IMG/VR virus record: IMGVR_UViG_3300043427_001585
Coordinates: 1-64,000 of that record
Direction: 5' to 3' (one strand)
Source of the DNA: a virus
DNA length: 64,000 bases
Part shown: in pieces, positions 1-64,000 of the stretch
Layout: each line of letters opens with the position of its first letter
Numbering within the stretch: position 1 is the first letter of the stretch
The notes under the pieces: generated by a model
What the model was told of the DNA's origin: nothing
Database searches by the model: none
What the model saw: only the letters and a program-made list of their open reading frames with translations
Position numbers and translations under genes: made by a program

Positions 1-2
1 TA

Positions 3-740
3 AAAGCATTTCAAAAGAAACACGGACTTACCGCTGATGGTATTGTTGGTGAATCCACATTAGTTAAATTGGGTCTCAAAGCTCCAGCAGCTCCTGCTGC
101 TAAGCCCGCTGCTAAACCTGCAGCAGCCGCTCCTGCAAAACCAAGTGCTGCTGCAAAATACAATAAAGAATCTATTGAAAAAGCAGTAAAAGCAAAAGGA
201 TACAAGTGGTTTGAAGGTAAAGACCTTGAACTTAATATCGTAGGTGTTCGTAATTCAGATACAGGTACAAAAGTAACCAATGCTTTTGATGATAGAATTA
301 CCGTATCATACAAAGAAAATGGTGTTTGGGTTTACAATGAATGGATGAATACTACCGACCCTGGTACTAAAGGTGTTAAAGAATATCACAACGCAGCTGG
401 TGTTGCAAGATTGGTTCCTGGTCAGTATGTTGACTCACACGCGTTGGGTCTACACCAAGGTAAGTATGAAGCCCTAAAACAATTTGGTAAGGTAAAAGTT
501 TATCGTGATGCAAATCGTGATATGAACTATGATGAAACCAAAATCCAAGAAGGTGTATTTGGTATTAACATCCACAAAGCAGGTGCTGATTCTACATTTG
601 TAGAAAACTGGTCTGAAGGATGTCAAGTATTCAAAAGAGCGGCTGACTTTGAACAATTTATGACAATTGCAAGAAAAGCAGCGGCTGCTGGAAATAAGAA
701 GTTTACTTATACTTTGATTGAATCAAAAGATATCGTTTAA
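3..740 (+). CDS. Peptidoglycan-binding, L,D-transpeptidase-like cell-wall enzyme (5'-partial)
   Basis: The reading frame is open from base 3, so the gene starts upstream; the TTG at 69 is not its start. The first codons read FQKKHGLTADGIVG, the classic PG_binding_1 repeat that binds peptidoglycan. An Ala/Pro/Lys linker (bases 78-150) follows. The C-terminal domain holds a His (573-575) in INIHKAG and a Cys (621-623) in SEGCQVF, similar to the His...S-H-G-C active site of YkuD L,D-transpeptidases, with E replacing the second H. The likely role is endolysin or virion-associated wall cleavage. Family knowledge supports wall binding strongly; the catalytic type is inferred. Confidence 0.7.
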   Translation, partial: KAFQKKHGLTADGIVGESTLVKLGLKAPAAPAAKPAAKPAAAAPAKPSAAAKYNKESIEKAVKAKGYKWFEGKDLELNIVGVRNSDTGTKVTNAFDDRITVSYKENGVWVYNEWMNTTDPGTKGVKEYHNAAGVARLVPGQYVDSHALGLHQGKYEALKQFGKVKVYRDANRDMNYDETKIQEGVFGINIHKAGADSTFVENWSEGCQVFKRAADFEQFMTIARKAAAAGNKKFTYTLIESKDIV

Positions 741-802
741 GATAGTTATTTAAAAGAGTTTTTTAAGAAGTTTCGGGTCAACAACTAATAGGACTTGAAA
801 CT

Positions 803-2722
803 ATGAAAAAATTATTATTCCTTTTATTAGGGATTTTATCAATTGGTGCTGTAGCACAAAATGGTAAGACCGAGATATTAGTGGCTCCAAACTCAAACAG
901 CCCATATATCTTGGTTGATACCTTGTTTACCCTTGAAGATACATCTGTAACTACGGATATTTACATTCACTTTGCAAATCCAACCGCAAGTAATGTAAAG
1001 GCAGTTCAGTTCAGATTGTTCTATGACAATACGAAGTTCTCAAATGTTCAGGTATTTTGGGGGCCAACCGCTCTTTCTATATCAGACAAGTATGGTTCCT
1101 TCTTCAAAAGTGGTGACTATGTGAATATTATTGGAACTTACACCGGAAACAATCAAAACTTTGATTGGTCTGATGGTGCTATGTTCAAAGTAAGATTAAC
1201 GCATGGTTCGGCATATCAAGGTGTGGTAAACTCAATGGCTACTACCGGTACAACTTCATACTCAAACCTTGCTACTACTGGAAATGGTACGGATGTTACT
1301 TTGGGATTATTCAATTATGGTGGCGCTTTCCAAATGCAACCAATCACATTCCCAATCAGAGTTAAAAACGCAGATGGTTCTGCAGCACAAGGTGTTTGGT
1401 TTTCAGCATCAAAAAGATTAAAGTCAACTCCGCAAGCAACTTGGCAACCAATTACATCTGACTCAACAAACGCATTGGGTTTAGTATCATTTACACATCC
1501 ACTTGATACCTCATATTGGAATTTAAAGATTACTGCTCAAACCGACACTATGGGTGATGGTGGTGCTATTTCAATTACGGATGCATACAAATTGGCAAAC
1601 CACGCTTCAATGCAAGATACTTTGAGTGGTATTGAATGGTATGAAGGTGATATCAACCAATCACAAACAGCAACAATTTCTGACGCATTTGCTGTGTTTA
1701 ATAGATTGGCTCTTCAGTCTACGGATTGGGATGGTTTATTCACCGGCGTAAACAACGTATCGGTATTATGGCCAAATGAGTACACTACTGCTGTATCAGC
1801 AACCGGTATTCCAGACTGGACTACTTCGCCAAGAAGATATCAAATTGATACTATTGTAAACTCACTTGACTCAATTAACCCATACATTTATGTAGTGGGT
1901 GACGCGACAACTACGGGCTATAACAACCCTGCGGTTATTATGGCAAAAATTGCAAACCCAGGCACCGGAACTGATTACATACTTGACCCAGCAGTTTATA
2001 TGGTCAATAGAGATGACACGGTTCAATTCCGTATTCCTAAATTGGTAATTGCAAATAATCAAATGGAAGTTCCTGTGACTATGTTCACATTTGGTAATAA
2101 GATTGGTGCTGCTCAAATGGGTATTGAGTTTGATACTACAATCTTCCAATTTAGTTCTATCAAAGTTGGTGATGATGTATCAAAATGGACATCATTAATT
2201 TCGGTAGAAAAGGGTAGAGTATTCTTCGCAGGACACGAAGACAAAATGAACCCATCGTTGGTTGAAACAATGACCAATCAATTTACATTTGTATTTAATG
2301 TTATCAATCCAATTGGATGGCAGACTTCACCTTTGAGAATCTTTGATAAATCTGCTGGTAATGAAAAGGCAGAAGACCTGTCAGTTAAACCATCACCAAA
2401 CGATGGTTCGGTAGTGAATAGAAACTCAATGAACCCTGACCTTGCTGAATTGATGACCGGATTCAAAGTGTATCCAAACCCTGTTACCGACCTTACCGAT
2501 GGTTGGTTAGTAATTGAACACTTTAACGAATATAGAAATTCTGACTTTACTGGTGTAATTTACAACATTAGTGGTCAAGTATCACAAGTTTACCAAACAA
2601 AGATTACCAACATTGGTTTCCAAGTACACGGAATAAATGTTAAGGACCTACCGAATGGAGTATACTTTGTTAAGTTAGTTACGGCGGATAGAGAAAAAGT
2701 TGTGAAAATTGTTAAATATTAA
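803..2722 (+). CDS. Secreted modular protein with T9SS C-terminal sorting domain
   Basis: A 639-aa protein beginning with a clear Sec signal peptide (MKKLLFLLLGILSIGAVAQ). Around residues 30-140 and 400-520 are two cohesin-like beta-sandwich stretches. Between them lies a carboxypeptidase-regulatory-like segment (about 190-250), then a dockerin-like stretch with GDINQSQTATISDAF. The last 85 residues (FKVYPNPVTD ... LPNGVYFVKL ... KVVKIVKY) match the type-A T9SS sorting domain by which Bacteroidota export and anchor surface proteins. Such cargo is unusual in a phage. It heads the envelope cassette. Domain limits are by eye; the sorting domain is the firmest call. Confidence 0.8.
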   Translation: MKKLLFLLLGILSIGAVAQNGKTEILVAPNSNSPYILVDTLFTLEDTSVTTDIYIHFANPTASNVKAVQFRLFYDNTKFSNVQVFWGPTALSISDKYGSFFKSGDYVNIIGTYTGNNQNFDWSDGAMFKVRLTHGSAYQGVVNSMATTGTTSYSNLATTGNGTDVTLGLFNYGGAFQMQPITFPIRVKNADGSAAQGVWFSASKRLKSTPQATWQPITSDSTNALGLVSFTHPLDTSYWNLKITAQTDTMGDGGAISITDAYKLANHASMQDTLSGIEWYEGDINQSQTATISDAFAVFNRLALQSTDWDGLFTGVNNVSVLWPNEYTTAVSATGIPDWTTSPRRYQIDTIVNSLDSINPYIYVVGDATTTGYNNPAVIMAKIANPGTGTDYILDPAVYMVNRDDTVQFRIPKLVIANNQMEVPVTMFTFGNKIGAAQMGIEFDTTIFQFSSIKVGDDVSKWTSLISVEKGRVFFAGHEDKMNPSLVETMTNQFTFVFNVINPIGWQTSPLRIFDKSAGNEKAEDLSVKPSPNDGSVVNRNSMNPDLAELMTGFKVYPNPVTDLTDGWLVIEHFNEYRNSDFTGVIYNISGQVSQVYQTKITNIGFQVHGINVKDLPNGVYFVKLVTADREKVVKIVKY

Positions 2723-2736
2723 TAAAAAGGAAGAAT

Positions 2737-2985
2737 ATGGCATTTGTAGACATCTTCAAAGACAAAAACGATTTTAATGAAAAAACAATCGTGGGATTTC
2801 TGTCATTTTCAGTTATGGCTATCTTCGCCGGCGCTGATGTTGTAACAGGTATTATGGGTCAAGAGTTAATCATCTCTGACACTATTTTTAATTCATTCGT
2901 AATGATTACTTTGGGTGCTTTTGGTATTGCTGAAGCTGGAAAGATTTTCGGTGGCAAGAAAAAAGATGAAGAAGAATTAGGTTAA
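2737..2985 (+). CDS. Small two-helix membrane protein, holin candidate
   Basis: An 82-aa protein with two hydrophobic helices (about residues 18-36 and 48-68) and a charged Lys/Glu tail (GGKKKDEEELG). Size, topology and tail resemble class II holins, and it lies 2 kb from the peptidoglycan enzyme, so a role in releasing that enzyme is plausible. It could instead be a membrane partner of the next gene. It is preceded by AAAAGGAAGAAT. No holin family is specifically recognised. Confidence 0.45.
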   Translation: MAFVDIFKDKNDFNEKTIVGFLSFSVMAIFAGADVVTGIMGQELIISDTIFNSFVMITLGAFGIAEAGKIFGGKKKDEEELG

Positions 2986-3005
2986 TTTAAAATAAGGAAG
3001 AAGTG

Positions 3006-3398
3006 ATGTCAGAAGAACAACAAGAAGGCGGACTATCGGGTCTTAAAAAGACCATCCTTGGAGTAGCTGGAACTGCTGTTACAGGTTTTGGAATCTGGGC
3101 AAGTACAAACATCAATAAGATTTTTGGTGTAGAGGAAGAGTCGGATGTAAAAACTGAACAAGTTCAACAGGTTCAACAACAACCTGCTGCAGCTCCCGTG
3201 GTTATTAACCTTGAAAATAACAACACTCAACAGCAAAGTTCTGGCGGTGGTACTCATACAAGAGAAATCATCAGAGAAGTTCCTGCTCAACAACCTGCAG
3301 CAGCTCCCGCTCCTGTGGTTGAAAAGAAGGAAACTCCTGCTGAAAGAATCGCAAGACTAAAAGCTGAAAAAGAAGCTAAAAACGCGGGTGGTCAATGA
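3006..3398 (+). CDS. Single-span membrane protein with Pro/Ala/Gln-rich tail
   Basis: About 130 aa. One hydrophobic segment (about residues 17-34) is followed by a long low-complexity region rich in Q, P and A (QVQQVQQQPAAAP, VPAQQPAAAPAP) and a Lys/Glu/Arg C-terminus (ETPAERIARLKAEKEAK). The layout resembles an inner-membrane protein with an extended periplasmic arm, as in i-spanins or TonB-like proteins. A GTG codon at 3003 is an alternative start. It overlaps the CsgG-like gene by 4 bp, suggesting coupled translation. Function is unknown. Confidence 0.6.
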   Translation: MSEEQQEGGLSGLKKTILGVAGTAVTGFGIWASTNINKIFGVEEESDVKTEQVQQVQQQPAAAPVVINLENNNTQQQSSGGGTHTREIIREVPAQQPAAAPAPVVEKKETPAERIARLKAEKEAKNAGGQ

Positions 3399-4135
3399 GA
3401 ACTCGTAAAGATGTAATTTTAGAGTATATCTTTGCACCATTAGGTGTGATTATGGTGGTGGGTGGCTTACTTTTTGTAGGAACAATGGCTACTTCGTGTA
3501 AGTCATCTATTTCTACGGAAGCATACAAAGCGGAGTTTGAACAAGCACAACCATTAAATACACTACCGGCTTATACTGGTGAAAAGCAAGTGGTTCAACT
3601 TGCTACTCTTAATGTTAACAAAGAACTTTGGGATATGTTCCCTGAACTTCGTGACAAAAGAGTTGGTATGGGTGTATCAAATCGTATTGTAGAGAACTTT
3701 GAAACAACTGGTAGGTTTACTTATGCTGAAGAAAAAGAAGCAATTGTAAACCAAATGTTGGATACTTGGGAAAAAGACTTACAAGGTCTTGGTGATGGTA
3801 AAACAAAATTAAATGTTGGTTCTGTGGTATTGCCAAAGTATATTGTGTATGCTGAAATCTATGACTTTTCGGTATCTTACGCTGAAACTTACGACAAGGG
3901 TAAATTGAATAAAACCAACACTACAATTATTGGTATCCAAATCCGTATGGTAAATGTGGATAATTCTCAATACATTGTAGCATCAGGTCAAGGAACATCT
4001 ACTCAAGTTGGTGAGGGTTACTTCAAAAACCCAACTATGGGGTTTGATAACTCTACCGTAGGTATCTCTACACAACGCGCTTTGGAGGTTGCTACTATGA
4101 ACCTCATCAAGCGTATGGAACAAAATGGATGGTAA
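3395..4135 (+). CDS. CsgG-like outer-membrane lipoprotein
   Basis: A 246-aa protein with a hydrophobic N-terminus ending in a lipobox-like TMATSCKSS, so Cys35 is probably lipidated. The body has the CsgG pattern: VVQLATLNVNKELW, then RVGMGVSNRIVENFETTGRF, then a region resembling the CsgG VLPKYIVYAEIYDF beta-strand block. CsgG forms the nonameric outer-membrane channel that secretes curli subunits. Here the gene is followed by exported proteins, which fits a secretion or surface-display role. Homology is by pattern only; pore formation is inferred. Confidence 0.6.
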   Translation: MRTRKDVILEYIFAPLGVIMVVGGLLFVGTMATSCKSSISTEAYKAEFEQAQPLNTLPAYTGEKQVVQLATLNVNKELWDMFPELRDKRVGMGVSNRIVENFETTGRFTYAEEKEAIVNQMLDTWEKDLQGLGDGKTKLNVGSVVLPKYIVYAEIYDFSVSYAETYDKGKLNKTNTTIIGIQIRMVNVDNSQYIVASGQGTSTQVGEGYFKNPTMGFDNSTVGISTQRALEVATMNLIKRMEQNGW

Positions 4136-5576
4136 ACATTGGATAACTCTCCTATTTCTCGTATTGGGGTTTGGTGTAGCTGCACAAACATATCAGTATA
4201 GCTACACCGACCCTTGTACAGGGATATTAAACACAGTTACAATTACACAACAAACGGGTTCGGTTACATTATTTTACGCCGGACAATATCAAACTTTTAC
4301 AGCGGCTCAATTACAAGCCGGAGCATATGAAGCTTGGATAGCTCAAATCAATGCTCAGTTTCCACCTGGTTCAAATCCTTGTGCTGGGAATGGTGGTCAA
4401 AACGCAAATAATTCCAACGTGAGTATTGGAACCAATTCAGCAACAAATATTACAAACATCATAGGTATAGCTACTTCAGTTAGTGGTTCTGCTTCGGGCG
4501 CTGCCGGAAATATTGGCGGTGGTATGGGTGGTGGTGATATGGGCGGTGGTGGTTCAAGTGGTGGTGACCCCGGTGAAAACGGAGCCGGTGGGTCATCTTC
4601 ATCAAGTGGTGGCTCCGGTGGTGGTTCAAAACCACCTACCGGTGGAAGTGGTTCATCAAGTGGTGGTGGCTCTACCAGCGGTAGTGGTTCTACTGGCGGT
4701 GGAAGTGGTTCGGGTGGTGGTCAACCATCCGGTGGAGGTCAACCCGCGTCTGGTCAAGGTGAGGGTGGTGGTGGTTCCGTTCCATCATCCGGTGGTGGTG
4801 GTGAAAGTGGTGGTGGAACCGAGCAAGGTGCTGTGGGTGAGAGTTCTACAACAACCGCAAGTGGTGGTGAATCCGAATCATCTTCATCCGAAGGTGGTGG
4901 TGGAGGTGGCGGTAGTCGTCAAAAATCAAAACAAGAGCGTATTGCAAGAGGTGCTTTAATTGGGGCTGGTGATATTGTTGTGATTAGAAACTCCGCTAAT
5001 ATCCAAGATACGGGTAAAGATAACCTAAAAGTAAACCTATCACTAACGCACGTTAATACAAAACAAAACTTTATTAAAGGTATGGCATTAAACTATCAGA
5101 CAGGTGAGAATGTAGCTAATGTGACTTTGTATGGTAGTTTTAAATCAAAAGGTTATATGGGTGTCTTTTCAAACTCATTTATGACCAATTTTCAAACCGA
5201 TTGGTTCAATACAGGTTCATTCTTAAATGCTCAAAAAACAGGTCCTGCGACCTGGTTGCTTGGTTTAAACTATACATTTGGTTCGTTGGGTAAAAGTGAT
5301 TTCCAAAACTTTTCTCTTGTTGGCGGAACCTTTACAAATTTTAAAGGTGGTAAATCATTTAGTTCTAATGTAATGATGTTAGGTATTTATAGTCCCTATG
5401 TGTTTTATTACGAAGGTCAATGGTATAAATCAGGAGTTATATTAGTTCCTATGATGAATATGGATTTTAAATTAACTGATAAGTTTAAATGGAGCATTTC
5501 ATTTAGTGGTGCTTATCAGCTTAATGCTGAAATTTTAAATTACCAAGTAATGACCGGAACAAAGATGTTGTTATGA
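4125..5576 (+). CDS. Gly/Ser-rich exported protein with beta-rich C-terminal domain
   Basis: A 483-aa protein with signal peptide (WITLLFLVLGFGVAAQ), a short Cys-containing N-terminal domain (about 22-90), a roughly 150-aa Gly/Ser low-complexity region (about 120-265), and a C-terminal region (about 285-483) with alternating aromatic strands (VTLYGSFKSKGYMGVFSNSF; WLLGLNYTFGSLG) that looks like an outer-membrane beta-barrel or large beta-domain. It overlaps the CsgG-like gene by 11 bp and is probably translated with it. The Gly-rich stretch resembles an adhesive linker. No named family is recognised. Confidence 0.65.
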   Translation: MDGKHWITLLFLVLGFGVAAQTYQYSYTDPCTGILNTVTITQQTGSVTLFYAGQYQTFTAAQLQAGAYEAWIAQINAQFPPGSNPCAGNGGQNANNSNVSIGTNSATNITNIIGIATSVSGSASGAAGNIGGGMGGGDMGGGGSSGGDPGENGAGGSSSSSGGSGGGSKPPTGGSGSSSGGGSTSGSGSTGGGSGSGGGQPSGGGQPASGQGEGGGGSVPSSGGGGESGGGTEQGAVGESSTTTASGGESESSSSEGGGGGGGSRQKSKQERIARGALIGAGDIVVIRNSANIQDTGKDNLKVNLSLTHVNTKQNFIKGMALNYQTGENVANVTLYGSFKSKGYMGVFSNSFMTNFQTDWFNTGSFLNAQKTGPATWLLGLNYTFGSLGKSDFQNFSLVGGTFTNFKGGKSFSSNVMMLGIYSPYVFYYEGQWYKSGVILVPMMNMDFKLTDKFKWSISFSGAYQLNAEILNYQVMTGTKMLL

Positions 5577-6565
5577 GATGGTTTATTTTTATTCTTATTT
5601 TTATACTCACAGTATCAATTGAGGGGTATTCTCAAACCTTTACTCATTCGGGAACTATTAGAACTGAAGGTAACATAGTTGTTCCAGGAGTAACAGTTAA
5701 ACTTTATAAAAGAACTACTCCTGTAATAACAGGATTCACAAACCAGCAGAACTACAACGGACACTCTTACTATCGGTCAACAAGTTCTGCCTTCTGGTCA
5801 GCAGCCAAAGCTGCTTGTGAGAATATGGGTGGACATTTAGTAACAGTAACTTCAGCAGCTGAAAATAGCTTCATCTTCAATCTATGGCCATCTGGCTGGA
5901 TTGGACTAACAGACGAAGTAACGGAAGGACAGTGGAGATGGGTTACAGGAGAAACTTATTCATACTCATCTTGGAATAGCGGTGAACCAAACAACGCAGG
6001 TAATGAAGACTACGTTCAGTTTGTTGGTGGTGGTAGATGGAATGACCTACCTAATAATGTATCTCTACCATATGTGTTAGAATTTGAATACATAGTAACG
6101 ACTACACCCTGGGTGTTACAAGCAACATCAGTCACAAATGCTAGCGGTCAATATTCATTTAGTCAGGTCACTAACCCTTCAGTTGAATGGTATATTGAAG
6201 TAGTTGTTCCAACAGTCTCATCCAACCCAGCGATATCTGATTTTGATGGTCCAAGTGATGTTATTTTGGGTAGAACTGCTTTAAAACCATATCACTATCA
6301 CAAATATGATTTGAGTGGTGAGGGTAAAATTACAATTGCAGATATTTGTATAATTGCTGATAGAATAAATGGAACACCTTTTACAAAGAATACTTTACTC
6401 TTTACAAATACCCAATGGACAAGTTTAAATAGTGGAACTTCTGATTTAAGAGCCACAATACCCGGACTTGCAACTTCATACACATTTACTCCCACATCGG
6501 GCGGAACAAGTAATTTCTATTTATTATCACCGGGTTATAACAATCAGTCAGCCTTGACCTATTAA
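5573..6565 (+). CDS. Exported C-type lectin-domain protein with dockerin-like module
   Basis: A 330-aa protein with signal peptide (FIFILIFILTVSIEGYSQ). Residues about 60-165 form a textbook C-type lectin-like domain: two Cys-region strands, WIGLTDEVTEGQWRW, EPNN (the EPN calcium/mannose-type motif) and RWNDLP (WND motif). It appears inserted into a carboxypeptidase-regulatory-like beta-sandwich: VPGVTVKLYKR before it and ATSVTNASGQYSF after it. A dockerin-like Ca-binding stretch (YDLSGEGKITIADICIIADR) ends the fold. It should bind a glycan at the cell surface or periplasm. The lectin fold is well supported; the ligand is unknown. Confidence 0.8.
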   Translation: MRWFIFILIFILTVSIEGYSQTFTHSGTIRTEGNIVVPGVTVKLYKRTTPVITGFTNQQNYNGHSYYRSTSSAFWSAAKAACENMGGHLVTVTSAAENSFIFNLWPSGWIGLTDEVTEGQWRWVTGETYSYSSWNSGEPNNAGNEDYVQFVGGGRWNDLPNNVSLPYVLEFEYIVTTTPWVLQATSVTNASGQYSFSQVTNPSVEWYIEVVVPTVSSNPAISDFDGPSDVILGRTALKPYHYHKYDLSGEGKITIADICIIADRINGTPFTKNTLLFTNTQWTSLNSGTSDLRATIPGLATSYTFTPTSGGTSNFYLLSPGYNNQSALTY

Positions 6566-6566
6566 A

Positions 6567-7706
6567 ATGAAATGGATACTAACATTATTACCATTTGTCA
6601 CTTTTGGACAAACCATAACTCTGACTCCGATTGGAACGCAGGATGTTAGTGGTATACCTGTTCAAGTTGAACACTATGTAAATTATGTTCCAAACCACTC
6701 CATCTCATCGGTAACATATAACCCATTAGGAACAACTGGAACATCAGTATCATTGGGTGATGATGATAATATAGGCCCGTTTAACATAGGTTTTAACTTT
6801 GAGTTCTATGGGCAAACCTTTTCACAATTTAGAATATGCACCAATGGATTCATTACATTTGGTGACCCATCTGGAACTTATTCTCCCACATCGTTTCCAT
6901 CATCAGCAACTCCCAATGGTGTAGTAGCAGCATATTGGACAGACCTATTTCCAACCTCTGGTTATTATGTGAGATATAGAACCGAAGGAACTGCTCCAAA
7001 TAGACAATTGGTTGTAAGTGCTCACCTAACCTATTATTCAAATAGAAATGCTTGGGTAGATTATCAGATTATTTTATTTGAAGGAACTAATAAAGTTCAA
7101 ACCACAATCACATCACAAGGTTGGACTACCACAGCAACTCAAGGTGTGGAGAATCACCAAGGAACTTTAGCAGCAACTCCACCTGGTAGAAACCTTACAT
7201 CATTCAATGGTGCAGGAACTACATTTGAATACACCCCGATGCCACCACTTCAAGGATGGGAATCACAAGGAACAAAAAATACAAATACAAGTGGACAGGT
7301 ATCCTTTACTAACTCACTTAACTGGCCATATAGAGTAACCATAAACACATCACAAAAAACACACTTAATAACTGATTTTAGTTTAAACTATATGATGTTT
7401 ATGAAAGCTGGATTAGGACCATTACAAGATTGGGACTTCTATACTTGTGATTGTGATAATTCATCAACATTTAATTGGGAAGATATTTATTGGTGTTATA
7501 TGTTGTATTCAAATGGGTATTACCATAACAAATATGTTTTCACTCAAGCTGAAAAAACAACAATAGAAAGTGATGTAAATACTAATTATTATAACACTTA
7601 CTTTCCAACTCAAGTAAGAACCATTGAAAATCAAAATCAGTTTTATATAATGGGAACCGGAATCCACAATGCTTCCCCTAATTCTAATGTAGGAAAAATA
7701 CAATGA
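6567..7706 (+). CDS. Exported nidogen-like protein, paralogous in layout to the lectin gene
   Basis: A 379-aa protein with a short signal peptide (MKWILTLLPFVTFGQ). Its frame repeats that of the preceding gene: a beta-sandwich start (VSGIPVQVEHYV), an inserted domain of about 200 aa, a continuation (TKNTNTSGQVSF), then a dockerin-like stretch (DCDNSSTFNWEDIYWC). The insert (FNFEFYGQTFSQFRICTNGF ... VVAAYWTDL) resembles NIDO or related adhesion domains found in Bacteroidota surface proteins. The likely role is surface recognition. It abuts its neighbours by 1-4 bp and is probably co-translated. The insert family is tentative. Confidence 0.6.
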   Translation: MKWILTLLPFVTFGQTITLTPIGTQDVSGIPVQVEHYVNYVPNHSISSVTYNPLGTTGTSVSLGDDDNIGPFNIGFNFEFYGQTFSQFRICTNGFITFGDPSGTYSPTSFPSSATPNGVVAAYWTDLFPTSGYYVRYRTEGTAPNRQLVVSAHLTYYSNRNAWVDYQIILFEGTNKVQTTITSQGWTTTATQGVENHQGTLAATPPGRNLTSFNGAGTTFEYTPMPPLQGWESQGTKNTNTSGQVSFTNSLNWPYRVTINTSQKTHLITDFSLNYMMFMKAGLGPLQDWDFYTCDCDNSSTFNWEDIYWCYMLYSNGYYHNKYVFTQAEKTTIESDVNTNYYNTYFPTQVRTIENQNQFYIMGTGIHNASPNSNVGKIQ

Positions 7707-8101
7707 ACGCAGTAATATGTTATTTTATTTCATCGGTAATTTCATTAGCAACTCTACCTGGAGTTCCTGCTGAAAAGTTAACCTTTGGTGCAAGACAAAT
7801 CACAACCGAGTTAGTCGGTCAGAAATATTCATTATGTGATGATGGTAAGCCCGTAGAAGTAACCATCCTTTCGGTAGATGCTCCAACCACTGGAATTCAA
7901 ATTGGACCCTTTGAATTCAAATCAAAGAAGACAATTGTAAAAACCAAAGTGGTAATGAATGGTAAAGAGTATTATGGTATCGGAAAAGCAAAAACAAATG
8001 TTGCTGCTACGCTAATGCAATTACAAGATGAAGAACTACCATTTGAAAGAACCGAGTTTTCAGTAGCATTAAAAAAATCATTGGAAGACGCTCTTAACTG
8101 A
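7703..8101 (+). CDS. Small possibly exported protein of unknown function
   Basis: A 132-aa protein with a hydrophobic N-terminus (ICYFISSVISLATLPGVPA) that may be a weak signal peptide, followed by a mixed alpha/beta domain (VEVTILSVDAPTTG; IVKTKVVMNGKEYYGIGKA) and an acidic helical tail. It overlaps the nidogen-like gene by 4 bp and closes the envelope cassette. By position it could be an accessory factor for the CsgG-like channel, but no CsgE or CsgF signature is visible. Function is unknown. Confidence 0.55.
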   Translation: MNAVICYFISSVISLATLPGVPAEKLTFGARQITTELVGQKYSLCDDGKPVEVTILSVDAPTTGIQIGPFEFKSKKTIVKTKVVMNGKEYYGIGKAKTNVAATLMQLQDEELPFERTEFSVALKKSLEDALN

Positions 8102-8112
8102 TATTTATTAGT

Positions 8113-8931
8113 ATGAAAAAACTCATCAATGAATGTATCATAGTAGCCAAGAGAGTTGGTGATACTCTTGTTATGGCGAAGAACCGAGATAGGGCTTATA
8201 AGCCCGAACTTGAAGTGGTTCACGAAATTATTGATGGAGTTGAAGTAGCATATCTACGAGATACTATTACGGATTGGTCCGAAGGTATGAACGAGTATGG
8301 TATTGGTATTCTCAATACAGCCCTTATGGTTGGATACGATGAGAACGAAAAGAAGATTGTGAAGAAGGGTGGTAAACCCTCAAAAGATGGTGCAAGAATT
8401 AGACAAGCACTTTCAAAGAAAACACTTAAAGACACGCTTGTTCAAGTTGTAAGGGGTGATGGTGGTGTAAAGGGTCACACTATGATTGGAACACCACAAA
8501 AGGTAGTTTCGGTTGAGATGACCTCTAAACACTCACCTAAAATTGATGTTAGAGATGTTGACTCTGAAAACTTTGTAAGAACAAACCACGGATATCATTA
8601 TGGTGATGCTGGATATACGGAAGGACCTGATTACCTTTCATCCAAAATCAGAAAGATGTCTGCTGAAAAGGTGGTAGACAAAGTTGAAGATGCTATTGAG
8701 ATTTTAAGAGGATTGAGAAAACAATTGTATAAACAAGACTCACCTCTTAATATGAGAAGAGATACACCAAAAATGTCCACTTCATCTCAATTGATGTTAA
8801 ACCTTACTGATTTAGTATTAGAATTGGATTTCTTTGAAAGTAAGGTAGAAAAGTTTCACGGAATTGTGAATAAACTTCCAGAGGGTAGAACTCCGAGGAT
8901 AAAAGTAGTTGTGAAAAAAATCAATCTATAA
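8113..8931 (+). CDS. Ntn-hydrolase-like protein (C45/NRDE type)
   Basis: A 272-aa protein with Cys8 near the N-terminus followed by two strands and AKNRDR, the arrangement of N-terminal-nucleophile hydrolases in which a short propeptide is removed to expose Cys. Further family-like signals are EGMNEYGIGILNTAL and FVRTNHG. These enzymes cleave amide bonds in penicillins, bile acids or peptides. In a virion-assembly region it might act as a maturation enzyme or on a cell-wall amide; the substrate cannot be read from sequence. The C-terminal 80 residues are helical. Confidence 0.6.
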   Translation: MKKLINECIIVAKRVGDTLVMAKNRDRAYKPELEVVHEIIDGVEVAYLRDTITDWSEGMNEYGIGILNTALMVGYDENEKKIVKKGGKPSKDGARIRQALSKKTLKDTLVQVVRGDGGVKGHTMIGTPQKVVSVEMTSKHSPKIDVRDVDSENFVRTNHGYHYGDAGYTEGPDYLSSKIRKMSAEKVVDKVEDAIEILRGLRKQLYKQDSPLNMRRDTPKMSTSSQLMLNLTDLVLELDFFESKVEKFHGIVNKLPEGRTPRIKVVVKKINL

Positions 8932-8946
8932 AACAGGAGATATGAA

Positions 8947-9087
8947 ATGGCTAAAATGAAAGCCCAAACCACAACTTCATTTCAAGAGAAGTCAAAAGTA
9001 AGTAGACCCGGCGTTCACGCTAAAACAAAAACATCGCAACTGAAATCTTCAAAAAACTACAAGAAGAAATACAGAGGACAGGGGTAA
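8947..9087 (+). CDS. Small basic phage protein, 46 aa
   Basis: A 46-aa Lys/Ser/Thr-rich protein containing VSRPGVHAKTKTSQLKSSKN and ending KKYRGQG. I recognise this string as a recurrent small protein of large marine phages, usually beside structural genes. The function is unknown; the strong basic charge suggests nucleic-acid or capsid contact. Translation begins at the second ATG after AGGAGATATGAA; the first ATG (8942) stops after five codons. Confidence 0.7.
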   Translation: MAKMKAQTTTSFQEKSKVSRPGVHAKTKTSQLKSSKNYKKKYRGQG

Positions 9088-9092
9088 ATAAG

Positions 9093-9215
9093 ATGGCAAA
9101 GTCAGCGAAAAAGAGATTGGCTCCGTCAAAGCCCAAAAGTAAAAAGACCCAAGTCAAGTTTGAAAAAAGAATGGAACACAATAATAAAGTGATTTCTAAA
9201 CTTCAATCAAAATAA
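9093..9215 (+). CDS. Small very basic protein, 40 aa
   Basis: A 40-aa protein with about one third Lys/Arg (MAKSAKKRLAPSKPKSKKTQ) beginning 5 bp after the previous stop. It could bind DNA or the inside of a capsid. There is no recognisable family. The intact start, tight spacing and shared Lys-rich character with the previous gene support it as real. Confidence 0.55.
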   Translation: MAKSAKKRLAPSKPKSKKTQVKFEKRMEHNNKVISKLQSK

Positions 9216-9232
9216 TTTTATATTTATACGAT

Positions 9233-9709
9233 ATGGCACTGATTAAAACAAAACGAGGATTAGAAAGACAAGCTCTTCAAACCATTCACAATCCACCATC
9301 CGCTACTCAACAAGTTAAAGTGAGTAGAGAGAATCAGGATGAGAAAAGAAAAATGGTTAGAGAGTTGATTCCATTTCTTGCAATGTTATACAAAAAATAC
9401 TTGAATGCTAAGATTGAAGAACAATCATTAAAAGAAGCCAATATCTTTAAACATAGAGTATCACTTGACCCATCATCATTTGATAGATTAAAATCAAATT
9501 ACAAAAAGTTAAATTCAAAGAATGTTGTAATTGATGACGCATTTAAGAGTCAGACAATTTGGGGAGTTCGTAGAGGTGAGAGAGACGCTCATTGGAAATA
9601 CGACACCGACACTTATGAATTACACTTTGATGATGTAAAAATACAACCACAAGTTCTTGGGTTGGTAAATTTCTTTAATAAAGTAAAAGATAATCACCCG
9701 TGGGCGTAA
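9233..9709 (+). CDS. Conserved-type phage protein of unknown function
   Basis: A 158-aa protein, helical and basic in the first 90 residues, ending in a mixed domain with TIWGVRRGERDAHWKYD. It overlaps the GTG start of the next gene by 10 bp. By position among small virion-type proteins it may be structural. No named family is recognised. Confidence 0.6.
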   Translation: MALIKTKRGLERQALQTIHNPPSATQQVKVSRENQDEKRKMVRELIPFLAMLYKKYLNAKIEEQSLKEANIFKHRVSLDPSSFDRLKSNYKKLNSKNVVIDDAFKSQTIWGVRRGERDAHWKYDTDTYELHFDDVKIQPQVLGLVNFFNKVKDNHPWA

Positions 9710-11751
9710 TTGTAGAAGCGTGTTGGAAGGGATACAAACAAGCCGGTCTCAAGAAAAAGGGAGACCGAATGGTTCCCAACTGCGTTCCAATTAGCGAAGA
9801 CATTAATATTCCAATTAATGTTGGTGATGTTGTCCTTGGTGGTAAATTCAAAAACAAAAGAATTGTTGTAAAGTCAATAAGTAAAAACGAAAAAGGTGAT
9901 ATCACAATCAACGGAAAACCATTACTCAAATTTAGAATGGTTCAAGAAGGTGAGGATGTTATTGGTATTTGTGAGATGGGATGTGGTCCTCGTAAAAAGG
10001 GTGAATCTGAAGCCGACTACAAAAAAAGGTGTGGTGGATATACATACGCATTTCCACTTTATATGAGTTCAAAAGAAGAACCACAAGAAGAACCCACCAC
10101 ACCTCCTTCAGATTCAGAAACCCCAGCGGAAACTCCAACTGATGGTGGTATTGAAGAAGCAAATGCAGTTACTGGTGGTAAAATACATAAATTCATTACA
10201 GGTAAAAACCTTACACTAAAAGGTAAGAAATATGCTGATATTGAATTTGAAGTGGTATCTACTGATAATAAATCCGAACTTGTTAGATTGAGAATTTTAT
10301 TCCCACTCAATCTTGCCGGTCAAGAATTGAATGTCCCATTCAAAACTATCAGAAGAGGACCATTCATCAAAACCCAAACTAAAGGGGTATTTGAAACTAT
10401 CAAAAAAGTAGATGGTAAGTATGTTGTATATCCAAAAAAGGGTGGTGATAGATTAGGAACTCACGACTCATACGAAGCAGCATTAAAACAATTACAAGCC
10501 ATTGAAGCAAGTAAAGCAAGACGCAATGAAGATTGGAGTGATAAATACAAACGCTCCATAGATTGTAATAATCCAAAAGGGTTTTCACAAAAAGCACATT
10601 GTCAAGGTAGAAAAAAAAACGAATTACAACAACTTGAAGAAGACCTTCGTAATTGGTTTGGTAAAGGTAAGACTGGTTCATCCGATGGTGGTGGTTGGGA
10701 TAGATATGGAACTGATGGTCAGAAATTAGGTAAGTGTGGTGATGGTGAAGATGGTGATGCTTACGCAGCGTGTTTATCAAAAGAGAAAGCTGCAAAACTT
10801 GGACCGGAAGGTAGAGCCGCATTCGTAAGAAGAAAAAGAGCTGACCAAAAGAAAGCAGGTGACGCTAAAAAGGGTGGTGAACAAAAGAAAGGTCAGAAAC
10901 CTACATTCTCAAGGACGGGTGCAAGTGAAGGTGTAATCAACGAAAATGTAATCGCAAATATTCTCATCAAACTAATTGTATCGGCTGGCGTTATTGTAGT
11001 TAGAGTATTTTGGAATTTGTTTGTAGATAGAGTAGTTGATGGTGCTATAAGAACCTATCACGATATCAAAGATATTGTTGCGCCTGAACCTTATATTAAA
11101 TTCTTAAAGGGTTTAGCAAAGAACGACGCATTCAACAAACAATTTATTCAATTTGCTATTGAAAATAAAAAAGGAAAAAACCTCATTGGAAATAGTTGGA
11201 TTGAAAAAGTAACAACTCTACCTGCATTCATAGAAGCATTTGATAGATTTACAAAAGATGAAGGTATTGATGGAAGTAATAAAACAAGATTACTTGCTGT
11301 TATTAAAAAGTCAATGTGGGATACATACTTACGAAATTGGAAAGGTATTTATCAAATGTTGAAAAAGAAATACCCTCAACTTGCTAATGAATTACCAGAA
11401 GGAAAGATAAACGAAATCCCAATGGCTGACCTTCAGAAGATTGACCAATTTGCAGATAAACAACTCAACCCACTTGATATAGTAATCACCGACAAACATT
11501 TCTTTGATAGATTGAACGACCCTCGTAATGGTAAAGAAATCTCACAGGCGGAACTCATTGGGTTCTTCAAAAGATTGGGTAAGAACAAAAAACAATTCTT
11601 GGATTTCCTTGACAAGTATCAAGAAATGGTTGCGGTTGATGATAGAACCAATATCAACATCCCGTTTATGAAACAGGCGAACAAAGCAATCGCTAAGACC
11701 ATTATGAGAAAAAAAGATTTCAAATCTTCTACTCCAAAGTTGGATATTTAA
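9700..11751 (+). CDS. Large mosaic phage protein carrying several marine-phage peptide motifs
   Basis: A 683-aa protein starting at GTG. In order it has: WKGYKQAGLKKKGDRMVPNC at residue 9, a Cys-containing segment with CEMGCGPRKKGE, a Pro/Glu/Thr linker (about 125-150), a beta-rich domain, a short repeat GGDRLGTHDSYEAALKQL, KYKRSIDCNNPKGFSQKAHC, then GKCGDGEDGDAYAACL with a Lys/Arg/Gly tail, a hydrophobic segment (about 420-445) and an all-helical domain to the end. These short motifs are known as separate tags in virion proteins of marine myoviruses. Here several are fused. A virion or internal-head role is inferred. Confidence 0.65.
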   Translation: MGVIVEACWKGYKQAGLKKKGDRMVPNCVPISEDINIPINVGDVVLGGKFKNKRIVVKSISKNEKGDITINGKPLLKFRMVQEGEDVIGICEMGCGPRKKGESEADYKKRCGGYTYAFPLYMSSKEEPQEEPTTPPSDSETPAETPTDGGIEEANAVTGGKIHKFITGKNLTLKGKKYADIEFEVVSTDNKSELVRLRILFPLNLAGQELNVPFKTIRRGPFIKTQTKGVFETIKKVDGKYVVYPKKGGDRLGTHDSYEAALKQLQAIEASKARRNEDWSDKYKRSIDCNNPKGFSQKAHCQGRKKNELQQLEEDLRNWFGKGKTGSSDGGGWDRYGTDGQKLGKCGDGEDGDAYAACLSKEKAAKLGPEGRAAFVRRKRADQKKAGDAKKGGEQKKGQKPTFSRTGASEGVINENVIANILIKLIVSAGVIVVRVFWNLFVDRVVDGAIRTYHDIKDIVAPEPYIKFLKGLAKNDAFNKQFIQFAIENKKGKNLIGNSWIEKVTTLPAFIEAFDRFTKDEGIDGSNKTRLLAVIKKSMWDTYLRNWKGIYQMLKKKYPQLANELPEGKINEIPMADLQKIDQFADKQLNPLDIVITDKHFFDRLNDPRNGKEISQAELIGFFKRLGKNKKQFLDFLDKYQEMVAVDDRTNINIPFMKQANKAIAKTIMRKKDFKSSTPKLDI

Positions 11752-11771
11752 AATTTATTTTGTATATTTGT

Positions 11772-12524
11772 ATGAAGCTAATATCTCTTATAGTAGAAGG
11801 AATGTACGACAAGTTAGTTGGTGAGATAAACAAAGATATCTTTAAGACCATCAAATCCGCTATGCTTAAAAGCGGAACGCAAGAATCTCCAAAGAAGTAT
11901 AAAGGTTACGCAGTTCGTAAAGAACCCGTGTTAACAATGTCTGACTTGTTTTTTTCAGAAAGACGCTCATTGTATGTTGGTGAATATAACGATAGCGTAA
12001 GTGGTGTAGATGTTGAAGTAGACCTGAAGCTTGCAATCAGCGAAGAGGGTGTAACTCCTGGCAAATTCTTTATAGATGGTTCGGCCGAAGCTGATTCTGA
12101 ATATCCTTCAATTGAAGTTCATATTGGTATTCACCCATCGGATGGTGAAACTATTTTTTCAAAGATTCAGCCAGTTCTTCGTGACTTGGTACGACACGAA
12201 GTAGAACACTTGACTCACGGAAGAAAGTCAGCGTCTGCAAAATCATCAAAGGTTTTGAGGGGTGATGAAAAAATGAGAGTTAAAATTAGACAAAATCCTG
12301 AATTATATTACAAGTATTATCTTTTACCAAAAGAGGTAGATGCAAACATTCAAGGATTATATTCAAAGGCAAAGACATTGAAGAAACCATATCAACAAGT
12401 GGTTGATGACTATTTGGATTCTTTAGTTGATGATGGTATTATTACACCCAAGAACAGAATGTTAATTTATAAAACGTGGAAGAACCGAATCACAAAAATC
12501 GGTGGTATTCCTAATTTGAAATAA
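11772..12524 (+). CDS. Putative zinc metallopeptidase (HExxH)
   Basis: About 250 aa. The motif RHEVEHLTHG (codons near 12192-12220) is a zincin HExxH site inside a helix, in a protein that also has an N-terminal helical part and a helical C-terminal third (KPYQQVVDDYLDSLVDDGI). It may process a virion or host protein. A TATATTTG box lies directly at 11763-11770, so transcription could begin inside this gene and use the ATG at 11802. Peptidase activity is predicted from the motif only. Confidence 0.55.
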   Translation: MKLISLIVEGMYDKLVGEINKDIFKTIKSAMLKSGTQESPKKYKGYAVRKEPVLTMSDLFFSERRSLYVGEYNDSVSGVDVEVDLKLAISEEGVTPGKFFIDGSAEADSEYPSIEVHIGIHPSDGETIFSKIQPVLRDLVRHEVEHLTHGRKSASAKSSKVLRGDEKMRVKIRQNPELYYKYYLLPKEVDANIQGLYSKAKTLKKPYQQVVDDYLDSLVDDGIITPKNRMLIYKTWKNRITKIGGIPNLK

Positions 12525-12528
12525 CACT

Positions 12529-13389
12529 ATGGATTTCACTAATAACCCACATTTAAAAGAGTATCTCCGTAAAAAAGAGATGGAGTTGGAAGCTAAAAAA
12601 GCTAGTCAAAAACGAATTGTTGAAGACAAAGCTCGTAAAAAGTGGTTGGAATACCAAAAACATTTAAGAAACACATTGGGTGGTGGGTACGTTCAGAGTT
12701 CACTTTCATTCATAACTGATGATTTGGTATTATATTACGATGCGAATATGCTAACTTCATATAATGGAGTTGGTTCTACAATACGAGATGTTTCTGGAAA
12801 CAATAGAAACGGAACAATTGTAGGTTCTCCTAATTGGAATTCCAATGGGTGGTTTGATTTTTCAAATGATTATATTGTTACTCCAGATTTAGACCAAGTG
12901 CTGACTATTGGGGATGAAGCTCATTCCATAGAGGTTTGGGTGTATCCGACAAATAATGGTGTAATTGCATCTTACTTGGGAACTGCTGTTGCTGACGATA
13001 ATTACCATTTTAGTGCTATTGAGTTAGTATCGGGTCAAGTGGAATTTGGATTATGGAATGGTACAGCTATCACAAGTACAGGTCCAACCGGAGCTCTTAC
13101 ATTTAATGAGTGGCATCAAATAGTATTAACATACAATGGAGATGGTTCTCCTGTTAAAGGTTATGTTGATAGTGTTTTAGTAGACCAAACCTCAAATATG
13201 AACTTTCACTCACCAATGGATGACTCCTTGCCTAGCTTTCATATTGCTTTTGGTGGTTTAGATTCTACTAGCCAAGGAGATGGAACTTATTTTGATGGTA
13301 GATTTGGTATTGCTAGAATTTATGGAAGAGCCTTAACTCAAGATGAAATAATTCAAAATTATAGAAGAAACATTAGTTATTATAGATAA
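12529..13389 (+). CDS. LamG/concanavalin-like jelly-roll protein with coiled-coil N-terminus
   Basis: A 286-aa protein. Residues 10-45 are Lys/Glu-rich and helical. Residues about 65-280 read as a LamG-like jelly roll: LVLYYDANMLTSY, VSGNNRNGTIVGS, SIEVWVYPT, NEWHQIVLTYNGDG, KGYVDSVLVDQ and FGIARIYGRALTQDEI. Such domains bind sugars on phage decoration and fibre proteins. There is no signal peptide, so a virion role is likelier than export. It overlaps the next gene by TAATG. Confidence 0.75.
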   Translation: MDFTNNPHLKEYLRKKEMELEAKKASQKRIVEDKARKKWLEYQKHLRNTLGGGYVQSSLSFITDDLVLYYDANMLTSYNGVGSTIRDVSGNNRNGTIVGSPNWNSNGWFDFSNDYIVTPDLDQVLTIGDEAHSIEVWVYPTNNGVIASYLGTAVADDNYHFSAIELVSGQVEFGLWNGTAITSTGPTGALTFNEWHQIVLTYNGDGSPVKGYVDSVLVDQTSNMNFHSPMDDSLPSFHIAFGGLDSTSQGDGTYFDGRFGIARIYGRALTQDEIIQNYRRNISYYR

Positions 13390-13958
13390 TGGGAAAAGTA
13401 TTAAGAGTATTTGATTTTGATGATACACTTGCTAAAAGTGTATCATATATCTATGTAACACATTCTGATGGTACGGAAAGTACCCTTGACCCAGGAGAAT
13501 ACGCAGTTTATGAACCAAAACCTGGTGACAAGTTTGACTTCCGTGATTTCAATAGGATGTTAAATAAACCAAAAATTATCAAGAAGAATGTGGATTTGTT
13601 ACGAAGAATGATTTCAAGTCCTGAAAAGAAAGTTACCATTCTTACCGCTCGTAAGTTAGGATTTCCTGTCAAGTATTGGTTCAAAAAGAATTTGGGTGTA
13701 GATGTATATGTTGTTGCACTTGGTGATGCTAATCCACAAGCTAAAGCTGATTGGATTGAGAAACATATTAAAAGTGGATATACTGATATTGCATTTATGG
13801 ATGATTCAATCAAAAATGTAAAAGCAGTAGCCGCTTTACAAGACAAATACCCAAATGTAAGATTAAAATCCATTCTTGCAGTTGAACACCTTTCTCATTC
13901 AGAAACCAAGGAATTGTTAGAAAATTATATTTCCGACCAATTTAAGTCATATTTATAA
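13389..13958 (+). CDS. HAD-family phosphatase
   Basis: A 189-aa protein with HAD motifs: DFDDTL near the N-terminus (nucleophile and acid Asp), LTAR in the middle and MDDS towards the end. The enzymes are Mg-dependent phosphohydrolases. Phages of this type often carry similar proteins beside structural genes; the substrate is unknown. Translation is probably coupled to the LamG gene through a shared TAATG. Confidence 0.75.
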   Translation: MGKVLRVFDFDDTLAKSVSYIYVTHSDGTESTLDPGEYAVYEPKPGDKFDFRDFNRMLNKPKIIKKNVDLLRRMISSPEKKVTILTARKLGFPVKYWFKKNLGVDVYVVALGDANPQAKADWIEKHIKSGYTDIAFMDDSIKNVKAVAALQDKYPNVRLKSILAVEHLSHSETKELLENYISDQFKSYL

Positions 13959-13984
13959 CCAGTTTATTTTAACAAGGAACCGAT

Positions 13985-14362
13985 ATGGCTGCTACATCTC
14001 AAAAAGAGGTTTTAGAAAGAATTCTTATAGAAATCGCTGCGATGAAGACCAAACTCCCAAATGGGGAGTTAAAGCGTATGGAAGAGTCTGTCCGTGACCT
14101 TCGTGATAACTACACTACTTTAAAAAATGATGTGTCTGATATTAAATACACATTGTTAAATCCCGAAGATGGGATTATTGTTCGTGTAAACAAAAACACC
14201 GAACACCGTAAAGACGCAGAAGATAGACAAGACTATTACGATAAAATTATCACCGAGTTTGAAAAGATGAAAGATTGGAAAGATGGAGTCACCAAAGCAC
14301 TTTGGATTGTATTCACATCTTTGGTTGGTATTGTGGGATACATTCTTTCGGGAGCAATGTAG
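13985..14362 (+). CDS. XhlA-like coiled-coil protein with C-terminal membrane anchor
   Basis: A 125-aa protein. An N-terminal coiled coil (RMEESVRDLRDNYTTLKNDV) leads to a C-terminal hydrophobic helix (LWIVFTSLVGIVGYILSGAM). The order coiled coil then tail anchor is that of XhlA-type proteins associated with phage lysis. The role is inferred from layout; it could also be a tail-sheath or membrane assembly factor. Confidence 0.5.
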   Translation: MAATSQKEVLERILIEIAAMKTKLPNGELKRMEESVRDLRDNYTTLKNDVSDIKYTLLNPEDGIIVRVNKNTEHRKDAEDRQDYYDKIITEFEKMKDWKDGVTKALWIVFTSLVGIVGYILSGAM

Positions 14363-14388
14363 TTTTATTAAATCTCCAAACTCTATTT

Positions 14389-14610
14389 ATGTCAGAAAAC
14401 TATGAACGAAAGGCTATGGACCAAGTGTATGAAATTATTACACAAGGTGGTGGCTCTGAAGTTTCATTAGAAATGAAAAAAACTATAATTCAAACTTTGA
14501 TTGATTATTATGATGCTTTAGAAGAATACGAAAAGTGTGGTAATCTCAAAATAAGTTTGAGTATGCTGGAGATAATGAATGGTAACGATTCAAGTCAAGA
14601 AATTAGATGA
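14389..14610 (+). CDS. Small helical protein, unknown
   Basis: A 73-aa mostly helical, acidic protein (LDYY-type pattern TLIDYYDALEEYEKCGNL). The ATG at 14389 follows TCTATTT. It overlaps the next gene by 32 bp. There is no family match. Confidence 0.5.
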   Translation: MSENYERKAMDQVYEIITQGGGSEVSLEMKKTIIQTLIDYYDALEEYEKCGNLKISLSMLEIMNGNDSSQEIR

Positions 14611-14776
14611 AGTAATAGACCCACAAGATGGTTACATTATTTATGTGTATCACGATGAAACGAAAATACAAGCAGAAATAGCTGATAAGTGGGATTCTGT
14701 AATTGATATTGTAAACAAATTTAAACAAGAACATTCACCCGAAGAAATTATCTTTTTTGATGGATTCAATGTATAA
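14579..14776 (+). CDS. Small alpha/beta protein, unknown
   Basis: A 65-aa protein with strands and one helix (DGYIIYVYHDETKIQAEIA). It overlaps both neighbours, typical of this compact region. No family is recognised. Confidence 0.5.
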   Translation: MVTIQVKKLDEVIDPQDGYIIYVYHDETKIQAEIADKWDSVIDIVNKFKQEHSPEEIIFFDGFNV

Positions 14777-14996
14777 ACTATATTTATTGAATGATAACAT
14801 CCACACATTTGGTGAGGTAAATTCTATGTTAAAAAGAACATTTGCATATCCGACTTTACAATCGGATTCAATCATAGAAATAACCGATAGAGTGGGTAGA
14901 TGTGTAATCAAAAGTAGTGATGACTTTGATGATTTAAAACGAATTGAAGAACTCCTACTCAACGAGGGTTTTAAAGTAGAAATAAAAACATTATGA
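14760..14996 (+). CDS. ClpS-like N-degron adaptor homologue
   Basis: 78 aa. YKLYLLNDNIHTFGEVNSML matches the ClpS core start (Bacteroidota ClpS: LYNDDVNTFDFV), followed by a VGRCVIKS strand and a terminal helix and strand (RIEELLLNEGFKVEI) as in ClpS. ClpS delivers proteins with destabilising N-terminal residues to Clp ATPases. The Asn-Asp pair of the binding pocket is present as NDN, but the family His before the glycine strand appears to be Asp (TDRVG). It may compete with or redirect the host adaptor. A ClpP gene occurs at 62.2 kb. Confidence 0.65.
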   Translation: MDSMYKLYLLNDNIHTFGEVNSMLKRTFAYPTLQSDSIIEITDRVGRCVIKSSDDFDDLKRIEELLLNEGFKVEIKTL

Positions 14997-15220
14997 GTAA
15001 TTTACCACAAAAGTCTGAATCTCCCGCATCACAAGGATTGGGAGATACTATCGCTAAAATCACATCAGCTACTAAATTAGATGTAGTTGCAGAACAAATT
15101 GCTAAAGCTGCTGGTGCTAAAGATTGTGGTTGTAAAGCAAGACAACAAAAACTTAATCAATTGTTTCCATATAACACAGCTGTGGAATCGGTAAGTCCAT
15201 TTCCAAGAAAGTCAAAATGA
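14993..15220 (+). CDS. Small conserved CGC-motif phage protein
   Basis: A 75-aa protein with GLGDTIAKITSATKLD and a Cys pair in KDCGCKARQQKLNQLFPY. I recognise this arrangement from small proteins of large marine phages and Bacteroidota; its function is unknown. It overlaps both neighbours by 4 bp. Confidence 0.6.
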   Translation: MSNLPQKSESPASQGLGDTIAKITSATKLDVVAEQIAKAAGAKDCGCKARQQKLNQLFPYNTAVESVSPFPRKSK

Positions 15221-16143
15221 AAGTAAAAGATTTGATTATGGAAGTTATCAACGAAGAGTTAATCGTTGAAAAACTTATTACCTATAACAATAGAGCATCA
15301 TATGGTCAAGTGGTATTCCTTGCCGGCGGTGCTGGTAGTGGTAAAGGATTTGCTATTTCAAACTTTTTGGATTCCGCAGGATTTAAAGTGAGAGATGTGG
15401 ATGAGATGAAGAAACAACTTCAGATTCTCAATCGTATGGGTAAGATTACTATTGACCAGATTATATCCAAGTATGGTAAATCCTTAACTCAAAAGGATAT
15501 TGATAACATCAGACAAATTCAAGCTGATGGATACAAACTTCAGAATATGGATTTGAAGAAACCAACGCACGTAGCAGCTCTCCACTCTTTGGTTAAAGCC
15601 GTTGGTATCAAAGACAAATCACTTGCTAATATGTTAGCAGCTCAAACCAACCCGGAAGTTCTACCTAATATTATGTTTGATATTACCGCAAAAGATATTT
15701 CAGACATTACCGAAGTGGTTCCACAACTTAAAGCAGTTGGATACAAACCAGAAAACATTCACTTGACTTGGATTCTAACCAACTATATGGTTGCAATGGA
15801 TAACAACAAGCAGAGAGCCAGAATGGTTCCGGAAGACATTTTGTTAAAAACCCACGAGGGTGCTGCAAACACAATTTGGGGTATCGTGACTCGTGCTCTA
15901 CCAAAAGGGATGAATGGTAGAGTTGATGTTGTATTAAACAATCCTGAAAACACGGTGTATATGAAAGACGCCGAGGGGAACGAAATCACAGGACCAAAGG
16001 GTGAAAAATATCCATCAGACTTTTTATCTCTACCACTTAAAAAAGCAGGTAGTGGAACTTATCCCGAAAGTTTATGGAAAGAAATCCTATTCAAGTGGGT
16101 AAAAGAAAACGCACCCAAATCAATCACCGCCAATATGGCATAA
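15217..16143 (+). CDS. P-loop kinase, zeta-toxin-like
   Basis: A 308-aa protein. Walker A GGAGSGKG at residues 37-44 after strand VVFLA, followed by a DVDEMK strand as in nucleoside, RNA or zeta-type kinases. The middle carries a LTWILTNY strand and helix. Zeta-like kinases phosphorylate small substrates such as UDP-sugars; phage versions are of unknown substrate. Similar kinases sit near structural genes of marine phages. Kinase fold is confident; the reaction is not. Confidence 0.65.
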   Translation: MKVKDLIMEVINEELIVEKLITYNNRASYGQVVFLAGGAGSGKGFAISNFLDSAGFKVRDVDEMKKQLQILNRMGKITIDQIISKYGKSLTQKDIDNIRQIQADGYKLQNMDLKKPTHVAALHSLVKAVGIKDKSLANMLAAQTNPEVLPNIMFDITAKDISDITEVVPQLKAVGYKPENIHLTWILTNYMVAMDNNKQRARMVPEDILLKTHEGAANTIWGIVTRALPKGMNGRVDVVLNNPENTVYMKDAEGNEITGPKGEKYPSDFLSLPLKKAGSGTYPESLWKEILFKWVKENAPKSITANMA

Positions 16144-16159
16144 ATTAAATTAATTAGTT

Positions 16160-16744
16160 ATGAAAATTCAATCTTTGATTATTGATAATTTTTACAATAA
16201 TGTTGATGATGTTCGTGAGTTTGCTCTATCTCAAGAATTTGGAGTAAAGGGAAATTACCCTGGTCAAAGAACTACTTCATTTGCAAATGATTCTTTAAAA
16301 GAATTTATTGGCGGTATATTAAGACCACATTCTGGTGAAATTACTGTGTGGAGTACCGATGAGTATAATGGCGCATACCAATATACAACCCAATATGAAA
16401 GGTCGTGGATTCACGCAGATATGCATAACACTTGGGCTGGTGTAGTTTATTTGACACCAAACGCACCATTAAGTGGTGGAACTGGTATTTTTAGACACAA
16501 AGAAACCGGACTTATGTATTCTCCAAAATTAGAAGATGGTTCGGTAGATAGAGAGCTCCTTGGATATATTGGAATAGATTCTCAAGACCTTACAAAGTGG
16601 GATTTAGTAGACCGACTTGCAAATGTATATAATAGAATGGTATTGTATCGTGGTGATTTATTCCATCAGTCTTTAGATTACTTTGGAACAAATAAAGAAA
16701 ACGGAAGACTATTCCAAACATTCTTTTTCTCTACTGAATATTAA
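16160..16744 (+). CDS. 2OG-Fe(II) oxygenase-like protein (DUF6445-like)
   Basis: A 194-aa protein. The pattern WIHADMHNTWAGVVYL supplies HxD, and LYRGDLFHQSLDYFG the distal His, with GRLFQTFFF after it, as in DUF6445 proteins of the 2-oxoglutarate/Fe dioxygenase fold. Such enzymes hydroxylate sugars, nucleic acids or proteins. It overlaps the sulfotransferase-like gene by 1 bp, suggesting action on the same glycan or virion substrate, which is inference. Confidence 0.6.
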   Translation: MKIQSLIIDNFYNNVDDVREFALSQEFGVKGNYPGQRTTSFANDSLKEFIGGILRPHSGEITVWSTDEYNGAYQYTTQYERSWIHADMHNTWAGVVYLTPNAPLSGGTGIFRHKETGLMYSPKLEDGSVDRELLGYIGIDSQDLTKWDLVDRLANVYNRMVLYRGDLFHQSLDYFGTNKENGRLFQTFFFSTEY

Positions 16745-17424
16745 TGAATAAGTCACACAAACATAAGTTTGTTTGGCACGCTCCGTTTAAGGTAGCAAGT
16801 AGAGCCACGGCCGATGTATTTAGAGAAACATCGGATTTAAACCCACATTTACCACAGCCCGATAATGCAAGGATGATTTTCACCCACGAAAATGATTGGC
16901 CAGATGATTGTCCTCGTGATTATCTACATATAGTTTCGGTTAGACATCCATATTATAGATGGGTGTCGTATTGGAAGCATGGAATTTACGATAACAATGA
17001 ATTACCAAAAGGACCAAATCCATTAGACTCTTTAAAGTGGGCTTCTGATGAAAGGTGTGAAGCTTGGTCGGAGTGGCGAATTGTGACACAATTTGAACCA
17101 CGAATTGATTATATTATACACGCTGAGTCCGTATTAGAAGACCTTCGTAAATTACCATTTATTTCTGATGATTTTCATTGGGAATTTACGCCCAACAAAA
17201 TGAGATGGAGGTCGGTGCCTGCAAAAATTACAAATTGGGATACTGATTGGGATGAAGAAGAGCTTCGTGAATTAGTATATCAAAGATTCAGACACGACTA
17301 TGATAATTTAGGATATGGTAAGTGGGACAACTACGACCATATTTGGGATTGTAAACCCAAATCAAGTTCATATGTTGATGTTGAACCTGTTGTAGAACAA
17401 TTACCATTCCCAAGAAAGATTTAA
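16744..17424 (+). CDS. Sulfotransferase-like protein
   Basis: A 226-aa protein. The core VSVRHPYYRWVSYWKHGI is the signature of PAPS-dependent carbohydrate sulfotransferases (VRxPxxRxxSxY). The N-terminal KFVWHAPFKVASRATADVF occupies the place of the 5'-phosphosulfate loop, though the usual lysine context is altered. It should modify a glycan. A shorter relative lies at 32552-33163. The reaction is inferred. Confidence 0.6.
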   Translation: MNKSHKHKFVWHAPFKVASRATADVFRETSDLNPHLPQPDNARMIFTHENDWPDDCPRDYLHIVSVRHPYYRWVSYWKHGIYDNNELPKGPNPLDSLKWASDERCEAWSEWRIVTQFEPRIDYIIHAESVLEDLRKLPFISDDFHWEFTPNKMRWRSVPAKITNWDTDWDEEELRELVYQRFRHDYDNLGYGKWDNYDHIWDCKPKSSSYVDVEPVVEQLPFPRKI

Positions 17425-17475
17425 CATAAACTTAACATTAGAAATTTGGCAGTTCCAATAGTTTTCGTATCTTTA
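17421..17475 (+). promoter_or_regulatory. Promoter with twin TTAACA boxes
   Basis: TTAACA at 17421 and 17432 (11 bp apart), TTTGGC at 17445 and TATCTTTA at 17468. This is a Bacteroidota -33/-7 pair with an upstream direct repeat. It drives the 17494 gene. Confidence 0.85.
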
Positions 17476-17493
17476 CTATGTAATAAGAACGAT

Positions 17494-18273
17494 ATGAAAA
17501 TGACCATCAAAGAAGAAATCCTCCTCCAATTAGAGAAACCGATTAACGATTTGACTGCCCGAATCATTGAGAGTGAAAAACAGGCCTACCTTAAAACCAA
17601 AGGTAAAGAACTTAACATCACTCCTTGGATGGAAGAGATGATTCGTTTGAGTTTGGTGATTGATTTGATGAAAGCTCTTCAGAACTACATCCTTCCCACC
17701 GATAAGTTGGTTGGATTGAATTGGTATGATGGTCCAAAAGGAATTGAGATTTCTGCTGGGATTGAACGAGAAGGAACTCGTTACCTCTTCATCACCGAAG
17801 CTATCACAGCTGGTGGTTACAACATCCAACGATTCCACTACCGATACATTGTTAAGAGTAAGATGCCTCGTGTGAATGGTGGTTTGGCTACTGAATATCA
17901 AAACCAATATAAGAAACTCACCAAGATTGAGAAATTGGAAAACGAGATTCAGAATCTCCAAAACCAAATCAACGAATACCAAACCCGAATTGACTACTTG
18001 GCTCCGATGAACCACGAGGAGCTAGTTGTGGAGTTGGGTAAGCACTCTATGTATGGGTGGAGGGTTAATAATGATTACAAATGGGAAGATGTTGATAAAG
18101 AATACTACAAAAAAACCAAAGAGGAGTGGGATGCTGATAACCAAAAACTCATTGAGGATGGTATCAAAGATATGTTGAATTGGGATGTTACTTGGAAAAA
18201 GAAATACATTAAGGACTTTGAAAAGAAGATTGTTAAACTCCAAGACAAGATTAAAAGTTTAACAATTTCTTAA
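17494..18273 (+). CDS. Coiled-coil protein of unknown function
   Basis: A 259-aa protein. The start at 17494 is chosen because the promoter -7 box is at 17468-17475, placing the longer open frame upstream of transcription. The first 130 residues are mixed; residues 150-185 form a coiled coil (KIEKLENEIQNLQNQINEY) and the C-terminus another (KKIVKLQDKIKSL). No family is recognised. Confidence 0.65.
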   Translation: MKMTIKEEILLQLEKPINDLTARIIESEKQAYLKTKGKELNITPWMEEMIRLSLVIDLMKALQNYILPTDKLVGLNWYDGPKGIEISAGIEREGTRYLFITEAITAGGYNIQRFHYRYIVKSKMPRVNGGLATEYQNQYKKLTKIEKLENEIQNLQNQINEYQTRIDYLAPMNHEELVVELGKHSMYGWRVNNDYKWEDVDKEYYKKTKEEWDADNQKLIEDGIKDMLNWDVTWKKKYIKDFEKKIVKLQDKIKSLTIS

Positions 18274-18313
18274 CATTAAAAGTTTGCCAGTTTCAAAAAA
18301 ATGATTATCTTTA
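18259..18313 (+). promoter_or_regulatory. Promoter with twin TTAACA boxes
   Basis: TTAACA at 18259 and 18270, TTTGCC at 18283, TATCTTTA at 18306. The upstream boxes lie inside the end of the previous gene. Confidence 0.85.
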
Positions 18314-18331
18314 TAGTGTAATAAGAAAGGT

Positions 18332-18544
18332 ATGAACAAGTTCTCTAAAAAACTAATCAAGATAGGATTCGGGCTCCTTTTGGTGTCTTTGGCTGTCCTC
18401 GCTATGTTTGGTATCATCCACGGATTTTTCCTTGGACTATTGTTAATGCTTGAATATCCTCTCTACGCTTTGGGTGTGGTAGTTCTCCTTATGGGGTTAG
18501 GATATGTTTTTTCTAAACTTGATAAAAAACCCCTCAAATTCTAA
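18332..18544 (+). CDS. Small two-helix membrane protein
   Basis: 70 aa with two hydrophobic helices (about 9-35 and 40-60) and basic ends. It is the first gene behind a strong promoter. Unknown function; candidates include superinfection exclusion or envelope remodelling. Confidence 0.6.
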   Translation: MNKFSKKLIKIGFGLLLVSLAVLAMFGIIHGFFLGLLLMLEYPLYALGVVVLLMGLGYVFSKLDKKPLKF

Positions 18545-18547
18545 ATT

Positions 18548-18853
18548 ATGAAAGCAAAGGTAATTGTTCATTGTCAGTATTTTGAAAACTACAATGTTGG
18601 ACCCGATGGGTTTGGTGAAACTCCTCATTGGAAACCCAAAGGTGGTTTTGAGTTTGTAATGCCGATTGAATCGGACACAATGTTCTACGCTGATACCGAG
18701 GTTGTACTTCAAGCGATTAAAAACCTTGTAGAAAAGCAAAACACCATTGGTGACCGCTTTGAGTATATTGACCACGAGGTGGTATTTTCAGAACCATTTG
18801 TGGTTAAAGGTTTAGAACACGAAATTAAGAAAGTCTATGAAATGGCAGTATAA
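18548..18853 (+). CDS. Unknown 101-aa protein
   Basis: An alpha/beta protein starting with a strand (KVIVHCQYFENY) and containing GDRFEYIDHEVVF. It lies 3 bp after the membrane protein and overlaps the SWIM gene by 17 bp. No family is recognised. Confidence 0.55.
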   Translation: MKAKVIVHCQYFENYNVGPDGFGETPHWKPKGGFEFVMPIESDTMFYADTEVVLQAIKNLVEKQNTIGDRFEYIDHEVVFSEPFVVKGLEHEIKKVYEMAV

Positions 18854-19019
18854 AGAAATGGGCTCTCGTGATAAGAAAGGTAAGTTGAAATACTACCGAG
18901 TCACAGTAGAAGATTGGAAAATTGTGGATTGCCAATGTCCCGCCCGTGAATTCCGCAGACACACCCCTTGTAAACATATGAAACGATTAAATGAAAAACT
19001 CACCCACCTTGCAATCTAA
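18837..19019 (+). CDS. SWIM zinc-finger miniprotein
   Basis: A 60-aa protein nearly filled by a SWIM motif: DCQCPAREFRRHTPCKHMKR gives C-x-C-x(n)-C-x-H. SWIM domains bind DNA or protein and are normally parts of larger proteins such as transposases or helicases; a free-standing one is unusual. It probably acts as an early regulator or host-protein binder. Confidence 0.65.
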   Translation: MKWQYKEMGSRDKKGKLKYYRVTVEDWKIVDCQCPAREFRRHTPCKHMKRLNEKLTHLAI

Positions 19020-19119
19020 CGAACGACCCGGCTTTATTGAATGGATGTTAAAAATCCAAAATGTCCATTATGCTAACAAGCCCGCTATGGAACGTGCTCT
19101 TAACCGATTGGTTCCGTAA
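18991..19119 (+). CDS. Small ORF, 42 aa
   Basis: Overlaps the SWIM gene by 29 bp. It encodes an amphipathic peptide (GFIEWMLKIQNVHYANKPAM). No family; supported by fitting the compact gene order and ending just before the next promoter. Confidence 0.4.
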   Translation: MKNSPTLQSNERPGFIEWMLKIQNVHYANKPAMERALNRLVP

Positions 19120-19123
19120 AATA

Positions 19124-19178
19124 TTAACACAAATTTAACATACAAATTTGGCGGATAACCAACTATGTTGTATATTTG
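19124..19178 (+). promoter_or_regulatory. Promoter with twin TTAACA boxes
   Basis: TTAACA at 19124 and 19135, TTTGGC at 19147, TATATTTG at 19171-19178. It drives the sugar-modification cassette. Confidence 0.85.
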
Positions 19179-19196
19179 TATGTAAGTGATAAAGAT

Positions 19197-19547
19197 ATGA
19201 GTAACAAAACTATTTTCAGCGATATTGATGGGACACTTGTCCACCAAGTACCATTTGAAGAAATTGACCCCTTTACCAGCCGTGCTTTGCCCGGTGTTGT
19301 AGAAACTATGACTAAATGGTTCAAAGAAGGTCACCACATCGTGTTGACTACCGCACGACCAGAACACCTCCGAAACTTGACCATCCAAGAGATGGACTTG
19401 TTGGGAATCCCCTTCCACCAATTGGTGATGGGTATTGGTCGTGCTGAGCGAATTCTAATCAACAACAAGAGTGATAAGAACCCAACGGCAAAGCGTGCTA
19501 CGGCTGTTGAGGTTCAAAAGAACATTGGTTTTAACGGATACTTTTAA
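19197..19547 (+). CDS. HAD-family phosphatase
   Basis: 116 aa. FSDIDGTLV supplies HAD motif I, TTARPEHL motif II, and a Lys-containing INNKSDKNPTAKR replaces the usual motif III/IV stretch. The start at 19197 is chosen because the promoter -7 lies at 19171-19178. It heads the aminotransferase/formyltransferase/glycosyltransferase cassette and may dephosphorylate a sugar phosphate. Confidence 0.65.
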   Translation: MSNKTIFSDIDGTLVHQVPFEEIDPFTSRALPGVVETMTKWFKEGHHIVLTTARPEHLRNLTIQEMDLLGIPFHQLVMGIGRAERILINNKSDKNPTAKRATAVEVQKNIGFNGYF

Positions 19548-19556
19548 GGAGTATGA

Positions 19557-20198
19557 ATGGCTAACGGAGTTCACAAAATTACGGAAGACTTTGAAAAAAT
19601 GCTGGCTGATTACACCGGCGCAAACTATGTTGTTTGTGTGGATAATCAGTCAAATGCATTATTTCTTGCCTTATACTATGAACACATAGTAAAAAATAAT
19701 ACATCTGATATTATTACCATACCATCACGAACATATCCATCAGTTCCGTGTGAGATTATCCACGCCGGGCTAAAGGTGGGGTGGAACGAAGTAAAGGGTA
19801 CAACTATAAAAGGAGCATACCAACTTGAGGGTTCAAATGTTTGGGATTCTGCTTTAAGATTTACCGCAGATATGTATATTCCAAACTCACATATGTGTTT
19901 ATCCTTTACAGGACCTTACAAACACTTTAAACTATCCAAGGGTGGTGCTATTTTGACTGATGACCTACACGCATACTTGTGGTTCAAAAGAGCTAGATTT
20001 AGTGGTCGTAGGGAATGTTCGTATCACGATGACCACTTTGATATGTTGGGTTGGAATTTTTATATGATGCCCGAACTTGCGGCTCGTGGTATTCTAATGA
20101 TGAATCAGTTTTATACACCATCGGGTGAAAAAAAACACCAAGAAGATTTGGAATTACCATATCCTGATTTAAGTAAATTTGAAGTGTATAACCGATGA
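19557..20198 (+). CDS. DegT/DnrJ-type sugar aminotransferase, short form
   Basis: A 213-aa protein. FEKMLADYTGANYVVCVDNQ and ITIPSRTYPSVP match the start of DegT-family PLP sugar aminotransferases; SFTGPYKHFKLSKGGAILTD carries the Schiff-base Lys region, and GWNFYMMPELAARGI the family's GYNYRMSELQAA motif. The usual length is about 370 aa, so the C-terminal small domain is missing or reduced. It probably aminates a nucleotide-linked keto-sugar for the next gene, if still active. Confidence 0.7.
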   Translation: MANGVHKITEDFEKMLADYTGANYVVCVDNQSNALFLALYYEHIVKNNTSDIITIPSRTYPSVPCEIIHAGLKVGWNEVKGTTIKGAYQLEGSNVWDSALRFTADMYIPNSHMCLSFTGPYKHFKLSKGGAILTDDLHAYLWFKRARFSGRRECSYHDDHFDMLGWNFYMMPELAARGILMMNQFYTPSGEKKHQEDLELPYPDLSKFEVYNR

Positions 20199-20860
20199 GA
20201 GTTCCTAATGTTTTAGTTTTATGTGATAATGATTGGATTCGTGTAGAAATCCAAAAGATATTTGATAGTAAAAACTTTCCAATAGTAATTGAATCTTCTG
20301 ATTCATATGAGGATTCGTGGTCTATGATTGGTGAATATGATTTGATTATATCAGCACATTGTAAAAAGATATTTGATAAAAAGTTAGTAGAGTCAACTCG
20401 TATTGTTAATATTCATCCTGGTCTGAATCCATACAATAGGGGTATGTATCCTCACATATTCTCAATTATAAACGGATTACCAACGGGAGCAACAATCCAC
20501 GAGGTTGATGAGAAAATTGATAATGGTGATATTATAGTTCAGAAAGAAGTTCAGATGTATATGTATGAAGACTCAAAACAGCTTCACGAGCGGATAATGA
20601 AAATTGAAATGGAATTGTTTGAATCTCACTTTGATGAAATCATTTACGGAACATATACAAAAACAAAACCACATATTGAAGGAAACATAAATTACAAAAA
20701 GGATTTCAAAGAATTATGTGAAATCAATCTTTGGGATATTGATACCTTTGAGGGTCACATTAATAAGTTAAGGGCTCTGACCTATGGTGATTACAAAAAC
20801 GCATACTTCTATGATGAAGATGGGAATAAAATTTATATAAAAGTAGAACTATCAAAATGA
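20195..20860 (+). CDS. Sugar N-formyltransferase
   Basis: A 221-aa protein. Central NIHPGLNPYNRGMYPHI is the N10-formyl-THF binding and catalytic loop of the methionyl-tRNA/sugar formyltransferase fold (Asn and His catalytic), followed by ATIHEVDEKIDNGDII, which supplies the catalytic Asp. It resembles dTDP-4-amino-sugar formyltransferases (VioF, FdtF type). With the aminotransferase before and GT2 after, it predicts an N-formylated amino sugar. The C-terminal 70 residues are a small accessory domain. Confidence 0.75.
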   Translation: MRVPNVLVLCDNDWIRVEIQKIFDSKNFPIVIESSDSYEDSWSMIGEYDLIISAHCKKIFDKKLVESTRIVNIHPGLNPYNRGMYPHIFSIINGLPTGATIHEVDEKIDNGDIIVQKEVQMYMYEDSKQLHERIMKIEMELFESHFDEIIYGTYTKTKPHIEGNINYKKDFKELCEINLWDIDTFEGHINKLRALTYGDYKNAYFYDEDGNKIYIKVELSK

Positions 20861-21597
20861 AATTCGCAGTAACCATAGCCACATACCAACGGAAGGATGG
20901 TAAAACGCCGGAACTATTAAAGCGTGCTTTAGATAGTGTGTTTAATCAAACCCATCAAGATTTTAGAATTTTTATTGTCGGTGATAATTACGAAGACAAT
21001 AGTGAGTTTAACGAAATTGTATCACAATATCCACAAGACAAAATCTACGCAGTAAATCTTCCCGAGTCCCAAGAAAGGTTGAAATACAAGGGAGTAGGTT
21101 CGGAAAACTTTAATTTTGATACGGACCGAGCATTGTGGTGTAATAGTGGTAGAACTCCAATGAATGTTGGAATTGAACTTGCACTTCACAATGGATATGA
21201 TTGGGTAGCTCATTTGGACCACGATGACTTTTGGGAACCAAACCACCTTGAATTCATAAACAATGTAATAACACAATATGGACACGAGTGTATTTGGATA
21301 ACAACACAAGCCACCTTTGGTCCAAATGATATTATGCCGATTGTAGAAACCAATGGGTGGGATGTCGTATACCACTTACCAAGGGGTTATAATGTAATCC
21401 ATTCAGCTGTGGCTATGAGTATGAAACGAATCCCATTTCGTTATAGAGATGTTTGGGATGAAGAAGGTAAAATGGTTCCAACTGATGCTGATTTTTGGGA
21501 TAGATTAGGTAGTTTTATTCCACAAAATGGATACACCGGAACATACATCAACGCATTAACTTGTAGACACGATTCAGAAGGTGAAGACAAATACTGA
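20857..21597 (+). CDS. GT2-family glycosyltransferase
   Basis: 246 aa with a GT-A fold: N-terminal FAVTIATYQRKDG, then RALDSVFNQTHQDFRIFIVG, and the metal-binding HLDHDDFW (DxD). It should transfer a nucleotide sugar, plausibly the formamido sugar made by the two preceding genes, to a surface glycan or virion protein. It overlaps both neighbours. Confidence 0.75.
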   Translation: MKFAVTIATYQRKDGKTPELLKRALDSVFNQTHQDFRIFIVGDNYEDNSEFNEIVSQYPQDKIYAVNLPESQERLKYKGVGSENFNFDTDRALWCNSGRTPMNVGIELALHNGYDWVAHLDHDDFWEPNHLEFINNVITQYGHECIWITTQATFGPNDIMPIVETNGWDVVYHLPRGYNVIHSAVAMSMKRIPFRYRDVWDEEGKMVPTDADFWDRLGSFIPQNGYTGTYINALTCRHDSEGEDKY

Positions 21598-22024
21598 TAG
21601 TTTACCAAAGGTAAAGAATGTAAACAAGGGTAAATACCGCCTGAAAAAACACAAATACAAATTGTGGGACATTGTGGTATTGAAATGGATTGGTGAACGA
21701 GAAATTGGATTTATTTCTGAATTGAAAATGAATCGTGAAGGATTCGCCACATATACAATTCGCTCAGTATCAAAACAAGGTTGTATTTATTATGACCTTG
21801 AAGTAGATGACCCTACCGACCCGTATTGTTACATATCAACAATTTTAACTGAAAGCATAACCGATGGTGAAAAAACACTGGCAAACGAACGACTACATTC
21901 CCACCAAGGTAGGACTAATGTCGTTTCAGAAACACAACCCAAGCGCTTATCTAACCAAGAGCGTTCTGAATTGGATAACCAAATTAACAAACAAAAAGAC
22001 TTTTTAGATGAAAAGTTTTGGTAG
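21581..22024 (+). CDS. Unknown protein with an SH3-like barrel look
   Basis: 147 aa. The first 90 residues are beta-rich (KYKLWDIVVLKWIGEREIGF), like a small barrel; the C-terminal 50 are helical and charged. It overlaps the glycosyltransferase by 17 bp. No family is recognised. Confidence 0.5.
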   Translation: MKTNTDSLPKVKNVNKGKYRLKKHKYKLWDIVVLKWIGEREIGFISELKMNREGFATYTIRSVSKQGCIYYDLEVDDPTDPYCYISTILTESITDGEKTLANERLHSHQGRTNVVSETQPKRLSNQERSELDNQINKQKDFLDEKFW

Positions 22025-22048
22025 TTTGGAATATTTTTTGTATATTTG
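22016..22048 (+). promoter_or_regulatory. Promoter, -33/-7 only
   Basis: TTTTGG at 22016 and TATATTTG at 22041-22048, within the end of the previous gene. No TTAACA repeat. It is placed to transcribe the chaperonin region. Confidence 0.75.
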
Positions 22049-22066
22049 TATTATAAATTATTAACT

Positions 22067-22246
22067 ATGAAAAAATACTTTGAATTGTTTATGACTATTA
22101 TGTTCTCATTTCTTACGGGAGCTAAAGTCGTATTACTGACCAGACAAGAAGTTGTGACCAATTGGGATTTTGTCCACCTTGGTATCAATATTTTCTTTAT
22201 TTGGTTTTTTTCTTATCAACTATATAAAACTATTAAAGGAGAATAA
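22067..22246 (+). CDS. Small two-helix membrane protein
   Basis: A 59-aa protein with two hydrophobic helices (about 7-24 and 36-53) and a basic tail (YKTIKGE). The start after the promoter is chosen over a longer frame. It ends 3 bp before groES. Unknown function. Confidence 0.55.
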   Translation: MKKYFELFMTIMFSFLTGAKVVLLTRQEVVTNWDFVHLGINIFFIWFFSYQLYKTIKGE

Positions 22247-22249
22247 GTT

Positions 22250-22537
22250 ATGAAATATCAACCTCTGAATGATTATGTTCTACTCAAAAAAACAAAAGTA
22301 GAAGAAAAGACCAAAGGTGGTCTTTACAAACCAGATACAGCCAAACAAGCTCAATTTGCAGAAGTTGTGGCTGTTGGTCCTGGTATTTTTACCCAAAACG
22401 GAAATCTTATTGAAATGAGATTAAAAGTAGGTGACCAAGTTATTTTGGATATTCCTGGCACCGAGGTTCGCTTGGATGGTGAAAAATATGTATTGGTTCG
22501 TGAAAGTGATATCTTAATTCGTGTAAACAATGGATGA
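22250..22537 (+). CDS. groES: GroES co-chaperonin
   Basis: A 95-aa protein of the normal size. It begins with the GroES strand (PLNDYVLLKK), has a mobile loop (EEKTKGGLYKPDTAKQ) that contacts GroEL, the AEVVAVGPG strand and the terminal YVLVRESDILIRV. It closes the GroEL folding cage. The GroEL gene follows after three short genes, so phage proteins are folded by a matched pair or the host complex is altered. Confidence 0.92.
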   Translation: MKYQPLNDYVLLKKTKVEEKTKGGLYKPDTAKQAQFAEVVAVGPGIFTQNGNLIEMRLKVGDQVILDIPGTEVRLDGEKYVLVRESDILIRVNNG

Positions 22538-22625
22538 TATTGATTGGGTAGATGATGACTATCAGTACACCGAGTATTTAAAGAATAATCCAACTTATAC
22601 TGACTACGAAGACTTTGAGGATTAA
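22530..22625 (+). CDS. Tiny acidic ORF, 31 aa
   Basis: A 31-aa Asp/Glu/Tyr-rich peptide (MDDIDWVDDDYQYTEYLKNN) overlapping groES by 8 bp. Very acidic small peptides are common in phage early regions as host-enzyme binders. No family. Confidence 0.35.
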   Translation: MDDIDWVDDDYQYTEYLKNNPTYTDYEDFED

Positions 22626-22627
22626 AT

Positions 22628-22837
22628 ATGGATTTAGTAAATCGTGAACTCCGCAAACACCTTTTGTTTGTTTTAGATGCTGAAAAGTATATATTCAGTA
22701 ACCCAAAGCACTTGAAAGGTGTTGAGTCATATAATGACAAAAAGGTGATAGACAAGTTAAAAAATAGAGTTGGGGATGGTAAACTTTTACGAGTTGAAGA
22801 CCTTCAATTTTTGGAAACTATCTACGAAAAGTATTGA
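22628..22837 (+). CDS. Small helical protein, unknown
   Basis: A 69-aa helical, basic protein (LRKHLLFVLDAEKYIF) two bases after the acidic ORF. No family is recognised. Confidence 0.5.
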   Translation: MDLVNRELRKHLLFVLDAEKYIFSNPKHLKGVESYNDKKVIDKLKNRVGDGKLLRVEDLQFLETIYEKY

Positions 22838-22866
22838 GTTCACTACTTATATAAAAATGGAGTGTT

Positions 22867-23475
22867 ATGCAAAAGGGTGATAAAATGCCCAATGGTTATG
22901 TGTTAGGAGTCGGTAGGGCTCCACTAAACCTCACGGAGGCTCAGATTCGTTATGCGATGAAGAACTCCAAGAGCAATAGTGGTGCTGCACGATTTCTGAA
23001 CATATCATTGACTACCTATGAAAAATACTCCAAACTTTATATAGATGAGTCCACAGGTAAAACTTTGTGGGATTTACATAAAAACCAAAAAGGAGTCGGC
23101 GTAACCAAACCCTACAATGTAGATAAGGGTAAATACGCATTAACGGATGTGTTAGAGGGTAAATACCCAGACTATTCCGTTTATCTACTTAAACGAAGAT
23201 TAATTAGTAATGCTGGTAAAATAAAAGATTTCCCAGCAGAATGTCATAGTTGTGGATACAGTGAAAAACGACTATCTGATGGAACTATTCCTTTGATTCT
23301 TGACCATATGGATGACAATTGGCATAATCATAAAAGGGATAATATCAGATTTTTATGTTATAATTGTTTTCACAATCTTCGTGGAAACCTTCGTGGTAGA
23401 CAACCCGAATGGAGAGTAGAACAAATTGAAAAAGCAAAAGAACTTTATAATCAACAACAAAAAGAACAAGAATAA
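22867..23475 (+). CDS. HNH-type endonuclease with Zn knuckles
   Basis: A 202-aa protein. The N-terminal 50 residues contain a helix-turn-helix-like element (SGAARFLNISLTTYEKYSK). The C-terminal nuclease part has CHSCG and CYNCF zinc pairs flanking ILDHMDDNWHNH, giving the HNH core with Asp-His and Asn-His. It is placed between groES and groEL as an inserted mobile nuclease would be, though no intron border is visible. An ATG at 22885 is an alternative start. Confidence 0.7.
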   Translation: MQKGDKMPNGYVLGVGRAPLNLTEAQIRYAMKNSKSNSGAARFLNISLTTYEKYSKLYIDESTGKTLWDLHKNQKGVGVTKPYNVDKGKYALTDVLEGKYPDYSVYLLKRRLISNAGKIKDFPAECHSCGYSEKRLSDGTIPLILDHMDDNWHNHKRDNIRFLCYNCFHNLRGNLRGRQPEWRVEQIEKAKELYNQQQKEQE

Positions 23476-23478
23476 TCT

Positions 23479-25077
23479 ATGGGAAAGCAAGTATTTCACG
23501 GAAAACAATCAAGAGAAAAGCTCTTGGAAGGTGTAAACGAATTGGCTAATGCGGTCAAGGTAACACTTGGACCTCGTGGTCGTAATGTAATCATTCAAAA
23601 AGATTCAGCACCTCACATCACAAAAGATGGTGTTACGGTGGCTAAATCTATTGAGTTTAGTGATGCAGCCAAAAACTTGGGGGCTCAAGTTATTAAAGAG
23701 ACTGCCCAACAAACCGCAGACCACGCAGGTGATGGTACAACTACATCTACTGTATTGGCTCAATCAATCTTTAACCAAGGTATGGCTGTGGTTGAAATGG
23801 GTGCTAATCCAATCTTACTTCGTAGGGGTATGGGAACTGCTGTGAGTGAAATCACAAAAATGTTGACCGAAGAAATCTCAATTAAAGTTGAGGACAACGA
23901 ACAAGTAAAACAAGTTGCAACCATTTCTGCAAATGGTGATTCGGTGATTGGCGGTATGATTGCTGACGCAGTTAAGGAAGTAGGTCGTGATGGTGTAATC
24001 ACGGTTGAAGAGGGAAACTCAAATGAGGATGAACTTGAAATCGTAGAAGGACTTCAGTTTGATAATGGATATCTATCTCACTACTTTATCAACAACCAAA
24101 CAAAACTCAATTGTGTTATTGATGAGCCAGTTGTATTGTTGTATGATGGTAAGATTTCTACAATGGACCAAATCATTCACGTTCTTGAAGCGGTATCAGC
24201 TCAAAGCAAACCAATTGTAGTTGTTGCTCACGATGTAGAAGGTGAAGCTCTTGCAACAATGGTTGTAAACTCCGTTCGTGGGACCCTACGAGCTCTTGCT
24301 GTAAAAGCTCCGGGCTTTGGTAGTGAACGAACCGAAATCCTTCGTGATATGGCTGCTCTATTGGGTGGTAAGATGTTCGGAACTATTGACGCTGACTTGG
24401 AAGACGCAACTTTGGAAGACTTGGGTTCTTGTGACAAAGTAGTATCTAACAAAAAAGAAACTACCCTAATTGGTGGTCACGGAGACGCAGACGCTTTGAA
24501 ACTTCGTATTGACCAAATTAAGAACGAAATTTCCGAACAAAAGTCAGACTTTGAAAAAGAAAAACTCCACAAGCGTTTATCTAAATTGAGTGGTGGTGTG
24601 GCTGTAATCCGAGTAGGTGCTCAATCAGAGGTTGAAATGAAAGAAAAGAAAGACCTATTTGATGACGCACTCCTTGCAACTAAAGCTGCTTTGGAAGAGG
24701 GTATTGTCGCAGGTGGTGGTGCTGCTTTGTATCATTGCTCCAAGGACATTAACGAACCAAAGGGTGATGAACAATTAGGATACGCAATTGTAATGAAGGC
24801 TTGTAAATCTCCAATGGAAGCAATCCTAAAGAACGCAGGACTTGACCACAACAAAGTTTTTGGGTTATTGGACGCAAACTACACTTCAGACACTTCTATG
24901 GGTTACGATGTAGTTAGTGAACAATTGGTCAATATGATTGAAAAGGGTATCATTGACCCAACAAAGGTGACTCGTACCGCTATTGAAAAAGCTGTTTCGG
25001 TTGCTGGAACACTACTTACTACTGAATGTATGATTGTAGAAGAGCCGGCAGAGAAAGAAAGTGAAGCGAAATCTTAA
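23479..25077 (+). CDS. groEL: GroEL chaperonin
   Basis: A 532-aa protein, near the usual 545. The ATP-binding GDGTTT (Asp85), the ATPase Asp near residue 396 (DDALLATKAALEEG) and VAGGGAAL are all present. It lacks the C-terminal Gly-Gly-Met repeat and ends in a Glu/Lys tail, and its apical domain differs from bacterial forms. It folds proteins with the GroES encoded at 22.25 kb. Phages encode chaperonins to fold capsid proteins; substrates here are unknown. Confidence 0.95.
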   Translation: MGKQVFHGKQSREKLLEGVNELANAVKVTLGPRGRNVIIQKDSAPHITKDGVTVAKSIEFSDAAKNLGAQVIKETAQQTADHAGDGTTTSTVLAQSIFNQGMAVVEMGANPILLRRGMGTAVSEITKMLTEEISIKVEDNEQVKQVATISANGDSVIGGMIADAVKEVGRDGVITVEEGNSNEDELEIVEGLQFDNGYLSHYFINNQTKLNCVIDEPVVLLYDGKISTMDQIIHVLEAVSAQSKPIVVVAHDVEGEALATMVVNSVRGTLRALAVKAPGFGSERTEILRDMAALLGGKMFGTIDADLEDATLEDLGSCDKVVSNKKETTLIGGHGDADALKLRIDQIKNEISEQKSDFEKEKLHKRLSKLSGGVAVIRVGAQSEVEMKEKKDLFDDALLATKAALEEGIVAGGGAALYHCSKDINEPKGDEQLGYAIVMKACKSPMEAILKNAGLDHNKVFGLLDANYTSDTSMGYDVVSEQLVNMIEKGIIDPTKVTRTAIEKAVSVAGTLLTTECMIVEEPAEKESEAKS

Positions 25078-25087
25078 AAAAACGAAG

Positions 25088-25738
25088 ATGAAATACGAAT
25101 ACCTCAAAATGGAGGAAGAAGATGTTCGTATTGAACTCACGGACTACATTTTAGATTTTGAAAAACATTTCAAAAAATATTATGATGAAAGTGCTCGTTT
25201 AGTTTCACAAAAAAAATCCAAAGAACCGGAAGAAGCTCCAGATTTTGAAGAATTGGAGAAAGAATTTGAGAAAAAGCGTTTAGATTTAGCCCAAAAGCGT
25301 AAAAACTTGAAGGTTAAGTCTAAACGACTCAAATCTTTGTATAAAAAACTATCATCTATAACACATCCTGATGTAAATGGCGGTGATGATGAAACATTCT
25401 TAAAAGTAAAATCTCACTTTGAAAAGGGTGAGTTTGCTGATTTGATTTCTATTGCTGAAGAACACAATATTGAGTTTGAACTTGGTGAGGATGAAATACA
25501 ACTCATAAATAAAAGTATAGAACATATTGAATCGGAAATACAAAGGATGAAAAACACTTTGGCTTGGGGATGGGGTTCGGGTGATTTAAACACAAAAAAA
25601 ACTATAATTAAGATAGTGGAACAACAAACTAATTTAAAAGTAAAAGTTGAAGATTATCCTGATGAGTTAAAGCCGGAAAAGCCAAAAGAAATAAAATTAA
25701 TAGGTCAGCCCGGAAAAAACTTTGATAATTCAAATTAA
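25088..25738 (+). CDS. Coiled-coil protein with degenerate J domain
   Basis: About 216 aa. A long charged coiled coil (about 35-95) precedes LYKKLSSITHPDVNGGDDET, the helix II-HPD-loop of a J domain, and FLKVKSHFEKGEFADLISIA, its helix III. J domains trigger the ATPase of DnaK, which the phage encodes at 58 kb. The HPD tripeptide is intact; the normal N-terminal helix order is not, so partner stimulation is inferred. GTG 25061 is an alternative start. Confidence 0.6.
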   Translation: MKYEYLKMEEEDVRIELTDYILDFEKHFKKYYDESARLVSQKKSKEPEEAPDFEELEKEFEKKRLDLAQKRKNLKVKSKRLKSLYKKLSSITHPDVNGGDDETFLKVKSHFEKGEFADLISIAEEHNIEFELGEDEIQLINKSIEHIESEIQRMKNTLAWGWGSGDLNTKKTIIKIVEQQTNLKVKVEDYPDELKPEKPKEIKLIGQPGKNFDNSN

Positions 25739-25751
25739 TTTTGTATATTTG
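25721..25751 (+). promoter_or_regulatory. Promoter, -33/-7 only
   Basis: TTTG at 25721 and TATATTTG at 25744-25751, 23 bp apart. It lies in the end of the J-like gene and drives the ORFs from 25756. Confidence 0.8.
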
Positions 25752-25755
25752 TAAT

Positions 25756-25830
25756 ATGAATAACGACCAAATTTTCATTTATTGGGATGAGTATCCCACC
25801 GAAACCACAAGTTCAATTAACAAGGATTAA
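25756..25830 (+). CDS. Leader-like ORF, 24 aa
   Basis: A 24-codon ORF 5 bp after the -7 box (MNNDQIFIYWDEYPTETTSS) and 2 bp before the next gene. Its position resembles a translated leader, and the transcript would be nearly leaderless. No family. Confidence 0.35.
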   Translation: MNNDQIFIYWDEYPTETTSSINKD

Positions 25831-25832
25831 AA

Positions 25833-26498
25833 ATGGCAAACTACGTTACTACATTTATCTTTATTTCAGGCAATTCTGACTTAATCACTTCGTTGGATAA
25901 AAAACTATCATCGGTAGAGTTACAAGACAATCCGTTTGAACAAATGTCAACTGAACAAACCGCACGTTTGTTTTATGAAAATCAATATGAAAACACCTAT
26001 GAATGGATGTTACAAAATATTGGTGCAAAATGGTGTTATATTAACGAGTGGGATGTGATTAATGATACTGAAATGCAAATCACAATGACTTCAGCTTGGT
26101 CATTTCCGGAATCGCTGGTTGAAAGAATGTATTCAGTTTGTAGTGAAACGGATGAAGAGTGTGAATTTTTAATTACTTATGAAGATGAGTCACTTGACCC
26201 GATTGGGGCTATGTACATTTCAAAGAATGGTTCACATATTGAAGAAAGTTCGTATGAATGGCCGCAAGAAGAGGATTATGAGACTCAAGATGAATACCTT
26301 GATGCTCTTGACTCTATGTGGGAAGAAATTGGTGATATCAAAGATGACCTATTGGAACAATGTAAACTAATAGTAAACGAAGCTGACTATTTTGATAATG
26401 AAGGAACTGATATCTATACCGAACAAGAATTAGAAGAATTAAAGGATTGGGACACCACTTTGATGGATGGCTTAGAAGATGAAGATTGGAATGAGTAG
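25833..26498 (+). CDS. Acidic Api92-like phage protein
   Basis: A 221-aa, strongly acidic protein. The opening NYVTTFIFISGNSDLITSLD and the later W/Y-rich mixed fold resemble Api92-like (DUF1281) ferredoxin-like phage proteins of unknown function. The C-terminus is a run of acidic residues (LKDWDTTLMDGLEDEDWNE). Possible DNA mimicry is inference. Confidence 0.5.
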   Translation: MANYVTTFIFISGNSDLITSLDKKLSSVELQDNPFEQMSTEQTARLFYENQYENTYEWMLQNIGAKWCYINEWDVINDTEMQITMTSAWSFPESLVERMYSVCSETDEECEFLITYEDESLDPIGAMYISKNGSHIEESSYEWPQEEDYETQDEYLDALDSMWEEIGDIKDDLLEQCKLIVNEADYFDNEGTDIYTEQELEELKDWDTTLMDGLEDEDWNE

Positions 26499-26853
26499 AA
26501 TTTTTCTTATTGATATTGATGGGACTATTTGTGATGATATCAAAAATGAAGACAGTCACCTATATCCTACCGCTAATGTTTATCCAAACGCATTAAATAT
26601 AATCAATAAATGGTATGATGATGGTAATATCATCACATTTTTTACAGCAAGAGAATCCAAAGATAGATTGATTACTGAAAATTGGTTGAAAGAGAATGGG
26701 TTTAAATATCACGGATTGGTGATGGATAAACCAAGAATCAAAGATGGACAAGAATATGTTTGGATTGATAATAGAAAAGTCAGAGCAATTACATACCTTG
26801 GAACTTGGTCGGAATTAAAAGAAGTGGACGCAAAAATACAAACATTTGAATAG
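26491..26853 (+). CDS. HAD-family phosphatase
   Basis: 120 aa. LIDIDGTICDD is motif I, FFTARESKD motif II, WIDNRK the end. It begins in the stop region of the previous gene (ATGAGTAG) and shares a base with ThyA. In phages such small HADs are often found near nucleotide metabolism. Confidence 0.7.
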   Translation: MSRIFLIDIDGTICDDIKNEDSHLYPTANVYPNALNIINKWYDDGNIITFFTARESKDRLITENWLKENGFKYHGLVMDKPRIKDGQEYVWIDNRKVRAITYLGTWSELKEVDAKIQTFE

Positions 26854-27887
26854 TGAATCAGTTAGATGAAGATTACAAAGGATTGCTAGGTAGTTGTTTG
26901 TATAATAGTATAGAAAAAACGGACCGAACGGGTACCGGAACTCTTTCAGTATTTGGTAGACAAATCAAACACCGAATGAAAGATGGATTTCCTTTGTTGA
27001 CCACCAAAAAAATGGCTATCAAAACAATGATGACTGAATTAAAGTGGTTTTTGAAAGGAGATACTAATATAAAGTATTTGGTTGATAATGGTTGTCATAT
27101 TTGGGATGGTGATGCTTATAAGAACTATTGTAAAATTGCCGGCTCTGTTAAAGAACCTGATTATGATATTCATATAGATGACCCAAATCAGAATTGTACT
27201 CGTTTGATGACCCAAGAAGAATTCATCAACAAAATCAAAACAAATGATGAGTTTGCTAATGAGTGGGGAGATTTAGGACCAATCTATGGAACACAATGGA
27301 GAGAATGGAATTACACAGATATAGACCAAATTGCAAACTTAATCAACGAACTTAAAACAAATCCAGACTCACGAAGGTTGATGGTATCTGCTTGGAACGT
27401 AGGAGAATTAAATCAAATGGTACTCCCGCCCTGTCACTACGGCTTCCAAGTTTATACCAGAGACCTGGGTCTGGATGAACGAATTGAGTTATACAATAGT
27501 GATAAATTACCAATGAACCAATCTTTGGATTATTTACACGAACAATTAGACTCTATGGGAGTTCCACGAAAAGGAATCTCACTAATGTGGAATCAAAGGT
27601 CAGTAGATACATTTTTAGGTCTACCATTTAACATCGCTTCCTACGCTACCCTACTAATTATCTTGGGTAAGGAGGTCAATATGATGCCAGATTATTTGAT
27701 TGGAAGTTTGGGTGATGTTCACCTATATAAAAATCATATTGAACAAGCAAGAGAGCTTATTACACGAACTCCGTATAAATTACCAAAACTTGAAATCACA
27801 AACTGTGATATTCAAAATGGTGAGTTTGATTGGGAACTCATCAACTATCAATCACATCCATCAATTAAAGCCCCTTTAAGTAATTAA
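26853..27887 (+). CDS. thyA: Thymidylate synthase
   Basis: A 344-aa protein starting at GTG. The DRTGTGTLSVFG, IWDGDAY, PIYGTQWREW and LPPCHYGFQVY (catalytic Cys194) motifs are those of ThyA, which methylates dUMP to dTMP with methylene-THF. NQRSVDTFLGLPFNIASYA follows. It is longer than the E. coli enzyme owing to an insertion near residues 100-140. It supplies dTTP for phage DNA along with the dCMP deaminase at 38 kb. Confidence 0.95.
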   Translation: MNQLDEDYKGLLGSCLYNSIEKTDRTGTGTLSVFGRQIKHRMKDGFPLLTTKKMAIKTMMTELKWFLKGDTNIKYLVDNGCHIWDGDAYKNYCKIAGSVKEPDYDIHIDDPNQNCTRLMTQEEFINKIKTNDEFANEWGDLGPIYGTQWREWNYTDIDQIANLINELKTNPDSRRLMVSAWNVGELNQMVLPPCHYGFQVYTRDLGLDERIELYNSDKLPMNQSLDYLHEQLDSMGVPRKGISLMWNQRSVDTFLGLPFNIASYATLLIILGKEVNMMPDYLIGSLGDVHLYKNHIEQARELITRTPYKLPKLEITNCDIQNGEFDWELINYQSHPSIKAPLSN

Positions 27888-27888
27888 T

Positions 27889-28482
27889 ATGAAAAAAACA
27901 CTATTTCTTTTACTTGCGTTCGTATCGCTGAACGCATTTGGTCAACTACGAGATTCTTTGTGGTGGACTAATCCATATTTCAAAATCGCATATTCAGAGG
28001 TATTGGAAGAACCACGTTGGGTTCAGTATCGTGTGGCTTGTCCAACGGGTAATGCTTCAAGAGCAGGGATGGATTTCTATGTAGAAAAAGGAATCAAAAC
28101 ATCAGACCACAAAGACTACGAAGCAAACGAGTGGGACAAAGGTCATATGGCTCCAGCAGCTCACTTTAATTGTACTCGTGAAATGTTATTGGAAACCTTT
28201 ACCTATATGAACTGCGCTCTTCAACACCAATCACTTAATCGTGGCGTTTGGAAACATTTGGAAGCTAAAGAACGTGAACTAGCAGCTCAATATCCAATTG
28301 TGGAAGTAACCATTCGTGTTCAGTTTGATAAGAATCCAAAAAGAGTTCCAACAGGCGCAGCTATTCCAAGTGGATTCTACAAAGAAATTAAATACGGAAA
28401 CAAACGTGAGTGTTATTATTTCCCTAACACCACACCAACTTTAAAAAGTTATAATGAATATAAATGTAATTGTAGGAACTAA
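27889..28482 (+). CDS. Secreted DNA/RNA non-specific endonuclease
   Basis: A 197-aa protein. A signal peptide (FLLLAFVSLNAFGQ) precedes a beta-beta-alpha-Me nuclease core: DHKDYEANEWDKGHMAPAAH, where the usual DRGH is DKGH with the catalytic His and downstream Asn in NCAL. It should act in the periplasm or outside, for instance on extracellular DNA or competing phage DNA. It is located directly after thyA, one base apart. Confidence 0.85.
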   Translation: MKKTLFLLLAFVSLNAFGQLRDSLWWTNPYFKIAYSEVLEEPRWVQYRVACPTGNASRAGMDFYVEKGIKTSDHKDYEANEWDKGHMAPAAHFNCTREMLLETFTYMNCALQHQSLNRGVWKHLEAKERELAAQYPIVEVTIRVQFDKNPKRVPTGAAIPSGFYKEIKYGNKRECYYFPNTTPTLKSYNEYKCNCRN

Positions 28483-28483
28483 A

Positions 28484-29632
28484 ATGAAAAAAACTCTACT
28501 ATTTTTACCACTATTAGCTCTCATCGCTTGCGACCCAAAGGTGGAACCACAACCAATTCCAACTCAAAATAAAGTTATTACTTCAAATATTACCGAAAAC
28601 ACCACTTGGTATTCAGATACTGTTTATCAGTTGGGTGGTAGAATCACTGTTGTAGCCGGTGCAACTCTAACCATTGAGCCGGGAACAATTATTAAAGGTG
28701 AAGCTGGAACTGGTGCAAACGCCACGGCGTTGTTGATTGCAAGAGACGCAAATATTGTGGCTCAAGGAACCCCAACCCTACCAATCATCTTTACATCGGT
28801 TGCGGATGAAATTATGCCGGAAGATATCCTTGCCGGTAATTTCCAATCTCCAAACTTGGACCCAACCGTAAACGGTCTTTGGGGTGGTGTAATTGTTTTG
28901 GGTAAAGCGAGAATTTCACCAAAACCCGATGCAACAGGTGAAGTATCATCGGTTCAAATTGAAGGTATTCCAACATCAGATGCAAACGGACTTTATGGTG
29001 GAAGTGATGATAGTGATAATAGTGGTATCATTTCATTCGTATCAATCAGACACGGAGGTGCTAACATTGGTTCGGGTAACGAAATCAATGGCTTGACTCT
29101 TGGCGGAGTAGGTTCACTTACATCAGTCAACAACATTGAAATTGTAGCAAATCAAGATGATGGAATTGAATGGTTTGGTGGTAAGGTAGATGTTTCATAT
29201 GCTGTGGTTTGGAATTGTGGTGATGATGGAATTGACACCGACCAGTCGTGGGGTGGTACTTTAAGTAATTTTGTAGTTATTTCACCTGCAGGACATTGTT
29301 TTGAATTGGATGGTCCTGAAGGGTCATACGAAGAGGGTCATTTGATTACCCACGGAGACATTTATGTTGGAACGGCTCAAGACCTTATCAATGTAGATGC
29401 AAATTCAATTGTAGATTTGTCTCACCTTTATTTTACGGATATTACATTAAATAACAAAATCAATCGTGTAGACGCTGTTGGCGTAACATTTGATAATATT
29501 ATCTTGGATGTAGATTCGGTTGAAAATCACGTTAATGGGCCAGTTCCAGCGCTTGTAGTAGCCGGTCAAATTCCAAAAGCAAATACGAGTGGTTTGAATT
29601 GGACTTGGGCTAAAATCGCAGGTAAATTCTAA
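28484..29632 (+). CDS. Exported lipoprotein of the Bacteroidota beta-helix type
   Basis: A 382-aa protein. The lipobox is LALIACDPK, so Cys is lipidated. Next comes a repetitive beta-solenoid: ITVVAGATLTIEPGTIIKGE, IVAQGTPTLPIIFTS, then GWGGVIVLG-like, WFGGKVDVSYAVVWNCGDDG and DQSWGGTLSNFVVI. This family is widespread in flavobacterial surface proteins. In a phage it would decorate the host outer membrane. It overlaps nothing and abuts both exported neighbours. Confidence 0.75.
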   Translation: MKKTLLFLPLLALIACDPKVEPQPIPTQNKVITSNITENTTWYSDTVYQLGGRITVVAGATLTIEPGTIIKGEAGTGANATALLIARDANIVAQGTPTLPIIFTSVADEIMPEDILAGNFQSPNLDPTVNGLWGGVIVLGKARISPKPDATGEVSSVQIEGIPTSDANGLYGGSDDSDNSGIISFVSIRHGGANIGSGNEINGLTLGGVGSLTSVNNIEIVANQDDGIEWFGGKVDVSYAVVWNCGDDGIDTDQSWGGTLSNFVVISPAGHCFELDGPEGSYEEGHLITHGDIYVGTAQDLINVDANSIVDLSHLYFTDITLNNKINRVDAVGVTFDNIILDVDSVENHVNGPVPALVVAGQIPKANTSGLNWTWAKIAGKF

Positions 29633-29635
29633 AAT

Positions 29636-31216
29636 ATGAAAAGATTCCTCACATTCCTACTAATTCTAACATCATTTGTTAGTTTCGGTTCTCACCTCGC
29701 CGGCGGTGATATTCAGTACAAATATATTGGTGATTCTACCGGTATAGCAAGACACTACAAAGTAATCTTACGAGTATATAGGGATGTGACAGGAATCACA
29801 ATGCCAAATACCGAAACAGTCACTATTTCATCAGGATGTTATTCAAATATAAATGTTCCAATGAATCTGACCGCCGGTAGTGGTATTGTATCACCAACCC
29901 TATTTGATTGTGTAAACCCAGGACCAAATGTAAAAACCCTTGAAGTTTACCGATACATTGGTTATGCAATTCTGCCCGGCAATTGTAATGATTTTGTATT
30001 TTGGTATTCAAATTGTTGTAGACCACCCGGAGTGACCAATATCTCAAGTTCAAATGGAAATGGTAATGATGGATTTTATTTTGACGCGGAGTTAGATAAT
30101 ACTTTGGGTCAAAACTCATCCCCAATATTTGTATCAGAACCCGTTCGGGCTTTTTGTGTTAACAATCCATTCAATTGGAAGCAGAGTTCGGTTGAGTATA
30201 ATGGTGATTCGGTGGTGTATTCACTTATCAATTGTAGAGAGGGAAACTATCCAAGCCAAACTGATATTCCGTTTGATTTTGGATTTAACAAGAATCAACC
30301 CGTATCTTCTAATTACTTTAACATTAACCCCAAAACAGGTCAGATTTCATTCTATCCAACAAACCAAGAAATTGATGCTCTTTCAGTTCTAATTGAAGAA
30401 TACCGATATGACTCAACTTGGATGGTGTGGACCAAGGTGGGTTCAGCATCAAGGGATATGATGATTTCAATCGCATTCAATTGTAATTCAGTTGCGATGC
30501 AAGGGGTTCAGTACGACCCTACACTATATCCAATTGATTCTATCACAGGACTAAAATACAAAGAAGTAAATTGTGGTGATACTTCGTTTGGATTGAAATT
30601 CCATATCGCGTTGGATGGGTATTCAATAAACGATATTGATTTCCGTATGACAAGAGCACAAACAAGTCAACCTCAAGCAATCAAAAAGATTTGGTCAAAT
30701 GTGGATGTAAACTACGAAACGGATTCAGTTCGTATCGTAATGTTGTATCCATTTAGTTTTGCAGGAGATTATTACCTATATTCCAAGAAAGGGAACGATG
30801 GTAACACTCTTATGAACAAATGTGGGATTGAGATGGATGAGTTTGATACTATCCTTGTTAGAGTCGGTCCGTGTCCTCCACCACCACCACCACCGCCAAT
30901 TGGACCCATTGATGACATCAGAAATGGTGAAGAGCCAAGAGACCCGTTTGAACCCAAGGCTGTGGTGATTCCAAATGTGATGACTCCGAATGGTGATAAT
31001 AAAAATGATTTATTCACTATTAAAAATCTAATGGATTGGACTACACGAGAGGTAACCATTATGAATAGATGGGGTCAGATGGTGTATTACAATTCAGACT
31101 ATAAAAATGATTGGGATGGTGGAACTCTATCAGATGGTGTATACTTTGGTGTATTGTATCTATCCTATAATGATACGGTAGAAGAATATAGCTTTGATTT
31201 GACTATTGTACGATGA
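29636..31216 (+). CDS. Gliding-motility-type T9SS surface protein
   Basis: A 526-aa protein. The signal peptide (RFLTFLLILTSFVSFGS) is followed by SHLAGGDIQYKYIG, the N-terminal family typical of Bacteroidota gliding-associated proteins. A Pro run (PCPPPPPPPPIG, near base 30880) links to the C-terminal type-B T9SS domain: IPNVMTPNGDNKNDLF, TIMNRWGQMVY, DWDGGTLSDGVYFGVLY. That domain (TIGR04131-like) targets the T9SS machinery and gliding surface. It is the second T9SS cargo in the window. Confidence 0.85.
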   Translation: MKRFLTFLLILTSFVSFGSHLAGGDIQYKYIGDSTGIARHYKVILRVYRDVTGITMPNTETVTISSGCYSNINVPMNLTAGSGIVSPTLFDCVNPGPNVKTLEVYRYIGYAILPGNCNDFVFWYSNCCRPPGVTNISSSNGNGNDGFYFDAELDNTLGQNSSPIFVSEPVRAFCVNNPFNWKQSSVEYNGDSVVYSLINCREGNYPSQTDIPFDFGFNKNQPVSSNYFNINPKTGQISFYPTNQEIDALSVLIEEYRYDSTWMVWTKVGSASRDMMISIAFNCNSVAMQGVQYDPTLYPIDSITGLKYKEVNCGDTSFGLKFHIALDGYSINDIDFRMTRAQTSQPQAIKKIWSNVDVNYETDSVRIVMLYPFSFAGDYYLYSKKGNDGNTLMNKCGIEMDEFDTILVRVGPCPPPPPPPPIGPIDDIRNGEEPRDPFEPKAVVIPNVMTPNGDNKNDLFTIKNLMDWTTREVTIMNRWGQMVYYNSDYKNDWDGGTLSDGVYFGVLYLSYNDTVEEYSFDLTIVR

Positions 31217-31431
31217 TACTAAAAAAATCCATTGGCGCATCCTATATGTGGAATGAAAACACATTATCAATGATGAGTATGTTGCAGATGGTGATTAGAG
31301 TTCACGAACGAGCAAAAACAACAAATATTGATTATGAACAACTTGGGATAGAACAAATAGATAATGGTTCAAGCAGTCTGCGGAATACTCCGAAACGGAG
31401 AAAGATTTCTAATAGGAAAAAGAAAGAGTGA
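31213..31431 (+). CDS. Small ORF, 72 aa, unknown
   Basis: Begins with an ATGA overlap of the T9SS gene and overlaps the Nudix gene by 68 bp. Helical (LQMVIRVHERAKTTNI) with a basic tail. The large overlap makes it uncertain; a coding start at 31213 and full length are kept only as possible. Confidence 0.35.
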   Translation: MILKKSIGASYMWNENTLSMMSMLQMVIRVHERAKTTNIDYEQLGIEQIDNGSSSLRNTPKRRKISNRKKKE

Positions 31432-31768
31432 CAATCCAAACTTTGGTGGTTATTGGGAATTGCCAGGGGGTAAGATAGACCCAACGGATGAATCCGCATA
31501 CGATGCTTTGATTAGAGAATTCAAGGAAGAATTGGATATTCAAATCAAACCCATACACAAAATCAGACCCGTAGAAAAGAATGGTATTCATATGGAATGT
31601 TGGGTTGTAGACTTTGAAAGTGGTAAAGCAAAATTGATGGACCACGATGAAGTGAAATTTATTAAATTTTCAGAAATAAAAAACTATTTATTCACTCCAT
31701 TATCACAAAGTTTAATACATATAACAAGAGATTCTTACCAACTATTTTTTAAATCGCCAAAGGAGTGA
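31364..31768 (+). CDS. Nudix hydrolase, MutT-like
   Basis: A 134-aa protein. GGYWELPGGKID, then ESAYDALIREFKEEL (residues about 43-57), forms the Nudix box with RE and EE metal ligands; the spacing after the glycine is one residue longer than canonical. These enzymes cleave nucleoside diphosphate compounds such as 8-oxo-dGTP. A dNTP pool-cleaning role matches ThyA and deaminase. Confidence 0.85.
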   Translation: MVQAVCGILRNGERFLIGKRKSDNPNFGGYWELPGGKIDPTDESAYDALIREFKEELDIQIKPIHKIRPVEKNGIHMECWVVDFESGKAKLMDHDEVKFIKFSEIKNYLFTPLSQSLIHITRDSYQLFFKSPKE

Positions 31769-31769
31769 A

Positions 31770-31922
31770 ATGAAACCCATCTACGGAATGTTCAGACGAG
31801 CACCAAAGAAAATAAACAATATAAAATCAACCCCAATCGTGTATGACTTTGAAGACGCGGATGGATGGTTTTGTCAACAAGAACGCCCATACATTTCTTA
31901 TAAAGAAAATGAAAACAAATAG
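31770..31922 (+). CDS. Small protein, 50 aa
   Basis: Follows AGGAGTGAA, a good Shine-Dalgarno-like run, directly after the Nudix gene. It has a basic N-terminal half (FRRAPKKINN) and an aromatic C-terminal half. No family. Confidence 0.45.
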   Translation: MKPIYGMFRRAPKKINNIKSTPIVYDFEDADGWFCQQERPYISYKENENK

Positions 31923-32094
31923 CTACGATAATCCCACGATGGTCCACGAAGTCCAATCCGATTTCGTGTGTCCTAAAGAAAATTTTGGAATAAATTCCAA
32001 AATGTTTCGTAGCGATGCTCTCAATGGTGTTGAGATTATTGAATTTTACAAGTGTGAATATGATAAGTGGTCACCAAACGAATCTATGAGATAA
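31909..32094 (+). CDS. Small protein, 61 aa
   Basis: Starts inside the end of the previous gene (14-bp overlap); the longer frame to 31843 is rejected because it would overlap far more. It contains a Cys and mixed strands (IIEFYKCEYDKW). No family. Confidence 0.45.
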   Translation: MKTNSYDNPTMVHEVQSDFVCPKENFGINSKMFRSDALNGVEIIEFYKCEYDKWSPNESMR

Positions 32095-32096
32095 AG

Positions 32097-32225
32097 ATGA
32101 AGACAAAACTTAAAATTGGAAAATTGAAATTCAAGAACCACGAAGCTTGGTTTGCGATAGTTCTTTTGAATGTTGTTCTATGTTCTCTATGGTTGACCAT
32201 AGCGTACTTTGCGGGTATTATATGA
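32097..32225 (+). CDS. Single-span membrane miniprotein
   Basis: 42 aa: a basic N-terminus (KTKLKIGKLKFKN) followed by one long hydrophobic helix. One of a run of four membrane miniproteins (32097-32555). Confidence 0.5.
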   Translation: MKTKLKIGKLKFKNHEAWFAIVLLNVVLCSLWLTIAYFAGII

Positions 32226-32234
32226 TGGAGAGTG

Positions 32235-32324
32235 ATGATGAGCCGGGAATTGATTACAATACTATTTTGTGGGGTTCTTTTGGGGATTGCAGTTTACTTA
32301 ATTAAAACCGAGAAAAAGAAATGA
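32235..32324 (+). CDS. Single-span membrane miniprotein
   Basis: 29 aa, with helix (LITILFCGVLLGIAVYLI) and basic tail. The alternate frame from 32222 lacks a helix and is less likely. Confidence 0.4.
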   Translation: MMSRELITILFCGVLLGIAVYLIKTEKKK

Positions 32325-32425
32325 ATAATTTATTGATGATTTTACCCTTAATCGCAATTGGAAGTTTGGCCTTCTTGTTGGGTAAGTTTATTGTGGATGT
32401 TATCCGAGGTAAATACCGTGGTTAA
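32321..32425 (+). CDS. Single-span membrane miniprotein
   Basis: 34 aa with a hydrophobic helix (LLMILPLIAIGSLAFLLG) and ATGA overlap with the previous gene. Function unknown. Confidence 0.45.
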   Translation: MNNLLMILPLIAIGSLAFLLGKFIVDVIRGKYRG

Positions 32426-32555
32426 ATACATAGAAGGACTCTTAATAATTTCTGCGCTTTTATGGGCGGGGTATATTCTATTAATTGATATATGGAAAGA
32501 CACACCATCGCCGGTATGTAAATGTGGTAAAAATCCTAAATGTAGATGTAAGTGA
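32418..32555 (+). CDS. Membrane miniprotein with Cys-rich tail
   Basis: 45 aa from GTG. One helix (LLIISALLWAGYILLI) ends in CKCGKNPKCRCK, a likely metal-binding cluster. It overlaps the sulfotransferase-like gene by 4 bp. Confidence 0.45.
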   Translation: MVKYIEGLLIISALLWAGYILLIDIWKDTPSPVCKCGKNPKCRCK

Positions 32556-33163
32556 ACTACGAAAACAAAATCCGTTATTGGGGTCCGATGAGGACCGGAA
32601 GTAGAGTAGTTACCCGATTTTTAAAGTCTATTGGATTCCAAGGAGACCATTCCCATAATTTGGATTGGAATGGTGAAGAGGAATTGTGGATAAGTGTTCG
32701 TAACCCCTATTGGAGGGCAGTATCTTGGTGGATAATCCGACACGGAATTACCCATTGGATTGATGGTGAAGGAGTCCGACACGAACCCCAAAGAATGTCG
32801 TTTAGAGATTGGGTGATGTCGGACAATGAATATTTTAATCAAGGATTGGGTGGGGATGATGGATGGGATACAATTAATAGATTAAAACAATTGGGTATAA
32901 GTCCAACTCATTTAATACGTTCAGAGAATGTGTATGAGGACTTAATGACCATTCCTTTTGTTAGGGAACGGATGACCGATGGATATAAGGGTAGATTGAT
33001 TAAAATTGATGTAGAGCATTGGAAAAATCAATATAGAGATGAATACAAAGAATTAGATTACTCTACCTTATATACTCAAGAGCTAGCAGAGAGGGTATGG
33101 AACAAAAAACAATATGAAACATTTGGATTATATGACAAAGAGTCTTGGAGAAATTTTAGGTAG
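32552..33163 (+). CDS. Sulfotransferase-like protein
   Basis: A 203-aa protein starting at GTG. GPMRTGSRVVTRFLKS occupies the phosphosulfate loop and SVRNPYWRAVSWW the signature (HP replaced by NP). It is a shorter relative of the 16744 gene. PAPS use is predicted; the substrate is unknown. Confidence 0.6.
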   Translation: MNYENKIRYWGPMRTGSRVVTRFLKSIGFQGDHSHNLDWNGEEELWISVRNPYWRAVSWWIIRHGITHWIDGEGVRHEPQRMSFRDWVMSDNEYFNQGLGGDDGWDTINRLKQLGISPTHLIRSENVYEDLMTIPFVRERMTDGYKGRLIKIDVEHWKNQYRDEYKELDYSTLYTQELAERVWNKKQYETFGLYDKESWRNFR

Positions 33164-33314
33164 GAAATCCATCACGCAGGAACGAAAGTGGGTGATAGTA
33201 AAGAACGGACAAATCGTTGAACACTATATCTTGTTCCAAGATGCGGTAAAGGATAAAAGAGGTCACCTAATGACTAAAGAATATTATTTATATCACTATA
33301 AGGAAATACTATGA
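33114..33314 (+). CDS. Small protein, unknown
   Basis: 66 aa; ATG at 33132 would shorten the overlap with the sulfotransferase-like gene. Beta-strand (KWVIVKNGQIVEHYILF) and basic helix. No family. Confidence 0.4.
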   Translation: MKHLDYMTKSLGEILGRKSITQERKWVIVKNGQIVEHYILFQDAVKDKRGHLMTKEYYLYHYKEIL

Positions 33315-33520
33315 CTAATGAAGTAATGTCTATACAATTCAGAGATGAGTATATGGTTATAGAAACCCTATCACGAACCTATTCTATTAAAAAGACTGAA
33401 GTGGGAGATGGGGAATGGGATTCCCTACAAGCCCAACTGTTACAGATAGCGAATAGGAGAGATAAGAAGAAAAAATACTACGATTGGGACTCTGACCATT
33501 GGGATAGGACTATTCGTTAG
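33311..33520 (+). CDS. Small protein, unknown
   Basis: 69 aa, ending with a basic helix and DWDSDHWDRT. ATGA overlap with the previous gene. It is the last gene before a terminator. Confidence 0.5.
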   Translation: MTNEVMSIQFRDEYMVIETLSRTYSIKKTEVGDGEWDSLQAQLLQIANRRDKKKKYYDWDSDHWDRTIR

Positions 33521-33582
33521 AGAAAGGCCCGTATCGCCTGATGGGGTATCACCCTTGATGATTTATCACGAAATTTTACAAG

Positions 33583-33605
33583 CCTCCAGCAATGGGGGTT
33601 TTTTT
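33583..33605 (+). terminator. Rho-independent terminator with GCAA loop
   Basis: CCTCCA 33583-33588 pairs with TGGGGG 33593-33598 across the GNRA loop GCAA, then seven T. It ends the operon that began near 31.2 kb. Confidence 0.75.
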
Positions 33606-34063
33606 ATGCTCTTTTGTACCAAAGTCTTTACAAAATGTGAGCATTTCACTTTACAAAATGTGAGCTATAATCCTCCAAAACTGGTCAAAAAGCACCAGAT
33701 TTGGAGAGATATAGCCAGTTATAATCCTCCAAAAGTGGGTAAAAGTGGGAGATAGTGGTAGATAATGGTAAACACGCTGTCCGTTGAACCATTTTAAAAA
33801 TTAGTTTACCAATAATGGAAAATCGTGAGCTTTAGGGCTCAATCGTTACAATGAATCCAAATGTATTAAAAAATCCTCAATTTTAATAGACACTTTTTAC
33901 GGGAAGGGGTACGGGGGGAGATGACCCAGAAATTAGACTCACCAGAAGGGCGTTTTGTGTGAGGTGATAGTTTTTTTCTATGGCGATTCCGCTGGGTGTG
34001 TTTACAAATGTTAACAGCGTGATAGGTTTTCTCTATAATGGGGGAGCCCTAATGGCTAAAAAT
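33606..34063. other. Non-coding region with direct repeats
   Basis: No convincing ORF is present. TTTACAAAATGTGAGC occurs at 33627-33642 and again at 33650-33665. An ATAATCCTCCAAAA unit occurs near 33667 and again near 33721, each followed by purine-rich DNA. A TCACC...GGTGA arm pair flanks 33940-33970. The region, with downstream twin promoters, could be a replication or regulatory locus or hold a small RNA. Nothing identifies which. Confidence 0.5.
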
Positions 34064-34118
34064 TTAACAATTTAATAACATTAGGATTTGGTGGTGTTGT
34101 AGATATGTCGTATATTTG
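34064..34118 (+). promoter_or_regulatory. Promoter with twin boxes, first of a tandem pair
   Basis: TTAACA at 34064, ATAACA at 34075 (11 bp), TTTGGT at 34087, TATATTTG at 34111-34118. Confidence 0.8.
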
Positions 34119-34168
34119 TTATGTTGGGAGTGCTGGTATATAAAAAAAATAAACTTTGGATGAAAGAT

Positions 34169-34223
34169 TTAACAATTTCTTAACATTAAAAGTTTGGCAG
34201 CTTAATTATTTGTCGTATCTTTA
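34169..34223 (+). promoter_or_regulatory. Promoter with twin TTAACA boxes, second of the pair
   Basis: TTAACA at 34169 and 34180, TTTGGC at 34193, TATCTTTA at 34216-34223. It drives the LPD29-like gene. Confidence 0.85.
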
Positions 34224-34246
34224 CAGTGTAATAAGAGATAAGAGTT

Positions 34247-34804
34247 ATGAAAAACACCAAAATCAAAATCCAACTTCAAAACGAGATTTACGAACTGACT
34301 GAAAAGGCCATCCGCAATTGGGGTGGTAAGACTCAAATTTATGTCAGTCATGCTGAGGCGAGTTCATTGGTTCGCCAGTTCGCTAAAAAGTTCTTCCCCC
34401 AATATGTGGTGAAAACTTCTTCACAATCCTTCGCTGGTGGTAATTCACTTGATGTGTATGTGTCTACTAAATTGGGTGGGCCGGTTCCTCACCAAGATTT
34501 TGAACAAATCAACGAGTTTGCTAACCTATGGGAATACGGAAAGTTCAACGGAATGTACGATATCTACGAGGATTACGAAGAGTCAGGCGCCCAAACCGAT
34601 AAAGGAATGGAAGTAAAAGCTGGAGTTAAATATGTCCACGTTAACAACCGAAGTCGTTTCGGTACTGTGGAAGCTATCCTTAACGAAGTTCTTAACGAGG
34701 GTCGTGGGTTTGGTGAGGTGGTTAAATACTACACCGATTCAACGGGCCGAGTGGCCAAAGCGAAAGCTGAAGTGATGTTGAAAGGTCTTGGATATCAGAT
34801 TTAA
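34247..34804 (+). CDS. LPD29-like protein
   Basis: A 185-aa protein. The core ASSLVRQFAKKFFPQYVVKT, SSQSFAGGNSLDVYV and VPHQDFEQINEFANLWEYGK fit the large-polyvalent-protein associated domain 29, found in phage and mobile-element proteins of unknown function. It is the first gene behind a tandem promoter, so it is likely expressed early and strongly. Confidence 0.55.
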   Translation: MKNTKIKIQLQNEIYELTEKAIRNWGGKTQIYVSHAEASSLVRQFAKKFFPQYVVKTSSQSFAGGNSLDVYVSTKLGGPVPHQDFEQINEFANLWEYGKFNGMYDIYEDYEESGAQTDKGMEVKAGVKYVHVNNRSRFGTVEAILNEVLNEGRGFGEVVKYYTDSTGRVAKAKAEVMLKGLGYQI

Positions 34805-34855
34805 CATAAACTTAACATTCAAAGTTTGGCAATCCAAATAAAATGATTATCTTTG
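34801..34855 (+). promoter_or_regulatory. Promoter with twin TTAACA boxes
   Basis: TTAACA at 34801 and 34812, TTTGGC at 34825, TATCTTTG at 34848-34855; the first box includes the LPD29-like stop codon. Confidence 0.85.
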
Positions 34856-34874
34856 TATAGTAAGAATGAGAGAT

Positions 34875-35036
34875 ATGAAAGAGAAGATGTTGTTAAGTGA
34901 GTTCATCAAAGGGTTGGGAATGAGTAACCACCCTAATGTAGTTCAGCTACTCCCCCTACTAAAGGAGAATTTGGAGAAGAATGGTGATGTTACCATTGAG
35001 CTGGGGATGATGAAGAAGTTAATGGAATTAAAATAA
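34875..35036 (+). CDS. Small helical protein, 53 aa
   Basis: A Leu-rich helical peptide (PNVVQLLPLLKENLEKNGDV) directly behind a strong promoter. Unknown function. Confidence 0.5.
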   Translation: MKEKMLLSEFIKGLGMSNHPNVVQLLPLLKENLEKNGDVTIELGMMKKLMELK

Positions 35037-35076
35037 GTGATAATAAACAATAATAAAAATAGCTAATAACCAGTAT

Positions 35077-35316
35077 ATGAACAAGATACAAGAATTTGAA
35101 ATGTGGTTGGGTGAAATGGACAACCGCTTGCAAGAAGCCAATAAGAAAGGCGTTCCCCTTATAGTAGAGGATATGAAGAAGGAGAAGTACCCACAGGGTT
35201 ATCTCCCCAAGATTGAATACTGGCTTGACAAGGTAGAGAATGGGCGAACCAAGGAAGGGCGGGCCCACGCCAAGGCCAAAGTCCTGTATTTCCTAAAACG
35301 GCAGATGGAGTTGTAA
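35077..35316 (+). CDS. Small charged protein, 79 aa
   Basis: Helical and Lys/Glu-rich (EFEMWLGEMDNRLQEANKK), basic at the C-terminus. Forty bases separate it from the previous ORF. No family. Confidence 0.5.
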   Translation: MNKIQEFEMWLGEMDNRLQEANKKGVPLIVEDMKKEKYPQGYLPKIEYWLDKVENGRTKEGRAHAKAKVLYFLKRQMEL

Positions 35317-35369
35317 TCCCAGCCCTAAACCCCCGTAAGCCGCTAAAGGTGATGAAAGATACTCGTGCA

Positions 35370-35381
35370 GGGGGGGGGGGG
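35370..35381 (+). repeat. Poly-G tract (12 G)
   Basis: Twelve consecutive G. The reading frame from ATG 35352 runs through the tract to a stop at 35400-35402; with 13 G it would enter the frame of the 35405-35641 ORF. Confidence 0.9.
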
Positions 35382-35404
35382 CAATTACTTGTAAATGGCT
35401 GAAG

Positions 35405-35641
35405 ATGAATGAGTTAGAAACGCGTGTAGTCCGTTTTCATGCGGAGCCCGGTTTTTTCGCTGGGGAAATAAGTCCCCTCCTAACCCGTGAGTCCACGGGC
35501 GATGTTACTTGTTCGGGCGGTGCTGGTTATCTGAGCGGTGCTGGTTATCTGAGCTATCTTAATAATTGTTTGGGTGACCTTTTTGAAGTTCCAAATTGGT
35601 ACTTCAAGTCCATCCATTGGTTATATAAGGATACACTCTAA
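35405..35641 (+). CDS. ORF downstream of poly-G tract, 78 aa
   Basis: The predicted product contains a short internal repeat (GAGYLSGAGYLS, encoded by a duplicated 18-bp unit) and several Trp/Phe. It may be read from its own ATG or as an extension from 35352 if the G tract changes by one. No family; a genuine protein is uncertain. Confidence 0.35.
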   Translation: MNELETRVVRFHAEPGFFAGEISPLLTRESTGDVTCSGGAGYLSGAGYLSYLNNCLGDLFEVPNWYFKSIHWLYKDTL

Positions 35642-35672
35642 TAATGAATGATTATAAGTTTTAAACCTAATT

Positions 35673-35704
35673 TTTGGCAGTCTCACATTTATTTTGTATA
35701 TTTG
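35673..35704 (+). promoter_or_regulatory. Promoter, -33/-7 only
   Basis: TTTGGC at 35673 and TATATTTG at 35697-35704. The next ATG is only 5 bp downstream of -7. Confidence 0.8.
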
Positions 35705-35708
35705 TCCT

Positions 35709-35921
35709 ATGAAAGATATCATCTACTATGTTCAAGCTCATCGTGTAATCAAAGACAATCCGCTATTGGAGAACCATTCCTATGTGGTTGGGATTTTTAC
35801 GGATTCCCTTCACGCTCAAAGGGTTGCTGAAGCGGAGGAGATAGAGAGGGGTGGTAAATACCAATGTGTTGTATATGAGGGAGTTATGAATGTTAATCTA
35901 CACGAAGTATATGACCTCTGA
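35709..35921 (+). CDS. Small protein, 70 aa
   Basis: Alpha/beta fold of the kind seen in small phage proteins (KDIIYYVQAHRVIKDNPLL; YQCVVYEGVMNV). Start chosen at the ATG nearest the promoter. The transcript would be nearly leaderless. Confidence 0.5.
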   Translation: MKDIIYYVQAHRVIKDNPLLENHSYVVGIFTDSLHAQRVAEAEEIERGGKYQCVVYEGVMNVNLHEVYDL

Positions 35922-36192
35922 ACAAATCTCTGCTCTAAACACTATGGTGTTGTCTACTAAAAGTGGTTGTTTTGAAGTTATGTATGCTGGAGGTTTAGTA
36001 GTCCTTTCAGTATTAAAGTCATATGACCCTATTACTAATAGAGGACATTGGTCCCTTTCGTATGGTTCTTATATATCTGACTTATATAGTCATAGAGAGA
36101 TTTCTCCTTATGATAAGGGTGTACTTCGTTATATGTATAATGAATATATGACATATTATAATAAGTTACTATCTAATAATAGAGCTATTTAA
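35911..36192 (+). CDS. Unknown 93-aa protein
   Basis: Overlaps the previous gene by 11 bp. Aromatic and Tyr-rich (RYMYNEYMTYYNKLL). No family. Confidence 0.45.
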   Translation: MTSEQISALNTMVLSTKSGCFEVMYAGGLVVLSVLKSYDPITNRGHWSLSYGSYISDLYSHREISPYDKGVLRYMYNEYMTYYNKLLSNNRAI

Positions 36193-36210
36193 TTTTTATA
36201 TCAAATTTTT

Positions 36211-36372
36211 ATGAACGCACTGAAACGTAGATTACTAACCAAATGGTTTGTAGAATGGTTGGATTCCGAAAAAGACACGGAGTTATTGGATATGACCAAG
36301 TTGATGATTGAACGTAGAACCTTACAGGTCCGTGGTCCCATCAAGGTTATCGGATTTCGTAAAGACCTTTAA
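36211..36372 (+). CDS. Small basic protein, 53 aa
   Basis: Helical N-terminus (LKRRLLTKWFVEWLDSE) and strand end. Its stop lies within the repeated leader motif CCTTTAAC. Confidence 0.45.
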   Translation: MNALKRRLLTKWFVEWLDSEKDTELLDMTKLMIERRTLQVRGPIKVIGFRKDL

Positions 36373-36384
36373 CACCAAAGAGAA

Positions 36385-36666
36385 ATGATTAATCTTACAG
36401 ACAATAAAAAGATTACGGTTAATGCTAAACCACAAGTGGTTATTCAATCTACCGTGCGAATTCACGGACTTGGAACTTTGCCCGTAGAAATTATTGGTGA
36501 CTTTACCAATATACCGGAACAGTACCACGAACTCTTTATACAGGGGATGCTGGTAGCATACAATCAAGAACCTAAAACACCTATTGAAAAAGATGATAGG
36601 TCGTTTTTAAGATGGCTTTTTGACAGTATAACCTTTAACACCAAATTATGGAAACTAAAGAAATAG
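36385..36666 (+). CDS. Unknown 93-aa protein
   Basis: Mixed fold (NAKPQVVIQSTVRIHGLGTL) with a Trp-rich basic end. It starts after the repeated leader and overlaps the next gene by 19 bp. Confidence 0.5.
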   Translation: MINLTDNKKITVNAKPQVVIQSTVRIHGLGTLPVEIIGDFTNIPEQYHELFIQGMLVAYNQEPKTPIEKDDRSFLRWLFDSITFNTKLWKLKK

Positions 36667-36857
36667 TAGAATTGATGTTGAAATCATCAGACCATAACCC
36701 ATACACAGGGATGTTATCAAAAAAAGACAATTTAATCGCAGCGATTGAGTTAGCAAAACTATGTAAGGATTTTGCAGATAAAGGACATACAGATGAAGCT
36801 ATGGGCATTCCATCAGAACAATGGGATGAGGTTATTGACGAGCTAAGCAACCTTTAA
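36648..36857 (+). CDS. Small acidic protein, unknown
   Basis: 69 aa, helical (AIELAKLCKDFADKGHTDEA). It begins in the repeated leader. Confidence 0.5.
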   Translation: METKEIVELMLKSSDHNPYTGMLSKKDNLIAAIELAKLCKDFADKGHTDEAMGIPSEQWDEVIDELSNL

Positions 36858-36869
36858 CACCATAGAGAA

Positions 36870-37139
36870 ATGAGAACAATCTTAATTGATGAATTGGTAA
36901 AAGACAAATCAGTATCAGAACAGGTATTAGTAGTGACTGAAGGTGAAATGTTTGAGGGGTGGCAAATTGCTAAACCACTTAATTACGATAAGAAGTACAC
37001 CACGCTTAAAGACCGATTTGTAATGGCAAAAAAAGTATTATTTGGAAAAGCAATAGCAGTCCAATTTTTTACAGACCTGACCGAAGATGAGAAAATTTCT
37101 TATGTAAAAACAAAATTAACTAACGCCAAAGAGAAATGA
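36870..37139 (+). CDS. Unknown 89-aa protein
   Basis: Strand-helix pattern (QVLVVTEGEMFEGWQIAKPL) with Lys-rich C-terminus; ATGA overlap with the next gene. Confidence 0.5.
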   Translation: MRTILIDELVKDKSVSEQVLVVTEGEMFEGWQIAKPLNYDKKYTTLKDRFVMAKKVLFGKAIAVQFFTDLTEDEKISYVKTKLTNAKEK

Positions 37140-37363
37140 AACAGAGCAGTATTGAATGGATTTACAACAACCTTAAATCTCATTTTGAACACGATGGTGA
37201 TTTACTTGAGGCTGTTAAAATGAGCTTTGAACAAGCCAAAGCAATGCACAAGGATGAGATTGAGAATGCAGTTAAACAAGGTTGGGATTACAATGAAGAA
37301 GGTCTTGTGCAATGGATGGGCGAAAAGTATTACAACGAAACCTTTAACGATAACGAGAAATGA
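37136..37363 (+). CDS. Small phage protein, AKxxHKxxI type
   Basis: 75 aa. SIEWIYNNL, AKAMHKDEIENAVKQGWDY and EKYYNETF recur in many Bacteroidota phages as a short protein of unknown function. Helical. Confidence 0.6.
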   Translation: MKQSSIEWIYNNLKSHFEHDGDLLEAVKMSFEQAKAMHKDEIENAVKQGWDYNEEGLVQWMGEKYYNETFNDNEK

Positions 37364-37452
37364 AAGAACAAAATGTGCCGCTACTTATCTTTCTCAAAAA
37401 GAAACTCCAATCTATTTTTGGAACAAGCTCTTGGTGGTGGTTTAACTGGTAA
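37360..37452 (+). CDS. Tiny ORF, 30 aa
   Basis: ATGA overlap with the previous gene; basic hydrophobic helix then three consecutive Trp (SSWWWFNW). No family. Confidence 0.35.
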   Translation: MKEQNVPLLIFLKKKLQSIFGTSSWWWFNW

Positions 37453-37463
37453 ATAAAAAAGAA

Positions 37464-37649
37464 ATGAAAAGACTAATCACCGCTCTGACACTTATTGTAA
37501 GTACATCCGCTTGTACCCAATACAATGAAACATCTGAACCAATTGGGGTTGATACCAATACCGTAGAATTTTTAGATTCAAGTACATTGGAAGGTAACTT
37601 TGATGATGACTCGTTTGGTGAAGATACCACCTTATTTAAAAGCAAATAA
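37464..37649 (+). CDS. Small lipoprotein
   Basis: 61 aa with lipobox (VSTSACTQ), so the mature protein has about 44 acidic residues after a lipidated Cys. Small acidic lipoproteins in phages can block superinfecting phage at the envelope; this is inference here. A similar protein lies at 49747-49914. Confidence 0.65.
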   Translation: MKRLITALTLIVSTSACTQYNETSEPIGVDTNTVEFLDSSTLEGNFDDDSFGEDTTLFKSK

Positions 37650-37650
37650 A

Positions 37651-37953
37651 ATGAACAAATTTGATATTAAAAAACTAAACGCTCTGATTGAGGTTGCGAA
37701 GTCGGATGGGATGTCCTACCGAATGTTTAAACTTAATGGTGTTTTCTATACTGTATCATATGTAGTAGACCAAACTCAACCTCAAGGTAAAGAGCGGGCT
37801 ATCTTTATAAAGACTCGTAAGGGTACATCGGAAGGACTAAATAAGTTTTATCTAAATCATACCTATGATTCTTCTTGGGATTCTATCTTTAAGGAGATGT
37901 ATGATATCTACTTTAAAGAATATCAATCACGGCGTAATAACGATTTTCAATGA
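37651..37953 (+). CDS. Unknown 100-aa protein
   Basis: Start chosen 1 bp after the lipoprotein stop. Alpha/beta protein (MFKLNGVFYTVSYVVDQTQ). No family. Confidence 0.55.
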   Translation: MNKFDIKKLNALIEVAKSDGMSYRMFKLNGVFYTVSYVVDQTQPQGKERAIFIKTRKGTSEGLNKFYLNHTYDSSWDSIFKEMYDIYFKEYQSRRNNDFQ

Positions 37954-38030
37954 AAATTTTTTTAATATCACTTATAGTTATCACCATCGGATTCGTGGTA
38001 TGGGTAATCAAGAAAATGGATGACCTATGA
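37950..38030 (+). CDS. Single-span membrane miniprotein
   Basis: 26 aa; nearly all hydrophobic helix (IFLISLIVITIGFVVWVI). Linked by ATGA overlaps to both neighbours. Confidence 0.45.
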   Translation: MKIFLISLIVITIGFVVWVIKKMDDL

Positions 38031-38482
38031 ATTGGACTGAATATTTTAGGGGGATTGCACACCAAGTAAAATTAAAGTCAAAAGACATCCGAACTCAAAT
38101 CGGTGCGGTGGTGGTTGGTAAGGACAACGAAATCCTATCCACGGGCTACAATTCATTTCCACGAGGGATTAACGATGAGTTGGATTGGAGACAGGAACGA
38201 CCCGAGAAATATTATTGGTTTGAGCACGCAGAACGCAACGCAATCTACAACGCAGCACGAATTGGTGTATCGCTAAAAGATTCTACTATGTATCTTACTT
38301 GTGGTATATCGTGTTCGGATTGTACTCGTGGAATCATCAATTCAGGAATCAAAAGGGTTTACCTTGAAAAGGGTGGTGGTGCTCAAGGAGTGTTGTGGGA
38401 TGAACACGAAAAGAGGTCAGTTGAAATGTTTAAAGAAGCCGGAGTGGAGATTGTATTTTACGATGAGATTTGTAAAAAGTAA
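38027..38482 (+). CDS. dCMP deaminase
   Basis: 151 aa. HAERNAIY (His67, Glu69) and CGISCSDC supply the zinc site and proton shuttle of cytidine/deoxycytidylate deaminases. It converts dCMP to dUMP, the ThyA substrate encoded at 26.85 kb. Length and motifs match phage deaminases. Confidence 0.92.
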   Translation: MNWTEYFRGIAHQVKLKSKDIRTQIGAVVVGKDNEILSTGYNSFPRGINDELDWRQERPEKYYWFEHAERNAIYNAARIGVSLKDSTMYLTCGISCSDCTRGIINSGIKRVYLEKGGGAQGVLWDEHEKRSVEMFKEAGVEIVFYDEICKK

Positions 38483-38533
38483 ATACTATTTATTAGGGTA
38501 GATATTTACAAACAATTTTTAAAAAGGAAACAT

Positions 38534-39133
38534 ATGGCAATTTCAGACCAATTTAAGGGACTTCCAATTGAAGACCTTATCGTGCAACCATTAGTTGGAA
38601 TGGCCAAAGGTCAAGCCCAACTAAATGATGTTACTTGGAGATACATCTCTGAAGTAGCATTTGAAAAAGATGAGAAAACTGGTAAGTCTTCAACAAGATT
38701 TCTTGATGTTCAGTTAAATCGTTATGTAACTAATCCTGATTCAGGAGAACAAGAGTTACAACAAATCAACTCAATGGTTCCGATGTTACCATTAGTACCA
38801 CTACCAGCATTAGCTATCACATCTGCTGATGTTGAGTTCACTATGGAGATTCAACAATCTTCTACTGAAAAAGACACATCAAGTTCAGAAGCATCTTTTG
38901 CTGCATCTGCTCAAGGTGGTTTCTGGGGTATGAAATACAAGGCGTCTATGTCTGGTAAAGTTGCAACCTCAAGAGAAAATACTCGTTCAACTGACAATTC
39001 TGCGAAATACAATGTAAAAGTACACGCTGAACAATTACCTGCTACTGAAGGTATGTTGAAATTGTCTGATATGTTGAATATGATGATGGAACCAAGCATT
39101 GTTGCACAAGCGGACAATAACAACGCTAACTAA
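38534..39133 (+). CDS. DUF2589-family protein
   Basis: A 199-aa protein. The opening LIVQPLVGMAKGQAQL, the PMLPLVPLPALAITSADVEF strand and the C-terminal KYNVKVHAEQLPATEGMLKL are characteristic of DUF2589. Its role is not established. It is followed by a related, membrane and zinc-ribbon gene, possibly forming one module. Confidence 0.7.
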   Translation: MAISDQFKGLPIEDLIVQPLVGMAKGQAQLNDVTWRYISEVAFEKDEKTGKSSTRFLDVQLNRYVTNPDSGEQELQQINSMVPMLPLVPLPALAITSADVEFTMEIQQSSTEKDTSSSEASFAASAQGGFWGMKYKASMSGKVATSRENTRSTDNSAKYNVKVHAEQLPATEGMLKLSDMLNMMMEPSIVAQADNNNAN

Positions 39134-39136
39134 TAA

Positions 39137-39168
39137 TTTGGATATATAAAATATTTTTTGTATATTTG
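39137..39168 (+). promoter_or_regulatory. Promoter, -33/-7 only
   Basis: TTTG at 39137 and TATATTTG at 39161-39168 between the two DUF2589-type genes. Confidence 0.8.
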
Positions 39169-39189
39169 TTTATTAAAAAGTTACGCTAA

Positions 39190-39681
39190 ATGGCAAAAGT
39201 CAATTTAGAGGAACTATTGGGTGGTCTCCAAGAGGCCGCCCAAGTAGTTCTCTCAATACAAGAACGACAACACATCAATACGTTGTCAAAGTATTTTGAT
39301 GAGGATGGAACTCCCATCACCCAAATTTTTAAAATTGGCGATTCGGAAGTGGCAGTTCCACTTTATATCCTAGCAGACCATTCTTCAGTAGGATTAGATG
39401 AATTAGACATTGAATTTCAAGCAAGATTATTGCCGGGTGGAGAAACTCCATCAGAACTCAAAAAAAACTTATTACCTATTTTTGAAAGACAAAAACAAAA
39501 AGGTAATGCGCAATATAAACATCAGATTTCAAACATATCCGTTGATGGTGATACTCCCAACAAAGATGGTGTAGCAACTATTAAAATTAAATTTAAAAAA
39601 GATAACAAGCCCGAAGCGGTATCACGCTTGGTAGATATGTTGATTAATCAAATGAATGACCCAAATCACAAATTGAAATGA
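39190..39681 (+). CDS. DUF2589-associated protein
   Basis: 163 aa. Shares the general pattern of the previous gene's partner type (strand AVPLYILADHSS and end AVSRLVDMLINQM). Probably acts with it. It overlaps the membrane gene by ATGA. Confidence 0.55.
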   Translation: MAKVNLEELLGGLQEAAQVVLSIQERQHINTLSKYFDEDGTPITQIFKIGDSEVAVPLYILADHSSVGLDELDIEFQARLLPGGETPSELKKNLLPIFERQKQKGNAQYKHQISNISVDGDTPNKDGVATIKIKFKKDNKPEAVSRLVDMLINQMNDPNHKLK

Positions 39682-39953
39682 TACCTGAATTAGAATTACC
39701 AAATTCAAAAAAGAAAAAAGAAGAACCACAAAAAATGAAAAACATTTCACCAGACCAACATAGAAAAAGGTTAGGTATTTTCATAACCTCTATTTTTGCA
39801 TTCACTTTAGGATTTATTTTCTTTGAGTTACAACAAGAACAAAAGCTTGATGGTGAGTGGAAAGAACTAATTCTTGTTTTAATTGGCGCCCTTATTGGTA
39901 ATTTTGGAAAAGTGGTTGATTTTTGGTTTCATCACAAACAAGACCAAGAATAA
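39678..39953 (+). CDS. Two-helix membrane protein
   Basis: 91 aa: Lys-rich start, then two hydrophobic helices (IFITSIFAFTLGFIFFEL and LILVLIGALIGNFGKVVDFW). It could anchor the DUF2589 module. Confidence 0.55.
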   Translation: MIPELELPNSKKKKEEPQKMKNISPDQHRKRLGIFITSIFAFTLGFIFFELQQEQKLDGEWKELILVLIGALIGNFGKVVDFWFHHKQDQE

Positions 39954-40165
39954 TGCCGCTACCTTGTCCAGGATGTAGACAACCCCTTGGAATGGACCTT
40001 GACTTTATTGTAAAAAATCCTATATCAGTATGTCCACATTGTGGGGTGATTATGAATTTTACTGCTGATAATAACGTAGTAGCTGATTATAGAAGAGCAT
40101 TGTCTGATATTGAATCTATCAAAACAAAGTACAAAGACATAGCTAAATTTGGTGCAAAAACTTAA
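39953..40165 (+). CDS. Zinc-ribbon protein
   Basis: 70 aa. CPGCRQPLG and CPHCGVIM make a four-Cys ribbon. TAATG overlap with the membrane gene indicates co-translation. Confidence 0.65.
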   Translation: MPLPCPGCRQPLGMDLDFIVKNPISVCPHCGVIMNFTADNNVVADYRRALSDIESIKTKYKDIAKFGAKT

Positions 40166-40217
40166 CAATTTCTTAACATTGAGGGCTTGACACAAGTCCT
40201 CTTTTTTATTATCTTTA
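40162..40217 (+). promoter_or_regulatory. Combined terminator and promoter
   Basis: TTAACA at 40162 and 40173 precede a 9-bp hairpin GAGGGCTTG-ACA-CAAGTCCTC (40181-40201) and six T. The CTTGACA in the hairpin is also a -33 box for TATCTTTA at 40210-40217. Confidence 0.8.
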
Positions 40218-40231
40218 CTATGTAATAAGAA

Positions 40232-40483
40232 ATGAGTGTTATGAGAAAGTTACTAAAAATCCAAAAGTCTAACAAGGTCATCAACGGAATGAATTGTTTT
40301 GAACTCCTTGAGGCGGGAAAAGTTGTGGGGACTTTTGTCTCTGAAGAAAAAGCCAGAATCGCCTTGGGTAAGCGTAGGTTCTACAACCACGGTGAAAAAT
40401 CCGCAGCAATAGGTGGGTTTGCTCCTGATGTGTTGATGATGCACAAAATTATGGGCGGTTTTTCTGAAATTGATGGAATCTAA
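40232..40483 (+). CDS. Small basic protein, unknown
   Basis: 83 aa with a phage-type fold (CFELLEAGKVVGTFVSEEKA). A second ATG at 40241 is possible. First gene of a new transcript. Confidence 0.5.
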   Translation: MSVMRKLLKIQKSNKVINGMNCFELLEAGKVVGTFVSEEKARIALGKRRFYNHGEKSAAIGGFAPDVLMMHKIMGGFSEIDGI

Positions 40484-40497
40484 TAAATAAAAAAGTT

Positions 40498-40716
40498 ATG
40501 ACCGAAAAAGAAATACTAATTGAGTTGCTTAAGTTTAATGAACTACAACTCAAATTGCTAGCAGAGCAAATCAACGATACGGATGTTATAATAAGTGAAA
40601 ACACTGTTGATTTCCTTAATCGGATTTCTTTGTTAGCTTCCAACATTTCAGAAGAATTGATGGAAGTACATAAAGTAAGTAATGATGAGTTAATTGAAAT
40701 ATTAGAAAAGTTATGA
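40498..40716 (+). CDS. Small acidic helical protein
   Basis: 72 aa, Leu/Glu-rich helices (ILIELLKFNELQLKLLAEQ). ATGA overlap with the next gene. No family. Confidence 0.5.
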   Translation: MTEKEILIELLKFNELQLKLLAEQINDTDVIISENTVDFLNRISLLASNISEELMEVHKVSNDELIEILEKL

Positions 40717-41018
40717 AAAAAGTTATTAGAGATGGTATGGTAGGTGTATTGGTATCACCTGGTTTTGGTGGTGGGTTCTCAACTTGGGGTTACCCAACTG
40801 AAGCAATCTTTGACCCACACCTAATTTATTTGGTAGAAACCCGAAAGGAAGATGAGATACTTGAATACTGCGAAACCAAGTGGCCAGACCAATACTCTGG
40901 TGGTGTTGAAGATTTGGTAGTACGATGGATACCTGAAGGTTCGGAGTTTGTTATTGAAGAATACGATGGGGCTGAATCGTTGATGTTGAAAGAAGAGTAT
41001 AATTGGATAACCGCATAA
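40713..41018 (+). CDS. Conserved-type phage protein
   Basis: 101 aa with GVLVSPGFGGGFSTWG and WPDQYSGGVEDLVVRWIPEG, a pattern known from assorted large phages; function unknown. Confidence 0.55.
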   Translation: MKKVIRDGMVGVLVSPGFGGGFSTWGYPTEAIFDPHLIYLVETRKEDEILEYCETKWPDQYSGGVEDLVVRWIPEGSEFVIEEYDGAESLMLKEEYNWITA

Positions 41019-41022
41019 AGTT

Positions 41023-41346
41023 ATGAAAAATTTTATTAATAAGAAAGTATTAGTTACTACACAAGGTTGGTTCTATGGTAAGGATGGAAGGTCATATAAG
41101 GGGGTTCACGGAACCCTAAAGGCCATTCACGAAGCTGGTAAAACACTTGGGTTTATACCTAACCGAGCACACGCTAACTGGTTTATAGAAATAGGTGAAA
41201 TGGTAATTATGGGATGTCAAGTAATGTATATTGTTGAATGTGAAACCATACATACTGGTAATGTTACCGATTGGACAACCGAAGGTCAAAGTGAAACTGG
41301 TATAAAGGAATATGAACGCCCAACAGCTATTTATATGGTATCCTAA
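41023..41346 (+). CDS. Unknown 107-aa protein
   Basis: Beta-rich (KKVLVTTQGWFYGKDGRSYK) with no family. It lies 4 bp after the previous stop. Confidence 0.5.
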   Translation: MKNFINKKVLVTTQGWFYGKDGRSYKGVHGTLKAIHEAGKTLGFIPNRAHANWFIEIGEMVIMGCQVMYIVECETIHTGNVTDWTTEGQSETGIKEYERPTAIYMVS

Positions 41347-41378
41347 AAATTACAACCAACCAACACAAATAAAAAGTT

Positions 41379-42005
41379 ATGAACAAGAATAGTAAATTTT
41401 TTACTCCTCCTCCTAAACCAACTCTTAAAGAGAGATTGGAGGATTTGAAGTACACCATCCTATTTTGGAAAGGTCGTAAGATGAAGTATATCACCACTCG
41501 TAATTTGGAATGGAGTGATATTCGTTATATCTTCTTTCCATCCAAATTGGACAAGTATGGATACCTAAACATCACATTCTATAAGGATAATGAATTTACT
41601 AAAGCACTTATGCCGCTGGTATTAGCAATGGATTACGAAGCAAAACCTTGGTGGTGTCCTCGTTGGTTCCTACGATTCCTTCACGTTTTCGGAAACGATA
41701 AATCATTGGTTAGGGTTCGTAATCGTAGACTACACAACCTACACCGAAAACTTACCAAAGGTATCTTATTTTGGGATTGGAAAACAAAGTGGTATGACTA
41801 TGATTTGAGAATCTCCATTTCAGGTCCCGCACACTTACACAATCTAGCAAGTTGGATTGAGAATGGATTTTACAAAAAAGGATATCAGAACGAACTGATT
41901 CAAAAAATCAAAAAGATTGACCCCAACGCTAGTACAAATATTATTAGTATAGACTATTTAGAGAAACAATTAAAGGAGTTAGAAAATGGTAAAGCGGAAG
42001 AGTAA
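41379..42005 (+). CDS. Unknown 208-aa basic protein
   Basis: Arg/Lys/Trp-rich, with WWCPRWFLRFLHVFGND and RNRRLHNLHRKLTKGILF, suggesting nucleic-acid contact. It overlaps the next gene by 20 bp. No family. Confidence 0.5.
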   Translation: MNKNSKFFTPPPKPTLKERLEDLKYTILFWKGRKMKYITTRNLEWSDIRYIFFPSKLDKYGYLNITFYKDNEFTKALMPLVLAMDYEAKPWWCPRWFLRFLHVFGNDKSLVRVRNRRLHNLHRKLTKGILFWDWKTKWYDYDLRISISGPAHLHNLASWIENGFYKKGYQNELIQKIKKIDPNASTNIISIDYLEKQLKELENGKAEE

Positions 42006-42273
42006 ACAAGAAAAGCACGCAGAGTTTATGCAAGATGTAATCAACAAAATGTTTGAGATTGCAGGACACGAAGTAACTTACGATGACATCAAAGATAGAA
42101 AAGATGATTGGTTCACTCAATGGACTATGACTGAAGCTCAGAATGATGAGTGGCAAGAATGGGGTATTGAAGAAATCCGTAAACGATTCCGATACAATAA
42201 GGAATGGGCTAAAAAAGAAATGGGTATGATTTCCCTAATGTGGGGATTAAAATTTAGTGATTTTAAAATCTAA
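41986..42273 (+). CDS. Unknown 95-aa protein
   Basis: Helical, charged (KRKSKQEKHAEFMQDVINK) with Trp-rich centre. No family. Confidence 0.5.
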   Translation: MVKRKSKQEKHAEFMQDVINKMFEIAGHEVTYDDIKDRKDDWFTQWTMTEAQNDEWQEWGIEEIRKRFRYNKEWAKKEMGMISLMWGLKFSDFKI

Positions 42274-42277
42274 TAAA

Positions 42278-42352
42278 ATGGTATTTGGTATTATAGTTGT
42301 AGTCTTATTATGGGCTATCCTAAAACAACTACAACGAAACGAAAAACGCTGA
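42278..42352 (+). CDS. Membrane miniprotein, 24 aa
   Basis: A single hydrophobic helix (VFGIIVVVLLWAIL) with a basic end. Between two genes with 1-4 bp gaps. Confidence 0.35.
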   Translation: MVFGIIVVVLLWAILKQLQRNEKR

Positions 42353-42353
42353 T

Positions 42354-43109
42354 ATGAAAACTTTATTATTGGGAGATACCCACGGAAGAACTTATTGGAA
42401 AGACATCATCAAAAAAGAAACACCTGATAGGGTTATTTTTATTGGTGATTACTTTGACTCATTCAATATTCCTGCGGTATCCCAAATCCAAAACTTTAAG
42501 GATATTATTGAATTCAAAGAAAATACTGACATTGAGGTAGTAATGTTGATTGGAAACCACGACCATCACTATTTGAGTGATGAAACTTATAGTGGATTTC
42601 AACCCGCAGCAAAATGGGATATCAACGACCTACTTACTAAAAATATGAATCACCTTCAAGTTGGATATTCATTTGATGATATCTTATGTACTCACGCTGG
42701 GGTAAGTCCTGTTTGGATGGATGATATGTTTGGCTGGAATGGTTGGAGTTCAGATAATTTAGTCCAACTAATCAACGACCTATACAAATACAAACCACGA
42801 AGCTTTAACTTTTCTCATATGGGATACGACCCATATGGAAACCATCCATCACAAGGACCTATGTGGATTAGACCGGCTGCGTTGATGAAATCAAACAAAG
42901 GTGACAATGGATTAAAGAAAAAGTTTATTCAAGTGGTTGGTCACACCCAAGTGAATAGTATCTTTGATTCAGTCACCGCATACGAAAAATCAATGGGTAG
43001 TAGATACTTACTGATTGACGCATTGGACAGTGGTGGATATGTATATCACATTGATGGAAAATTCTATCCAGATGTAATACCCTTGGTAGAAAAAAATAAT
43101 AAAATTTGA
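42354..43109 (+). CDS. Calcineurin-like metallophosphoesterase
   Basis: 251 aa with all metal motifs: GDTHG, GDYFDS, GNHD, THAG and GHTQ. It hydrolyses phosphoester substrates, possibly nucleotides, RNA ends or protein phosphates. Phage homologues relate to serine/threonine phosphatases. Confidence 0.85.
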   Translation: MKTLLLGDTHGRTYWKDIIKKETPDRVIFIGDYFDSFNIPAVSQIQNFKDIIEFKENTDIEVVMLIGNHDHHYLSDETYSGFQPAAKWDINDLLTKNMNHLQVGYSFDDILCTHAGVSPVWMDDMFGWNGWSSDNLVQLINDLYKYKPRSFNFSHMGYDPYGNHPSQGPMWIRPAALMKSNKGDNGLKKKFIQVVGHTQVNSIFDSVTAYEKSMGSRYLLIDALDSGGYVYHIDGKFYPDVIPLVEKNNKI

Positions 43110-43118
43110 TATGAAGGC

Positions 43119-43150
43119 TTGTTTTAATGAAAAAAAATTCGTATATTAGA
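43119..43150 (+). promoter_or_regulatory. Weak promoter
   Basis: CTTG at 43119 and TATATTAG at 43143-43150, 24 bp apart; the -7 departs from TTTG. Confidence 0.5.
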
Positions 43151-43153
43151 ACT

Positions 43154-43312
43154 ATGAAAATTAAACACATCCAATTTGAGCGATTCAACCAATGGGGTCA
43201 AATGTACCCTCTACCTACAATTCGTGTTACCCACACACTAAAATTGTACGGATGGTACACCATTGAGTTTATTTGGTTTAATAGGGGATTATCTATAAAT
43301 ATTTTTGTATAA
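43154..43312 (+). CDS. Small beta-rich protein, unknown
   Basis: 52 aa, start just after the promoter -7, so probably leaderless. Strand-rich (TLKLYGWYTIEFIWF). Confidence 0.4.
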   Translation: MKIKHIQFERFNQWGQMYPLPTIRVTHTLKLYGWYTIEFIWFNRGLSINIFV

Positions 43313-43315
43313 GCT

Positions 43316-43480
43316 ATGGAAGAAATCAAAGAAATGCTAATGAAAATCTCCGACCAATTAGAACGGATGGTTGGAGTATTGGAACGTGCTGAAGAAAAGA
43401 CAAACAAACCTACCAAGTGGGTTAAAGTTAAAGATGTTCCAAAAGAATTGTTAACTGACGCAGGAAGAGACCCACGATGA
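43316..43480 (+). CDS. Small coiled-coil protein, 54 aa
   Basis: An N-terminal heptad coil (MLMKISDQLERMVGVLERA) then a basic segment. ATGA overlap with the next gene. Confidence 0.45.
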   Translation: MEEIKEMLMKISDQLERMVGVLERAEEKTNKPTKWVKVKDVPKELLTDAGRDPR

Positions 43481-43665
43481 AAACGCCAAAATACAAAATC
43501 CTAAAATATCAAGAAACCCAAAGTGGTACGATAGTAGGACATTATGTAAATGATTCCGAAGGAATTGCAGTAGAATGGTCTAATAAGGAAGATGCAGAGA
43601 GAGTTGCAGAACTATTCCAAACAAATTCCGTTCACGGATACCTTTATAGGGTTATGGAAATCTGA
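43477..43665 (+). CDS. Small protein, unknown
   Basis: 62 aa, one mixed domain (GIAVEWSNKEDAERVAELF). No family. Confidence 0.5.
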   Translation: MKTPKYKILKYQETQSGTIVGHYVNDSEGIAVEWSNKEDAERVAELFQTNSVHGYLYRVMEI

Positions 43666-43701
43666 ATGGTTAGCACCTGCTGACATTTAAAAAAATTGAT
43701 T

Positions 43702-43962
43702 ATGAATAAAATCTCCGAATCCCACCTCCGCTCATTAGGTTTTCAGAAAGAAGTAGTTCCTATTGATGAAAGTGGTTATGAAAAAGACTTTTACTACTAT
43801 TCAGTAGATATAAACCATCTTACTCTGATTACTGAAGCAGATGATGAAATCGTAGACAATCAATGGTCAGTCAGTATTATGGAAAGTGGATTAGAAAAAA
43901 TCTACGACTTGGATGATTTGACACGATTGTTACATCTACTAAAAAAATACGAAGTAAAATGA
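43702..43962 (+). CDS. Small protein, unknown
   Basis: 86 aa. Strand-rich centre (DFYYYSVDINHLTLIT) and C-terminal helix. ATGA overlap with the next gene. Confidence 0.5.
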   Translation: MNKISESHLRSLGFQKEVVPIDESGYEKDFYYYSVDINHLTLITEADDEIVDNQWSVSIMESGLEKIYDLDDLTRLLHLLKKYEVK

Positions 43963-44207
43963 TATTTGTAGATGGATACGATTCTGCAATCCTTGGAATG
44001 GATACGGAATACCAAAGAGTTGTATACTCTAAATCAAAAATGGTTGATGTTTTAATTGGGGATGGGTTATCTGAATCCGATGCATTAGAATGGTTAGAAT
44101 ACAACGTATGGAATACTTATGTAGGAGAACATACGCCAATCTTTTTACACGAGTTGACAAAAGAAGATATCCAAGAATGGGTTGATAGAGATGAAGAAAT
44201 TCTTTAA
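43959..44207 (+). CDS. Conserved-type small phage protein
   Basis: 82 aa. FVDGYDSAILGMD, VYSKSKMVDVLI and ALEWLEYNVWNTYVGEHTPI recur in unrelated phages as a protein without known function. Confidence 0.6.
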   Translation: MIFVDGYDSAILGMDTEYQRVVYSKSKMVDVLIGDGLSESDALEWLEYNVWNTYVGEHTPIFLHELTKEDIQEWVDRDEEIL

Positions 44208-44277
44208 GTACCTTATGTGGTTGGAAGGAGAACGAATCAAGATTATGATTCATTGTGGTAGACCAACCTCTATCTAA
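44191..44277 (+). CDS. Tiny basic ORF, 28 aa
   Basis: Overlaps the previous gene by 17 bp. Basic helix (KFFKYLMWLEGERIKIM). No family. The following 102 bases show only AT-rich spacer and a GC-rich segment near 44310. Confidence 0.35.
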   Translation: MKKFFKYLMWLEGERIKIMIHCGRPTSI

Positions 44278-44379
44278 CCCCCTCCAAGCTATCAAGCGAT
44301 AAAGCAGACAGGCACCACGGGCAAACGGGCGGAATGGCAAATTCCTTTACACACCAAAAAATTTTTAAAGTTATACACG

Positions 44380-45291
44380 ATGATTACAAACGGAATTTCG
44401 GGACCTTCAACGAAAGCAATCACATACAAAGAGAAGAGTGTTTTAGAAAAAGAGTTGGATTTTATCAAAACCCAATATGGGGAGTTTATTTATGATATTC
44501 CCCTACCTGAAGGTATTTGGACAAATGGGGCGTTAGACATCCCCCATACACGATTGAAGCGAATCTTACAAGTGGTGTCTGATTTATCTAAAAAACCTCT
44601 GAACAAAATTCGTGTTTTGGATTTGGGTTCTTTAGATGGTCAATTCTCTTTAGAGTTTGCGTATCACCAATCCGATGTCGTTGGGGTTGAAGTCCGACAC
44701 GCAAATGTAATGAAGTCTGAATTTTGTAAACGAACTTTGGAACTTCGTAATGTAACTTTCTTGGAAGAAGACGCAAGAAGTATTTCTTTGGAACAACACG
44801 GAAGGTTTGATGTTATTATTTGTAGTGGGTTATTGTATCACTTAACCGCAACTGACGCAATTGAGTTGATAAAGAAAATGTATCAGATGACCGAAAACCT
44901 ATTGGTGTTGGATACACATATTAGTCTACAACCCCAATTAGAATTTCCATATGAGGGAAGTTCATACTTTGGTAATCTACACAAAGAACACGGAGAAGAT
45001 GAATCACAAGATATCAAGGAAACGCGAATTCTTGCGTCTTGGGACAACCCACATAGTTTTTGGTTTACACGACCCTCGTTAGTAAACATTCTAAACAAAA
45101 CAGGGTTTACATCCATCTACGAAGCGTTCACGCCCGCACATAAAAATTACGGAAATGATGGGTTTGAACACGAAGACCGATGTACATTTGTAGCTGTAAA
45201 AGGTAATGAACAACACCTATTTACATCACCATCCGCAAATAATACGAATGAATTTTTTGATGAATCACAACTACAATATAAACTTAAATGA
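44380..45291 (+). CDS. SAM-dependent methyltransferase
   Basis: A 303-aa protein. VLDLGSLDGQF is motif I of class I methyltransferases, VVGVEVRHANV motif II, DVIICSGLLYHL motif IV. The substrate is unknown; proximity to glycan genes suggests sugar or surface methylation. It overlaps the next gene by ATGA. Confidence 0.8.
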   Translation: MITNGISGPSTKAITYKEKSVLEKELDFIKTQYGEFIYDIPLPEGIWTNGALDIPHTRLKRILQVVSDLSKKPLNKIRVLDLGSLDGQFSLEFAYHQSDVVGVEVRHANVMKSEFCKRTLELRNVTFLEEDARSISLEQHGRFDVIICSGLLYHLTATDAIELIKKMYQMTENLLVLDTHISLQPQLEFPYEGSSYFGNLHKEHGEDESQDIKETRILASWDNPHSFWFTRPSLVNILNKTGFTSIYEAFTPAHKNYGNDGFEHEDRCTFVAVKGNEQHLFTSPSANNTNEFFDESQLQYKLK

Positions 45292-45629
45292 AACCTCTAT
45301 TTGAATTAGGCGATTATGTAGTTCCCATCGGAACAAAAAGTGTAAAAACTATTCACGAAATTGAGTTCTATAAAGAGTTTAAAGACTATGTATATTATAC
45401 AACCGATGGTCTATCATTTGGTGGAAATCAGTTGGAACCAATGGAACTCGTTTATGAAAGGGAATACAAAATGACCTGTGAAGCTCAGATTGAAGAAATC
45501 TTAATGGAATCACATTCATATGGATTAAGACAAGAAGTTATGGAAACTGCAAAAGAGCTTATGAGTAGTGACCATAAAATTGATAGGTTAACTGCATACG
45601 AACTTGCGTATCGGGAATGGATTAAATAA
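45288..45629 (+). CDS. Unknown 113-aa protein
   Basis: A small barrel-like start (LFELGDYVVPIGTKSVKTI) and helical acidic end (EIEEILME-like). No family. Confidence 0.5.
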   Translation: MKPLFELGDYVVPIGTKSVKTIHEIEFYKEFKDYVYYTTDGLSFGGNQLEPMELVYEREYKMTCEAQIEEILMESHSYGLRQEVMETAKELMSSDHKIDRLTAYELAYREWIK

Positions 45630-45636
45630 TTTATTT

Positions 45637-45807
45637 ATGTATTGTTTTTATTATATCAAGAACGACCAAAAAAAAGAACCACTTGGAAAGGTGGTATCTA
45701 CATCAAGACTCAAAGCAGCACAATCATTTGCTGAAAGAAAACAACTACCACTAAAAGACTTTTTAAAATTATTTTCGGTAGAAAAGAAAAACCCATTTTT
45801 GTTATGA
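45637..45807 (+). CDS. Small basic protein, 56 aa
   Basis: Start chosen nearest TTATTTATG. Basic (RLKAAQSFAERKQLPLKDFL), ATGA overlap with the next gene. Confidence 0.45.
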   Translation: MYCFYYIKNDQKKEPLGKVVSTSRLKAAQSFAERKQLPLKDFLKLFSVEKKNPFLL

Positions 45808-46418
45808 AATATAAATTATACCTTCGTGGTTGGGAACTCAATATGTCAGCCCACCAACTTACGCAAGAAGAAGTTGATACTATCCAAGATTTAATTGAAG
45901 ATGGCGAGTATGAAGATGTTACTGACATTGGGTTTGAGTTAGAATATGATATCTTACCCAATTATGCGGTGTTTGATACCAATATGTGGAAAATCTCCTC
46001 AAAAGCAACTAATGAGTCTACCACGACACTTTATCTTGTTGATGAAAACGGAAATGACATATTTGAATGTTCATTAACCGACATTATGGATTCTTACGAA
46101 ATGTTAGGTGATGATGATGGTCTTGGTGAGTATGAAGGTTTTAATGAAGGTCATACTATTGTAGGTGAAGACATCCCACACATCCTTGTATACCTTGAAG
46201 AAAACAAAGGGATTATTTGTCACTTTGAATTTGAATCAGATACCCAACCAACTCCAAAAGATTTTTGTATTATAGCTGGTTCAGTTGAGACTGAAGATGG
46301 TGACCTTGATTTTGTAGATAAAGTTTGTTTTGGAAGACAAGTTCTTGAACCTAATTACGATGAAGAATCTCTTAATGGTAAAAATTTAGAGTTTAATATT
46401 TTATCTTACGAAGCGTGA
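45804..46418 (+). CDS. Acidic protein of unknown function
   Basis: 204 aa, with Asp/Glu-rich stretches (EMLGDDDGLGEYEGFNEG). It may mimic DNA or bind basic partners, which is inference. Overlaps the next gene by GTGA. Confidence 0.5.
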   Translation: MKYKLYLRGWELNMSAHQLTQEEVDTIQDLIEDGEYEDVTDIGFELEYDILPNYAVFDTNMWKISSKATNESTTTLYLVDENGNDIFECSLTDIMDSYEMLGDDDGLGEYEGFNEGHTIVGEDIPHILVYLEENKGIICHFEFESDTQPTPKDFCIIAGSVETEDGDLDFVDKVCFGRQVLEPNYDEESLNGKNLEFNILSYEA

Positions 46419-47092
46419 TTTTTGGAAGAGAACATATTACAAAAGAATCACTTGATATACTAAAACACATTACCCACGAAATTGATGGTGATATGTCTTA
46501 CGACTACCCATTGGGTGATATTCAAAATAAAATTCTACACCATCACAATCACATACTCTATGATATCCGTAGTGTATTGGGTAGTGATGAAAAAGTATAT
46601 CTTGAATTAGGAACTTATGCTGGTGGTTCATCCGCTTTAGTAACATCCCACCCATATCCCACCAAGGCATATGGGATTGATATATGTGAACGATTTTACG
46701 AAGATACAGTTTATGATACTGTAAATCGGTTTGTAAAACCACATAACTCTTTTAAATTTTACGAGGGTAATTGTCAAGACAAAAACTTCATTCAAAAGCT
46801 AAAATCAGAAATACCAAAGGTTGATTTATTATACATTGATGCGGGTCATTGGTTCTTTGATGTATTGTATGATTTTACAAACTTTGTTGACTTCGTAAAC
46901 CCAGGCGGTTATATTGTATTTGATGATTATGAAGATATTTGGTCATCAACCGAAGTTTGTTATGCTGTTGATTATTTGGTAGCTAACAAAATGAAGGATG
47001 GGTTTGAGATAGTAGGTTCATTACCAAATATACAAAACGCAAGACCGGCGATTATGTTAAACTCAAATTTGTTTGTAGTAAAGAAATTATAA
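46415..47092 (+). CDS. CmcI-like methyltransferase
   Basis: 225 aa from GTG. YLELGTYAGGSSALV is the SAM loop, YGIDICERFYED motif II, and VDLLYIDAGHWFFDV matches the class with a metal-binding D-x-x-H. Substrates are usually hydroxylated compounds or sugars. Confidence 0.7.
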   Translation: MIFGREHITKESLDILKHITHEIDGDMSYDYPLGDIQNKILHHHNHILYDIRSVLGSDEKVYLELGTYAGGSSALVTSHPYPTKAYGIDICERFYEDTVYDTVNRFVKPHNSFKFYEGNCQDKNFIQKLKSEIPKVDLLYIDAGHWFFDVLYDFTNFVDFVNPGGYIVFDDYEDIWSSTEVCYAVDYLVANKMKDGFEIVGSLPNIQNARPAIMLNSNLFVVKKL

Positions 47093-47094
47093 TT

Positions 47095-47126
47095 CTTGTG
47101 TAATTCAAACTTATTTTGTATATTTG
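47095..47126 (+). promoter_or_regulatory. Promoter, -33/-7 only
   Basis: CTTG at 47095 and TATATTTG at 47119-47126, 24 bp apart. Confidence 0.75.
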
Positions 47127-47130
47127 TAAA

Positions 47131-47331
47131 ATGATTAACGTAATATCACTATATCTGATTGTTGGATTCATCCATATGTTTTTGATTGGATTTGTCACAA
47201 CAAGAATAAAAAAACTTGGCGGTGATATTGAATACACCCATTTGGAACGAATTATGGTTATTTTAGTATGGCCTGTATTTGGATTCTTTTTTTGGTATAA
47301 CTTTTTTAGAACCTTACTTGGAAATAAGTGA
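47131..47331 (+). CDS. Two-helix membrane protein
   Basis: 66 aa with two helices (VISLYLIVGFIHMFLIGFV and IMVILVWPVFGFFFWYNFF). Start 5 bp after -7. Unknown function. Confidence 0.55.
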   Translation: MINVISLYLIVGFIHMFLIGFVTTRIKKLGGDIEYTHLERIMVILVWPVFGFFFWYNFFRTLLGNK

Positions 47332-47729
47332 TGGATTTATCTACCGAACAACAAATAGAATTATTGGGTCTGATGAAGCATTGGGTAGTTGCTACTCAAA
47401 TTGATAAGACCAAAGAGGGAAACTATATGGTAGTTGTAAATGACTCATTTGAACAACACTCATTAGGAAACCCATATGATTTGGTGGAAATGATAGAGAA
47501 TCTTCGTGGTGATTTATTTGCTAAAGATTTTATAGAATTTGAACGCAAGTTAAAAGACAAGATAAAAGTTAATGATAGTCGGTTTGTTAGGACACGATAC
47601 ATTTTGAATATGTTGTTTGAAGATATGGTACGGCAAGTGAATGTTCGTAATCACCGAAAGGATACAAAATACAAGATGTTGTATTTGAACTTTGTTGATT
47701 TTCTTGAAAAATTACCAAAATCAAAATGA
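47331..47729 (+). CDS. Unknown 132-aa protein
   Basis: Helical and basic (RYILNMLFEDMVRQVNVRN). A GTG at 47328 is an alternative start. ATGA overlap with the GT25 gene. Confidence 0.5.
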   Translation: MDLSTEQQIELLGLMKHWVVATQIDKTKEGNYMVVVNDSFEQHSLGNPYDLVEMIENLRGDLFAKDFIEFERKLKDKIKVNDSRFVRTRYILNMLFEDMVRQVNVRNHRKDTKYKMLYLNFVDFLEKLPKSK

Positions 47730-48466
47730 AATTAGATAAGGTATATATCATTACATTGGACCAATCGGATGAGAACCAAAAGTCTATTTTAGAAAGATTG
47801 GTTTTTATGGGTGTTCCAAATGAAACGACCTATATAATTTTTGATGGTGTAAATGGTCGTGAATTATTTTCTACCGAGCAAGGTCGTTTAGACTACGGAA
47901 TTAAATTCTACGATGGTTGGAAGTTGAATGACTCAAATGATTTTTGGAATCGTGCAGTCACAACTGGCGAAGCTGGTGGTATGTGTTCCCATATTAAAGT
48001 GTGGGAAGACGCCTATACAAATGGATATGAAAATATTTTAATTCTTGAAGATGATTACAATCCCGAGCAACCATTTCCGTGGAGTGTATGTGATGAGTTA
48101 GAAAACTACGAATACGATATTTTGTTTCTATCAAGAAAATTACAAAGTGGTCATTACGACATTGAAATTGGATTTGATAATTTTGTAGTTCCTGGTTACT
48201 CATATCAAACACATTCTTACATAGTATCCAAATCGGGACTGAAAAAATTAGTAGAAACGCATCTACCAACTCTAAAACAAAACATAGTAGTATCGGATGA
48301 GTTTTTACCTGCAACCTATACAACACACCCACGAGAAGACATTCGTAATATGTATCAACGAAATATCAGCGCTCTGGCTTATAGATACAACCTCATAACA
48401 CAATTACGATTTGAAGCTTTAGGAAATTCACTAACATCTCCTATTCAAGGAATAGATTATTATTAA
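47726..48466 (+). CDS. GT25-family glycosyltransferase
   Basis: 246 aa. KVYIITLDQSDENQK starts the fold; TTGEAGGMCSHIKVWEDAY and ILILEDDYNP (EDD) are the LPS-core/GT25 signature. It should transfer a sugar, for example galactose, to a surface glycan or virion protein. It ends just before a small gene and the tRNA cluster. Confidence 0.8.
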   Translation: MKLDKVYIITLDQSDENQKSILERLVFMGVPNETTYIIFDGVNGRELFSTEQGRLDYGIKFYDGWKLNDSNDFWNRAVTTGEAGGMCSHIKVWEDAYTNGYENILILEDDYNPEQPFPWSVCDELENYEYDILFLSRKLQSGHYDIEIGFDNFVVPGYSYQTHSYIVSKSGLKKLVETHLPTLKQNIVVSDEFLPATYTTHPREDIRNMYQRNISALAYRYNLITQLRFEALGNSLTSPIQGIDYY

Positions 48467-48468
48467 TT

Positions 48469-48789
48469 ATGACTGAACAAGAATTACACAAGCTATTAGA
48501 AATCCAATACCTAAAGGGTCGTTTGGATGAACTACACAAAGCGTTTCCAACGGTGATTGATTTACATCGCTCTCGTAAATTAGATGCTCGTATTCAAAAA
48601 TATTACGACAAACTCAAGAACACGGATGAAATGGCATATCACTTATATTTGGTGGAACGACACAACCAACAAGTGTCCAAAGAAAAATCTCAAAAGCATA
48701 TGAAAGACTTGTTGGAATCAATCATCCCACAATTGGGTGATATGGAACTGATAAATAAAATTAAAAAACAAATTGAAACTTATATTTAA
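48469..48789 (+). CDS. Helical protein, unknown
   Basis: 106 aa, wholly helical (LDELHKAFPTVIDLHRSRKL). It is the last gene before the tRNA promoter. Confidence 0.5.
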   Translation: MTEQELHKLLEIQYLKGRLDELHKAFPTVIDLHRSRKLDARIQKYYDKLKNTDEMAYHLYLVERHNQQVSKEKSQKHMKDLLESIIPQLGDMELINKIKKQIETYI

Positions 48790-48795
48790 ATAAAA

Positions 48796-48827
48796 TTTGG
48801 CAATATCAAATTAGTTTCGTATATTTG
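48796..48827 (+). promoter_or_regulatory. Promoter of the tRNA cluster
   Basis: TTTGGC at 48796 and TATATTTG at 48820-48827; the first tRNA starts 14 bp later. Confidence 0.85.
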
Positions 48828-48840
48828 TATCAACAAAAAT

Positions 48841-48926
48841 GCCGATGTGGTGAAATAGGTAGACACAAGGGACTTAAAATCCCTCGCTCAGTAATGAGTG
48901 TGCCGGTTCAAGTCCGGCCATCGGTA
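48841..48926 (+). tRNA. tRNA-Leu (UAA)
   Basis: Acceptor GCCGATG pairs with CATCGGT; loop CTTAAAA gives anticodon UAA; long variable arm as expected for Leu. It reads the A-rich UUA codon. No CCA is encoded. Confidence 0.93.
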
Positions 48927-48974
48927 CACGGAAACCCACATAGAGTTCTTTGATTTATTGGTTTTTAAAAAAAC

Positions 48975-49048
48975 GCCCCGATAGCTCAGCTGAATAGAGC
49001 AACGCACTTCTAATGCGTAGGTCGCAGGTTTGAATCCTGCTCGGGGTA
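48975..49048 (+). tRNA. tRNA-Arg (UCU)
   Basis: Acceptor GCCCCGA/TCGGGGT; anticodon loop CTTCTAA gives UCU, reading AGA, a codon favoured by AT-rich phages. Confidence 0.93.
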
Positions 49049-49103
49049 CTCCCAGGCGTGTACAATCAACACCAAGGTTATGGTTGTCCTTTAACAACCA
49101 GTT

Positions 49104-49176
49104 AGGGAAGTAGCGCAGATGGTAGCGCACCGCATTTGGGATGCGGGGGTCGCAGGTTCAAGTCCTGTCTTCCCTA
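49104..49176 (+). tRNA. tRNA-Pro (UGG)
   Basis: Acceptor AGGGAAG/CTTCCCT; loop TTTGGGA gives UGG. The 92-base spacer that follows contains a CTACCC/GGGTAG arm pair but no gene. Confidence 0.93.
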
Positions 49177-49268
49177 CAAACAGTACTTACTACGCTACCC
49201 ATAAGAACAGCGTCCCAGGGTAAGTCATTTACGAGGGTAGGTAGTTGCAAATGCCTATCCTCACTTAA

Positions 49269-49351
49269 TGGAAGGTGGGTGAGTGGTTAAAACCGGCAGA
49301 CTGTAACTCTGCTCCCTTACGGGTACGGCGGTTCAAATCCGTCCCTTCCAA
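49269..49351 (+). tRNA. tRNA-Tyr (GUA)
   Basis: Acceptor TGGAAGG/CCTTCCA; loop CTGTAAC gives GUA; extended variable arm of class II tRNA. Confidence 0.9.
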
Positions 49352-49362
49352 CTAAATAATAT

Positions 49363-49434
49363 GCTCCGTTAGTGAAGAGGTTATCACACATCCCTTTCAC
49401 GGATGAGTCAGGGGTTCAATTCCCCTACGGAGTA
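49363..49434 (+). tRNA. tRNA-Glu (UUC)
   Basis: Acceptor GCTCCGT/ACGGAGT; loop CTTTCAC gives UUC. Eleven bases separate it from tRNA-Tyr. Confidence 0.9.
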
Positions 49435-49475
49435 CAATGATTAAGTTTCTTTTACATACTTATTCACACAACAAC

Positions 49476-49562
49476 GGAGGTTTGGCAGAGTGGTTGAATG
49501 CGGCAGTCTTGAAAACTGTTTTACGAGAAATTGTAACCGGGGTTCAAATCCCTGAGCCTCCG
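49476..49562 (+). tRNA. tRNA-Ser (UGA)
   Basis: Acceptor GGAGGTT/AGCCTCC with G discriminator; loop CTTGAAA gives UGA; long variable arm. Confidence 0.9.
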
Positions 49563-49574
49563 CTAAAAAAAAGA

Positions 49575-49606
49575 TTTGGCAATATGAAATTTATTTCGTA
49601 TATTTG
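49575..49606 (+). promoter_or_regulatory. Promoter of the tRNA-like gene
   Basis: TTTGGC at 49575, TATATTTG at 49599-49606. The tRNA-like structure begins ten bases later, close to the expected transcription start. Confidence 0.85.
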
Positions 49607-49616
49607 TCAAACAATT

Positions 49617-49688
49617 GCGGAAAAAGACTTAAAAGAAAGTCGCTTATCATCCAGATAAGAGGAGTTGGGGCAGTTCCAACTTTCCGCT
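49617..49688 (+). ncRNA. Deviant tRNA-like structure, Gly(UCC)-like
   Basis: All four stems are perfect: acceptor GCGGAAA/TTTCCGC (7 bp), D GACT/AGTC (4), anticodon CTTAT/ATAAG (5), T GTTGG/CCAAC (5). The loops are not tRNA-like: the anticodon loop CATCCAG lacks U33, the T loop GGCAGTT lacks TTC, and the D loop lacks GG. Discriminator is T, as in bacterial tRNA-Gly. It has its own promoter. It may be a decoy or specialised tRNA mimic. Confidence 0.7.
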
Positions 49689-49746
49689 CAAACAAGGATG
49701 TGTTCTTTGTCGTTTTATGTTTAACAATTTAATGTAAAGTTTTCGT

Positions 49747-49914
49747 ATGAAGAAAATCATTGCAATGTTCGCTATCGCAGCATCAGTTGCTGCTTGTAGT
49801 GAAGCTACTGAAGAAGTAGTAGTTGAAGAAACCACCGTAGACACTACGGCTGTTGTAGATTCTGCTGCTATTGAAGTAGAAGAAGTAGAAGGCGTAGAAG
49901 CTGCCGCTGAATAA
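49747..49914 (+). CDS. Small acidic lipoprotein in the tRNA cluster
   Basis: 55 aa with signal (IIAMFAIAASVAAC) and lipobox VAAC; the mature part is Glu/Val/Ala/Thr-rich (EEVVVEETTVDTTAVVDSAA). Located between tRNA-like and tRNA-Thr on the same transcript. Its envelope role is unknown; superinfection exclusion is a possibility. It resembles the lipoprotein at 37464. Confidence 0.75.
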   Translation: MKKIIAMFAIAASVAACSEATEEVVVEETTVDTTAVVDSAAIEVEEVEGVEAAAE

Positions 49915-49974
49915 TATAAAGAGCTGAGTCTAGCCGATGGGTTTTGATAGTTGAACCCTAATCAACTATCGTAA

Positions 49975-50047
49975 GCCTCCATAGCTCAGTTGGTAGAGCT
50001 ACTGATTTGTAATCAGTAGGTCGCTGGTTCAAGTCCGGCTGGAGGCT
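49975..50047 (+). tRNA. tRNA-Thr (UGU)
   Basis: Acceptor GCCTCCA/TGGAGGC; loop TTTGTAA gives UGU. Canonical TTCAAGT T loop. Confidence 0.93.
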
Positions 50048-50128
50048 CAAGGTATGAATTGAAGACAGTAATAAAACCGACTGCGGTGTTCTTTATGAAC
50101 GAGTGTAACCGGATATTCATATCCCATT

Positions 50129-50202
50129 GGGGGTATAGCTCAGTTGGCTAGAGCATCTGCTTTGCACGCAGAGGGTCGGGGGTTCAAATCCCTCTATCTC
50201 CA
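50129..50202 (+). tRNA. tRNA-Ala (UGC)
   Basis: Acceptor GGGGGTA/TATCTCC; loop TTTGCAC gives UGC. Standard loops; ACC follows at the 3' end. Confidence 0.93.
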
Positions 50203-50293
50203 CCTTGCATGCCATGCGAAGGTTTCTTTGTTCCTTGGGAAAAACAAAGTGGAGCTACAGTGGCGGGTTGCTGTTGTCCCACAACAACAGGGT

Positions 50294-50366
50294 GCGGTAA
50301 TAGCTCAGTTGGTAGAGCATAACCTTGCCAAGGTTAGGGTCGCAGGTTCAAGTCCTGTTTACCGCT
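50294..50366 (+). tRNA. tRNA-Gly (GCC)
   Basis: Acceptor GCGGTAA/TTACCGC; loop TTGCCAA gives GCC. This canonical Gly tRNA contrasts with the deviant Gly-like structure at 49617. Confidence 0.93.
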
Positions 50367-50369
50367 CAA

Positions 50370-50424
50370 GTAGACCTTTAAAAGGGCCCTTCCGTGTTAC
50401 ACGGCTTGTTGGGCCCGGGTCTAC
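50370..50424 (+). ncRNA. Nested hairpin between tRNA genes
   Basis: GTAGACC (50370) pairs with GGTCTAC (50418-50424), GGGCCC pairs with GGGCCC, and CCGTG pairs with CACGG around a TTA loop. It could be a processing or stabilising element, or a terminator without a T-run. Confidence 0.65.
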
Positions 50425-50486
50425 GACCTAATTAAATTTTAAAATAATAATTTAATAATTATTAACCGAACGATATCACTAAATTT

Positions 50487-50558
50487 TGCCCTATCGTCTA
50501 ATTGGCAGGACATCTGATTTTGGTTCAGCGAATTGAGGTTCAAATCCTTGTGGGGCAA
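50487..50558 (+). tRNA. tRNA-Gln (UUG)
   Basis: Acceptor TGCCCTA/TGGGGCA; loop TTTTGGT gives UUG. T arm GGTTCAAAT is normal. Confidence 0.9.
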
Positions 50559-50577
50559 CAAATATTTACGGAGTTAT

Positions 50578-51078
50578 ATGAAGAACCTATTAAATTGGTT
50601 TAAATTTTTACTACCTCAAAAGAAATTCAATCCATCTATCATTGAGGATTATAAATTGATTTTTGAGCATACTGAATATAAAAAACATAGACTTTCCGGC
50701 TATACCGAATGGAAAGTTGAACGCAGCATTTTAAAATCCAATAAAGAATACAAATACGGATATTTTGAAATCCAAACTGATGGTGATGCTATTTTAGCAT
50801 CAGATAGGATATTTGGTTTAAATATTTCGTTGAATAGTAATGGTTGGTTTTTCTTTTCAACTTTGGAACCTGAAATGAAGAAGGTTTGGAAACACCATAA
50901 TAAAAACAAATCCGTTAAGTATGGATTGTTGTGGACTCCAAGCCGAATCATCGTTTTTATAAACGACACTATGTTATATGATACATCAGATATTGATATT
51001 GTTAAATATTATATTGAACCTATGAAGATAATCACATCCAAAGAATGTGAATATATAAAGGTATACCAAAAAAAATGA
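50578..51078 (+). CDS. GH16-like jelly-roll protein
   Basis: 166 aa. KYGYFEIQTDGD and KYGLLWTPSRIIVFINDTML match strands of GH16 or related concanavalin-like folds (HTYxxxWTPxxIxWYVDG). The catalytic ExDxxE motif is not evident, so it may bind rather than cleave glycans. Located after the tRNA cluster; no signal peptide. Confidence 0.5.
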   Translation: MKNLLNWFKFLLPQKKFNPSIIEDYKLIFEHTEYKKHRLSGYTEWKVERSILKSNKEYKYGYFEIQTDGDAILASDRIFGLNISLNSNGWFFFSTLEPEMKKVWKHHNKNKSVKYGLLWTPSRIIVFINDTMLYDTSDIDIVKYYIEPMKIITSKECEYIKVYQKK

Positions 51079-51102
51079 TATTTTGATTAAAAATAATTAA
51101 GA

Positions 51103-51139
51103 GGGGGCTTGTTTAAGTCCCCTTTTTTTATTATCTTTA
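51103..51139 (+). promoter_or_regulatory. Combined terminator and promoter
   Basis: Hairpin GGGGGCTT-GTTT-AAGTCCCC (51103-51122) and seven T; its CTTG (51108) doubles as -33 for TATCTTTA at 51132-51139. Confidence 0.8.
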
Positions 51140-51158
51140 CATCGTAATAATTATTGAT

Positions 51159-51311
51159 ATGGCTAAGACATATAAAGACAAGTTGAAATTCAATGGTGAT
51201 TGGACTGTTGGTGAAGCAGCCCATCATATCGGTAAGAAGACTACTACCAAAACACACAAGTCCGAACGAATGTATAATCGGAAAAATAAATCGTGGAAGC
51301 AAGAAATTTAA
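51159..51311 (+). CDS. Small basic protein, 50 aa
   Basis: Very basic (HHIGKKTTTKTHKSERMYNR); first gene behind the combined terminator/promoter. Probably nucleic-acid binding. No family. Confidence 0.5.
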   Translation: MAKTYKDKLKFNGDWTVGEAAHHIGKKTTTKTHKSERMYNRKNKSWKQEI

Positions 51312-51362
51312 CAATTTGTTAACATTGACCTATTGTGTATTCAAATTATTTTCGTATCTTTG
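51308..51362 (+). promoter_or_regulatory. Promoter with twin TTAACA boxes
   Basis: TTAACA at 51308 and 51319, ATTG near 51332, TATCTTTG at 51355-51362. It drives the VWA gene. Confidence 0.85.
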
Positions 51363-51380
51363 TATAGTAATCATTGACCT

Positions 51381-53426
51381 ATGACTAAATCAAAATCTTC
51401 TTACTCTTCGTTCTGGCTTGACAAGTCCCTATTCCTTGATGAGGACACTACCTATGTCACCGATATAGAACGAAAGTCCTCTGACCTTATGAAATTGGTA
51501 TCCTACAAACGTGCGGTATCCAACTTCGTTAATATTGTAACGGGTATGCCAATTAAGGTCACCTTTGATGAACGGGGTTCCGACTCTTACACCGATGGTA
51601 CGGAAGTAGTTATCTCCGCTAAGATGGATGATGCTGAATTTGACCCCACGGTGGGTCTGGCGCTTCACGAGGGTTCTCACATCAAACTTACTGACTTTGA
51701 GACTCTTCGTAAAATGGCTCGTGATAATTACTTTCCATCTACTATTGATGTGAACTATCTTCGTGAAAAGATGGGTCTTGAACTTGAGTCAAGTGTTTCA
51801 TCCGCTATTTACGACCAACTGAAAGACCTGCTTAATGTGGTTGAGGACCGTAGGATTGATAACTACATCTTCCAAACCGCTCCGGGCTATCGTGGTTACT
51901 ACGAGTCAATGTACGATAAATACTTCAACGCCAAGATTATTGATAAAGGTCTTCAGTCTTCCGAGTATCGTGATGAGAATTGGGATTCTTACATTTTCCG
52001 AATTGCAAACATCACCAACGCAAATCGTGACCTTGACGCTTTGAAGGGTCTTCGTGAGATTTGGAACATCCTTGACCTTAAAAATATTGGTCGGTTGAAA
52101 ACTACTTGGGATGCTCTTGAGGTTGCAGGTGCTGTGTTTATGGTTTACTTTAAAAATTACATTGAGGCTAAAGAACAAGGTCAAGGTGGTGGTGATAATC
52201 AGACCGAACCAAAAGAACACGAAATGAACGGACAAGCCGATATGAGTGGTGATATGGATGACCAATCATCGGAAGGCGGTATGTCTTCTAATATGGATAT
52301 GAGTGGTGAACCTACCGATAGTGGTGATGAGACTGAAGTAGAACAACTCAGCCCATCTCAAGTTGAACAACTTAAACGGGCTATTGAAAAGCAGAAGAAG
52401 TTTCAAGAAGGTGAGGTCACTAAAAAGAAAATTGGTAAGAGTGAAAAGCGTAAGGTAGAAGCTCTTGACCGAGCTGATATTGATGTTGAGGTCACGGGTA
52501 AGGATATGACTCGTAAGTGGAATAGTTCCGCTTCGGGTGGAACCCAAACCTATGTGGTTCGTAACTTTAGTAAAGAGTTGATTTCTACCAATCAGTTTCC
52601 AATTCTTACGGATTCTGTCTGGCGGACTGAACAAAATGTGAAAAACACCCAACGGGGTATTCAGTTGGGTATTCTCTTGGGTAAAAAACTCAAGACTCGT
52701 AATGAAGAACGCTCTTTGATTACCCCTCGTATGAAGAGTGGTAAATTAAGTGCTCGTATGATTCACGAGATTGGGTTTGGTAACTTTGATATCTTTGAAC
52801 GAACGATGGTCAACAAATCCAAGCCCGCTGTGATTCACATCACTATTGACGCTAGTGGTTCAATGGGTGGTGATAAGTGGAACAACACCCAAGTCGCAGC
52901 GGTTGCTATCGCTAAGGCGGCTTCAATGACCCAAAACATTGATGTGGTAATTTCTTACCGAAGTACAATGGGTTATGGTAGTGATTATGTACCATTCATC
53001 TTGGTGGCTTATGATAGTCGTAAGGACAAGTTCTCTAAAATTCAGAACTTATTCCACCACATTACTCCAAACGGAACGACTCCTGAAGGTTTGTGTTTTG
53101 AGGCTGTGATGAAGGATATTATCGGATACGCTAAAGGTAGTGACGCTTACTTTATCAACTTTTCCGATGGATGTCCGACATTCTCAAACAACGACATCTA
53201 CTACGAAGGTCAAGATGCTTACAATCACACTGCCGCTCAAGTTAAGAAAATCCGCCAAGCCGGAATCAATGTCCTTTCTTACTTCATCACCGAAGGTTAC
53301 TACGGAACCGACGCACAGGCCTTCAAAACGATGTATGGTAAAGACGCTCAGTTCATCAATGTGACCGAGGTGGCTCCTCTTGCTAAAACACTTAACTCAA
53401 AGTTTGAGGCAAATTTAACAATTTGA
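51381..53426 (+). CDS. CobT/VWA-type protein with metallopeptidase-like N-terminus
   Basis: 681 aa. The N-terminus contains LALHEGSHI (HExxH at His96). An acidic, Met/Gly-rich linker (about 270-320) follows, then helical segments and a C-terminal VWA domain with MIDAS DASGSMGG from Asp490, and a downstream DGCPTF. This pairing with the next gene mirrors the CobT-CobS/VWA-MoxR modules, which remodel proteins or insert metals. The phage target is unknown. Confidence 0.8.
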   Translation: MTKSKSSYSSFWLDKSLFLDEDTTYVTDIERKSSDLMKLVSYKRAVSNFVNIVTGMPIKVTFDERGSDSYTDGTEVVISAKMDDAEFDPTVGLALHEGSHIKLTDFETLRKMARDNYFPSTIDVNYLREKMGLELESSVSSAIYDQLKDLLNVVEDRRIDNYIFQTAPGYRGYYESMYDKYFNAKIIDKGLQSSEYRDENWDSYIFRIANITNANRDLDALKGLREIWNILDLKNIGRLKTTWDALEVAGAVFMVYFKNYIEAKEQGQGGGDNQTEPKEHEMNGQADMSGDMDDQSSEGGMSSNMDMSGEPTDSGDETEVEQLSPSQVEQLKRAIEKQKKFQEGEVTKKKIGKSEKRKVEALDRADIDVEVTGKDMTRKWNSSASGGTQTYVVRNFSKELISTNQFPILTDSVWRTEQNVKNTQRGIQLGILLGKKLKTRNEERSLITPRMKSGKLSARMIHEIGFGNFDIFERTMVNKSKPAVIHITIDASGSMGGDKWNNTQVAAVAIAKAASMTQNIDVVISYRSTMGYGSDYVPFILVAYDSRKDKFSKIQNLFHHITPNGTTPEGLCFEAVMKDIIGYAKGSDAYFINFSDGCPTFSNNDIYYEGQDAYNHTAAQVKKIRQAGINVLSYFITEGYYGTDAQAFKTMYGKDAQFINVTEVAPLAKTLNSKFEANLTI

Positions 53427-53469
53427 TAACATTAGACGCTTGTATATTCCGAATAATTTCGTATCTTTG
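53415..53469 (+). promoter_or_regulatory. Promoter with twin boxes
   Basis: TTAACA at 53415, ATAACA at 53426, CTTG at 53439, TATCTTTG at 53462-53469. It drives the AAA ATPase. Confidence 0.85.
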
Positions 53470-53495
53470 TTAAGTAATCAGTTAATCACTCTTTT

Positions 53496-54767
53496 ATGAA
53501 AAACCAACGCTTTGTTTATGGTTCAGTTGTTGAGAAAAACGGAATCCTCCTTTTCTCTGATGTGGAAGGTAAATTGTATAATTTGCCAGAGTTAAATGAA
53601 AAGGGAAGTCCCCTTTACAAACGAGCCCGAGCGGCTGCTAACGCTCCTGGCAAGTGGGCTTTTAAAGTTCGTGTTGTTGGGACATTAAAGAGTGGTTCTT
53701 TGGGATTCACTCGTGTTGGGGTTGAGATGCTCGCTGGAGCTGAACCCGTGACCAACTTTGATAAACCAAATGGTGGTCTTGAATCTTATCTTTACAATTC
53801 TAATCCTACTACCGAACCTATGGTAACTAATGTTCCTGAAGATGTCCTTAACTTTATTCACAATGAAGCCGAGGGTCTCAAACCCAAGATGTTGTTTATG
53901 AACTCACTCAAGTGGAAATACTTGGTTCGTAACATCATCCGTGGTAAGAACATTATGATGACCGGCCCTGCTGGTTGTGGTAAGACTATGGCTGCTAAGG
54001 CGGCTGCTAACTCCCTTGAGGGTTACAACACCTTCATCATCAACTTGGGTGCTACACAAGACCCACGAACGACCTTGATTGGTAATACTCAATTTGATAC
54101 CACGAAAGGTACGGTGTTTAACTCATCACCATTTGTTAAGGCGATTCAGACTCCCAACATGGTGATTGTGTTGGATGAGATTACTCGTGCTCACCCAGAG
54201 GCTTGGAACATTCTGATGACGGTACTTGACCAAGGTCAACGCTACCTACGATTGGATGAGGCTGCTGACGCTCCTGTGGTTCGTGTCGCTGATGGTGTAT
54301 CGTTTATCGCTTCCGCTAACATCGGTAACGAGTACACCGCTACACGAATGCTTGACCGGGCTATCCTTGACCGATTCACTATCATTGAGATGGATACCTT
54401 GACCAAAGAAGAAGAGACCCAACTGCTTCAGATGATGTATCCTTCAGTTGAGGCTGAGTTGATTGCAAGTGTGGCTGAGATTACTTCAATGACTCGTAAC
54501 GAGGTCAAAGGTGATTCTCCCAAACTTACCAACTCACTATCTACACGGGCTGCTGTGGAGATTGGTTCACTTCTCTACGATGGGTTCTCTCTTGAAGAGG
54601 CTGCTGAAATTACCATCTACCCATTCTTTGAAGAAGCCGGTGGTGCTCAATCTGAACGAGTCTACATCAAGCAGTTCGTTCAAAAGTTTATCAAGACTAC
54701 ATCTACCGAAGATATCTTCAATGTGGATGTTGATGTGGAAACTTACGATTACTCTAATCCTTTCTAA
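53496..54767 (+). CDS. MoxR/CobS-type AAA+ ATPase
   Basis: 423 aa. Walker A GPAGCGKT at residues 157-164, Walker B VIVLDE near 227, and an Arg finger region (RMLDRAILDRF). It is the ATPase partner of the VWA protein; separate promoters set their ratio. MoxR proteins activate or remodel large complexes. It overlaps the next gene by one base. Confidence 0.88.
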   Translation: MKNQRFVYGSVVEKNGILLFSDVEGKLYNLPELNEKGSPLYKRARAAANAPGKWAFKVRVVGTLKSGSLGFTRVGVEMLAGAEPVTNFDKPNGGLESYLYNSNPTTEPMVTNVPEDVLNFIHNEAEGLKPKMLFMNSLKWKYLVRNIIRGKNIMMTGPAGCGKTMAAKAAANSLEGYNTFIINLGATQDPRTTLIGNTQFDTTKGTVFNSSPFVKAIQTPNMVIVLDEITRAHPEAWNILMTVLDQGQRYLRLDEAADAPVVRVADGVSFIASANIGNEYTATRMLDRAILDRFTIIEMDTLTKEEETQLLQMMYPSVEAELIASVAEITSMTRNEVKGDSPKLTNSLSTRAAVEIGSLLYDGFSLEEAAEITIYPFFEEAGGAQSERVYIKQFVQKFIKTTSTEDIFNVDVDVETYDYSNPF

Positions 54768-55360
54768 TGGATTTTAAAGAATCAATAGGAATTTTTCCAA
54801 ACTCAATATCAGATGAGTTTTGCGACCACCTTGTTAGTATTTTTAACAATGAATGGAATAATCACTATATCGGAATTGTTGGGTCTGGTGAGGTAGAGTC
54901 ACAATCTAAAGTATCACGAGATTTTAATTTGATTCAATATGAACAATACACCAATGAGGTGAATGTGTTGACTCAAATTTCAAACACTAAAATTAATGAA
55001 TACATTTTAAGATATAAAGATGTTCCAAACTTAAACACAAAAGCTTGTGTATTTCAAAACGGAACTCATTATCCGGTATGGCAAATTCAATATTATAAAA
55101 AAGGTGAAGGTCACTTCAAACAATATCATACTGATGGTGATATAAAATTTGCAAGTCGTAGGTTTGCTGTAATGTTTTATTTAAATGATGTTGAAACGGG
55201 TGGTGAAACCGAATTCCCATATTGGGATTTAAAAGTAAAACCCACCAAGGGAACATTCATAGTTTGGCCGGTTCCTTGGCCGTGGATACATTCGGGTCAT
55301 ATTCCAATTTCAAACGATAAGTTTATTGTTACATCTTGGTTGACGCTAAACGAAAAATAA
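54767..55360 (+). CDS. Prolyl-hydroxylase-like 2OG-Fe(II) oxygenase
   Basis: 197 aa. HFKQYHTDGD gives HxD, WIHSGHIPISNDKFIVTSWL the distal His and 2OG-binding Lys. FYLNDVETGGETEFPYW is the family strand. It probably hydroxylates a protein, sugar or nucleic acid. It is distinct from the oxygenase-like gene at 16160. Confidence 0.82.
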   Translation: MDFKESIGIFPNSISDEFCDHLVSIFNNEWNNHYIGIVGSGEVESQSKVSRDFNLIQYEQYTNEVNVLTQISNTKINEYILRYKDVPNLNTKACVFQNGTHYPVWQIQYYKKGEGHFKQYHTDGDIKFASRRFAVMFYLNDVETGGETEFPYWDLKVKPTKGTFIVWPVPWPWIHSGHIPISNDKFIVTSWLTLNEK

Positions 55361-55370
55361 TCAAAAATAA

Positions 55371-55402
55371 TTTGGCAATTTAAATTTTATTTCTTATCTT
55401 TA
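55371..55402 (+). promoter_or_regulatory. Promoter, -33/-7 only
   Basis: TTTGGC at 55371, TATCTTTA at 55395-55402. Confidence 0.8.
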
Positions 55403-55410
55403 CAATCGTT

Positions 55411-55836
55411 ATGGGATACAACAAATTTCAATGGTGGATGAATGGTCAAAACAAACGCCGACCTTTGGGTAAAAATTCATCACTATTAGACAAAATTAAA
55501 AATGGAGATTTTGACTATTCACCATTGTTTGATGCTTCTAAAAAATGTCGTGAAGATGCTGACCTTGCTTACGAATTGGCTTATAAAAACTACCTTGGTA
55601 ATGATGAGTCAAATCGTAAACGGGCGGCTGAAGATAGTGCTCGTATGACCCGAGTTCGGGCGTTGAAACTCAAGGAGACTGCAAATGAACAAGAAAACAA
55701 ACGACTGATTGATTTGCGGATTGCTTTAAAAAATGAGTTTGGCGCTGACCTTTGGGACAAAATGATGGAAGAAACTCCTATGTCTTTAGTTGAATTATAT
55801 AAATGGTATGAAAAACAAGTTCGTAAAGCTAAGTGA
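55411..55836 (+). CDS. Helical protein, unknown
   Basis: 141 aa, charged helices (NRKRAAEDSARMTRVRALKL). Start 8 bp after -7. No family. Confidence 0.5.
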   Translation: MGYNKFQWWMNGQNKRRPLGKNSSLLDKIKNGDFDYSPLFDASKKCREDADLAYELAYKNYLGNDESNRKRAAEDSARMTRVRALKLKETANEQENKRLIDLRIALKNEFGADLWDKMMEETPMSLVELYKWYEKQVRKAK

Positions 55837-56083
55837 TAGTGAGGTAGAGAAACTCAACGATGATGAGTTGATGACCTACCTTGATAATCTATCAGAACAT
55901 CTGATGAAAGGAGCAGCCCCTTTGCCCGGCTATTACCTAAAACGATTTGCGTATATGGATGCTAAACAACGAGGTGTAGAAATTACCGATGAACAACATC
56001 GTGAACTAAATAAACTGGCAATTAAATATCGTAAAGAAGCAAATGAAAAAATTATCCAAAAAATTCAAGAAGATGGGATTTAA
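55808..56083 (+). CDS. Helical protein, unknown
   Basis: 91 aa from ATG 55808. Overlaps both neighbours (29 and 41 bp). Charged helix pattern (DELMTYLDNLSEHLMKG). No family. Confidence 0.45.
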   Translation: MKNKFVKLSDSEVEKLNDDELMTYLDNLSEHLMKGAAPLPGYYLKRFAYMDAKQRGVEITDEQHRELNKLAIKYRKEANEKIIQKIQEDGI

Positions 56084-56252
56084 TAAAATGTTTGTTCCAA
56101 GTATTAACATCGTATCCGCTGAGGTTTATGATTATGGTGTTGAGTGGGTTGTTCAAAAATACGGAAAGGCTGATGCTTTGATGGGCGACTCCGAATCAGT
56201 TGACTACATTAACCGACTAATTCAGATTAAAAATGAAAATGAATTACGATAG
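56043..56252 (+). CDS. Small protein, unknown
   Basis: 69 aa; basic start, mixed middle (VSAEVYDYGVEWVVQKYGKA). Overlaps previous and next genes. Confidence 0.45.
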   Translation: MKKLSKKFKKMGFNKMFVPSINIVSAEVYDYGVEWVVQKYGKADALMGDSESVDYINRLIQIKNENELR

Positions 56253-56544
56253 TGATGAGGACTTTAACGAACTCTATGAGAATGTTAAAGAATATATGTA
56301 TCAAGAGAATTTTTTTGAAACTGCTCATATTGAATACGAAGGTCGGTTTTTAGACATTGTAAAACACCTTCTTATGGTAGCGAACGATGATGACCTATTA
56401 TCAGAATTGTTAATTAAAGCTATTAAAATATATCGTGAAATTGAAATAGATGAAGCGATTGAATCCCTTTCCGAAACTGGTCTTATTCGGATGGTTGTAG
56501 ATGAGAATGGAAATCTTGGATACGAAATAAATTTTAAAGACTAA
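56233..56544 (+). CDS. Acidic helical protein, unknown
   Basis: 103 aa, Glu/Asp-rich (AIKIYREIEIDEAIESLSET). No family. Confidence 0.5.
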   Translation: MKMNYDSDEDFNELYENVKEYMYQENFFETAHIEYEGRFLDIVKHLLMVANDDDLLSELLIKAIKIYREIEIDEAIESLSETGLIRMVVDENGNLGYEINFKD

Positions 56545-56576
56545 TTATTAAACAACTAACCCTAATTTTTTTATTT

Positions 56577-56777
56577 ATGAGTTACTATGTAGTAAAGGTT
56601 AAAGTTAACCAAGAAGATGCAAAAGGTCGTATCAAAAAATTGACCGAACAATATATGGTTCACGCAGTATCCGTTACTGATGCTGAAGCCAAGGTTGTTG
56701 CAGACTTTGAAGGTTCTAATTTGGAGTTTGAAGTGTCAGCAGTAATTGAAACAAAAATCATCAAGGTAATTGAATGA
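56577..56777 (+). CDS. DUF4494-like protein
   Basis: 66 aa. YVVKVKVNQEDAKG, KLTEQYMVHAVSVTDAEAKV match DUF4494, a short Bacteroidota/phage family of unknown role. ATGA overlap with the next gene. Confidence 0.65.
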   Translation: MSYYVVKVKVNQEDAKGRIKKLTEQYMVHAVSVTDAEAKVVADFEGSNLEFEVSAVIETKIIKVIE

Positions 56778-57025
56778 ATCTAATGATTGGTGAAAAAGTA
56801 ATTGCGGAGGTAAATGGTGTCCACAAAGTGGGCACCATTGTCTCCAAGACAAAGTTGAAACGAGGTAATACCTACGCATTAAAATTGGAAGATGGAAAGC
56901 TCATTGATGTGTGTTCTATCAACAAAGAATTGTCTCCGTATTGCCACATTAAACGAGGTCTTACGAAATCATTAAATAAAATAGAAGATGATAACTCCGG
57001 ACAAGAAGAAGTTTCAAAGTCTTAA
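56774..57025 (+). CDS. Small beta-barrel-like protein
   Basis: 83 aa. A KOW/Tudor-like start (MIGEKVIAEVNGVHKVGTIV) then basic. No family named. Overlaps the next gene by 38 bp. Confidence 0.45.
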   Translation: MNLMIGEKVIAEVNGVHKVGTIVSKTKLKRGNTYALKLEDGKLIDVCSINKELSPYCHIKRGLTKSLNKIEDDNSGQEEVSKS

Positions 57026-57287
57026 GCGAAAAGTTCTAAAGGTATTCCCTAACGCCAAAACACATATGACTAAAGATGGTCAGTATTATGTATCTAATGG
57101 TGAGGGTGGAATAATTGGGTCAGAGCACCTGATACCAGCACAATCAAATGTAATGAATGCTTGGTATTGGGCTGCGGAATCCGTTAAAATTGAACGAAAC
57201 ATTGAACGAACTTCACCAAATCGTATGAGTTTGGACTCATTTGAGAAAAAATTTGAAAGAATCTCTAATAGAAACAAAAGATATTAA
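56988..57287 (+). CDS. Conserved-type small phage protein
   Basis: 99 aa. KVFPNAKTHMTKDGQYYVSN and a basic C-terminus are typical of an unnamed phage family. Confidence 0.55.
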   Translation: MITPDKKKFQSLKRKVLKVFPNAKTHMTKDGQYYVSNGEGGIIGSEHLIPAQSNVMNAWYWAAESVKIERNIERTSPNRMSLDSFEKKFERISNRNKRY

Positions 57288-57331
57288 GCTCAAGCAAACT
57301 ATTTATATTCGTTAACTATAAATTTTTTGTT

Positions 57332-57625
57332 ATGAAAAAATATAACCAAAACCAACGAAATGGTTCACTAAACCACTCGTATGGTGTTTCTGACTCTGAA
57401 GAAGCTAGACTAAATAAAGCATTCGGAGAAAAGTTCTCATCCATTGATTTTGAATTTGATTTAGAAGAATCGGATTACCCTATTAAGAACTCAACTCAAA
57501 TTGGAGCTCTTGTAGTTGGTGATTACCGAATCTCACTATCACTTGGTGAAATGGATAGAATTATGCGCACATTAGAAGATACATTAACCACTGTGAATAT
57601 GAAGGGAAGGTTGGGTGTCTTTTAA
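57332..57625 (+). CDS. Unknown 97-aa protein
   Basis: Acidic centre (FEFDLEESDYPIKNSTQI) and a C-terminal helix. No family. Confidence 0.5.
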   Translation: MKKYNQNQRNGSLNHSYGVSDSEEARLNKAFGEKFSSIDFEFDLEESDYPIKNSTQIGALVVGDYRISLSLGEMDRIMRTLEDTLTTVNMKGRLGVF

Positions 57626-57649
57626 CTACTTATAATAAAGGGGGTCGGT

Positions 57650-57958
57650 ATGGGTGATGAATCTTGGGATGAGGCAGAATACAACTTTTTTTCAAGTCTA
57701 TCAGATGAAGACAAGTTGTATTACATATACGATGTATTTACAGAGGAATTTGTTGAATTTGAAGATACCTATGTATCATCCGTTGAAATTACAATTACCG
57801 ATACCCATCTTATTATATCTTGTGAAGAGCCGGATATATCAAAAAAATTAATATCATCATTTATTATGGATGGTATGATATTACAATTTCAAGAAGAAAA
57901 ACATTCATCGCTTTTTTACAAGATAGTAGGTAATACTGAAAATATGTCAGTAAACTGA
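57650..57958 (+). CDS. Acidic protein, unknown
   Basis: 102 aa, strongly acidic with strands (SSVEITITDTHLIISCEE). It is the last gene before the dnaK control region. Confidence 0.5.
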   Translation: MGDESWDEAEYNFFSSLSDEDKLYYIYDVFTEEFVEFEDTYVSSVEITITDTHLIISCEEPDISKKLISSFIMDGMILQFQEEKHSSLFYKIVGNTENMSVN

Positions 57959-57959
57959 C

Positions 57960-58043
57960 AAAGTGTATTATAATACACAATTGGTATGTATTTTGTCCCT
58001 TTTATGATACATTAACATTCAAAAGGGTAATATAATACACTTT
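57960..58043 (+). promoter_or_regulatory. dnaK control region with inverted repeats
   Basis: A palindrome GTGTATTATAATACAC (57963-57978) is half repeated in reverse (TATAATACACTTT, 58031-58043) so that AAAGTGTATTATA faces it across 60 bp. CCCTTTT/AAAAGGG (about 57998-58026) forms a second inverted pair. It is likely an operator or RNA switch for dnaK. It is not the usual TTTGG/TATATTTG promoter. Confidence 0.65.
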
Positions 58044-58058
58044 AATTTGAAAAACAAA

Positions 58059-59915
58059 ATGAGCAAAATAATTGGTATTGATTTAGGAACTACTAACTCG
58101 TGTATTTCCGTAATTGAGGGTGGTGAATCCGTGGTGATTGTAAATGGTGAAGGCGCTAGAACAACACCATCGGTAATTTCTTTTGATAAGGGTGAAGTAA
58201 AGATTGGGGCGGCTGCTAAACGAGTTGCAGTGACCAATCCTAAAAATACCCTATATTCAGTAAAGCGTTTCATTGGTAAGCGTTATTCTGAATTAAATAA
58301 AGACCACCTTAATGTTGGATACGAAGTAAAGAAAGGTCCAAACGACTCTATTCTTATTCAAGCGAACGGAAGAGATTATGTTCCACAGGAGATTTCGGCA
58401 ATGGTTCTCCAAAACATTCGTAAGTCTGCGGAAGCATATCTTGGTGAAGATGTTCGTAAAGCGGTAATCACGGTTCCTGCATATTTCAATGATTCACAAC
58501 GACAAGCAACCAAAGAAGCCGGTGAAATTGCCGGGTTAGAGGTAATGCGTATCATTAACGAACCAACAGCCGCAGCACTCGCTTATGGTTTGAACAAGAA
58601 AGATACTGATATGAAAATCGCAGTATTTGACTTGGGTGGTGGAACTTTTGATATATCAATCCTTGAATTGGGTGATGGTGTATTTGAAGTTCTATCTACA
58701 AATGGTGATACACAACTTGGTGGTGACAACTTTGATGAGGCGATTGTAGAACATATTGTCTCTATGATTAAAACCACCAAAGGAGTTGACTTAACAAGTG
58801 ACTCAATGGCTATGCAGAGAATCCGTGAAGCTGCTGAAAAAGCTAAAATTGAATTATCATCTACAACATCTACGGATATTAACCTACCATACATTTCAGT
58901 AGGTCAAGATGGTCCTATTCATTTTGAAACATCATTGTCTCAATCGGATTTTAATCGTTTAACATTACCACTTGTGGACCGATGTATGAAACCTTGTCAA
59001 CAAGCCGTTAAGGATGCTGCTGTTTCATTGAGTGATATTGATGAAGTTATTCTTGTAGGTGGTTCAACTCGTATCCCAGCCGTTCAAGACGCCGTTGAAA
59101 AGTTCTTTGGTAAAAAACCAAGTAAGGGTGTGAATCCTGATGAGGTTGTTGCTGTTGGAGCTGCTATTCAAGGTGGTGTTCTTGGTGGTGATGTTAAAGA
59201 TGTTCTTCTTTTGGATGTGACTCCATTGAGTTTGGGTATTGAAACTCTTGGTGGTGTGTTTACGGCTATCATTGATGCAAACACAACCATTCCGGTGAAA
59301 AAATCACAAACATTCTCAACCGTATCGGACAATCAACAAGTTTTAGAGGTTCACGTTTTACAAGGTGAACGACCTATGGCGAAAGACAATAGAACTTTGG
59401 GTAGGTTCCACTTGGAAGGTATTCCAATGGCTCCTCGTGGGGTTCCACAAGTTGAAGTTACATTTGATATTGATGCTAATGGTATTTTAAATGTGTCCGC
59501 AAAAGACTTGGGAACTAAAAAAGAACAAAGAGTACGAATTGAATCTTCAACAGGATTATCCAAGGATGAAATCCAACGTATGAGGGATGAGGCTGAAATG
59601 AATCGTGAAGAGGATTTGAAACGACAAGAATCGGTGACGCTCATTAATGCTGCTGATGGCTATTTGTTCTCCAGCGAAAAACAAATACAAGAATTGAATG
59701 ATAAAATTCAATCAGATGAGAAAGAGAAATTGGAAAGTCTTATGAGGGACTTAAAATCCGCAGTTGATAGTAGAGATATAGAATTAGTTAAAGATAGTAA
59801 GATAAAATTAGAATCTGCGTGGTCAAAAGTCACAACACGAATGTATCAGAACCCGCCAACTCAAACGGGTGATAGTACACAAGACATAGAGTTTGAAGAA
59901 GTTACGAACTCGTAA
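58059..59915 (+). CDS. dnaK: DnaK (Hsp70) chaperone
   Basis: 618 aa, complete. [14 protein letters not shown] is the nucleotide phosphate-1 loop, [13 protein letters not shown] and [11 protein letters not shown] the later Hsp70 signatures. The substrate-binding half with [14 protein letters not shown] is present; the lid is short. It acts with a J protein (possibly 25088) and a GrpE not seen here. The TTG at 58047 is less likely as start. Confidence 0.95.
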
Positions 59916-59919
59916 TGAT

Positions 59920-59975
59920 TTAACAATTTCTTAATATAGGGGGCTTGGAAAAGTCCCCTATTTTTTTTATCTTTA
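59920..59975 (+). promoter_or_regulatory. Combined terminator and promoter
   Basis: TTAACA at 59920, TTAATA at 59931, hairpin AGGGGGCTT-GGAA-AAGTCCCCT (59938-59959) and eight T. CTTG (59944) serves as -33 for TATCTTTA at 59968-59975. Confidence 0.8.
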
Positions 59976-59992
59976 TGTATAAAGAAAAAACT

Positions 59993-60922
59993 ATGACAAA
60001 TTTAGGTTATTGTTGCATCAATATGACCCTTGGTAAGGACAAGATTACTACCAATCGGTCTATGGTCAAAAAAACATTTCTCAAAGAGGGTATTAGTCGG
60101 TCATCCGACCTTGCTGTACAAAACGCAAAAGACTTGGTGGAGATTATCAAGTGGAATCACAAGAATGGTTTCAAACTATTTCGTATGACTTCTGACCTCG
60201 TTCCTTGGGCCAGTGAGTTTCATTTGAACGAAATGCCCGACTACGACAAGTTCTCTAATGTCCTCAAGGGTGCAGGTACGCTTGCCAAGACCTATGGACA
60301 GCGTATAACATCACATCCCGGCCCATTTAATGTCTTGGTGTCTCCCAACGAGAAAGTCGTTCAGAACACGATTAAAGACCTTTCTATACACGGAGAACAC
60401 TTTGACCTTATGGGATTGGAACGAACCCCACACAACCTTATTAACATCCATTGTAATGGGGTCTATGGTGATAAACAATCTGCTATGGATAGGTTTTGTA
60501 AAAACTTTGAATTGCTGCCAGAATCAGTTCAAACACGATTGACTGTTGAGAACGATGACAAGGGAAGTATGTATTCAGTTAAGGACCTTATGTATATCCA
60601 CGAGCGTGTTGGTATTCCTATTGTCTTTGACTATCACCACCACACCTTCAATACCGGTGGTCTTACTGAACAAGAAGCCCTTGAACTTGCTATGTCCACT
60701 TGGGGTGATGTTAAACCATTAGTCCACTACTCTGAATCCAAAACATTGGAAGACCCTACTGCTAAACCTCAAGCACACTCTGACTACATCTATTCCGAGA
60801 TTAATACCTATGGTCATAACCTTGATATTGACATTGAAGCCAAGATGAAAGAGCTGACAGTATTAGACTATATTTCCAAATTTGGTCAACACTCAACAGG
60901 GCATAATATGGGGAAAGCTTAA
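59993..60922 (+). CDS. UV-damage endonuclease (UVDE)
   Basis: 309 aa. NLGYCCINMTL opens the TIM barrel as in UvsE; SHPGPFNVL, TVENDDKGSMYS, FDYHHHTFN and VHYSESK carry the metal ligands. It nicks DNA 5' of UV photoproducts. The chosen start lies 17 bp after the -7 box. Confidence 0.9.
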   Translation: MTNLGYCCINMTLGKDKITTNRSMVKKTFLKEGISRSSDLAVQNAKDLVEIIKWNHKNGFKLFRMTSDLVPWASEFHLNEMPDYDKFSNVLKGAGTLAKTYGQRITSHPGPFNVLVSPNEKVVQNTIKDLSIHGEHFDLMGLERTPHNLINIHCNGVYGDKQSAMDRFCKNFELLPESVQTRLTVENDDKGSMYSVKDLMYIHERVGIPIVFDYHHHTFNTGGLTEQEALELAMSTWGDVKPLVHYSESKTLEDPTAKPQAHSDYIYSEINTYGHNLDIDIEAKMKELTVLDYISKFGQHSTGHNMGKA

Positions 60923-61055
60923 TATAATCTGTTATTATTCAAGCACTTTAATATTTATTAACCACAGGGTGCTTAAGCACTTAAGCTTTAAGCGACTTAA
61001 TAAGTGATTATAAGTATCGCTCCTGAAGTTAATGAAAATAGGTTTTTAGGAAAAT
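60923..61055. other. Short intergenic region with repeated CTTAAGC
   Basis: Contains GTGCTTAAGCAC, ACTTAAGC, TTTAAGC and ACTTAATAAG in series (60970-61010), forming small palindromes. It may be a binding site. No standard promoter or ORF is seen. Confidence 0.45.
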
Positions 61056-62159
61056 ATGAAAAATTTTTTTAATAGAAAGAACGGATTTGTTTTACTGATG
61101 ATTATCAGCACTTTTGCTCTGGCTGGGTCTGCTGCATATTATTCGGTATTTGGATTAAGTTCTCTTTTCGCTGGGGCCAGAACCGAGGTTATTATAATGG
61201 CTGGTGCTTTAGAATTTTCTAAACTAATTCTTGCATCATACCTACATAATCATTGGAGTAAAGCTGGTTGGATGAAATGGTATTTAACCTTTGCAGTTGG
61301 TATCCTTATGGTAATTACATCAGCTGGTATTTACGGATTCCTAACATCAGCATATCAATCTACTGCTGATAAATTAGGAACTACTGATAAGTTGGTGGAA
61401 GTGGTTGAATTGAAAAAGGGAAGGTTTCAAGAGCAATTAACTTACTACAATGATGAAAAATTAAAATTGAATGAATCCATCAACGGACTTCGTGGTGGTT
61501 TAGCTAATAATACTCAATCTCGTGTTGATAGAAATGGTAACGTAATTACATCTACATCATCATCACAGCGAAGGTCTTTAGAATCTCAATTAAAAAGCGC
61601 AGTAGAACAACGAGAGTCTATCTCAAAAAAGATTGAAGTGTTAACCGATTCTATCACCAAATTAGAATTAAATGTATTGGATTTACAAACCAATAACGAA
61701 GTAGCGGCAGAAGTGGGACCTCTCCGTTATATGTCTGAAATTACAGGCAAACCTATGAATGTAATCGTAAACTGGTTTACCCTTTTGATTGTATTCGTAT
61801 TTGACCCTTTAGCCATTTCAATGGTAATTGCTTTAAATAAATTAACTAAAAAAGAGAATGAAAATGGAAATGAACTTTATTCTATCAACACTAGCAGTAG
61901 TGATAACAATAGCAGCGTTGGGATTCCTAACAGCGACACCAATAATGAAGAAGTATTACAATCAGAGTATTCAAGCGGAGAATCAATTGAAACAAACGCA
62001 GACCCAATTAAGTCAGAAGATATTACGATTGAAGAACAAACTAAAAAAGAAAAAGAAGAAGTAGTATTTGTTCCAACCGATGAAGACGCTATAATTGATG
62101 CTCGTACTTTATATAATGAAACTTATCAAAAAAAGCAACAACACACATACCTAAAATAA
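61056..62159 (+). CDS. Membrane protein with coiled-coil domain
   Basis: 367 aa. Four hydrophobic helices (about 11-35, 42-62, 75-95, 233-258) with a coiled coil between the third and fourth (about 110-220). VFDPLAISMVIAL near the fourth helix recurs in phage membrane proteins of unknown function. The last 100 residues are Ser/Asn/Glu low-complexity. It may organise membrane or peptidoglycan events. Confidence 0.65.
   Translation: MKNFFNRKNGFVLLMIISTFALAGSAAYYSVFGLSSLFAGARTEVIIMAGALEFSKLILASYLHNHWSKAGWMKWYLTFAVGILMVITSAGIYGFLTSAYQSTADKLGTTDKLVEVVELKKGRFQEQLTYYNDEKLKLNESINGLRGGLANNTQSRVDRNGNVITSTSSSQRRSLESQLKSAVEQRESISKKIEVLTDSITKLELNVLDLQTNNEVAAEVGPLRYMSEITGKPMNVIVNWFTLLIVFVFDPLAISMVIALNKLTKKENENGNELYSINTSSSDNNSSVGIPNSDTNNEEVLQSEYSSGESIETNADPIKSEDITIEEQTKKEKEEVVFVPTDEDAIIDARTLYNETYQKKQQHTYLK
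61858..62064 (+). CDS. Possible overprinted small membrane protein
   Basis: In the +1 frame inside the disordered tail of the membrane gene: 68 aa with a signal-anchor helix (NFILSTLAVVITIAALGFLT) then a basic coiled coil (SIQAENQLKQTQTQLSQKIL). It could be a spanin-like gene nested in a permissive frame, or chance. Confidence 0.3.
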   Translation: MKMEMNFILSTLAVVITIAALGFLTATPIMKKYYNQSIQAENQLKQTQTQLSQKILRLKNKLKKKKKK

Positions 62160-62160
62160 A

Positions 62161-62192
62161 TTTGGATAATTCAATTATTTTTCGTATATTTG
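62161..62192 (+). promoter_or_regulatory. Promoter, -33/-7 only
   Basis: TTTGGA at 62161 and TATATTTG at 62185-62192; drives clpP. Confidence 0.8.
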
Positions 62193-62214
62193 TATCAATA
62201 TAAATTATAAATCT

Positions 62215-62847
62215 ATGGATGAACTATATACAACTACTTTAGGCAATACCACTAAAATTGCTTATGAAGAAACAAATAACGATGGAACTGATATTGATAA
62301 CCATCGTAAATTTTATCGTGAGTTTGACTATGGTATTGATACCGAAGACAATGTAATCTTTATCCAAGATGAAATCCAAAGCGGACTTACCTTTGATATT
62401 GTATCTAAAGTCCGATTGTTGAAAAAAATCAATGGTAATATTGACACGGTAAATATTCTACTGAACTCCGGCGGTGGTGATGTAATTGAAACTCTTGCGT
62501 TGATTGATTATATGAAATCACAAAAAGACCAAATGAAGTTTAACATTATTGTTCGTGGTATGGCTATGTCCGCAGCCGCTCTTCTTTTGGCTAATGGAAC
62601 CGGAACTCGTGCTGCAAGTAAACACTCCAAGATTATGGTTCACCAATTGTCTACTATCGTAGTTGGTAAGTTGAGTGATGTTAAATCAAATGCAAAGTTT
62701 AGTGAAGAGTTGGAAACTGAATGTAATCAGTTGATGGCTGAAAGCACAAAAATGGATAAGGACTATTGGCAGAACATCCAAAGTTCAGATTATTTTATGT
62801 CGGCTGAAAAGGCTTTGGAATTAGGAATTATTGATGTAATCATTTAA
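62215..62847 (+). CDS. clpP: ClpP-like serine protease
   Basis: 210 aa. The triad is Ser119 (GMAMSAAAL), His143 (IMVHQLS) and probably Asp192 (SSDYFMSAEKA). INILLNSGGG is the substrate strand. ClpP forms a chamber fed by Clp ATPases; it may work as a phage head-maturation or host-protein protease. It may relate to the ClpS-like gene at 14.76 kb. Confidence 0.88.
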   Translation: MDELYTTTLGNTTKIAYEETNNDGTDIDNHRKFYREFDYGIDTEDNVIFIQDEIQSGLTFDIVSKVRLLKKINGNIDTVNILLNSGGGDVIETLALIDYMKSQKDQMKFNIIVRGMAMSAAALLLANGTGTRAASKHSKIMVHQLSTIVVGKLSDVKSNAKFSEELETECNQLMAESTKMDKDYWQNIQSSDYFMSAEKALELGIIDVII

Positions 62848-62850
62848 ACT

Positions 62851-63642
62851 ATGGTAAATTTTTTCACGGCGGAAGAACTTGTAGAAAACTATGAGAAATT
62901 TCGTAAACTAATCAATCAAACCTTTACCGGTGAACGATTGGATGCTCTCAACAAAATGTACGACCATTTTGAAGAGCGTATGATTTACACCCCAGCATCT
63001 TCAACTGAACACTTCCATAATGCTTTTCCAGGTGGGTATGTAGACCACGTTCTTCGTGTCACTCGTAATGCTTTGAAGGTATATGACTTGTATACCGAAT
63101 TGGGTATGGGTATGAATGATTACACTCGTGAAAACTTAATCTTTACAGCCCTACACCACGACTTGGGTAAGTTGGGAACTCCATCGGAAGATTTATACAT
63201 CAAGAACGATTCGGAATGGCATGTAAAAAACCAAGGTAAAATTTACAAGTACAATCCAAATATTCATTGGATGTCTTTAAATGATAGAACTTTTTACAAT
63301 CTAAACTACTTTGGTATTAAGTGTACGGAAGAGGAGTGGATTAGTATTAAACTTACCGATGGATTGTATGATGATAATAACAAAGAGTATTTCATCAAAT
63401 TTGATAAAGACCAAGCAATCAAAACATCGCTTCCGTTTATAATGCACACTGCTGACTTGTTTGCTGCACGATTTGAGAATGAACGATGGATTAAAGAAAT
63501 GCAACCACAAAAATCAACTCGTAGTGTAACGAATGGTAGACCTGCTATTAAAGCATCAAAATTATCTGATACCTTTCAGACGAGTGGTACGTTTACAACA
63601 ACAAATGTGTTTGATGCTTTTAAAGATGTAATTGAGGATTAA
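62851..63642 (+). CDS. HD-domain phosphohydrolase
   Basis: 263 aa. FPGGYVDHVLRVT, HHDLGK and MHTADLFAARFE give the H...HD...D metal site. It probably hydrolyses nucleotides or signalling nucleotides. It directly follows clpP by 3 bp. Confidence 0.82.
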   Translation: MVNFFTAEELVENYEKFRKLINQTFTGERLDALNKMYDHFEERMIYTPASSTEHFHNAFPGGYVDHVLRVTRNALKVYDLYTELGMGMNDYTRENLIFTALHHDLGKLGTPSEDLYIKNDSEWHVKNQGKIYKYNPNIHWMSLNDRTFYNLNYFGIKCTEEEWISIKLTDGLYDDNNKEYFIKFDKDQAIKTSLPFIMHTADLFAARFENERWIKEMQPQKSTRSVTNGRPAIKASKLSDTFQTSGTFTTTNVFDAFKDVIED

Positions 63643-63643
63643 T

Positions 63644-63949
63644 ATGATTTGGATTATTTTTATTTTATTATCAGTTTGTGTATCGCTTGGATATGCTGTT
63701 AGAAACTTACTAAAAAAGTATGAAGCTCTTGAAGCGGAGTTTGAAGATTTGACTGAAACTTATGAACAAGCTGAAGTCCAGTTGTCTGATATGGCTGGTC
63801 ATATTGACAACGCTTTGACTCGTATGAAGGATATTGATAAGATTGGTTCGTTTGAAGCTGATGATGAAACTGGCTATGTGTTTAAAGAAATGTATGAAAT
63901 CGTACAACAATTAGAAGATTATTACAATGGCCAGAAAAGCGAAGAGTAA
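63644..63949 (+). CDS. Membrane-anchored coiled-coil protein
   Basis: 101 aa: N-terminal helix (IFILLSVCVSLGYAV) and coiled coil (YEALEAEFEDLTETYEQAEV). Spanin-like layout but no Cys lipobox. Function unknown. Confidence 0.55.
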   Translation: MIWIIFILLSVCVSLGYAVRNLLKKYEALEAEFEDLTETYEQAEVQLSDMAGHIDNALTRMKDIDKIGSFEADDETGYVFKEMYEIVQQLEDYYNGQKSEE

Positions 63950-64000
63950 AAGATACTTCACCCAAATTACGGAAATGGCTATCAACGCCTATAACCGATG
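63927..64000 (+). CDS. Start of possible gp55-like late sigma factor (3'-partial)
   Basis: Only 24 codons are in the window: MARKAKSKRYFTQITEMAIN. The basic start and YFT...AI pattern resemble T4-like gp55 sigma factors of marine phages. It continues past 64000. The call needs the rest of the gene. Confidence 0.35.
   Translation, partial: MARKAKSKRYFTQITEMAINAYNR

Follow-up and report, generated by a model that had tools for sequence, protein, structure and literature searches.

A Bacteroidota phage gene cassette that probably displays lectin-type proteins on the infected cell through a T9SS-linked cohesin–dockerin scaffold

The 64,000-nucleotide stretch of viral DNA that we analysed (the window) comes from a T4-like Bacteroidota phage, kin of Flavobacterium phage immuto. 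It carries a cassette of eight genes (g1–g8) that probably encodes a phage-made, T9SS-linked cohesin–dockerin system for the display of glycan-binding modules on the surface of the infected cell. Support for the component parts is good; surface display as their joint function, and with it export and binding, is what we infer from them. The original prediction of a dedicated export and display system is supported by sequence and structure prediction: Q-rule signals, a T9SS sorting domain, a CsgG fold, an outer-membrane barrel, swappable carbohydrate-binding modules, rigid synteny and, in a deep branch, genes of the PorV family all favour this reading.

All eight open frames, from g1 at 803–2722 to g8 at 7703–8101, were confirmed as placed; they are consecutive, lie on the + strand (as do all features given below) and show four short overlaps between neighbours. 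We looked for the same gene order in other phages, using the 78 IMG/VR loci with sufficient flanking sequence. The cassette genes share one strand in all 78 loci, and the order g1-g3-g4-g5-adhesin-g8 is found in 57 of them. With dN/dS values of 0.04–0.12 relative to the nearest relative, the cassette genes are under purifying selection, which together with the conserved order and strand indicates that the frames are not chance. The CsgG-like protein g4 is encoded in at least 571 viral stretches, and within the phage collection it matched only immuto.

The scaffold protein g1 (639 residues) consists of a signal peptide, an N-terminal cohesin-like domain (Coh1, 872–1336), an X/CnaB-like plus dockerin-like module (1334–1837), a second cohesin domain (Coh2, 2012–2437) and a T9SS type A sorting domain (2468–2713). 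Its earlier description as T9SS cargo was borne out. The sorting domain matches PF18962 (Por_Secre_tail, 3.4e-10), TIGR04183 (3.9e-10) and PDB entry 8glj (2.4e-6), Por_Secre_tail is present in 26/26 homologues, and g1 combines a Sec signal with a C-terminal sorting domain, as type A cargo does. Coh2 is recognised as a cohesin by Pfam (9.5e-7) and by full-length profile matches to PDB cohesins 2vn5 (4.7e-6) and 1g1k (7.3e-6). Among the g1 homologues, Pfam finds Cohesin in 25/26 and Dockerin_1 in 5/26. Coh1 is a more tentative assignment: Pfam Cohesin matches 8 of 21 homologous domains, the best at 1.3e-4, and a PDB search with Coh1 matched nothing. We also considered Coh1 as a homologue of Coh2 and dropped the idea because their hhalign profiles do not match. 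At the level of sequence, these matches establish at least one cohesin and a T9SS sorting domain in g1.

The lectin protein g6 (5573–6565) has a signal peptide, a C-type lectin domain (5792–6076, residues 74–168; PF00059, Lectin_C, 8.6e-17), which agrees with the original prediction, and a C-terminal X/CnaB-like plus dockerin-like module (6068–6562). Its neighbour g7 (6567–7706) ends in a module of the same kind (7209–7703), preceded by a signal peptide and an N-terminal beta domain that is swapped for PA14 or other domains in relatives; the nidogen-like character once proposed for g7 found no Pfam match at E ≤ 1. Pairwise hhalign probabilities of 99.5% (g1 against the g6 C-terminus), 95.4% (g1 against the g7 C-terminus) and 98.7% (g6 against g7) identify a single X-like/dockerin-like module with conserved calcium-ligand residues that is common to all three proteins. 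Of the two calcium-binding F-hand repeats expected of a dockerin, the dockerin-like part shows the second in canonical and the first in degenerate form. The second calcium loop lies at 1649–1684 in g1, where ligands D1, N3 and D12 are found in 26/26 homologues, and the g6 loop lies at 6308–6343. Asp12 is invariant in 77/77 sequences, including 33/33 for g6 and 18/18 for g7. Dockerin_1 is the commonest Pfam match of the module (13/26 members at E ≤ 1, best 5.7e-6); its PDB matches are weak (each with E ≥ 0.013), with dockerins as the largest group and the X-dockerin of CipA, 2b59, in first place. The cohesins and the shared dockerin-like module, the organising principle of the cassette, had been missed in the original prediction.

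This architecture resembles the cellulosome of Clostridium thermocellum (CipA X-dockerin, SdbA cohesin), where a cohesin likewise sits on an anchored protein and the X-like and dockerin domains sit on its partners. The likeness extends to immuto, whose scaffold is split into two proteins, Coh-XDoc and Coh-T9SS; as in cellulosomes, where adaptor and anchoring scaffoldins are separate, Coh-T9SS would be the anchoring and Coh-XDoc the adaptor scaffoldin. Unlike the cellulosome, the putative cohesin–dockerin cassette is viral, carries a T9SS sorting domain in place of the SLH anchor and has lectin-type partners without enzymes. The cohesin–dockerin architecture could also be read as a host-derived nutrient module, a mini-cellulosome whose displayed carbohydrate-binding proteins raise polysaccharide capture during infection, and glycoside hydrolases do occur among the T9SS cargo of Cryophage (PMC7468147). 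However, none of 38 adhesin homologues has a catalytic domain (lectin, PA14, LamG and GEVED are the types present), and we regard a nutrient role as very unlikely.

Sec signals of the Bacteroidota type, which had been noted before, are directly visible on g1, g5, g6 and g7. A Gln at the signal cleavage site (Q19 in g1) is the same in every sequence of three family alignments, as expected from the Bacteroidota Q-rule (PMC10653852). The proteins g6 and g7 carry no T9SS signal of their own. This differs from the T9SS cargo of Cryophage, where every cargo protein bears its own sorting domain, in a paper that mentions neither cohesin nor curli (PMC7468147). Otherwise the two systems are alike: both belong to Bacteroidota phages, use sorting domains, vary between near-identical phages and include PA14. 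Carbohydrate-binding-type phage proteins are also tied to T9SS domains in the BACON proteins of crAss-like phages, for which the part of the paper that we consulted reports no scaffold or export genes (PMC6949934). T9SS cargo in phages is already known, and in the open-licence literature we found no report of the combination seen in the cassette and no description of cohesin–dockerin pairs or PorV in phages.

The 246-residue protein g4 (3395–4135) had been called a CsgG-like lipoprotein. The fold is supported by an AlphaFold2 model of modest confidence (pLDDT 59), for which the top Foldseek matches in the PDB are CsgG (4uv2; 1.1e-7, probability 1.00), followed by PelC and GNA1162, with TM-scores near 0.5 or below. 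The match comes from fold comparison alone: window g4 has no Pfam match, PDB searches with the single sequence and with a profile found nothing, and hhalign did not match g4 to E. coli CsgG alone. Two bacterial homologues (L087 and L088, 40% identical), however, score 33.0 and 28.6 on Pfam CsgG, above the cut-off of 20.8. In bacterial genomes, a narrow g4 alignment retrieved nothing; with a deeper one, four contigs were retrieved, of which two are probably from phages. The lipoprotein signal holds for the window clade, where the lipobox is conserved, but not for immuto, where it is absent. The small protein g8, present in 77/78 loci, is a relative of g4 and matches its C-terminal half (hhalign 90.6%, E 1.3e-6).

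As originally described, g5 (4125–5576) is a Gly-rich protein with a beta-rich end, and a 33-sequence alignment and AlphaFold2 together suggest a signal peptide, a small N-terminal alpha/beta domain (4191–4358, pLDDT 73–89) with conserved cysteines (C31 and C86, both invariant), a Gly/Ser linker and a predicted 12-strand outer-membrane beta-barrel (4953–5567). Foldseek matches of the barrel are PgaA, TamA, NanC, KdgM, NalP and FapF. The idea of a CsgG-like channel with curli-like substrates is thereby upheld in part. Like curli export (CsgG, CsgE, CsgF, CsgA, CsgB), the cassette has a CsgG fold and a genetic link to secreted surface proteins. Unlike CsgG, g4 has shorter, polar hairpin regions, of 31 and 36 residues; in CsgG, which forms a nonameric outer-membrane ring, the two hairpins of each subunit span the membrane to make the pore, and their regions measure 38 and 46 residues in the E. 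coli protein. In further contrast to curli, the barrel resides in a separate protein, g5, there is a small g4 relative, g8, and Pfam matched no CsgE or CsgF partner and no curlin-repeat substrate among the cassette proteins. PelC is a periplasmic ring, and g4 may be one as well. By analogy with PelC and PelB, where a CsgG-fold lipoprotein lies beneath an outer-membrane barrel, a ring of g4 plus the g5 barrel is conceivable, although the cassette cargo would be protein.

The original prediction counted two membrane proteins, and this is correct for g2 (2737–2985), an 82-residue protein with two hydrophobic segments that is holin-like by context; g3 (3003–3398, 131 residues) has only a weak hydrophobic segment and a Pro/Gln/Asn-rich tail. 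Since g2 has two transmembrane helices, lies next to the endolysin in many loci and varies in position so that it is not always within the cassette, it is more likely a lysis gene, and probably a neighbour outside the display system. Found upstream of g4 in 74/78 loci, g3 is likely an envelope accessory. The 4-base overlap of g3 and g4, and the endolysin (3–740 in the window) and holin-like g2 that flank the cassette in many loci, would suit a lysis module with g3 as i-spanin and g4 as o-spanin. A spanin pair comprises an inner-membrane protein with a transmembrane segment and an outer-membrane lipoprotein, but g3 has no strong transmembrane segment, and g4 is a CsgG-fold protein whose immuto counterpart lacks a lipobox. 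Spanins would also leave the cohesin, dockerin and T9SS parts unexplained. Because the immuto cassette is far from virion and lysis genes, with holin and lysozyme some 30 kb and more away, the lysis role suggested originally is highly improbable.

The gene map of immuto and the export signals likewise make it unlikely that the lectin and scaffold are virion proteins decorating tail or capsid, with misleading signal peptides. Phage receptor-binding proteins often have C-type lectin or LamG folds, and in the deep branch a T9SS protein adjoins tail-like genes. Yet the tail fibre and spike of immuto are encoded by genes of their own, distant from the cassette, and it is not evident what use a virion would make of Sec signals with an invariant Gln, a T9SS domain, a CsgG fold, an outer-membrane barrel and a PorV-family partner. 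A PorV/PorQ-family gene lies within the cassette in 6/6 deep-branch loci with upstream sequence. Three deep-branch loci have g4-g5-g8 without a g1 or adhesin recognised by profiles, so this core may serve other cargo.

Under the display reading, g1 would cross the outer membrane via the host T9SS and then be anchored at the surface, where its cohesin or cohesins would hold the lectin-type proteins by calcium-dependent cohesin–dockerin contact. Together with g3, the proteins g4, g5 and g8 would form an outer-membrane pore and ring serving to export or position the lectin-type proteins. With less confidence, we suggest that the displayed lectins bind glycans of the infected cell or its neighbours, and that the purpose is most likely receptor blocking, which would keep out rival phages and prevent progeny from being lost through re-adsorption. 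Superinfection exclusion, also proposed for the Cryophage T9SS cargo (Bellas et al. 2020, PMC7468147), is a possible purpose, as is adhesion.

Between near-identical phages the lectin part is swapped and the core stays the same, and the swappable domains of g6 and g7 homologues are mostly of carbohydrate-binding type. Loci L003 and L025 share 99% identity across g1 and g5, but their adhesin N-termini are unrelated, and between L041 and L047 the C-terminal module is kept at 86% and the N-terminus is replaced. Conversely, L013 and L025 share their adhesin at 98/93%, with cores alike at only 65–85%. Such differing ligand modules, and display types common in environmental adhesins, are also consistent with adhesion as the purpose of the same export and display: an infected cell would be made to cling to particles, to polysaccharide or to hosts not yet infected, which would bring its progeny into contact with new hosts. 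We think this possible but doubtful, and nothing in these data separates it from receptor masking. A diversity-generating retroelement (DGR) was rejected as the source of lectin variation, as reverse transcriptase PF00078 is absent from 12/12 records examined, some of them fragments.

More tentatively than for the window itself, we suggest that a widespread class of Bacteroidota phages builds a modular host-surface scaffold of its own, in which a scaffoldin is exported by T9SS (with a phage PorV-family helper in one branch), dockerin-tagged lectins pass through a phage pore of CsgG fold and outer-membrane barrel, and lectin heads are exchanged to alter cell binding. Phages are known to alter the host surface by single small proteins. 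A multi-gene cassette with apparent use of cohesin–dockerin pairs and T9SS would be a host-surface takeover on a different scale, and a modular tool for display in Bacteroidota would be at hand. As a cultured pair exists (immuto and Flavobacterium sp. LMO8), the cassette is directly testable. Host-type promoters number 4 inside cassettes and 51 outside; this near-absence proves nothing but hints at phage-controlled expression.

The cassette lies in a virus record of 72.5 kb (G000). Because it recurs at 99–100% protein identity in a 168 kb contig (L001) whose terminase is 59% identical to that of the cultured Flavobacterium phage immuto, the window is assigned, by sequence, to a T4-like phage of Bacteroidota. 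Its eight frames at 803–8101 (g1–g8, + strand) lie where the original prediction placed them and are under purifying selection. The same prediction held two of the products to be membrane proteins; g2 indeed has two hydrophobic segments, but g3 is weak as a membrane protein. Since g2 also adjoins an endolysin and shifts position relative to the cassette, it is more likely a lysis gene. The nidogen-like domain proposed for g7 was not confirmed. Window g8 (7703–8101) lacks the Sec signal present in its immuto-clade homologues; the mature Cys is kept, and there is no in-frame upstream start codon. Directly after the cassette, 8113–8931 encodes a C45/Ntn-type acyltransferase-like protein (NCBIfam 1.6e-9, below its cut-off).

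Querying IMG/VR with g4 and with alignments built on it yielded 27, then 314 and finally at least 571 g4-encoding stretches; among 50,697 phage records, the matches came from a single species, immuto. It had been proposed that the gene order be sought in other phages. Across 78 viral loci that have 4.5 kb or more of flank on both sides, family members are always on one strand (78/78), and the exact order g1-g3-g4-g5-adhesin-g8 occurs in 57. We found g5 in 78 of these loci, g8 in 77, g1 and g3 in 74 each, and an adhesin (g6/g7-type protein) in 69. One locus, L013, carries an optional gene at 12179–13003, between g5 and the adhesin, whose product is a barrel-like exported protein; gaps of ∼800 bases at the same place in L002, L003 and L019 suggest the same gene. 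L089 and L090 are cassette-bearing phage-like contigs binned into bacterial MAGs of GTDB.

The predicted T9SS cargo is g1, whose sorting domain is present in 26/26 homologues; their alignment shows a Sec signal followed by an invariant Gln. Pfam cohesin is found in 25 of the 26. Domain Coh2 matches solved cohesins along its length; the N-terminal Coh1 is cohesin-like with weaker support (Pfam Cohesin in 8 of 21 members, best 1.3e-4; no match in the PDB). The module between them has homologues at the C-termini of the lectin protein g6 (hhalign 99.5%) and of g7 (95.4%), and these two modules also match each other (98.7%). Its most frequent Pfam match is Dockerin_1 (13/26 members), and its PDB matches are weak, with dockerins the most numerous group and the CipA X-module plus dockerin first. 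The module loop has Asp at position 12 in 77/77 sequences, and positions 1, 3 and 5 are mostly D/N/E, N/D/S and D/N/S, respectively. In immuto, g1 is two genes, encoding a 363-aa Coh1-XDoc (X-like/dockerin-like module) protein and a 243-aa Coh2-T9SS protein, the same division that cellulosomes make between adaptor and anchoring scaffoldins.

The N-terminal domains of 38 adhesin homologues include C-type lectin (12), PA14 (9), GEVED (3) and laminin-G (2). Pairwise comparison of loci reveals that near-identical phages swap these parts. L003 and L025 share g1 and g5 at 99% identity with unrelated adhesin N-termini; L041 and L047 have identical g4 (100%), 86% identity in the adhesin C-terminus and 33% in the N-terminus. 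Conversely, L013 and L025 have a common adhesin (98/93%) on a core only 65–85% alike. The variation is unlikely to stem from a DGR, since no reverse transcriptase was found in the 12 records tested. In L011:12095–13843 and L027:12101–13870, a laminin-G-type domain is apparently inserted within the C-type lectin domain.

Structure prediction supports the CsgG-like assignment of g4: the AlphaFold2 model is of modest confidence (pLDDT 59), and its nearest PDB structures are CsgG, then PelC and GNA1162, in a uniform ranking. PelC and GNA1162 have the same fold as CsgG. Two bacterial homologues (L087, L088) exceed the Pfam CsgG cut-off. Since the hairpin regions of g4 fall short of those of CsgG by 7 and 10 residues, it is uncertain that g4 itself forms a pore. 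The predicted g5 has a small domain at its N-terminus, joined by a disordered Gly/Ser linker to a 12-strand outer-membrane barrel resembling PgaA, TamA, NanC, KdgM, NalP and FapF. g8 and the C-terminal half of g4 are related. Apparent bacterial chromosomes carry a g4 homologue and, after it, a g8-like gene (L087:9953–11322; L088:9974–11277), which suggests a bacterial origin of the pair. After the pair, L088 encodes a transglutaminase-like protein of 825 aa that partly resembles anti-phage ProA (65 bits, cut-off 1500).

In six deep-branch loci (L098, L099, L101–L103 and L115), the cassette includes a PorV/PorQ-family gene (e.g., L099:5646–6521) just after that for a large T9SS-domain protein. 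L102 and L099 score 103 and 125 bits with the PorV/PorQ NCBIfam model (cut-off 90); the other loci were assigned by homology. The T9SS domain is above the TIGR04183 cut-off in L102 and below the Pfam cut-off in L099, and Pfam cohesin scores below its cut-off in these large proteins. Since L099 also encodes portal, holin and head genes, it is a phage. The PorV/PorQ-family protein has no match among the 50,697 phage records.

Beyond the demonstrated signals, domains, predicted folds, synteny and swapping, we infer a function. g1 would be exported by the T9SS and anchored, g6 and g7 would assemble on it through cohesin–dockerin contact, and g3-g4-g5-g8 may form an export or anchoring apparatus for proteins without a T9SS signal. 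The displayed lectins would, as our first choice, mask receptors against rival phages and progeny re-adsorption; a role in adhesion is a close second. Cassette genes could instead be tail-fibre or lysis genes, but the immuto map argues against both: the cassette (genes 13–19, 10.5–16.4 kb) lies amid nucleotide-metabolism and small genes, apart from the holin (44 kb), the lysozyme (146 kb) and the virion genes (roughly 78–101 and 119–160 kb). Every component has known relatives. Cryophage has a T9SS cargo with variable alleles, for which superinfection exclusion was suggested (PMC7468147), and crAss-like phages have T9SS domains near BACON proteins (PMC6949934). BFVD already lists one viral protein under the name CsgG, and the lectin and a cohesin protein are both named in the immuto record. 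No account of the cassette as a whole turned up in the open-licence papers searched, and the combination appears new. The cassette is conserved and widespread, and its putative function can be tested in a cultured phage.

Immuto genes 90–102 (49–60 kb) form a glycosyltransferase and sugar-nucleotide block, possibly a second surface-remodelling system. The Bacteroidota-type promoter motif TTTGG-N-GTATATTTG has 17 sites of a loose pattern in the window (4.8 expected), including 22017, 34087 and 48796, and none on the + strand of 740–8101. The window also encodes a phage GroEL-type chaperonin (23479–25077), which immuto has together with GroES, and a CobT/CobS-like protein pair (51381–54767).
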